Assembly: GCA_009698845.1 (NCBI GenBank)
Contig: WLPI01000007.1
Coordinates: forward strand, 1-33,814
DNA: 33,814 bases
Direction: 5' to 3'
Source of the DNA: Actinomycetota bacterium
GTDB taxonomy: Bacteria; Actinomycetota; Actinomycetes; Nanopelagicales; Nanopelagicaceae
Under the pieces are notes generated by a model. That model was not told where the DNA came from and did not search any database. It was given only the letters and a program-made list of their open reading frames with translations. Every line of letters begins with the position of its first letter. Within the stretch, counting starts at the first letter, position 1. Shown here piece by piece: positions 1 through 33,814 of the stretch. The position numbers and the translations under genes were made by a program.

Positions 1-60
1 AGGCCTTACATTGGATCACCGAAGAATCGATTTTGCTGCAAATGAAGAAGTAGCAAAGAC

Positions 61-483
61 TTACAGCGAGATACTCTCTTTAATCATTGAAATCTTGCCT
101 AGAACTCCATGGATATATGAAGCAGAATCATCGGTTGATAAGTCTTTTGCTAATTTAATGGCTTCATCTATTGCGACTCCGTCATCTAAGTCAGAAGACC
201 AGACAATTTCATAAATTCCGAGTCTGAGAATATTTCTGTCAACTGCAGGCAGTCGGTCCATATCCCAACCTTGGGCGTAAGTCGTGATTAACTCATCAAT
301 CTTTCTCTTGTTGAGGACAACTCCATCAATGAGCAATTTGGTGTATTCACGAATTGGTCTTGAATCAGGTCCTTCTTCAACGACATCTCTAAGCATCATC
401 AAATCAGCAGCTGAAGTTCCTCTGATATCTGCTTCATAGAGTAGATCCAAAGTTTGCTTCCGTGCTTTACTGCGAGTGGACAC
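61..483 (-). CDS. nusB: Transcription antitermination protein NusB
   Basis: 140-aa ORF with NusB family pattern (RSKARKQTLDLLYEADIRG...AVDRNILRLGIYEI...AIDEAIKLAKDLSTDDSASYIHGVLGKI). GTG start overlaps the efp stop by 1 nt. Confidence 0.96.
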   Translation of the reverse strand: MSTRSKARKQTLDLLYEADIRGTSAADLMMLRDVVEEGPDSRPIREYTKLLIDGVVLNKRKIDELITTYAQGWDMDRLPAVDRNILRLGIYEIVWSSDLDDGVAIDEAIKLAKDLSTDDSASYIHGVLGKISMIKESISL

Positions 484-1043
484 TAGTTGGCGCGACCCTG
501 ATATGAACCATCTCGAGTATCTACCAAAACAATCTCGTCCTGTTTAATGAACAACGGCACTTGAATCTGAATTCCTGTCTCTACCGTTGCTGGTTTTGTT
601 CCACCCGAAGATCTGTCGCCTTGCAGGCCTGGCTCTGTATACGTGATCTTCAAAGGAACTGATGCTGCGAGTTCAAGATATAACGGATTTCCCTCGTGAA
701 TCGCAACGATAGCTTCTGTATTCTCAAGCATGTAATTAGCTGCGTCACCAACAGTACTCGCAGAAATTGTCATCTGGTCAAAATTAACATTGTCCATAAA
801 CACGAAATCATCCCCCTCTTTATAAAGAAAGTTCATCTCACGCTTTTCTAGTATTGCAATTTCAATCTTGACCCCTGCATTGAAAGTCTTATCAACCACT
901 TTGCCAGTCATGACCTGCTTCAACTTTGTCCGAACAAACGCTGGACCTTTACCTGGCTTCACGTGCTGAAACTCAACAACCGTCCAGAGCTGACCTTCAA
1001 TATCAAGGGTCATGCCATTTTTTAGATCATTAGTTGTTGCCAC
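483..1043 (-). CDS. efp: Translation elongation factor P
   Basis: 186-aa ORF with KOW-like N-terminus, [16 protein letters not shown] loop and C-terminal OB domain ending in [15 protein letters not shown] start with upstream GGAG. Confidence 0.98.
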
Positions 1044-1107
1044 AATAACTCCAGTTCATGTCTTCGTCGATCGAAGATCAATACGGAGCGAACTTTACCG
1101 CATGAAT

Positions 1108-1539
1108 TTACGCGAGTAGCGCCTTAAGGGCTACTAGGGCTAGTACATAAGAATTTGGTCCGAATCCCCCAATAGTGCCGTTTGCAACACCAGAAATTAC
1201 AGAAGTATGACGAAATTCCTCGCGTGATAAAGGATTCGATAAATGAACCTCAATGAGGGGAGCTTTAACTAAATCTGCGGCATCACGTATCGCATATGAA
1301 TAATGCGTGAATGCAGCTGGGTTAATGATTACTGGAGTATTTGTCTGTGCGGCTTCATGCAGCCAACCAATAATTTCGGATTCATCGTTGCTTTGACGAA
1401 CGTCGGCTTCAAAACCATGGGACTTTGCCGCGTTCTCGATATGGCTGACAAGGGCCGGATACGACATGTCACCATAAACAGATGAATCGCGTATATCTAA
1501 CCTATCGAGGTTTGGTCCATTGAGAACTAAAACTTTCAT
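1108..1539 (-). CDS. aroQ: Type II 3-dehydroquinate dehydratase
   Basis: MKVLVLNGPNLDRL...IINPAAFTHYSYAIRDA...EVHLSNPLSREEFRHTSVIS. The second ATG (1539) is preferred over 1545: it sits 7 nt after AGAAGG and has an ATGA overlap with the aroB stop. Confidence 0.96.
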   Translation of the reverse strand: MKVLVLNGPNLDRLDIRDSSVYGDMSYPALVSHIENAAKSHGFEADVRQSNDESEIIGWLHEAAQTNTPVIINPAAFTHYSYAIRDAADLVKAPLIEVHLSNPLSREEFRHTSVISGVANGTIGGFGPNSYVLALVALKALLA

Positions 1540-2591
1540 GTACATACCTTCTCATATGCAGCTCGCAATGCGGTTTCGCTAGGACCTTCCAAGCGCTGTG
1601 TCTTGCCGATTTCAGTAACAACAACGAACCTCAACAAATCTCCTCGGGTTTTTTTGTCAATTTTCATATTCGCTAGCAGCGGCTCCCAAGATTTCCCCTC
1701 ATAAGAGACAGGCAACGAGAGTTGAGTCAGAATTCGACGATGGCTATCGAGAAGCTCTTGTTTCATAAGCCCCAGAGAGAAGGCGAGCTCAGCGATGAAT
1801 ATCATTCCAATCGATACACACTCACCGTGACGAAGTGAATACTTGCTATCTAATTCAATTGCATGTCCAAATGTGTGGCCGTAGTTAAGTATCTCGCGAT
1901 TAAATGATTCTTTGAAATCTGAAGAGACAACTTCTGCTTTGACCCGAACGGCTCTCTCAATGAGTTCAAGAGTGAGCAAAGAGGAAGATCGAATCTCACG
2001 AAGTCCCTTATCTCCTATTGCGGAAATTATTTGAGCGTCGTAAATGAATCCAGCTTTGACTACTTCAGCCAGACCTGCGGCAAAATCTCTATCGCTGAGA
2101 GTGAGCAACCAATGGGTATCAATCAGTACTTCCTTTGGCGAGTGAAAAGCACCAATTAAGTTTTTTCCATAATCACTATTGATTCCAGTCTTACCACCAA
2201 TAGCAGCATCAACCATTCCAGCAACCGTCGTGGGTACTGCGACCCAATCGATTCCACGCAACCACGAAGCTGCGGCAAATCCTGCAAAATCTGTTACGGC
2301 TCCCCCACCTACGGCTACAACAAGGTCACTGCGAGTGAAACCTGCAGCACCGAACCAATCCCATACCTTGGTCAGAGTCTTTGCACTCTTAGCCTCTTCT
2401 GAATCAGGTAGTGGAAAGAGAAATACTTCAGCATCGGTGTTCTCAATGTGAGGAATAGATTCCTTCATCGACTCAGAGAAGAAGAGCGCTACGCGTTGTC
2501 GTCCCTGCATTAATCGCTTCAACTCACTCTGATAATCAACACCTATCCGTACTTGGTAAGTATCGGTAGCGCCAACCTCTATAACTCTCAT
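1536..2591 (-). CDS. aroB: 3-dehydroquinate synthase
   Basis: VAVGGGAVTDFAGFAAASWLRGIDWVAVPTT...IGGKTGIN...GKNLIGAFHSP...LNYGHTFGHAIE motifs. Confidence 0.97.
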   Translation of the reverse strand: MRVIEVGATDTYQVRIGVDYQSELKRLMQGRQRVALFFSESMKESIPHIENTDAEVFLFPLPDSEEAKSAKTLTKVWDWFGAAGFTRSDLVVAVGGGAVTDFAGFAAASWLRGIDWVAVPTTVAGMVDAAIGGKTGINSDYGKNLIGAFHSPKEVLIDTHWLLTLSDRDFAAGLAEVVKAGFIYDAQIISAIGDKGLREIRSSSLLTLELIERAVRVKAEVVSSDFKESFNREILNYGHTFGHAIELDSKYSLRHGECVSIGMIFIAELAFSLGLMKQELLDSHRRILTQLSLPVSYEGKSWEPLLANMKIDKKTRGDLLRFVVVTEIGKTQRLEGPSETALRAAYEKVCT

Positions 2592-3094
2592 GCAAGAACC
2601 TCAAGAACTTCCCTGACGACTTCTCTTTCGCTCTTGTGATTGACATCAATTACCAGATCAGCAATTGACTCGTATATTGGACGCCGCTGTTCCATGAGTG
2701 TTTGCCACTGTCCACGCGGATTTGTAAGCAAAAGCGGTCGGTCACGATTGAAGCCAATTCGTGGAGCCACGCTTGCTAACGAAATATCTAGATAGAAAAC
2801 TTTTGACGAACTTGCACGAAGAGCCGACTGTGCGTCCATTGATAGAGGAGCCCCTCCACCTAAAGCCAATACCGTTTCATCGGAAAGTAACTCTTGGCGT
2901 AACACTTTCCTCTCGACAGAGCGAAAATACTCCTCGCCCTTATCAAGGAATATCTGTGAGACGGGCATCTTCTCAATTTTTTCAATCTCGGTGTCAGTAT
3001 CCCTAAAGGTGAGTTTCAATGACTTTGCTACTGCTTTTCCAATCGTTGATTTACCAGAACCCATAGGTCCGATGAAGATAGCTCTTGGTGCCAC
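2588..3094 (-). CDS. aroK: Shikimate kinase
   Basis: P-loop FIGPMGSGKSTIGK, FRDTDTEIE, EEYFRSVERKVL, LALGGGAPL, RDRPLL. ATGA overlap with aroB. Confidence 0.97.
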   Translation of the reverse strand: MAPRAIFIGPMGSGKSTIGKAVAKSLKLTFRDTDTEIEKIEKMPVSQIFLDKGEEYFRSVERKVLRQELLSDETVLALGGGAPLSMDAQSALRASSSKVFYLDISLASVAPRIGFNRDRPLLLTNPRGQWQTLMEQRRPIYESIADLVIDVNHKSEREVVREVLEVLA

Positions 3095-3100
3095 GATGTC

Positions 3101-4282
3101 CTACTTTATGGAGAGATTTTGCATGTATGCCAAGTAGTTTCTACGAACTTCTTGGACTGAGTCTCCACCGAACTTCTCTAAAACTGCTTCAGCCAAAACA
3201 AGTGCCGCCATTGCTTCAGCGACGACGCCTGCAGCAGGTACTGCACACACATCTGAACGTTGATTTATTGCCTTTGCTGCTTCACCAGTTTTTACATCAA
3301 TAGTATCTAGTGCTTTCGGAACGGTGGATATTGGCTTCATGGCAATTGAAACACGAAGTACTTCTCCATTAGACATGCCACCCTCAGTACCTCCAGCACG
3401 ATCCGTTCTTCTCACTATTTTTCCAGTTGAATTCTTTTCAATCTCATCGTGGGCTACAGATCCTCTACGAGTTGCAGTCCTGAAGCCATCTCCTATTTCA
3501 ACACCTTTAATGGCTTGAATCCCCATCAGTGCACCGGCTAATCGCGCATCCAGACGACGATCCCAATGAACATGTGAACCAAGTCCGGGCGGTAAGTTGT
3601 AAGCTAGGACTTCACACACGCCACCCAGTGTGTCGCCATCTGAATGAGCCGCTTCAATCTCGGCAATCATCAATTTACTTGTAGCCAAATCCGAACAACG
3701 TACAGGATCTTCATCGATGCGATTCATATCCGCAGCATCTGGAAGTGCATAGTCGTCTGGAATTCTGACGGTGCCAATAGATACGACATGGCTAAGAATT
3801 GTTACTCCAATAGATTGTTCAAGAAAGTTTCTCGCAATCGCGCCGAGTGCAACACGCGCAGCAGTTTCACGGGCACTTGCACGTTCCAGTATTGGTCTGG
3901 CGTCATTAAAGTCATATTTTTGCATTCCAACCAAATCTGCGTGTCCTGGACGTGGTCTCGTCAGCGGTGCATTGCGAGCTAACTTCTCAATCTCATCAGA
4001 AGGCACGGGATCGGCTGACATTACCTTCTCCCATTTTGGCCATTCGCTATTTCCCACCTGAATTGAGATTGGACCACCCTGAGTTATGCCGAGTCGAACG
4101 CCTCCAAGAATTGTTACTTTATCCGCCTCGAAGTTTTGACGCGCTCCCCGGCCTACTCCTAATCGACGTCTCGACAAATGAAAATCAATATCTGCTGTAG
4201 TTACGCTGATATGCGCAGGTAGCCCTTCAATAATTGCTGAGAGTGCTTGACCATGTGACTCACCGGCTGTAATCCAACGCAT
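3101..4282 (-). CDS. aroC: Chorismate synthase
   Basis: [23 protein letters not shown]...[12 protein letters not shown]...RPGHADL...[17 protein letters not shown]. Start set at the MRWITAGES methionine; the ORF track start at 4288 is two codons upstream. Confidence 0.97.
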
Positions 4283-4329
4283 GAGCATATTCTTGCAGAT
4301 AAGGGGCCATTCTTGGGCTCAATTGAGAA

Positions 4330-4713
4330 TTACAGCAGGGTAATGAGAAAAGGGACACATATTGCGGGGGCAAGGGCGATACTTCCAGACCATTGGTTCG
4401 TTGAAATACGATGAATCAAAACAAAGAGAACCGTGCACCAAAGTGCTCCCCATAGATAACTGGTCAGAGTGATTTCAGCTTGACCAAAGGCAACCAAAGT
4501 CCCAATAAGTTTTATGTCGCCTCCCCCAATTTCTAGGAAGGTCACCAAAATAATGGCTACACATAGAAAAAGTAACGACCAGAGAAAACGTACATCACCA
4601 GATCCAGAGTTAAACAAGAGCAATGCCAAAGAGATGACGGATGAGTTTGAGATTCGATGAGTTCGATAATCAGCTATTGAAATATATGACATCATAAGAG
4701 CGACAAGAAGCAT
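4330..4713 (-). CDS. A24-type prepilin peptidase (TadV/CpaA-like, peptidase domain only)
   Basis: 127-aa hydrophobic protein with an N-terminal D-Y-R-x-H-R-I-x-N segment and the GGGDIKL (GxGD aspartyl protease) motif. No N-terminal methylase domain. Confidence 0.8.
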   Translation of the reverse strand: MLLVALMMSYISIADYRTHRISNSSVISLALLLFNSGSGDVRFLWSLLFLCVAIILVTFLEIGGGDIKLIGTLVAFGQAEITLTSYLWGALWCTVLFVLIHRISTNQWSGSIALAPAICVPFLITLL

Positions 4714-4746
4714 TTAGAGATTCTAAATAGGCTTCACAAATAAATG

Positions 4747-4764
4747 CTCATCCTTTGGGATGAG
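4747..4764 (-). terminator. Putative stem-loop downstream of aroE (attenuator/terminator)
   Basis: CTCATCC-TTTG-GGATGAG, 7-bp perfect stem, 13 nt past the aroE stop on the minus strand. It is followed by a T-rich but not uninterrupted U tract (GCATTTATTTG). Confidence 0.35.
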
Positions 4765-4776
4765 GAATAAAAATTG

Positions 4777-5577
4777 CTAAGCCTTCAATGCTTTTCGTAA
4801 ATGTTTGGCAAGATCTTCCTTGTGCAAGGTTTCATCTAGAACAAGTGATAGCTGATCAATCGCCTGATAAATCAGAAGTTCTAATCCGTTTACAACATCG
4901 CCTCCTGAATCGCTCCATTTTCGCGCCAGAACCGTAGGCCACGGACTATAGATGACATCGAAAAACAAGGCTTTCGGATTGAATGGAACACTCTCGGCGA
5001 GCAAATCTGCGGCACCAGCGGGAGTGGTATTAACTATCAAGTCATACGACGTCAAATCAATAGTTTGATTCCAAGAATGAAAATCGAAGACTGATGAGTC
5101 AATTGTTGATTCAATCGAAGACCTACGGTTAGACGAACGGGCCAGAACCTCTATCCTCTGAGAGCGTCCGTCCAGTGCTTGAGCAATAGCTCTAGCCGTT
5201 CCGCCGGCGCCCAAAATCAAAGTTGACTCAAGAGTCGTTAATCCCGCATGGTCGATTGCCGATGTGAATCCAGAACCATCCGTGGTGTGCAAACTCCATT
5301 CATTATCTCTTTTTACTAGAGTGTTCGCAGAATTAATTCGAATGGGTAAATCACTCTTAAAAACGGGTAGCGTGCATGCCACTTCCTTTAGGGGCATGGT
5401 CAATGAGAAGTAGTTGAAATACTCACAGTTCTCTGCAAAGAAATCAGGCAAAGCTTCGTCGCTAACATCAATTGCCCTGTACTTTCCACTGATTCCCAGA
5501 AACTCGTAAACTGCCATATGTAGGCGTGGTGACAAAGAGTGACTTATCGGAGAACCTAGAACTGCGCCCTGAATCAC
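4777..5577 (-). CDS. aroE: Shikimate dehydrogenase
   Basis: GSPISHSLSPRLHMAVYE...LTMPLKE...NTLV...TDGSGF...LILGAGGTARAIA...VNTTPAG...FDVIYSPWPT. Confidence 0.96.
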   Translation of the reverse strand: MIQGAVLGSPISHSLSPRLHMAVYEFLGISGKYRAIDVSDEALPDFFAENCEYFNYFSLTMPLKEVACTLPVFKSDLPIRINSANTLVKRDNEWSLHTTDGSGFTSAIDHAGLTTLESTLILGAGGTARAIAQALDGRSQRIEVLARSSNRRSSIESTIDSSVFDFHSWNQTIDLTSYDLIVNTTPAGAADLLAESVPFNPKALFFDVIYSPWPTVLARKWSDSGGDVVNGLELLIYQAIDQLSLVLDETLHKEDLAKHLRKALKA

Positions 5578-6608
5578 TTTGCACTCCTGAACTTTCCCGC
5601 ACGAAGATTCTTCTTGTACTCAATTTTCCATTTGCTGAACTGATTGATATCCGATGTGAATCGAGTATCAGATGGTGCAACTGTAATGAAATATAGCCAA
5701 TCACCGTCTTGCGGTGTAATTGCCGCGCGCATTGCAGCTTCACCAGGATTATTGATTGGGCCAGGAGGGAGTCCGTAGCGACGATAAGTGTTATAGGGAG
5801 AAGATATTAGGGTCGATTGTGTACTCAGAAAGATATTTCCTCTGCTTTTTTTAACGTAATGCACAGTCGAGTCGAATTGCAGAGGCATACCAATTTTCAA
5901 TCGATTTCTAATCACTTGTGAAATCTTGTCAAAGTCTTGATTTTTCCCCTCTGCTTCAATTAATGATGCAATGACAAGTAATTGTTGTGGGGTGAACTTC
6001 TGATCCGGGGAGAAGAAACCGACATCGAACATAGCCCTTTCGGCGCGTTTGATCATACTTTCAATTGCAGCTTGGGCCGTGGTCTCTTTTGCAAAACTGT
6101 ACTGAGCCGGAAAGAGCAATCCTTCTAACTGATTAAATCCAAGGGGCTTCTTCGCCAACTTTAGAGCGTTCTGGATGTCAGTATTTAAAAACCCGGCTTT
6201 CAACATTTGTGGAAGGACCTCAGAGACCCACATTCCTTCGCCGATTGATATCAGACCGACGTTACGCTTAGGATCAAGTAACTGCTCCAAAGCTTTGCTT
6301 GCACAAAGACCCAGATTAACTCTGTGGGTTCCTGGCGAAATTCCGGATGCTCGCGGATTTGAGACAGCCTCTCTAAAGAAACTTTCGGCAGATTTAATGA
6401 CGTTGTTTTTAGCAAGAACCGATGCTATCGAAGAGCCAGACTGCCCTTTATAAATCTCGATATTCACTTCGGTCGAACTCTGTGCGTCGCAAGAATAATC
6501 AGGTGCTGAAGAAGTTCCTCTGAACTCCCTTAGAAGCCCCGTAATCAAGAAGGCAACAAATAATCCGGCGAGGACTCGCGTGAGAGGAGAATTACTTAGT
6601 GTCTTCAT
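5574..6608 (-). CDS. mltG: Endolytic murein transglycosylase MltG/YceG family
   Basis: N-terminal TM followed by YceG-like domain: GLLFPAQYSF, LLVIASLIEAEGK, VIRNRLKIGMPLQFDSTVHY, SPYNTYRRYGLPPGPINNPGEAAMRAAI. Confidence 0.95.
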   Translation of the reverse strand: MKTLSNSPLTRVLAGLFVAFLITGLLREFRGTSSAPDYSCDAQSSTEVNIEIYKGQSGSSIASVLAKNNVIKSAESFFREAVSNPRASGISPGTHRVNLGLCASKALEQLLDPKRNVGLISIGEGMWVSEVLPQMLKAGFLNTDIQNALKLAKKPLGFNQLEGLLFPAQYSFAKETTAQAAIESMIKRAERAMFDVGFFSPDQKFTPQQLLVIASLIEAEGKNQDFDKISQVIRNRLKIGMPLQFDSTVHYVKKSRGNIFLSTQSTLISSPYNTYRRYGLPPGPINNPGEAAMRAAITPQDGDWLYFITVAPSDTRFTSDINQFSKWKIEYKKNLRAGKFRSAK

Positions 6609-7035
6609 TATCTAAATTCATTGATAACTCCTGAATCAATCCTTGTTCCAAAATTGCAACAGCCGACATCGAATCAATTAAATGCTTTGATTCTTTACTA
6701 GAAATACCCGCTTCTTTCAGCTTCTTCTGTGCCAATACAGTTGATAAGCGTTCATCGACGAATACAACTTGGAGCGCGAATTCCTCAATAATCTTCTTCG
6801 CAAACTTATCAACTTTCTCAACGGCTTCCCCACTAGATCCAGACATATTGACCGGCAAGCCAAGAAAAATATGGATGGGATCATATTCTGCGAACAAATC
6901 TGCAAGCATAGAAGAAAGACTGTGCAAACGATTTTCAAGATATGGCAAAGGAGTTGCAAGAATTGCATCTGGATCGCACACTGCGACGCCGATTCGAGCA
7001 TCACCGTAATCGAAAGCTAATCGGCGACCTCTCAC
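6592..7035 (-). CDS. ruvX: Putative Holliday junction resolvase RuvX/YqgF family
   Basis: RLAFDYGDARIGVAVCDPDAILATPL...IFLGLPVNMSGSSG...VVFVDERLSTVLA; GTG start. Confidence 0.93.
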   Translation of the reverse strand: MRGRRLAFDYGDARIGVAVCDPDAILATPLPYLENRLHSLSSMLADLFAEYDPIHIFLGLPVNMSGSSGEAVEKVDKFAKKIIEEFALQVVFVDERLSTVLAQKKLKEAGISSKESKHLIDSMSAVAILEQGLIQELSMNLDNEDTK

Positions 7036-7042
7036 TGCAGAA

Positions 7043-9718
7043 TTACTTTCCGCTCAGCGCAAGATTTATCGCTTGCAAGGCATCTTGGGATCGCGTTGCA
7101 TCTATTCCGCCACCTTGCGCAAAGTCGTCTTTGCCGCCACCGCCACCGCCAAGAACGGTTGAGCCTATTTTCACGAGTGCGCCAGCTTTGTGGCCCTTCG
7201 CCTTTGCCCCGTCGCTCACAGCGACTACCAAAACTGGTCGAGTATCTGTACTACTAATCAACACTACGACCGAGTCACTCTTTTTTGATTTTAGATCAGT
7301 TGCAATCTTACGTAAGTCATCAGAGGAGACTCCATCGGCTAGAACAACTGAGAGGACGTGCAATCCATTAACTTCCACAAACTTCTTGGCGAGATCGGTG
7401 ACCTGACCCATCGCTTGCGATGACCTCACTACAGCGAGCTCCTTCTCAATTTCCTTCACCTTATTGAGCAAATCTGAAATCTTTTCTGGTAACTCTTCGA
7501 CACGTGAACCCTTGATAAGCTCCGTAAGCGAGTTCAACAATATGTGCTCGCGAGCTAAGAATTTATAGGCATCTGCACCGACTAAGGCCTCAACTCTGCG
7601 GACTCCTGCACCAATCGAAGATTCACCGAGTAACTTAACAATTCCTAACTGACCGGATTGCTCCACGTGAGTTCCTCCGCAGAGTTCTTTAGCCCAGTCA
7701 CCAACGCTCACAACACGCACTTGATCCCCGTACTTTTCACCGAAAAGCGCCATCGCTCCAATCTTCTTAGCAGCATCTTGTGTCATGACCTCAGCCGTCA
7801 CTGAGAGATTGTCAAGCAAGAGTGAGTTAACGCGAGCTTCAACATCATTCAGAACCGACACGGGGACGGCTCCGGTTGAAGGAAAATCAAATCGGAAACG
7901 GCCAGGTGAATTTTCAGAACCTGCTTGTGTAGCCGTTTCTCCCAATAATTCCCTAAATGCTTTATGCACCATGTGTGTCGCAGTATGAGCGCGGGAAATC
8001 GCATTTCTACGCTCTACATCAATTACCGCTAGTGCTTGTGAGCCAACTTCAATCGCACCAGAAATCACTCGACCACGATGAATTGATAAGCCATTTATTG
8101 GGGTTTGCACATCTTCAATTTCAACGACAGCACCGCTTGCGAGAGTAATCCTTCCACCATCAGCGAGCTGACCGCCACCCTCTGCATAGAAAGGAGTTCT
8201 ATCTAAAACTATCTCGACATCATCACCTGCGCTGGCTGATGAAACACTGACGCCATCAACAAGAATTCCGTTTACTTTGGATTCAGTTTCAGTATGTGTA
8301 TACCCCACGAATGAAGTAGCCCCGAATGAATCAGAAATCTTCTTGTACTCAGAGAGATCCGTATGCCCGCTCTTCTTAGCCTTCGCATCTGCCTTAGCCC
8401 GATCGCGCTGCTCGTTCATGAGACGTCTGAAGCCATCTTCATCGACTTCTAAACCTTCTTCTCGCGCCATCTCCAAAGTGAGGTCGAATGGAAAGCCATA
8501 GGTATCGTGCAATTTAAAAACTTCATCTCCTGGGAGTATCTTCTTAGAACTCTTCTTCAGTTGCGCAGAAGCAACGTCGAAAATCTGAGTCCCACTCTTC
8601 AGTGTTTGAAGGAAAGATTCTTCTTCTGAAGTTGAAACAGCGAGAATTCGTTTCTTATCTGCAACAAGTTCAGGGTATTGGGGTCCCATTGCACCAATTG
8701 CTGCAATCGTGAGTTCAGACATAATGGGATCATTTACTCCGAGAAGACGCATATTTCGAATTGTTCGGCGCATCATGCGACGAAGTACGTACCCACGTCC
8801 TTCATTTCCTGGCGTAACTCCATCACCAATGAGCATCGCAGACGTTCGCGCATGATCTGCAACTACTCGTAGAGCGACATCTGACTTCTGCGATTTTCCA
8901 TACTTCACACCAGATAGCTCGGATGCGCGAGAGAGGATACGCATTGTCGTATCGATTTCATAAATATTTTCAACACCTTGAAGAAGTGCCGCTGTTCGCT
9001 CTAGGCCAAGACCTGTATCAATACTCTTTGCAGGCAGTTCCCCCAGAATTGGATATCCATCTTTACCGCCGCCGGCTCCTCGTTCATTCTGCATAAAAAC
9101 AAGATTCCAAATTTCCAGGTAACGATTCTCATCAGCTATCGGTCCGCCATCGACTCCATATTCTGGACCTCGATCAAAATAGATTTCCGAACAAGGGCCA
9201 CATGGACCTGGAACGCCCATCGACCAGAAATTATCAGCCATGTCGCGACGTTGGATACGTTCTCGTGGAACTCCTATTCTTTTATGCCAAATATCTGCAG
9301 CTTCGTCGTCATCCAAATAGACAGTGACCCACAATTTGTCTTCAGGAAAACCATATCCACCAGCACTGATTGAGCGAGTTAACAATTCCCATGCAAGGGC
9401 AATTGCTCCCTCTTTGAAATAATCGCCAAACGAAAAATTTCCACACATTTGAAAGAAAGATGCATGCCTTGTTGTCTTGCCGACTTCATCAATATCAAGC
9501 GTGCGTACACATTTTTGCACTGACGTTGCTCGCTTAAACGGTGGGGTCACCTCGCCAAGAAAGTACGGCTTGAAGGGAACCATCCCCGCATTGACGAGAA
9601 GTAGATTTGGATCATCGGCTATCAATGAAGCTGAAGGAACAACGGTGTGGGTTAAACCTTGTGAGTTTTCTGATTCAAAAAAGCGCAACCAGCGCGAACG
9701 TATTTCAGCAGATTCCAC
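7043..9718 (-). CDS. alaS: Alanyl-tRNA synthetase
   Basis: 891 aa; [11 protein letters not shown]...[29 protein letters not shown]...[33 protein letters not shown]; editing domain [13 protein letters not shown] and CGGTHV; GTG start. Confidence 0.99.
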
Positions 9719-9740
9719 TAGTTACATTCGCCTTCTTGAA

Positions 9741-10103
9741 CTAGTCAGTCTTCTTCTTAGACTTACGACCTTTGCTGAGTTGAGCAGCACCTAAAAGAGC
9801 ACCTGCAACCTTTACAGCTGATCCGTTCTTGTCTATAAAATCTGATGTAACCCCACTTACCTTGGTGCTCACCTCTTCAACGTTCTTTGTAATTTTCGCA
9901 AAACTCTCTAGCGGGCTATTGATGAGCTCTAGCGTACGAGTGGATTCAGTGATCAATGGAGAAGTGTCCTCAGTGAAGACTTGTAGAGATTTCTTTGCCT
10001 CATCGATGAACTTACTGACACGAAACACTGTGTAGGCGAGAGCGACAGCAATCACAAAAAGAGATGCAGCCGCGATTATCGTTGCTATTCCTCCGGGACC
10101 CAC
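9741..10103 (-). CDS. DUF948-type small membrane protein
   Basis: 120 aa: N-terminal TM (IATIIAAASLFVIAVALAYTVFRVSKFIDEA), coiled/helical middle and basic C-terminus. Located between alaS and aspS, where actinobacteria usually carry a DUF948 protein. Confidence 0.7.
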   Translation of the reverse strand: MGPGGIATIIAAASLFVIAVALAYTVFRVSKFIDEAKKSLQVFTEDTSPLITESTRTLELINSPLESFAKITKNVEEVSTKVSGVTSDFIDKNGSAVKVAGALLGAAQLSKGRKSKKKTD

Positions 10104-10162
10104 CAGTGTTCTCCTTTAATTCTCGCTATTTGTGAACAATTTGATACGCAAGTCTACCGGAC

Positions 10163-11902
10163 TTACTCCTTGGGAGGAGTCCAATCGATTGCAGCTTCCT
10201 TACGTTGCGCAGGAGTAATGGGAGTTGGTGCGCCAGTAAGCGGGTCTCCTCCACTTGCAGTCTTTGGGAAAGCAATGACCTCTCGAATCGAATCAGAGTG
10301 CGTGAGTAATGCGCAGACACGATCTAAACCGAGTGCAATTCCTCCATGCGGTGGTGGGCCATAGTTGAAAGCTTCAAGTAGGAAACCAAATTTGCTTTGT
10401 GCCTCTTCATCGCTCAAGCCAATAACTGTGAATACATCTTTCTGAATGTTCTTATCGTGAATACGAATCGAGCCACCACCCAGCTCTGTTCCATTAAGAA
10501 CTATGTCGTACGCATAAGCAAGCGCTGCTGCAGGGTTGCTCTTAAACGTTGACACATATTCAGGCTTGGGACCGGTAAATGGATGATGCACTGCAGTCCA
10601 ACCACCGTTATCTGTTGGTTCAAACATTGGTGCATCTACAACCCAGACAAATTTCCACTCGTTCTCGTTAATCAAGTTACATCTCTTGCCAATCTCAAGT
10701 CGAGCTGCACCAAGTAACTGCTGTGACGATGCTCTATCTCCTGCTGCGAAGAAGATGGCATCTCCCACCTTTGCGCCGACAAGTGCTGCGATTCCTGCCT
10801 GTTCTGAATCGGAAATGTTCTTCGATACAGGGCCTCCCAACGTTCCATCAGCATTTACCAAGATGTATGCGATTCCCTTAGCTCCACGAGCTTTCGCCCA
10901 GTCTTGCCAAGCATCAAGTTCTCTACGTGGAGAATCTGCTCCCCCGGGCATGACAACTGCACCAACATACGGCGCTTGAAAAACTCTAAATGGAGTCTCT
11001 TTAAAGAAATCTGTCACCTCAGTAATCTGAAGTCCAAAACGAAGATCTGGTTTATCTGAACCATATTTATCCATCGCATCTGCATATGTCATGTGCGGAA
11101 TGGGTGTTGGAATATCGTAGTTAACCGACTCCTTCCAAACCTTTACGAGAATCTTTTCAGCAACGGCAATAATGTCTGCTTGATCAATAAATGACATTTC
11201 GATATCTAGCTGAGTAAATTCTGGCTGACGATCAGCGCGGAAATCTTCATCTCGGAAACAACGCGCTATCTGGTAGTACCGTTCCATTCCTGCAACCATC
11301 AGCAACTGCTTAAACAATTGTGGTGATTGAGGAAGTGCATACCAACTACCAGGCTGGAGTCGCACAGGGACCAAGAAATCTCGAGCGCCTTCAGGCGTTG
11401 AACGCGTTAAGTAGGGCGTTTCAATTTCGTGAAAATCTAGATCTTCCATAGCGCGTCGAATCGAGGAAGTAACCTTCGAGCGAAGTCGTAGATTTGCCGC
11501 TGGGCCTTCGCGGCGTAAATCTAAATAGCGGTATCGAAGCCGAACTTCTTCTGAAATCTCGGCTTCGCTTCCAGTGTCAACAGGAAATGGCAATGGCGCT
11601 GATTCACTTAAGACGACAACAGCATCTCCCATAACTTCAATCTCACCCGTTGGAATATTAGAGTTGTCATTTCCTGCAGGGCGTAGAGCTACTTCACCAG
11701 TTATTTGAAGACACCATTCAGCACGAAGTTGTCCAGCTAACTTCTCGTCACGTATTACAACTTGAACTGAACCAGTTCCATCTCGAAGATCAATGAATGC
11801 AACACCACCATGATCACGGCGGCGAGCAACCCATCCAGCTAAAGTAACTGTTGTGCCTGCGTGAGATGCGCGAAGTGCCCCTGCATCATGATTACGTAAC
11901 AT
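10163..11902 (-). CDS. aspS: Aspartyl-tRNA synthetase (bacterial type)
   Basis: OB fold [27 protein letters not shown]; class II motifs [24 protein letters not shown]...[56 protein letters not shown]. Confidence 0.98.
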
Positions 11903-11928
11903 TAAAAAGCGCCGCCCTTAAGAATCAA

Positions 11929-13197
11929 TTACCGAGAGAGTGTTTCTCTCAAGACATCCTTCAACTGCGCAATCTTAACCGAGGAAGTATCCCCATCTCG
12001 CATGCGCTTGAGATTGACTACGCCTGAAGAGAGCTCACTCTCACCAAATACGACCACATATTGAGCCCCTGACTTATCTGCGCCTTTCATGGCACCTTTA
12101 AGCGAACGATCACCGAAAGCTATCTCTGTCTTAATGCCAATAGCCCGTAACTCTTGCGCGGTAATCAAAGCCGTCGTCATCGCATCATCTCCAAGTGGAA
12201 TAATGAATAGATCTGATGTGAATTGTTCTTGTGGCAAGCTTTTCTCAGCGACCGCTGCAAGAAGCGCACGATCTACTCCAAGACCAAAACCAATACCAGA
12301 TAAAGATTGTCCACCAAGAGTTTCCATCAACCCGTCATATCGACCGCCACCGCCGATACCGGCTTGTGCACCAAGATCTGAATGTACGAACTCAAATGTA
12401 GTACCGGTGTAGTAATCCAAGCCCCTGACCATTCGTGGATTGAGAACGTATGAGATTTTAAGTGCGTCCAAGTACTTCAGAACCTGTGTGAAATTGGCAG
12501 AAGATTCTGCAGAGAGATAGTCCATAAGCAATGGAGCAGCTTTCATCGCCTCTTGCATTTCAGGACGCTTGTCATCAAATAGGCGCAGGGGATTTAGCGC
12601 AGCTCTGGCCGCCGTTGCTTCGTCGAGATTGAGAGTTCCAATAAACTTCATCAGATCTACGCGATGAGCCGCGCGCGAGGCAGCATCTCCTAGTGATGTT
12701 ATATCTAAACGATAATTCTTAAGTCCTAGATTCTTAAAACCGCGATCGGCTATAGCTATCACTTCTGCATCTATGGCTGGATCTTCAACACCAATCGCTT
12801 CAATTCCAACTTGATAAAATTGACGATAGCGACCAGCTTGAGGACGCTCTGCTCTAAAGAACTGGCCCGAGTACCAAACCTTTACTGGAAGTTGTCCGCG
12901 ATCAAGATTGTTTTCGATAACTGCTCGCATCACACCGGCAGTTCCTTCAGGGCGCAAGGTTATTGAACGACCCCCACGGTCTTCAAATGTGTACATCTCT
13001 TTCGAAACAACATCTGTTGATTCACCAACGCCACGAGTAAAGAGATTTGTATCTTCGAATACCGGAAGTTCCATAAGTTGATAACCTGCAGCCGCAGCCG
13101 GTGCAATCAGTTGAGTACGAACCCAATCGAAGGCACTAGATTCGGGCGGCAAGTATTCACGCACGCCCTTAGGCGCCTGAATTTTTTCGAACTTCAT
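11929..13197 (-). CDS. hisS: Histidyl-tRNA synthetase
   Basis: [13 protein letters not shown]...[15 protein letters not shown]...[26 protein letters not shown]...[14 protein letters not shown]...[12 protein letters not shown]. Confidence 0.98.
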
Positions 13198-13850
13198 AGT
13201 CGCAATTCTTTCAGATATGGGTTGTTTTTTCTCTCGTATTTAATGGTGGTCTCAGGGCCATGTCCTGTCAGCACTCGCACTGAGTCATCTAGTGGAAGAA
13301 CTTTCTTTCTCAAAGTATTGGCCATATCCGTCGCACTCCCAGTAGGCAGGTCCGTGCGTCCAATAGATCCAGCAAATAGAACATCACCGCTGATGAGAAT
13401 CTCTTCGTTGAGTAGGTATATCAATGAACCTTTCGTGTGTCCTGGAGCATGTATGGCACGGAGATTCATACCTAATACCTGCAATCGCTCGTCATTCTTT
13501 AACTCACGCACATCAACGGGTTCTTCAAAAATCATACCCGCAAGTGCTTCTTGAAACTCCGCACCATGTAGTCCGGCAGGTTCGGCGATGAATCTTCTAT
13601 CTTCGCTATGAATATAGGCGGGAATTCCATAGCCATCAGCAAGAGGTTTAATCGAAAAAGTATGATCAAGATGTGCGTGCGTCAAGAAAGATGCAACAGG
13701 TTTTAATCGGTATTGACTCACAAGAGATTGAATGTCTGCTGATATGTCTGGCATTCCAGGGTCCACAATGATGCATTCAGAGCCTTCACTAGGAGCAATT
13801 ACCCAGCAATTTGTGGCAAACATAGGGGCTGGATGAGAGAGAACAAGCAT
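13194..13850 (-). CDS. MBL-fold metallo-hydrolase (glyoxalase II-like)
   Basis: [12 protein letters not shown] (HxHxDH), [37 protein letters not shown]. Conserved position between rel and hisS. Confidence 0.92.
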
Positions 13851-13878
13851 CTAAAGCCCCTATTTCTCGCGTGAATTT

Positions 13879-13891
13879 ACTCGGACCGAGT
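13879..13891. promoter_or_regulatory. 13-nt perfect inverted repeat ACTCGG-A-CCGAGT in a divergent intergenic region
   Basis: Sequence actcggaccgagt, between the divergent MBL hydrolase and DUF349 genes, 14 nt upstream of a plausible -35. Confidence 0.4.
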
Positions 13892-13904
13892 GCACAGGGT
13901 ACCT

Positions 13905-13933
13905 TTGACCTCTTAAACAATCGCTGTTATCAA
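13905..13933 (+). promoter_or_regulatory. Predicted housekeeping-sigma promoter for the DUF349 gene
   Basis: TTGACC (13905-13910), 17-nt spacer, TATCAA (13928-13933); 5/6 and 4/6 consensus matches; 35 nt upstream of the ATG. Confidence 0.45.
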
Positions 13934-13968
13934 CGAAGGCCACGGCCGACGCGCTGAAGGGAATACTC

Positions 13969-15285
13969 ATGACCGACATTAATCCAACAACATTGGCTCA
14001 TACCCACTCCACACCAAGTGCAGCATCTGCACTTATCGGAGATCCCTCTCAGTTTGGTCGCGTCGGTGAAGATGGCACAGTATTTGTGCGAACCAGCGAA
14101 GGTGAAAAACCCGTAGGTTCATACCCAGGTAAGAGCGCAGAAGAAGCTCTCGCGTACTTCGTTAGAAAATTCGAAGCACTCGCATCTGAAGTTGCACTCA
14201 CAGCTGCACGAATCACTAGCGGCGCCATGGTTCCACAAGATGCGTACGAGGCAGTTAAGAAACTTCGTCAGCAGGTTCGCGAACTCAATGGTGTTGGTGA
14301 TCTTGATGCACTTGCGCAATCTGTCGAACAGATTGAGCCTCTTATAGAAGGTCACCGCGAAGCGTATGAAGCGAAGAAAGCAGCAGAGTCTGCGGTCAAG
14401 GCAGCACGTCGCGAGCAAATACTTGTTGAGAAGGAGAAGATTGTCGCTGAGGCAGAATCTCTCGCTCTCTCCGAAAATTGGAAAGTTACTGGCGATCGCC
14501 TTAAATCTCTCTTGGACGAGTGGAAGGCAGCTCCTCGTCTGGATAAGAAATCAGATGCTGATTTTTGGAAGCGCTTTTCAGCATCACGTAACAAGTTTGA
14601 TAAGCGTCGTCGCACTCATTTCGCGCAGCTTGAAGCTACGACAAGCAAGGTGACCGAGGCAAAAAATGCAATCATCGCCGAAGCTGAGAAGCTAGCTACA
14701 TCTACTGACTGGGTTGCAACAGCTCGCCGTTTCAAAGTTCTTATGGACTCTTGGAAAGCTGCAGGTCGTGGCAAGAAAAATGATGATGCCAAGAACTGGG
14801 CTCGCTTTAAGGCAGCACAAGATCAATTCTTTGCAGCCAAGAATGCCGACTTAGAAAAACGTGAAGTTTCGATGACTGCTAACTTGGCTAAGCGAGAAGA
14901 ACTAATTGTTCAAATCGAGGCGCTCATTCCATTTACTGATGTGAAGGCAGCCAAGAATTCATTCCGTGAACTCATGCGTTCATGGGAAAAGATTGGTATT
15001 ACGCATCGAGATAAGCGCGCGAGTTTTGATGCTCGCCTCGAGAAAGTTGAGGCAGAGATCAAAGCTGCTGAGGCTGATGTGTGGCGCAAGACTGATCCTG
15101 CGGCGAAAGCTCGTGCTGCAGAAGTTGTTGCTCAGTTGACTGAATCAGTTGAGAATTACACAAAAATTGCCGCAAAAGCACAGAGTGCAGGAAATGAGAA
15201 GAAAGCTAAAGAAGCTCTCGAATCAGCCGAAGCTCGTAAAGTCTGGCTTGTCGAAGCCGAAAAGCACCTCGCAGAATTTAACTAA
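13969..15285 (+). CDS. DUF349 domain-containing protein
   Basis: N-terminal FGRVGEDGTVFVRTSEGEKPVGSYPG region typical of actinobacterial DUF349 proteins. Three internal helical repeats with W-x(n)-F/L-K-x-L-x(2)-W-K-A...FWKRF-x(n)-F patterns. Confidence 0.88.
   Translation: MTDINPTTLAHTHSTPSAASALIGDPSQFGRVGEDGTVFVRTSEGEKPVGSYPGKSAEEALAYFVRKFEALASEVALTAARITSGAMVPQDAYEAVKKLRQQVRELNGVGDLDALAQSVEQIEPLIEGHREAYEAKKAAESAVKAARREQILVEKEKIVAEAESLALSENWKVTGDRLKSLLDEWKAAPRLDKKSDADFWKRFSASRNKFDKRRRTHFAQLEATTSKVTEAKNAIIAEAEKLATSTDWVATARRFKVLMDSWKAAGRGKKNDDAKNWARFKAAQDQFFAAKNADLEKREVSMTANLAKREELIVQIEALIPFTDVKAAKNSFRELMRSWEKIGITHRDKRASFDARLEKVEAEIKAAEADVWRKTDPAAKARAAEVVAQLTESVENYTKIAAKAQSAGNEKKAKEALESAEARKVWLVEAEKHLAEFN
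14428..15081 (+). repeat. Three degenerate intragenic DUF349 protein repeats
   Basis: Approximate units at aa 154-220, 230-296 and 308-371: ENWKVTGDRLKSLLDEWKAA..., TDWVATARRFKVLMDSWKAAG..., TDVKAAKNSFRELMRSWEKIG... Confidence 0.7.
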
Positions 15286-15295
15286 CTCGAATCAA

Positions 15296-17455
15296 TTACG
15301 TTCTGTAGACGTCATAGACACCTTCGATAGAACGCACGGCTGCAAGCACTGAATCCAAGTGCTTCGCATCAGCCATTTCAAAGGTAAATCGGGATATCGC
15401 GACGCGATCTTTAGAAGTATTAACTGCCGCACTGAGGATATTCACGTGTTGCTCCGAAAGCGTGCGCGTTACATCCGCGAGCAATCTAGCTCGATCAAGT
15501 GCCTCCACCTGGATATTTACAAGGAAAATACTTGCCGCTCCTGCGAGCCACTTCACGCCAACAACTCTCTCATTCTGATTGCTGCGTAAATCTGAAGCGT
15601 TGATGCAATCTTCACGGTGAACGGAAATGCCAGAACCCTTGGTTATGAACCCCATAATTGCATCACCCGGAACAGGGGTGCAACATCTAGCTAACTTAAC
15701 AAGTACATCGTCTACGCCCTCAACTTCTATCGCACTAGAAGTTCTCTTCGTAGCTTGTGTACCTGTAGGAATGTGTTCAATTGTTGGCTCTGGATGAGAA
15801 TCTTCGCCACCCATGCTCGCCACTAACTTCTCAATAATTGATGCTGCAGAGACGTGACCATCACCAACAGCGTTATACAAAGCGTCAATATCTGAGTAGT
15901 GCATATCATGTGCAAGTTCTAGCAAGGACTGTCCCGCAAAAATCTTCTGTAGCGGTAGTCCCGCCTTACGCATTTGGCGTGCGATTGATTCCCGTCCGGC
16001 ATCAATAGCTTCCTCGCGTCGTTCCTTGCTAAACCATGCCTTAATCTTTGAACGAGCCCGAGGGCTCTTTACAAAGTTGAGCCAATCTCGACTAGGACCG
16101 GCATGCTCCCCCTTATTCGTAACAATTTCAATCACATCACCGTTATTTAACTTTGACTCAAGCGGAACCAAACGACCATTCACTTTTGCTCCTGCGCAGC
16201 GAAGACCAACATCTGTATGCACAGAGAATGCGAAGTCGACCGGCGTTGAACCTCCAGGAAGAGCTACAACTGAGCCTTTCGGAGTAAAGACAAATACTTC
16301 AGGACTTCCGAGATCAAATCTCAGTGCTTCAAGGAATTCAGATGGATCTTCAGTCTCTTTCTGCCATTCGTGTAGTTGGCGTAACCAGAGCATCTCGGGT
16401 GAATTTCCTTGAGGATCTCCTCCTTGCTTGTATTTCCAGTGCGCTGCGATACCGAACTCAGCACGTGAATGCATCTCATAAGTTCGTATCTGTATTTCAA
16501 TTGCTTTGCCAGTTGGGCCTATTACTGTCGTGTGAAGTGACTGGTAAAGATTAAATTTAGGCATCGCAATGTAATCTTTGAATCGCCCAGGGACCGGACT
16601 CCAGCGTGCATGGATAGAACCCAACACGGCGTAACAGTCTTTCACGTCGTTAACAAGAACTCTGATTCCGACCAAATCATAAATGTCGTTGAACTCTCTA
16701 CCTCTAATGACCATCTTTTGATAAACGCTGAAGAAGTGCTTGTTGCGACCCGTAACTGTTGCCGAAATATTATCTTTGAGTAAATCTGCCTCAACATCTG
16801 TAATCACTTCGGCAGTTAATGCATCACGTGAAGGGGATCGTTCAGCAACGAGTCGAGAAATCTCCTCAAACTTTTTTGGTTCAAGAACTGCAAAAGATAG
16901 ATCCTCTAGCTCCCACTTAATTGCATTCATACCCAAGCGGTGTGCAAGAGGTGCATAAATATCAAGTGTCTCTCGAGCTTTTCGTAGTGCACTCTCTGAA
17001 GAAACAAAGTTCCATGTTCGAGCGTTATGCAATCTGTCTGCTAACTTAATAACCAAAACTCGGATATCTCGCGACATGGCAATAACCATTTTGCGAACCG
17101 TCTCTGCCTCGGCTGTTGGACCATAAGTAAGTTTGTCTAATTTAGTCACACCATCGACCAAATTAGCGATCTCATCACCAAAATCCATGCGCAGCTGTTC
17201 TAATGAATACGGGGTATCTTCAACTGTGTCGTGCAAGAGCGAGGCGATAATCGTAGTTTCATTGAGTCCGAGTTCCGCCAAAATTTGTGAAACCGCAACT
17301 GGATGCGTTATGTACTCTTCACCTGATTTTCGCAACTGACCTTGATGGGCTACGCGAGCAATTTCAAATGCTCGCTTAATTTCCGCAGTGAGAGCTGTTG
17401 GATGATGTTCTTTTAGCGCATCGACTAACGGCACCAGCAGGGAGTCAGTACTCAT
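15296..17455 (-). CDS. rel: Bifunctional (p)ppGpp synthetase/hydrolase (Rel/RSH)
   Basis: HD domain (ASLLHDTVEDTPY, KLADRLHNARTW), synthetase (GRFKDYIAMPKFNLYQSLHTTVIGPTGKAIEIQIRTYEMHSRAEFGIAAHWKYK), TGS and C-terminal ACT. Confidence 0.98.
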   Translation of the reverse strand: MSTDSLLVPLVDALKEHHPTALTAEIKRAFEIARVAHQGQLRKSGEEYITHPVAVSQILAELGLNETTIIASLLHDTVEDTPYSLEQLRMDFGDEIANLVDGVTKLDKLTYGPTAEAETVRKMVIAMSRDIRVLVIKLADRLHNARTWNFVSSESALRKARETLDIYAPLAHRLGMNAIKWELEDLSFAVLEPKKFEEISRLVAERSPSRDALTAEVITDVEADLLKDNISATVTGRNKHFFSVYQKMVIRGREFNDIYDLVGIRVLVNDVKDCYAVLGSIHARWSPVPGRFKDYIAMPKFNLYQSLHTTVIGPTGKAIEIQIRTYEMHSRAEFGIAAHWKYKQGGDPQGNSPEMLWLRQLHEWQKETEDPSEFLEALRFDLGSPEVFVFTPKGSVVALPGGSTPVDFAFSVHTDVGLRCAGAKVNGRLVPLESKLNNGDVIEIVTNKGEHAGPSRDWLNFVKSPRARSKIKAWFSKERREEAIDAGRESIARQMRKAGLPLQKIFAGQSLLELAHDMHYSDIDALYNAVGDGHVSAASIIEKLVASMGGEDSHPEPTIEHIPTGTQATKRTSSAIEVEGVDDVLVKLARCCTPVPGDAIMGFITKGSGISVHREDCINASDLRSNQNERVVGVKWLAGAASIFLVNIQVEALDRARLLADVTRTLSEQHVNILSAAVNTSKDRVAISRFTFEMADAKHLDSVLAAVRSIEGVYDVYRT

Positions 17456-17468
17456 AGCAACCTAAAAG

Positions 17469-18518
17469 TTATTTGCGACCCTTACGCTTAGGTTGGTTTC
17501 TTGGACCAGTTGAATTGGATGAACTAGCGACCTTTACATCGGCAACTGGTGTCACTCCCCCACGTGCAGCAACTCTCTTCGCTAGTGCTTGCATTGCAGG
17601 TTCTTTCTCGCGCAGTTGAGCGAGGAATGGTGGAGCAATAAAGATTGAAGAATATGTACCGACTGCAAGACCAATGAAGAGAGCTAGCGAGAGATCCTTC
17701 AGAGTACCTGCACCAAGTAAGCCAGCTCCGACAAAGAGAATAGCTCCTACTGGAAGTAGAGCAATAATTGAGGTGTTAGCAGAACGCACTATTGTCTGAT
17801 TGACCGCAAGGTTTGCAGCCTGTGAATACGTCTGCTTCGAATTCGCGGCAACAGATTTGGTGTTTTCACGAACTTTATCGAATACAACAACAGTGTCGTA
17901 CAGCGAATATCCAAGAATAGTTAAGAACCCGATCACCGTTGCGGGCGTAACATCGAAACCAACTAAAGCATAAATTCCAACTGTAATGAATACGTCGTGA
18001 ACAACTGCAACAATTGCAGCAATCGCCATTTTTGGCTCAAAAATCATTGCGAGAAAGAGCATCACCGCCAACAAGAATGCAATGAGTCCATAGACAGCTT
18101 TCTTCGTGATCTCTTTACCCCATGATGGTCCAACTAATTGGGTATCGATAGATTCAGCGGAAACATCAAATGTTGAAGTTAGCGCAGTTTCAATCGCCTG
18201 TGACTGAGCCGAAGTAACGGCTCCTGTTTGAATACGTACTTTACTGTCACCAATCTTCTGAACGATGACTTCGCCAGGAATGCCAATATCCTTGACCGAA
18301 GCACGTGCTTGTTCTACAGAGACGTCAGCCTTGTTCAGGGTGTAAGAAGCTCCACCTTTGAATTCAAGACCAAGATGCAAGCCCTGGACAACTAGCGCCC
18401 CTAGCGAGATGAGCAAAAATATGGCTGAGACTGAGTACCAGCGTTTGCGATTTTCGACGATATTAAATGAGGTCTCACCTGTGTAGAGACGTCCACCGAG
18501 TCCTGAAAACTTAGCCAT
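17469..18518 (-). CDS. secF: Protein translocase subunit SecF
   Basis: GLEFKGGASYTL, RRSANTSIIALLPV-like IVRSANTSIIALL, LTILGYSLYDTVVVFDKVREN; 6 TM pattern. Confidence 0.97.
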   Translation of the reverse strand: MAKFSGLGGRLYTGETSFNIVENRKRWYSVSAIFLLISLGALVVQGLHLGLEFKGGASYTLNKADVSVEQARASVKDIGIPGEVIVQKIGDSKVRIQTGAVTSAQSQAIETALTSTFDVSAESIDTQLVGPSWGKEITKKAVYGLIAFLLAVMLFLAMIFEPKMAIAAIVAVVHDVFITVGIYALVGFDVTPATVIGFLTILGYSLYDTVVVFDKVRENTKSVAANSKQTYSQAANLAVNQTIVRSANTSIIALLPVGAILFVGAGLLGAGTLKDLSLALFIGLAVGTYSSIFIAPPFLAQLREKEPAMQALAKRVAARGGVTPVADVKVASSSNSTGPRNQPKRKGRK

Positions 18519-18522
18519 TGAC

Positions 18523-20064
18523 TTATGCCTCCACTGTTGATGTCGCTGTTGATTTCATTTGCGTTGATGCGCCTTTAAGACCAATACTCTTATCGGAAAA
18601 TCCTGAGAGCGGATGACCGGATGCAAAGAAATTGATTCTGGCGATCATGGTCAGAAGCGGCTTGCTGAAGAGGAATACCACCAAGAGATCCACCACGGTT
18701 GTCAATCCCAATGTGAATGCAAATCCTCGAACTCCGCCGACAGTGAAGAAGTAGAGAAGTACAGCTGCCAGGAGTGAGATTATGTCAGCGACGATAATCG
18801 TGTGACGTGCCCGCACCCATCCGCTTTCTACAGCCGAACGCAGAGAGCGACCTTCTCGTGCTTCATCTCGCACACGTTCAAAGAAGACAATAAACGAGTC
18901 AGCAGTAACACCAATTGCAACCACCGCACCAGCAATTCCCGCAAGAGTCAGGGTGAATCCGATTGTCTCGCCTAATACTAGGAAGAGTAGGTAGACAAGT
19001 AGTGCAGCAATCGCAAGTGATCCAACTGTCACAAATCCAAGAGCTCGGTAATACAGTAACGAGAAGACAACAACCAAGAACAAACCTAAAGCTCCAGCCA
19101 GTATTCCGGCTCGCAACTGCTCTGATCCAAGAGTTGGAGAAACTTGTTGTACTTCTCCGCGATCAAATGCAAGAGGAAGCGCGCCGTATTTAAGAACGTT
19201 AGCCAAATCTTGTGCCTCTACTTGAGTGAAATTTCCAGTAATTTGCGCATTGCCCGAAGGAATGGCTTCATTAATTACTGGGGCAGATACGACTAAACCA
19301 TCTAGAACGATGGCAACTTGATTTGCAGGCGAAGGCAGCGATGTCACTCGAGAAGTTAAAACGCCAAACGCTTTCGTGCCTTCCCCATCGAATGTCAGTG
19401 ATACATACCAAGCGCTTGCGCCCTGTGCATCAAGTCCTGCTGATGCCTTCGATACCTGACGTCCCAAAACTTCTGCAGGAGCCAAAATATATTTACTAGT
19501 GCCTGTGCGCGAACAAGCCACAATGGTGTCAGTGGGCGCATCCGTGCCTGTTCCTTGCAAATTCGCAGGATTAGAACAATCTAGCCCAGCGAACTTTGCA
19601 TTAATTTCTGGAGACACACCTAGTGCCGGTGTCGCTGTATCTGATGCGCTACCACCCAGTGCTGCAGATTCTGCTAGTACCTGACGGAAACGAAGCTCAG
19701 CAGTTTGTCCTACTAGGTCAACAACACGACGACCAGATTCTCCTGGAACCGAAATAACAATTTGACGATTTGTTCCGCTTCCTTGCGCTGTTACTTCAGA
19801 CTCAGCAACTCCAAGTGAGTTCACGCGTTGGCGAATAATTGACACCGCCTGATCAATTGAGTCAGATGTAATCTTATTTGCGTCATTTGATGCACGTGGT
19901 TGAAGAGTGACGCTTGTACCGCCTCGCAAATCAAGACCAAGTTTGACTGAGGTCGCACCCTGAATAAGGGCTGTTCCGAGAAGCCCAACAATAATCAGAG
20001 CCAGGATTGCCAAGGCTCGAATAGGTCGGCTAGAGGTCTTCACTGTTTTAGTAGGTGTGGACAT
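18523..20064 (-). CDS. secD: Protein translocase subunit SecD
   Basis: LGLDLRGGTSVTLQP, IDQAVSIIRQRVNSLGVAESEV, LTLAGIAGAVVAIGVTADSFIVFFERVRDE, DIISLLAAVLLYFFTVGGVRGFAFTLGL. Confidence 0.98.
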   Translation of the reverse strand: MSTPTKTVKTSSRPIRALAILALIIVGLLGTALIQGATSVKLGLDLRGGTSVTLQPRASNDANKITSDSIDQAVSIIRQRVNSLGVAESEVTAQGSGTNRQIVISVPGESGRRVVDLVGQTAELRFRQVLAESAALGGSASDTATPALGVSPEINAKFAGLDCSNPANLQGTGTDAPTDTIVACSRTGTSKYILAPAEVLGRQVSKASAGLDAQGASAWYVSLTFDGEGTKAFGVLTSRVTSLPSPANQVAIVLDGLVVSAPVINEAIPSGNAQITGNFTQVEAQDLANVLKYGALPLAFDRGEVQQVSPTLGSEQLRAGILAGALGLFLVVVFSLLYYRALGFVTVGSLAIAALLVYLLFLVLGETIGFTLTLAGIAGAVVAIGVTADSFIVFFERVRDEAREGRSLRSAVESGWVRARHTIIVADIISLLAAVLLYFFTVGGVRGFAFTLGLTTVVDLLVVFLFSKPLLTMIARINFFASGHPLSGFSDKSIGLKGASTQMKSTATSTVEA

Positions 20065-20075
20065 AAGAGGAGAGT

Positions 20076-21116
20076 CTAGGCGTCAGGCGCTGGTGTGTCG
20101 AAAAGAGAGGCAGTTCCAGCGGGTGGCGTACGTCCCACATGTTCCCATCCCAACGAAGTTGCAATTCGGCCCCGAGGGGTGCGAGCCATAAATCCATTGC
20201 GCACTAAGAATGGTTCAGCCACTGATTCAACAGTTTCGGTCTCTTCCCCCACTGCAATTGCAAGAGTTGAAAGCCCTACGGGTCCCCCATTAAATCTTTC
20301 GATGAGTGCAATTAGCACAGATCGATCAAGTCGATCGAGTCCCTTCTCATCAACTTCGTACATTTCTAACGCCTTTGTTGCATCAGCATGGGTCAGAACG
20401 TTAGAACCGCGAACTTGAGCGAAATCTCGAACACGTCGGAGTAAGCGATTTGCGATTCGCGGTGTTCCTCGAGATCTGCCGGCAATCTCGACGATAGCCT
20501 TTTTATCAATATCTAAAGTGAGAAGCGCCGCGCTACGTGAAATAACTTCCTCAAGCTCGGATGAATCGTAAAAATCTAGATGAGCTGTAAATCCGAAACG
20601 ATCACGTAACGGTGAAGGCAATAAACCTGCTCGGGTCGTTGCACCCACCAAGGTGAAATGTGGAAGTTGGAGCGGAATCGCAGTAGCACCTGGACCTTTT
20701 CCAACGACGATATCAACTCGGAAATCTTCCATAGCCAAATACAACAACTCTTCGGCAGGTCGAGGCAAGCGATGAATTTCATCCAGGAAGAGAATCTCGC
20801 CCTCAACCAACGAAGAGAGAATCGCTGCTAAATCCCCCGCGTGTGTAATTGCTGGACCACTTGTGATGCGAATCGGTGTATTCATTTCACTTGCCAAAAT
20901 CATGGCTAGCGTTGTTTTACCCAATCCTGGTGGTCCAGAGAGCAAAATGTGATCTGCCGCTGATCCACGTTTTCTTGCTGCACTGAGTAAAACGTCAATC
21001 TGTTCGCGTACGCGATGTTGGCCGATGAAGTCTTTCAGCGTTTTCGGGCGAAGTGCATGCTCCACAGAATTCTCTTCGGAGTGCGATTCTGAAGCTACTA
21101 AGCGATCCTCGCTCAT
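20076..21116 (-). CDS. ruvB: Holliday junction branch migration helicase RuvB
   Basis: [80 protein letters not shown]. Confidence 0.99.
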
Positions 21117-21725
21117 TTATGACCGCCGACCACTCTGTAAAGTCCTTTTAAGAAGTTCGGAGAGTTCAATTCTTGAAGCATCGACACCATCTTCAGCAAG
21201 TGCAGAAATCATTTCATTTATTGACGTGTCTGAATCCTTGGCGGTAAAGCCCAACGAAATTAGTGCCGACGTAAGTTGTTCTCGCCACACAGGTTGATGT
21301 GTTTGCGCACGCCCACTTCCGCCAAAATCGGAGATTTTTCCTTTGAGCTCTAGGACTAGGCGCTGCGCACCTTTCTTTCCAATGCCAGGAACTTTCTCAA
21401 TCGATTTTATGTCCTCTTGCGCGATTGCGCGAGCTAATGAATCTGGTGTGTGGGATCCTAAAATCGCAAGAGCAACTTTTGGACCAATTCCAGAAACAGT
21501 TTGCACCAATTCAAAAGTAGTTCGGCTCTCTTCATCTAAGAATCCAAAAAGCGTTAGTGAGTCCTCTCTCACTACAAGTGAGGTAAAGAGATGGGCTTGA
21601 GCTCCCAAATTGAGCGAGGCACTAGTTGGACCAGTTATTGATACTGAAAGTCCTACTCCACCAACTTCAATAATTGCCTTATCCAATCCTACAAAGCGCA
21701 CTATCCCAGTAAGTGTTGAGATCAT
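21117..21725 (-). CDS. ruvA: Holliday junction branch migration protein RuvA
   Basis: [68 protein letters not shown] overlap with ruvC. Confidence 0.97.
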
Positions 21726-22285
21726 TTCTTCACCAATTTAGATAGCCGTGATTTCTCTTTTGCTAGCGCTTCTTCAATTCGCAAATTTCCACCACCTCGC
21801 CAGATATGGCAGATAGCCAGCGCAAGGGCATCTGTGCTATCGACTGGTTTAGGAATAACTTCAAGATGAAGCAATCGCTTCACCATCTCAGCAACCTGAG
21901 CTTTATTGGCTCGACCAGAACCAGTTACTGCAGCTTTAACTTCTGAGGGCGTATGCATCATCACTGGAATATTTCGCCTGGCTGCAACAAGTAGTGCAAC
22001 ACCGGCGGCCTGACCGGTTCCCATCACTGTGCGCACATTGTGTTGCGAAAAAACACGCTCTACTGCAACAACATCTGGTTTGTGGAGCTCAATCCACTCT
22101 TCTAATTCTCGCTCTAATTGCAAGAGTCGTTTTTCAAGAGGTGCGTCAGGCGGTGTCAGAATTACGCCAACCCCAAGTAAAGAAAGATCCTTGCCAATGG
22201 CACCCTGCACAACACCGATTCCACAGCGAGTAAGACCAGGGTCAACCCCGAGAACTCGACGAACAGTGTGGCTCATAACTTCCAA
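21722..22285 (-). CDS. ruvC: Crossover junction endodeoxyribonuclease RuvC
   Basis: [77 protein letters not shown]. Likely start within the first four codons. Confidence 0.97.
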
Positions 22286-22309
22286 GCCTAGGCCTAAGTG
22301 CCCCGTACG

Positions 22310-23062
22310 TTAAGAAAGGCTCGCCATGACCTCATCTGATACATCAAAATTTGAATACACGTTTTGAACGTCATCCAACTCTTCAATAGCGTCGATGAGT
22401 TCAAATACTTTTTGCGCCCCTTCGGCGTCGAGAGGAATCTGCATTGATGGCAAGAATGATGAATCAGCGGATTCGTAATCTATCCCGGCGGCTTGTAACG
22501 CAGCTCTAGCAGCGACTAAATCACTTGCTTCGCACACAACCTCGAAAGACTCTCCAAGATCGTTTACCTCTTCCACTCCAGCATCGAGAGCCGCTTCCAG
22601 AATTGAATCTTCCGTCGCTCCTATTGCTTTATTTACGATAATGACACCTTTGCGATTAAACAAGTAGGAAACCGAGCCAGGATCAGCCATCGTGCCACCA
22701 TTGCGAGTAACTGCAACACGGACTTCTGAAGCAGCACGATTTCGATTATCAGATAAACACTCAATCATGATCGCTACGCCGTTGGGTCCGTAACCTTCAT
22801 ACATAATCGTTTGCCAGTCAGCTCCGCCGGACTCCAGCCCTGCTCCGCGCTTTACTGCACGTTCAATATTGTCGGCTGGCATTGAGTTCTTCTTTGCTTT
22901 AGCAATTGCATCGAAGAGAGTGGGGTTGCCATCTACTTCAGGACCACCATTACGTGATGCAACTTCAATTGCCTTGATGAGCTTTGCAAAATTCTTTGCG
23001 CGGCGACTATCGATGATTGCCTTCTTGTGTTTAGTGGTAGCCCACTTGGAATGGCCTGACAT
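22310..23062 (-). CDS. yebC: YebC/PmpR family regulatory protein
   Basis: [37 protein letters not shown]...[22 protein letters not shown]; strong SD GAGGTGAT upstream. Confidence 0.97.
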
Positions 23063-23118
23063 CAGATCACCTCGATTACAGTGCGCAAGATATGCCTTCG
23101 CGCTTTAGAAGCCGAACT

Positions 23119-23691
23119 TTATCCGCTTTTGCAGATCTCATCAAAAAAGTACCTATGTACTGCTAAATCAGCGGTTAACTCGGGGTGGAAACTAGTTGCG
23201 AGAATATTTCCCTGCCGAACAGCCACCGGATGGCCCGCTGCTGTTGAAAGGACTTCGACACCTTCTCCGTTCTCTTCGACCCATGGAGCTCGGATAAAAA
23301 CAGCCTTCAGTGTGGCCCCATTGAATTCAATATCCGACTCAAAGGAATCAACCTGTCTGCCGAAAGCATTTCTTCGCACGGTAATGTCTAATCCACCAAA
23401 TGTTTTTTGATCTTTTGCACCATCAATTATTCGATCAGCTAGGAGAATCATTCCTGCGCACGATCCATAGACCGCAAGTCCATTGCGAATTCGATCTCTA
23501 ATAGGTTGAAATAGATTGAAAGTCTGAGCTAGATGAATAATCGTTGTTGATTCTCCCCCAGGCAAGATCAGAGCATCAATGGAACTCAGTTCTGCCTCGG
23601 TTCGAATTTCTATTCCTTGATGACCGCATGCTTCTGCCGCTGCAATGTGCTCTCTAAAATCGCCTTGCAGGGCAAGGACACCAACACGCAT
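23119..23691 (-). CDS. pdxT: Pyridoxal 5'-phosphate synthase glutaminase subunit
   Basis: MRVGVLALQGDFREHIA, LILPGGESTT, YGSCAGMILLA, FHPELTAD. Confidence 0.97.
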   Translation of the reverse strand: MRVGVLALQGDFREHIAAAEACGHQGIEIRTEAELSSIDALILPGGESTTIIHLAQTFNLFQPIRDRIRNGLAVYGSCAGMILLADRIIDGAKDQKTFGGLDITVRRNAFGRQVDSFESDIEFNGATLKAVFIRAPWVEENGEGVEVLSTAAGHPVAVRQGNILATSFHPELTADLAVHRYFFDEICKSG

Positions 23692-23711
23692 TTACTTCAA
23701 CGTTTGCTTAA

Positions 23712-24599
23712 TTACCAGCCGCGGTCAGCGAGTCTGTGAGGAACAGGAATGTCAGCAACGTTGATTCCTACCATCGCTTCACCAAGTCCACGCGAAACCT
23801 CTGCTAATACCTTGGCATCTTTATAGAAGGTAGTCGCCTTTACGCAGGCAGCAGCGCGATGGGCAGGGTTACCCGATTTGAAAATTCCTGAACCGATGAA
23901 TACTCCATCAGCACCCATCTGCATCATCAGTGCAGCATCTGCCGGAGTTGCAATTCCGCCTGCTGTAAACAAAACAACAGGAAGTTTTCCAGTTTCAGCT
24001 ACCTCTTTAACGAGAGCATATGGAGCCTGTAATTCTTTTGCTGCTACATAGAGCTCGTCTTCACGCATTGATGTGAGACGTCTAATCTCGGCACCAATTG
24101 TGCGCATATGCATCATCGCATTAGAAACATCGCCTGTACCGGCTTCGCCCTTAGAGCGAATCATTGCTGCACCTTCGTTAATGCGGCGTAACGCTTCACC
24201 AAGATTAGTAGCACCACAGACGAAAGGAACTTTAAAGTCCCACTTATCAATGTGGTTGGTGTAATCAGCAGGTGTCAGCACTTCAGACTCGTCGATGTAA
24301 TCAACAGCTAGGCTTTCGATGATCTGAGCTTCGACAAAGTGGCCAATACGTACTTTCGCCATTACTGGAATTGATACCGCGGCCTGAATTTTTTCAATCA
24401 TGTCTGGATCAGACATACGAGCTACTCCACCTTGTGCGCGAATATCTGCAGGTACGCGTTCTAGCGCCATAACAGCGCAAGCGCCCGCTTCTTCAGCAAT
24501 CTTTGCTTGCTCAACGTTGACGACATCCATGATGACGCCGCCCTTGAGCATCTCTGCCATTCCGCGCTTTACGCGTGCAGTGCCAGTTGCTTCAGACAT
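23712..24599 (-). CDS. pdxS: Pyridoxal 5'-phosphate synthase lyase subunit
   Basis: [60 protein letters not shown]...SGIFKS...[14 protein letters not shown]. Confidence 0.99.
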
Positions 24600-24635
24600 A
24601 TTAAAAACTCCTAGGTGCTAGTCAGGCTGGAAAGT

Positions 24636-25685
24636 CTACTTTGAACTCGGCTTGGTCGCATCCGCGATAACGTCAGTGAAAACAGGCTCTTTATCTACAA
24701 GTGCCACCCAAATCTGGCCCTTTTCGAAGGCAATCTCCTTGCCGTCCTTATCGGTCCAGGTAGTTCCGGATTCAGCAGATTGGCGATTCCATGTGGCTGG
24801 AAATACTTTTCCATTTCTCGCAATGTAACCACTGCCGGTGCCTACTGTTGCAGAGAATGGTGTAACCCCGCCAACCTTATCTTTATAGATAGATGGAGTA
24901 ATCAAAACTTTTTGAATGACAAGAGTTGATGCACCAAGTCGGAGACCAGACTCTGCAATATTTGGTTGACCTTGGAAACTCAGCAACCAGCGATTCTCTT
25001 CTTTAGACCATGCGGCTTCGTATGCACTTGCTGGCCATCTCAAACCAATCTTTGAGACTGCGCGACCACCTTCCGGAGCGCCTCCGAATTTCCAACCCAT
25101 GGATTTCGATTGTGCCAAAGTGATTCCCTTATCTACCGTTAACTGCAGAAGCAGGTCTGCGCGCAGCACCATCGCAAAAGGCTGAACTCTTGTGGGATCA
25201 GTTGTAAAGATTTGTGGAGAATTTCTCTCTGCACTTAAGTTCTCCAAATTGGCAGCGGCCAGTACGGGTCTGAACTTGCTCTGTGCGCCGCTATACGCAA
25301 ATCCAACTCGTCCATACTGTGCAAGTAATTCGATATCCGATACTCGAGAGGAACGCACTGGCCCAATTCGCGTTGGAATTTTTGAGGAGAACACCGCTGC
25401 TAATCGCGTGAGTCCTCCCTCAACCTGTTCGATGTAGACCAAATCGGCATCCTCAAGACCAATCTGCGGATGCGAGGCCCTTGTGTCATCAATCTTTACT
25501 ACTAGTACCGGACCATCTCCACCAACCCGTCCGCTAATCGAATTTAAAGGTTCCGATTTAACGAACGGATTCTGACCAGACGAAAAAGTGTTTGGGTTAA
25601 ACCAAGCGATAGCACCGATAACAACGGCGGTGAGTGCAACGATCATCGTTGCGATTCTTCTAGAAAACATCGCCTTCAAATTCAT
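24636..25685 (-). CDS. DUF3048 family membrane-anchored or exported protein
   Basis: VLVVKIDDTRASHPQIGLEDADLVYIEQVEGGLTRLAAVFSSKIPTRIGPVRSSRVSDIELLAQYGRVGFAYSGAQ is the DUF3048 core. Uncleaved TM/signal MFSRRIATMIVALTAVVIGAIAWF. Start uncertain (25706, 25685 or 25670). Confidence 0.8.
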   Translation of the reverse strand: MNLKAMFSRRIATMIVALTAVVIGAIAWFNPNTFSSGQNPFVKSEPLNSISGRVGGDGPVLVVKIDDTRASHPQIGLEDADLVYIEQVEGGLTRLAAVFSSKIPTRIGPVRSSRVSDIELLAQYGRVGFAYSGAQSKFRPVLAAANLENLSAERNSPQIFTTDPTRVQPFAMVLRADLLLQLTVDKGITLAQSKSMGWKFGGAPEGGRAVSKIGLRWPASAYEAAWSKEENRWLLSFQGQPNIAESGLRLGASTLVIQKVLITPSIYKDKVGGVTPFSATVGTGSGYIARNGKVFPATWNRQSAESGTTWTDKDGKEIAFEKGQIWVALVDKEPVFTDVIADATKPSSK

Positions 25686-26163
25686 ACACCATAGGTTCTG
25701 GTGCATGCCCCGCTAGCCTAAAGAAGCGAATAAGAAATTTTTTACGCACCATCTGAGTCCTTGTCACTGCTTCAATGTGCATCGCAATTGCCACTTTTAT
25801 TTTTGCAGTTAACTCATCAAGCTCCTGCACAAGACTTAGTTCTATCGGCGTTGAGATACTTTCTGCGTTCTCAAGCAGGATGCTTAAAGCTCCAGTAAGG
25901 CCAGACTCCGCCTGAGAACGATCGCGAACACTTGCTTCGCGAGCTTGGTGTGCAGTGAATGTCAACAGAAGCGCTGATGCTGGATCCGCGATTTCTGATC
26001 GTGCGATTTCAATTGCGATTGCCGCTCTTCGTTGCAGAAGTCCATCCAGGTTAGCCCAACTTGTTTCCACTCTTCCATGCAAGCGATCCAAGCGAGTCGC
26101 TAAGAATGTGAGATACCAAGCAAGGATTGAGACGATCGCGGCAATAAGGAAATACTTATTCAT
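25660..26163 (-). CDS. Conserved actinobacterial small membrane protein (LemA-like helical topology)
   Basis: N-terminal TM then LDRLHGRVETSWANLDGLLQRRAAIAIEIA, resembling LemA W-x2-L-x2-LL-x-RR. ATGA overlap with the pimA stop; syntenic between pimA and pdxS. Confidence 0.55.
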   Translation of the reverse strand: MNKYFLIAAIVSILAWYLTFLATRLDRLHGRVETSWANLDGLLQRRAAIAIEIARSEIADPASALLLTFTAHQAREASVRDRSQAESGLTGALSILLENAESISTPIELSLVQELDELTAKIKVAIAMHIEAVTRTQMVRKKFLIRFFRLAGHAPEPMVYEFEGDVF

Positions 26164-27335
26164 GAGTTTCTCCCAAGAAGTTTATTCCAAGCTCTGCTAT
26201 CCGAAGATAACGTGACTCCTGAATGCCCAACCATTGCCATTTCATAAATATCATAGATGCTCTCCGCAACTACATCCCAATCAAAACTTTTTGCATAATC
26301 ACTGCCCTTGCGAGCTAGCGCCTTTCGCTTCGAGGGATCTGCAAACAAATCTATTGCCTTCTGTGATAGATCTTCTGAGTTCTCTGATTGAAATAGAGTT
26401 CCATACTCGCCATGACCCAGTAATGAATCGAAAGCGGGAAGATCACTTGCGAGTACCGACGCACCACCAGCAAGCGCCTCGGCAAGAATGATTCCGAAGG
26501 ACTCCCCTCCAGTATTAGGCGCAACATAAATGGAGACTGACGACATGAAATTAGCTTTTTCTTCTTCGGAGATTCTCCCCAAAAATGTAAAGCGGCTGCG
26601 CAGCTCTGGCTGCATCTCCTCAATTACGCTCACTGGATTACCTGGGCCAGCCACAATTACTTTTACATCAGGAACGGCAGCAATAATCTGTGGAAGCGCC
26701 TGCACGAGAATCGCAAGGCCTTTGCGCGGTTCCTCGAATCTTCCAATGAATCCAATTGTGTTTCCACTCCAACGTTCATCAACGTGTGCATTTGCAAATC
26801 GCTTTGCATAAATTCCATTTGGGACAACCACGGCGTCGGTATCAAGATGAATCTGCAGCGTTTCTCGTGCCGCCTCGCTGACTGCGATACGCGCTGTAAG
26901 TTTTTCGATGACCGGCTCGATAAAAGGTGTGATTGCAAAAGCAATCTTCTGTCGTGTTGATGCCGCGTGAAACGTCCCAACCAGAGGACCCTCTGCCGCC
27001 CAACACGCCAATAATGAAATGGATGGGATAGCGGGCTCATGTAAGTGCAAGAGATCAAAATTGCCATTGCTAATCCATTGCTTCACTCGCGCAAAAGCTA
27101 CAGGGCCGAAAAGTATGCGAGCTACAGCGCCGTTGTAGGGAATCGAAATTGGTCGTCCGGCGCTCGTGACGTATTCCGGGAGACCTTCTTCATCCATTGC
27201 TGGCGCAAGAACTGATACTTGATGTCCTTGTGCAATTAAGTATTCAGCCAAATCGCGAACATGGCTTTGCACTCCACCGGGTGTATCCCATCCATAAGGA
27301 CAAACCAGTCCGATACGTTTACTTCCAAGTGGCAC
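26160..27335 (-). CDS. pimA: Phosphatidylinositol mannosyltransferase PimA-like (GT4)
   Basis: RIGLVCPYGWDTPGGVQSHVRDLAEYLIAQGHQVSVLAPA...LHLHEPAIPSISLLA...GTFHAAS...VVPNGI...GFIGRFEEPRKGLAIL...ESFGIILAEALAGGASVLASDLPAF. Confidence 0.93.
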   Translation of the reverse strand: MPLGSKRIGLVCPYGWDTPGGVQSHVRDLAEYLIAQGHQVSVLAPAMDEEGLPEYVTSAGRPISIPYNGAVARILFGPVAFARVKQWISNGNFDLLHLHEPAIPSISLLACWAAEGPLVGTFHAASTRQKIAFAITPFIEPVIEKLTARIAVSEAARETLQIHLDTDAVVVPNGIYAKRFANAHVDERWSGNTIGFIGRFEEPRKGLAILVQALPQIIAAVPDVKVIVAGPGNPVSVIEEMQPELRSRFTFLGRISEEEKANFMSSVSIYVAPNTGGESFGIILAEALAGGASVLASDLPAFDSLLGHGEYGTLFQSENSEDLSQKAIDLFADPSKRKALARKGSDYAKSFDWDVVAESIYDIYEMAMVGHSGVTLSSDSRAWNKLLGRNS

Positions 27336-28219
27336 TAGTCACGCTCCTTGAAATCGCCATCAATCCAGATTCTCTGAAGCATATGCCAATCTTCCGGATG
27401 CTCTGAAATTCCTTGCGCAAAGAGATCCGCAGACCTTTGCACGACCGCTGAAATTCGTTCTGACTCATCACCGTCGGAAGGAACTTCTACTGTATTGAAG
27501 TCGACGTGTATTCCCGTATCTGTATAACTTACATGTGCAACGACCAATGGAATTCCTGTGCGAATTGCTAGCAGAGCTGGTCCTGCTGGCATTCGAGCTG
27601 GAAAACCGAAGAAATCAACATCAATTCCTGAGCGCGACAAATCGCGATCTGCAACAAGTGCAATCAGTCTTTTCTCTCGTGCACGGTTCATGAGTGTTCC
27701 AAAAGAACGAGCATCTAGACCCAGTACCTCAAAGCCCATCGACTGCCGATACTCAAGAAATTTAACGAAGAGAGCTTCGGGCTTTAACCGCTCTGCGACC
27801 GTGACAAGCTGAATTCCCAGAGAACAGAAATATGCACCAGCGTGATCCCAGTTACCGGAATGAGGAAGGATGATAACTACTCCTCGTCCCTCTTCCATTG
27901 GGTCAAGCAGAAGATTCTCATTGTGCAGAGAGACAGATGCGTGAATTCTTTCTATAGACCAGTCTTGAATTCGAAAGGTGTCACACCAATAACGCATGTA
28001 AGAATCGAGAGCCTTACGTACTAGCTCATCTAATTGAGTGGAATTCAACTGAGGAGAAACTCGCGATAAATTAAACCTCAAACGCTGAACGCTAGAACCG
28101 CCCCGGGCAAACATAAATGAACCAGCTCTGGCAAAGAGACGATATGCAGTTTTCTCCGGCAGAGCTCTCACAATTCTCCAGCCCGCAAAATAGACTAAAG
28201 CGGATAATCGTTCCTTCAT
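27335..28219 (-). CDS. Phosphatidylinositol mannoside acyltransferase-like (LpxL/HtrB superfamily)
   Basis: IILPHSGNWDHAGAYFCSLGIQLVTVAERLKPEALFVKFLEYRQSMGFEVLGL...LIALVADRDLSRSGIDVDFFGFPARMPAGPALLAIRTGIPLV. Start at MKERLSALVY (28219) gives an ATGA overlap with the pgsA stop; the ORF track start 28294 lies inside pgsA. Confidence 0.9.
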   Translation of the reverse strand: MKERLSALVYFAGWRIVRALPEKTAYRLFARAGSFMFARGGSSVQRLRFNLSRVSPQLNSTQLDELVRKALDSYMRYWCDTFRIQDWSIERIHASVSLHNENLLLDPMEEGRGVVIILPHSGNWDHAGAYFCSLGIQLVTVAERLKPEALFVKFLEYRQSMGFEVLGLDARSFGTLMNRAREKRLIALVADRDLSRSGIDVDFFGFPARMPAGPALLAIRTGIPLVVAHVSYTDTGIHVDFNTVEVPSDGDESERISAVVQRSADLFAQGISEHPEDWHMLQRIWIDGDFKERD

Positions 28220-28827
28220 TGAATCAGTAAACCTTTTCGAACAACTAGCATCCGCTGAATTACAGTGATGACACCTAAGATTGCCAGTAGCCAAAATCCG
28301 ATTGCTAAAGCAAATGAAACACCAAGTCCATGAAACCCTATGGCAGTCAAGGAGATTATCAATCTCTCGGTCCGTTCAGCGATACCTACATTGCACACTA
28401 TGTCCAAGCTCTCTGCTTTAGCTCGGATGTAAGGAATCAGAATTCCAGAGACCAAAGTAACGATTACTACGTAGCTCAATGGATCCTCGTTGCGCGCCAA
28501 GGAGATGAGAACGCTTACGACGATTGCAGAATCGGTGATGCGGTCAATAGTGGAATCCAAAAAACCACCCCAGGTGCTGGCACCTTTCTGGGAGATTCGA
28601 GCCATTGCACCATCAAACAAATCACTGAGAGCAAAAAAAGATATGACCAATGTTCCTACAAAAAAACGTTCTGTTGAGTAGAAATATGCAGCAGATAGGA
28701 CGACTCCAGTTGCTCCAATGAGAGTTACAGCATTTGGAGTAAGCCCACATCGCAGAGCAAAGCGGGCCACAGGATTAATTAGTCGTGTGACCACCGGTTT
28801 CAGTGCGCTGCTAATCATTGAGAGCAT
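28216..28827 (-). CDS. pgsA: CDP-alcohol phosphatidyltransferase (phosphatidylinositol phosphate synthase, PgsA1-like)
   Basis: SDLFDGAMARISQKGASTWGGFLDSTIDRITD (DxxDGxxAR...GxxxDxxxD) with multiple TMs; synteny with PI-mannoside genes. Start could also be 28818 (MISSALKPVV). Confidence 0.9.
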   Translation of the reverse strand: MLSMISSALKPVVTRLINPVARFALRCGLTPNAVTLIGATGVVLSAAYFYSTERFFVGTLVISFFALSDLFDGAMARISQKGASTWGGFLDSTIDRITDSAIVVSVLISLARNEDPLSYVVIVTLVSGILIPYIRAKAESLDIVCNVGIAERTERLIISLTAIGFHGLGVSFALAIGFWLLAILGVITVIQRMLVVRKGLLIQ

Positions 28828-28842
28828 CGTATTCTTTCCCGC

Positions 28843-29439
28843 ATGACTTCACCTAGCGCTGACGCTGTGAGACGTATCCATATATATGGTCACGTCTCTG
28901 CCTCACCTGCCGCCATCGCTCAGACGTTCTCGGGCCAACACTCGGATACTCCCGTACCGGATTCAGATGTTGCAATCTTTGCTATCAACCCTTCAGCGGG
29001 CATTGACCAAGAAACAATTGACATCTGGGCCGCTCTCGATGATTTTCAAATTCCTCGCTTAGTTGTTGTAACCGGTCTAGATGGACAGGAACTAGATTTC
29101 GAAGATGCTGTCATGGTTGCTAATCGAGTTTTCGATCAACTTGTAACTCCCTATCTTGTTTTACATGATGATGTTGGCTCACCTGCTGCACTTATTCGCC
29201 TGGAAGATTTATCGATCTTGGATTATTCAACGAAACCAATGACTGTAAAACCATGCGATCCTGAACATGAAGAACTTGTCAAAGAGTTTAGAGATGAATT
29301 CTTAGAGCAAATGTCTGAGATGAGCTACGGTGCTTTCGCTGCGGGAATTCTCTTTCCAGCCATACCGCTAAATGTAACTAGTGGAATTGGTGTAGATATA
29401 GTGCAATCGTTTATTGAGCAATTACCAAGCAGCAGCTAA
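28843..29439 (+). CDS. Degenerate EF-G2-like GTPase domain protein (pseudo-GTPase; stand-alone, domains II-V absent)
   Basis: By-eye alignment to the actinobacterial EF-G-like (FusA2-type) G domain: DVAIFAINPSAGIDQETIDIWAALDDFQIPRLVVVTGLDGQELDFEDAVMVANRVFD...DDVGSPAALIRLEDLSILDYS...EHEELVKEFRDEFLEQMSE...GAFAAGILFPAIPLNVTSGIGVDIVQSFIEQLPSSS. No GKT P-loop (GHVSASPAA), no DTPG. Confidence 0.65.
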   Translation: MTSPSADAVRRIHIYGHVSASPAAIAQTFSGQHSDTPVPDSDVAIFAINPSAGIDQETIDIWAALDDFQIPRLVVVTGLDGQELDFEDAVMVANRVFDQLVTPYLVLHDDVGSPAALIRLEDLSILDYSTKPMTVKPCDPEHEELVKEFRDEFLEQMSEMSYGAFAAGILFPAIPLNVTSGIGVDIVQSFIEQLPSSS

Positions 29440-29946
29440 TTCTTCTCTTGTTATTGTAAGAAGCTGTGGAAGCACTTTCGTCTTTCCAATAATTGGCATG
29501 AAGTTCGCGTCGCCCGACCACCGCGGAACAATATGCTGATGAATATGCTCAGCAACCCCAGCGCCAGAAATTGCACCTTGATTCATTCCCAGGTTAATGC
29601 CATCAGCCTTCGATACTTTACGTAACGTCTTCATTGCATGGGCAGTGAGATCAGTAATTTCATGACGTTCCTCGATAGTGAGATCAGTCAGGTCTGCCAC
29701 ATGCCGGAAGGCGCACACCAGTAAGTGGCCTGGGTTGTATGGATACAAGTTCATAACAACGTATGCACTTACTCCTCGATGAACAATAAGACCTTCCTCA
29801 TCGCCCAACGTTGGAATACGACAGAAAGGGCACTCCACTTCATTTCCATCTAGCGGACGGTTCTCACCACGTAAGTATTCGAGTCGATGGGGCGCCCACA
29901 AACGCTGCCACCCATCGGGCATTCCTACGCCGTCGATTTCACTCAT
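29422..29946 (-). CDS. HIT-family hydrolase/phosphorylase (Ap4A phosphorylase-like)
   Basis: CPFCRIPT...YPYNPGHLLVCAFRHVADLTDLT...LGMNQGAISGAGVAEHIHQHIVPRW (HxHxH). Conserved next to thrS/pgsA in actinobacteria. Confidence 0.95.
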   Translation of the reverse strand: MSEIDGVGMPDGWQRLWAPHRLEYLRGENRPLDGNEVECPFCRIPTLGDEEGLIVHRGVSAYVVMNLYPYNPGHLLVCAFRHVADLTDLTIEERHEITDLTAHAMKTLRKVSKADGINLGMNQGAISGAGVAEHIHQHIVPRWSGDANFMPIIGKTKVLPQLLTITREELAAAW

Positions 29947-29948
29947 TC

Positions 29949-31937
29949 TTACACCTGAGTACGCTGAGAAATCGTCGCCAAAATTTCTGCAATCGCATCC
30001 GCTATTGGAACACCGTTCTTTTGTTCACCATTGCGATATCTAAATGAGACAGCTCCTGAATTCATATCTTCTTCGCCAGCAATAATCATGTAAGGAACTT
30101 TTTGCATTTGCGCATTTCGCACCTTCTTCTGCATGCGATCATCTGATGAATCAAGTTCAGCGCGAATTCCTGCAGCCTTCATCTTCTTTATCGCACCGCT
30201 GAGATAGTCGGCGAAAGCGTCTGCTACCGGAATACCCACTACCTGCACAGGTGCAAGCCATGGAGGAAATGCGCCCGAATAGTGCTCTGTAAGAACACCG
30301 AAGAATCGCTCGATCGAACCAAAGAGAGCGCGGTGAATCATCACTGGTCTCTGTCGACTTCCATCTGCTGCTGCAAACTCGAGTTCAAAACGTTGCGGCA
30401 ATTGGAAATCTACTTGGATAGTAGACATCTGCCATGTGCGCCCAATTGCATCCTTTGCTTGCACAGAAATCTTAGGACCGTAAAACGCAGCGCCACCTTC
30501 ATCAAGAACAGTCTCTAAACCTTGTGCAAGTGCGGCCTTACGTAAAGCTTCTGTCGCCTCTTCCCAATCAGAATCCTCTCCTACAGATTTCTCTGGGTTT
30601 CTAGTTGAAAGTTCGAGATAGAAATCCTGTAAACCATAATCACGCAAAAGATTGAGAACGAATGTCAATAATGAATCAAGCTCAGCAGGCATCTGCTCTT
30701 TGGTGCAGTAAATATGGGCGTCATCTTGTGTGAAGCCACGAGCACGAGTGATTCCGTGCAATACGCCAGATTTCTCATAACGGTAAACAGTTCCGAATTC
30801 AAATAGTCGCAAAGGAAGTTCGCGGTATGAGCGTTGGCGTGATTGAAAGATCAAGTTGTGAAATGGGCAGTTCATTGGCTTCATGTAGTACTGCTGCCCC
30901 GCACGTCTTACAGTCCCATCAGCATGAAGCTCTTCATCCAAAATCATCGGCGGATACATGCCTTCTGAATACCAATCGAGGTGGCCAGATTTTTGGAAAA
31001 GAGCGGCTTTAGTTAAATGTGGAGAATAGACAAAATCATAGTTTTCTTCTTCATGACGCTTACGTGAATAATCTTCCATCGCTCTGCGAATAATTCCGCC
31101 CTTTGGGTGAAACACTGCAAGACCAGAACCAATTTCTTCTGGGAATGAAAACAAATCTAATTCTTGCCCAAGTCGACGGTGATCTCGCTTCTCGGCCTCA
31201 GCCAAAAGTTCTAAGTACGCGTTAAGTTCATCTTGCGATGGCCAAGCCGTTCCATAAATTCGCTGCAACATTGGATTCTTCTCTGACCCACGCCAATACG
31301 CCGCGGCGCTTCTCATCAACTTAAATGCTGGAATGTGTTTTGTTGAAGGTAGGTGCGGTCCGCGGCAAAGATCAGACCAAACTGGCTGACCATCTCTTCC
31401 CAGGTTGTCATAAATCGTTAGTTCGGTGCCGCCAACTTCAACACTAGTTTCATCGGTGCCACCACCTTTGATGCCGATAAGTTCACATTTGTATGGCTCG
31501 TGAGCAAGCTCCTTAAGGGCATCCGCTTCAGTTGTTACGCGGCGTTTAAATCTCTGACCATCTTTAACAATTTTGCGCATCGCGCTTTCAATTTTCTCAA
31601 GGTCATCAGGATTAAAAGGAATCTGCGGGTCGAAGTCATAGTAAAAACCATCAGTGATAGGTGGTCCGATGCCAAGCCGAGTCTCTGCGAAAATTTGCTG
31701 TACCGCTTGCGCCATCACGTGAGCTGTCGAATGTCGAAGAACGGATAATCCCTCAGGAGAAGAGATTGATATTCCCTCAACAACATCGCCGTCAGCGAGA
31801 TCCGTCCAGAGATCTCTTAGCGCCCCATTAATTTTGCAGACAACAATCTCTTTATCTTCGGTGAATATCTGCGTGGGTCTCTGATCCGCTTCAACAGAGC
31901 GTTGGGTGCCATTTACGGTCACGTTGATCAGAGACAT
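29949..31937 (-). CDS. thrS: Threonyl-tRNA synthetase
   Basis: TGS N-terminus; [17 protein letters not shown] editing domain; [75 protein letters not shown]. Confidence 0.99.
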
Positions 31938-31942
31938 GGTGG

Positions 31943-32662
31943 TTAGCCTACCGAAACAGGTTGCGAGGACGCGTTAATTCGCGCTTGAAGATCCAGTGAT
32001 GATTCACCTATTTTCACTTTCATATCCCCAATATGCGAAACCGGCTGCGCTATCCGAAGACTCGAGAGCAAGAACGCTGACTCAATATCCGGGATTTCGG
32101 AAATATGAATCGGCCTGACCTTCACTGAACATTCTTCGATAGCGATTGCCCGAACTACCCCTGGAAGAAGTCCAGCAGTTATAGGAGGAGTAATCCAATC
32201 GCCATCAATAAGGAAAAGTAAATTCGCCACTGCAGATTCTGTAATCTCATTCTTAGAATTGAAGAGAATCGAATCATCGAATCCTTCATCTCGAGCCGCT
32301 TCAAGAATAGAAAATCTAGAGCTGTAAGGAAATTGTTTGTGTTGCGAACCAATAACCGTCTCGCTGAAGAAATTAACTCGAGCAGGTTCAGTCCGTTCTT
32401 GGTACTCCTCGTGGGTTACGGAGAATACATTGTTACCAAAGCAGATGCGGAGCTTTCCTATCGCATATGGATTCTTGGAAAGTTCATCAATGATTTGCTT
32501 TCGAATCATCTCTTCGCCTGGAATCGAAATACCTAACTGTCTGGCTGAATCCGCAGCCCGGCGCATATGCCGATTCAGAGATACAAGTTTTCCATCGACT
32601 GATTTAATGGTTTCAAAAATGCCAGAAGTTCGAGGGAATCCATATTTATCTAACTCAAGCAT
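31943..32662 (-). CDS. pabC: Class IV aminotransferase, likely 4-amino-4-deoxychorismate lyase
   Basis: [37 protein letters not shown]...[36 protein letters not shown]; directly downstream of pabB. Confidence 0.8.
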
Positions 32663-32664
32663 TT

Positions 32665-33663
32665 CTATAACGCTCCCCCGGCTATGGAGATAAGTTTACG
32701 AGCTTTCAGTTGCGTCTCTCTCCATTCTGAAAGTGGATCACTACCCCATGTGATTCCTGCTCCAGTCCCAAAGCGAAGAACTCCATCATCAACTTTCCAA
32801 AAAGTTCGAATCCCCACTGCAATTTCGGCTTGATCTCCGTGCACCCAACCCAGTGCACCGCAATAGATTCCTCGTGGCTGCTTCTCGTTGCGCGAAATGG
32901 TTTTCAGGGCTGCACTCTTTGGCGCACCGGATACAGAACCCGCAGGTGAAATTGCCTGCAAGATCTCTCGCCATGAAATCCCGCTCTTTAATTCACCTTC
33001 AATATCTGACACTAAATGAGTAAGACCTGGATGCCTCTCGCTTCTAAAAAGATCAGTAACCTCGATAGTTCCATGTTTACAGATTTGCCCTAAATCATTT
33101 CTCATCAAATCAACAATCATTAGATTTTCGGCCTTGTCCTTCTCGCCAAATTCAGCGTCACTTTCCCGCATCGTGCCTTTAATAGGAGAGGTAAGAACTC
33201 TTCTGCTCTTAAGGCTGATAAGTCTCTCTGGTGACGCCGATGCAATTTCTAACCCTGGTATCCGCAAATACTGAGCAAAAGGAGCGGGATTCTCGCGCAG
33301 TAGTTTTGAAAACAGCCCCTCGAGCGATTGGCCTGTGTCAGCAAGTTCATTAAACAATTCATAACACGCATTTACTTGATAGACAGAACCGTCAGCGATT
33401 TCAGATCTAATGGATTCTACGTATTGCAGATAAGTGCTTTCATCGCTTGTTGATTTCCAAGGAGTTTCTAAGCTCGACCAGTCAGAAGACGCAAACTCTG
33501 ATTCTGAAAGTTCTGAAAAGCGAGCAAAGGTCATCTCTCCTTCAAAGGAAACTGCTACTGCCCAAAATTGGCCGTCATCTAAAACTGCTGGGTCATGACT
33601 GATCTGCTCGAGATGAGTTGCCAATCGACCACCCATCCAGAAGTAATCCTTATGACCTGACAT
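32665..33663 (-). CDS. pabB: Chorismate-binding enzyme, likely aminodeoxychorismate synthase component I
   Basis: IPGLEIASASPERLISLKSRRVLTSPIKGTMRESDAEFGEKDKAENLMIVDLMRNDLGQICKHGTIEV...HLVSDIEGEL...ISPAGSVSGAPKSAALKTI...RGIYCGALGWV...IAVGIRTF...GAGITWGSDP. Start set to MSGHKDYFWMGG because the longer ORF reads antisense through the tRNA. Confidence 0.88.
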   Translation of the reverse strand: MSGHKDYFWMGGRLATHLEQISHDPAVLDDGQFWAVAVSFEGEMTFARFSELSESEFASSDWSSLETPWKSTSDESTYLQYVESIRSEIADGSVYQVNACYELFNELADTGQSLEGLFSKLLRENPAPFAQYLRIPGLEIASASPERLISLKSRRVLTSPIKGTMRESDAEFGEKDKAENLMIVDLMRNDLGQICKHGTIEVTDLFRSERHPGLTHLVSDIEGELKSGISWREILQAISPAGSVSGAPKSAALKTISRNEKQPRGIYCGALGWVHGDQAEIAVGIRTFWKVDDGVLRFGTGAGITWGSDPLSEWRETQLKARKLISIAGGAL

Positions 33664-33684
33664 TTGGCCAAGGCTACGCACACT

Positions 33685-33714
33685 TTGGCACTTACGCCCT
33701 TGCTGCGATAGATT
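33685..33714 (+). promoter_or_regulatory. Predicted promoter for tRNA-Gly
   Basis: TTGGCA (33685-33690), 18-nt spacer, TAGATT (33709-33714); 17 nt upstream of the tRNA 5' end. Confidence 0.4.
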
Positions 33715-33730
33715 TGCCCCTGCACAAAAT

Positions 33731-33803
33731 GCGGACGTAGCGCAGCTGGTAGCGCGGAACCTTGCCAAGGTTCAGGTCGCGGGTTCGAACCCCGTCGTCC
33801 GCT
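33731..33803 (+). tRNA. tRNA-Gly(GCC)
   Basis: Acceptor GCGGACG/CGTCCGC; D-arm GCGC-AGCTGGTA-GCGC; anticodon arm GAACC-TTGCCAA-GGTTC with anticodon GCC; T-arm GCGGG-TTCGAAC-CCCGT (one G-T pair); discriminator T; CCA not encoded. Confidence 0.97.
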
Positions 33804-33814
33804 CGGATTAACCG

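Follow-up and report, generated by a model that had tools for sequence, protein, structure and literature searches.

We found that a short gene encoding a 198-aa protein, located in a 33,814-nt stretch of actinobacterial DNA (the whole of which we call the window), is an internally deleted orthologue of actinobacterial EF-G2, reduced in situ and kept under purifying selection in nearly the whole family of its hosts, which we take to be Nanopelagicaceae (Ca. Planktophila and relatives, freshwater acI actinobacteria). The protein lacks the elements needed for binding and hydrolysis of GTP, as well as the domains needed for translocation. PseudoGTPases are already known; a stand-alone bacterial one derived from a translation factor appears, within the literature that we searched, to be new.

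EF-G2 origin and chromosomal site

The gene occupies positions 28843-29439 of the plus strand, starts with ATG and contains no internal stop codons; an earlier note, made from the sequence alone, had described an intact plus-strand frame of 198 aa with exactly these coordinates. The encoded protein is very acidic (pI about 4.1-4.2). Its neighbours were identified from their ORFs and from synteny. A divergently oriented pgsA-like gene for a CDP-alcohol phosphatidyltransferase (28216-28827, minus strand) lies on one side, with 15 nt separating the two start codons. On the other side is a convergent gene for a HIT-family protein (29422-29946, minus strand), whose 3′ end overlaps that of the 198-aa frame by 18 nt, followed by thrS (29949-31937, minus strand), used here as a syntenic marker. 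An ORF scan of the window detected no antisense frame that reaches 80 aa and crosses the body of the gene, and a scan for promoters and terminators revealed nothing exceeding chance for it. PADLOC gave no match, and a defence-system protein was rejected.

The best sequence match of the 198-aa protein was the elongation factor G-like protein EF-G2. The NCBIfam model NF009377 matched it with E=1.3e-16 (60 bits) over profile positions 102-220, and PDB 9k0z, M. smegmatis EF-G2 in a 70S complex (the title shows EF-G2 bound to the 70S ribosome), with E=5e-11, or 2.6e-17 when a 25-sequence family profile was used; Pfam GTP_EFTU matched only below its cut-off. The AlphaFold2 model, for which the family alignment was the input (pLDDT 91.5, pTM 0.87), has the topology b1-a1-b4-a3-b5-a4-(G′ strands and helices)-b6-a5. 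When this model was compared with the PDB by Foldseek, each of the 50 listed matches was to EF-G or to the related RF3, with a best E of 2e-11; the EF-G2 bound to the 70S ribosome of M. smegmatis was among them (E=7e-10). A non-GTPase fold, which the earlier note had named as a possible refutation, is thus rejected. By the profile match and by a genomic site shared across families (below), the protein qualifies as an orthologue of EF-G2 (NF009377). It does not qualify as a functional full-length EF-G2, as it falls far below the curated cut-off of that model (60 versus 890 bits) and has no domains II-V.

In 80 loci from a public collection of genomes and the genomes of the same genus, pgsA and HIT-thrS flank the gene on every contig long enough to include them, and the pgsA-like gene adjoins it in essentially all such loci. 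Most of the outgroup-family loci that we fetched carry a full-length EF-G2 at the same pgsA|HIT-thrS site; the exceptions were locus L125, where EF-G2 adjoins the HIT gene and pgsA has moved to the far side of pimA, and locus L127, where the neighbours of EF-G2 were not found. Because full-length EF-G2 usually occupies this very site in other actinobacterial families, the short gene is an orthologue that was reduced where it stood. The derivation from the EF-G2 G domain proposed in the earlier note therefore held, the homology being significant and the full-length EF-G2 at the same site being direct evidence. A functional tie to the neighbouring genes is not favoured, since they lie on the opposite strand and EF-G2 was at the site before the reduction.

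A full-length EF-G2 hidden by a frameshift or misassembly, which the earlier note had also named as a possible refutation, is rejected: the gap between pgsA and the HIT gene is too small for it, and closed genomes, too, carry the short gene. Of 22 family genomes tested, just one (the sole genome of a genus here called g38) had an EF-G2 above the NCBIfam cut-off, and the closed genomes tested contained canonical EF-G and further translational GTPases but no second EF-G2.

Some local variation was observed. At loci L098-L101 there is no HIT gene between the pseudo-GTPase gene and thrS, so that here the remnant has outlasted the HIT gene. At L102, L103, L106 and L107 a long frame of 370-400 codons, probably fortuitous, is open upstream of the remnant, antisense to pgsA. 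The locus also occurs in public MAG records named Bifidobacterium breve, Streptomyces griseus, Streptomycetaceae or Flavobacteriales (L045, L073, L081, L088, L089, L096 and others); records carrying the remnant under these four labels are evidently mislabelled.

Elements lost and elements kept

The order of losses and survivals, all on the plus strand, was read from alignment to full-length EF-G2 and from DSSP of the model. Strand b1, the dead P-loop and helix a1 (residues 11-30; 28873-28932) were placed by alignment, conservation and the count of the Walker lysine: G1 reads GHVSASPAA, versus GHSGAGKTT in full-length EF-G2, and none of 96 distinct short homologues has the P-loop lysine. Next comes a deletion scar (residues 31-41; 28933-28965), the least conserved stretch of the protein, in place of switch I, b2-b3, DxPG/switch II and a2. 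Between G1 and b4, about 77 residues were reduced to about 18-19; i.e., about 55-60 aa are gone, and with them strands b2-b3, helix a2, both switches and the DxPG box (0/96). Strand b4 and helix a3 (residues 42-69; 28966-29049) are kept in the alignment, with DSSP assigning a strand to residues 43-49 and a helix to 56-68. The G4 motif, ancestrally TKLD, has eroded to TGLD (residues 77-80; 29071-29082), and by motif count [NTS]KxD survives in a single one of the 96 homologues.

The G′ subdomain (residues 99-160; 29137-29322) is recognizable in the alignment and in the strands and helices of the model, without its 3′ helix hairpin. A second deletion of about 24 aa, missed by the earlier note, falls here, at the 3′ end of G′ (EF-G2 DETLMDRYLGGEDIDVKVLIDDLE). 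The protein ends with strand b6, the G5 remnant and helix a5 (residues 161-198; 29323-29436; strand 171-175 and helix 184-192 by DSSP, supported by alignment). Domains II-V are missing, the frame stopping after helix a5 and Pfam detecting no domain II.

With the Walker lysine in 0/96, no DxPG, G4 in 1/96 and domain II absent, the protein does not qualify as a translational GTPase. In fold and motif loss it fits a class (i) pseudoGTPase, a GTPase fold minus at least one G motif, as judged from the pLDDT of the model, the best Foldseek match and the motif counts. The statements of the earlier note on G1, G4, DxPG and domains II-V all held, and its estimate that some 50 aa had collapsed to about 15 is refined to about 55-60 lost and about 18 left. 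Its view that the protein can be neither a GTPase switch nor a translocase is supported by the lost motifs and domains; that the protein is unable to bind GTP is nevertheless an inference, made without binding data.

Strands b2-b3 form the edge hairpin of the GTPase sheet, as follows from the strand order of the G-domain fold. Their loss would, by inference from this topology, leave a contiguous b1-b4-b5-b6 sheet, which would account for a folded product in spite of so large a deletion. The predicted result is a compact four-stranded piece of a G domain together with a trimmed G′ subdomain.

The pattern of conservation has shifted as well. The most conserved columns of full-length EF-G2 are those of the P-loop and switch, and the same columns drift in the short family. 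Near-invariant across the 96 homologues is a signature T-P-Y-L-V-L-H-D-D-x-G-x-P-x-A-L-I (residues 102-118; 29146-29196); within it, L107 and H108 vary among full-length EF-G2 proteins. D85, F86, R95, F149, E152, F165 and P175 are also near-invariant in the short family, several of them variable in the full-length protein.

Some residues of the old P-loop do persist (Gly16 in 91/96, His17 in 84/96 and Ser19 in 84/96 homologues, as well as Pro22), and these would fit a remnant that senses a ligand, binding a nucleotide or another molecule in an unusual way. We consider this explanation unlikely: the Walker lysine and threonine, G2, G3 and G4 are all gone, and the conserved glycine, histidine and serine may merely form a structural turn between b1 and a1.

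Retention in the family and reduction in a second one

The remnant gene was found in 33 of 36 same-genus genomes, and across the order a match was obtained in 195 of 201 genomes, including 107 of the 108 of high quality (the count of 195 covers all family forms, including one bearer of a full-length and five of a 350-aa form, described below). In the six genomes without a match the adjacent HIT gene was also absent or fragmentary, indicating that the locus is missing from these assemblies. The median omega of the remnant gene was 0.075 (Nei-Gojobori, 63 unsaturated pairs); the neighbouring genes gave 0.063 (pgsA), 0.073 (acyltransferase), 0.037 (HIT) and 0.024 (thrS), the first two being on a par with the remnant. 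The 30 shared genomes alone yielded too few unsaturated pairs for dN/dS. The pairs used overlap phylogenetically and the method is simple; the value is still an order of magnitude below neutrality. The gene thus behaves as a selected one, being conserved between species with a dN/dS far lower than 1, and the low omega is not caused by an antisense gene, because no antisense ORF of at least 80 aa lies within the body.

These results bear on the possibility that the gene is a functionless, slowly decaying pseudogene, spared by essential neighbours. In its favour, most EF-G2 domains are missing, and the 18-nt overlap with the HIT gene and the 15 nt to the pgsA start mean that the ends may be constrained for other reasons. 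Against it, the low omega extends across the whole ORF, the good genomes almost without exception retain the gene despite the small genomes of the group, many genera of the family have an uninterrupted frame, nothing of size is encoded antisense to it, and new invariant residues have appeared in compensation. A decaying pseudogene is therefore very unlikely and, as far as tested, refuted by the retention in good genomes and by the omega value. The earlier note had suggested a retained, repurposed pseudo-GTPase rather than fresh debris, and had proposed a search for orthologues at the same locus and an estimate of dN/dS; orthologues were found, under purifying selection, and the retention is supported. 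Near-universal retention under strong selection, without the GTP elements, points to some role independent of GTP and of the rest of the factor. That this role is exerted by an expressed protein is inferred, as we have no expression data.

Two further forms occur inside the family. The g38 genome encodes an intact EF-G2 of 736 aa (L187:6585-8795, plus strand) with Pfam domains I-V, at the pgsA|HIT-thrS site; it scores 1094 bits versus the NF009377 cut-off of 890, and no other intact full-length EF-G2 turned up in the family. Its G′ is already LVLHADDGSPTALINL, like that of the short forms, and it has the LVLHxDDGSPTALI signature. A second genus, g31, carries in all five of its five genomes a form of about 350 aa (L189:6381-7430, plus strand; likewise at L188, L190, L191 and L201) that has no P-loop, keeps the helices after G′ and bears an 85-aa tail. 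The resemblance of these C-terminal 85 aa to EF-G domain V is marginal (about 6 bits, and about 5 of 1000 shuffles score as high), Pfam found no match to them, and the AlphaFold model is poor (pLDDT 42.6), although its predicted bab-bab pattern is compatible with domain V. One g31 genome has an extra 195-aa ORF between pgsA and the remnant gene (L189:5831-6418, plus strand), with membrane segments and a C-terminal end that resembles a SHOCT motif.

In the gene tree all family members, g38 included, form one group (support 100). A species tree built from the neighbouring genes places g38 with g31 (UFBoot 91). A single common reduction, in which g31 groups with the short forms, could not be rejected (AU p=0.19), and whether one or two reductions took place within the family is therefore undecided.

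Outside the family, we screened 247 genomes of the class for short EF-G2 frames. One further short frame that was not a contig-end fragment was found, in genome G346 of another family; it encodes 336 aa and lies between pgsA and HIT-thrS. Most genomes of its genus (g93) carry a 320-360 aa form (L213:8082-9092, plus strand; also L216-L235), and the P-loop and DxPG were missing in 20 of 20 checked. The genomic site was inspected solely at L213, where it is pgsA|HIT-thrS, as in the window. Within g93's own family, 6 of 8 genera gave no match at all. The g93 lineage groups with a bearer of full-length EF-G2, apart from the window's family (UFBoot 100), and this placement indicates at least two separate origins of pseudo-GTPase remnants from EF-G2. 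The two share the EF-G2 parent, the site (at L213), the loss of the P-loop and DxPG, and the retention of the half from b4 through G′; the g93 form differs in its independent origin and in a longer C-terminal tail, the origin of which is unclear. Full-length, 350-aa and 200-aa forms at one locus, together with an independent repeat, make a clean natural case of the birth of a pseudo-enzyme.

Proposed role and significance

The G′ subdomain is where EF-G docks the L7/L12 stalk. Acidic G′ residues of EF-G contact the stalk, and they are mostly conserved in EF-G2 (PMC8446442). In the remnant, the corresponding acidic helix DPEHEELVKEFRDEFLEQMSEM (residues 139-160; 29257-29322, plus strand) aligns with the E. 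coli EF-G helix that bears E224, E228 and E231, and its median net charge is -6 in the short family versus -4 to -5 in full-length EF-G2. Of E224 and E228, the former alone is matched by a mostly conserved acid, E155 (64/96 homologues); E159 is E in 31/96. The support for stalk binding is thus partial, because E155 alone is mostly kept.

We propose that the remnant would work as a nucleotide-independent binding module, an inference for which there are no partner data. Its likeliest target would be the GTPase-associated centre of the ribosome and, within it, chiefly the bL12 (L7/L12) stalk, approached via the acidic G′ helix; we name this partner because the parent factor binds there. The remnant may be a small competitor, buffer or modulator of factor recruitment to the ribosome. 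In this view, what persists is the share of EF-G2's task for which the GTPase cycle was never required. Points in favour are the newly near-invariant residues of G′, the more acidic helix and the same half kept in g93. On the other hand, about 24 aa of G′ are deleted, so that the stalk surface may be altered; the remnant lacks the parts that touch the sarcin-ricin loop, namely the switch regions and domain V; and the overall acidity (pI about 4.2) could possibly explain the acidic helix on its own. We regard stalk or GTPase-centre binding as the best mechanism available, with as much to be said for it as against it in the absence of binding and phenotype data.

Alternatively, the pseudo-GTPase may have a partner other than the stalk, as a scaffold or regulator of a translation factor or of an unrelated protein; candidates would be canonical EF-G or RRF, compare the binding of EF-G by FusB. 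Purifying selection and the EF-G-like fold fit this reading too, scaffolding is common among pseudo-enzymes (PMC5593906), and the newly fixed residues outside the acidic helix (D85-D88, R95, H108-G112) are a possible new interface. However, no evidence singles out any partner, and the context names none: the gene stands by itself, its neighbours are encoded on the other strand, and its position is the one that EF-G2 held ancestrally. We are inclined to doubt this reading, without excluding it. The proposal of the earlier note of a protein-interaction module, either a regulatory partner or a decoy, likewise stays an inference.

Among known systems, the direct orthologue is EF-G2/FusA2 itself (NF009377; PDB 9k0z), with a homologous G domain from b4 to a5 including G′ and the same pgsA|HIT-thrS site; it has about 700 aa rather than 198, and the GTP-binding motifs and domains II-V that the remnant lacks. 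We found no paper, in the literature searched, on EF-G2 as a ribosome hibernation factor. The nearest precedent among translational GTPases is archaeal aSelBL, with its disrupted G domain (PMC3037878), a conserved relative of elongation factors whose P-loop is deleted and which may still bind the ribosome. In contrast to the remnant, which is a G domain alone with both switches lost, aSelBL keeps other domains, including domain II, and also G2 and G3, often with altered residues. In a 2015 survey of the superfamily every identified trGTPase had a G domain and domain II (PMC4342817). The class (i) pseudoGTPases (PMC5593906: p190RhoGAP pG1/pG2, CENP-M, fungal dynein LIC) resemble the remnant in fold and motif loss, but those listed are eukaryotic, and those of p190RhoGAP are Ras-like domains within a large protein, whereas the remnant occurs in bacteria, makes up a whole protein and descends from a translational GTPase. 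The literature that we searched, which was mostly open-access, reports no bacterial pseudo-G domain of a translation factor that stands alone and is kept family-wide, so that a prior mention is possible.

Translational GTPases are usually seen as switches defined by their GTP cycle. Here, in widespread small-genome freshwater bacteria, a natural deletion removed that cycle together with most of the factor, and the remainder is almost never lost. The remnant thus isolates a part of EF-G2 that is under selection, and offers a 21-kDa object, well-folding by prediction, for asking what EF-G2 does. On a bolder reading, which is no more than possible, small-genome actinobacteria have turned EF-G2, at least two times independently, into a GTP-independent regulator that binds the stalk, a new ribosome-associated factor. 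If this is true, the function for which EF-G2 is selected, which is not yet understood, would need neither GTP nor domains II-V.
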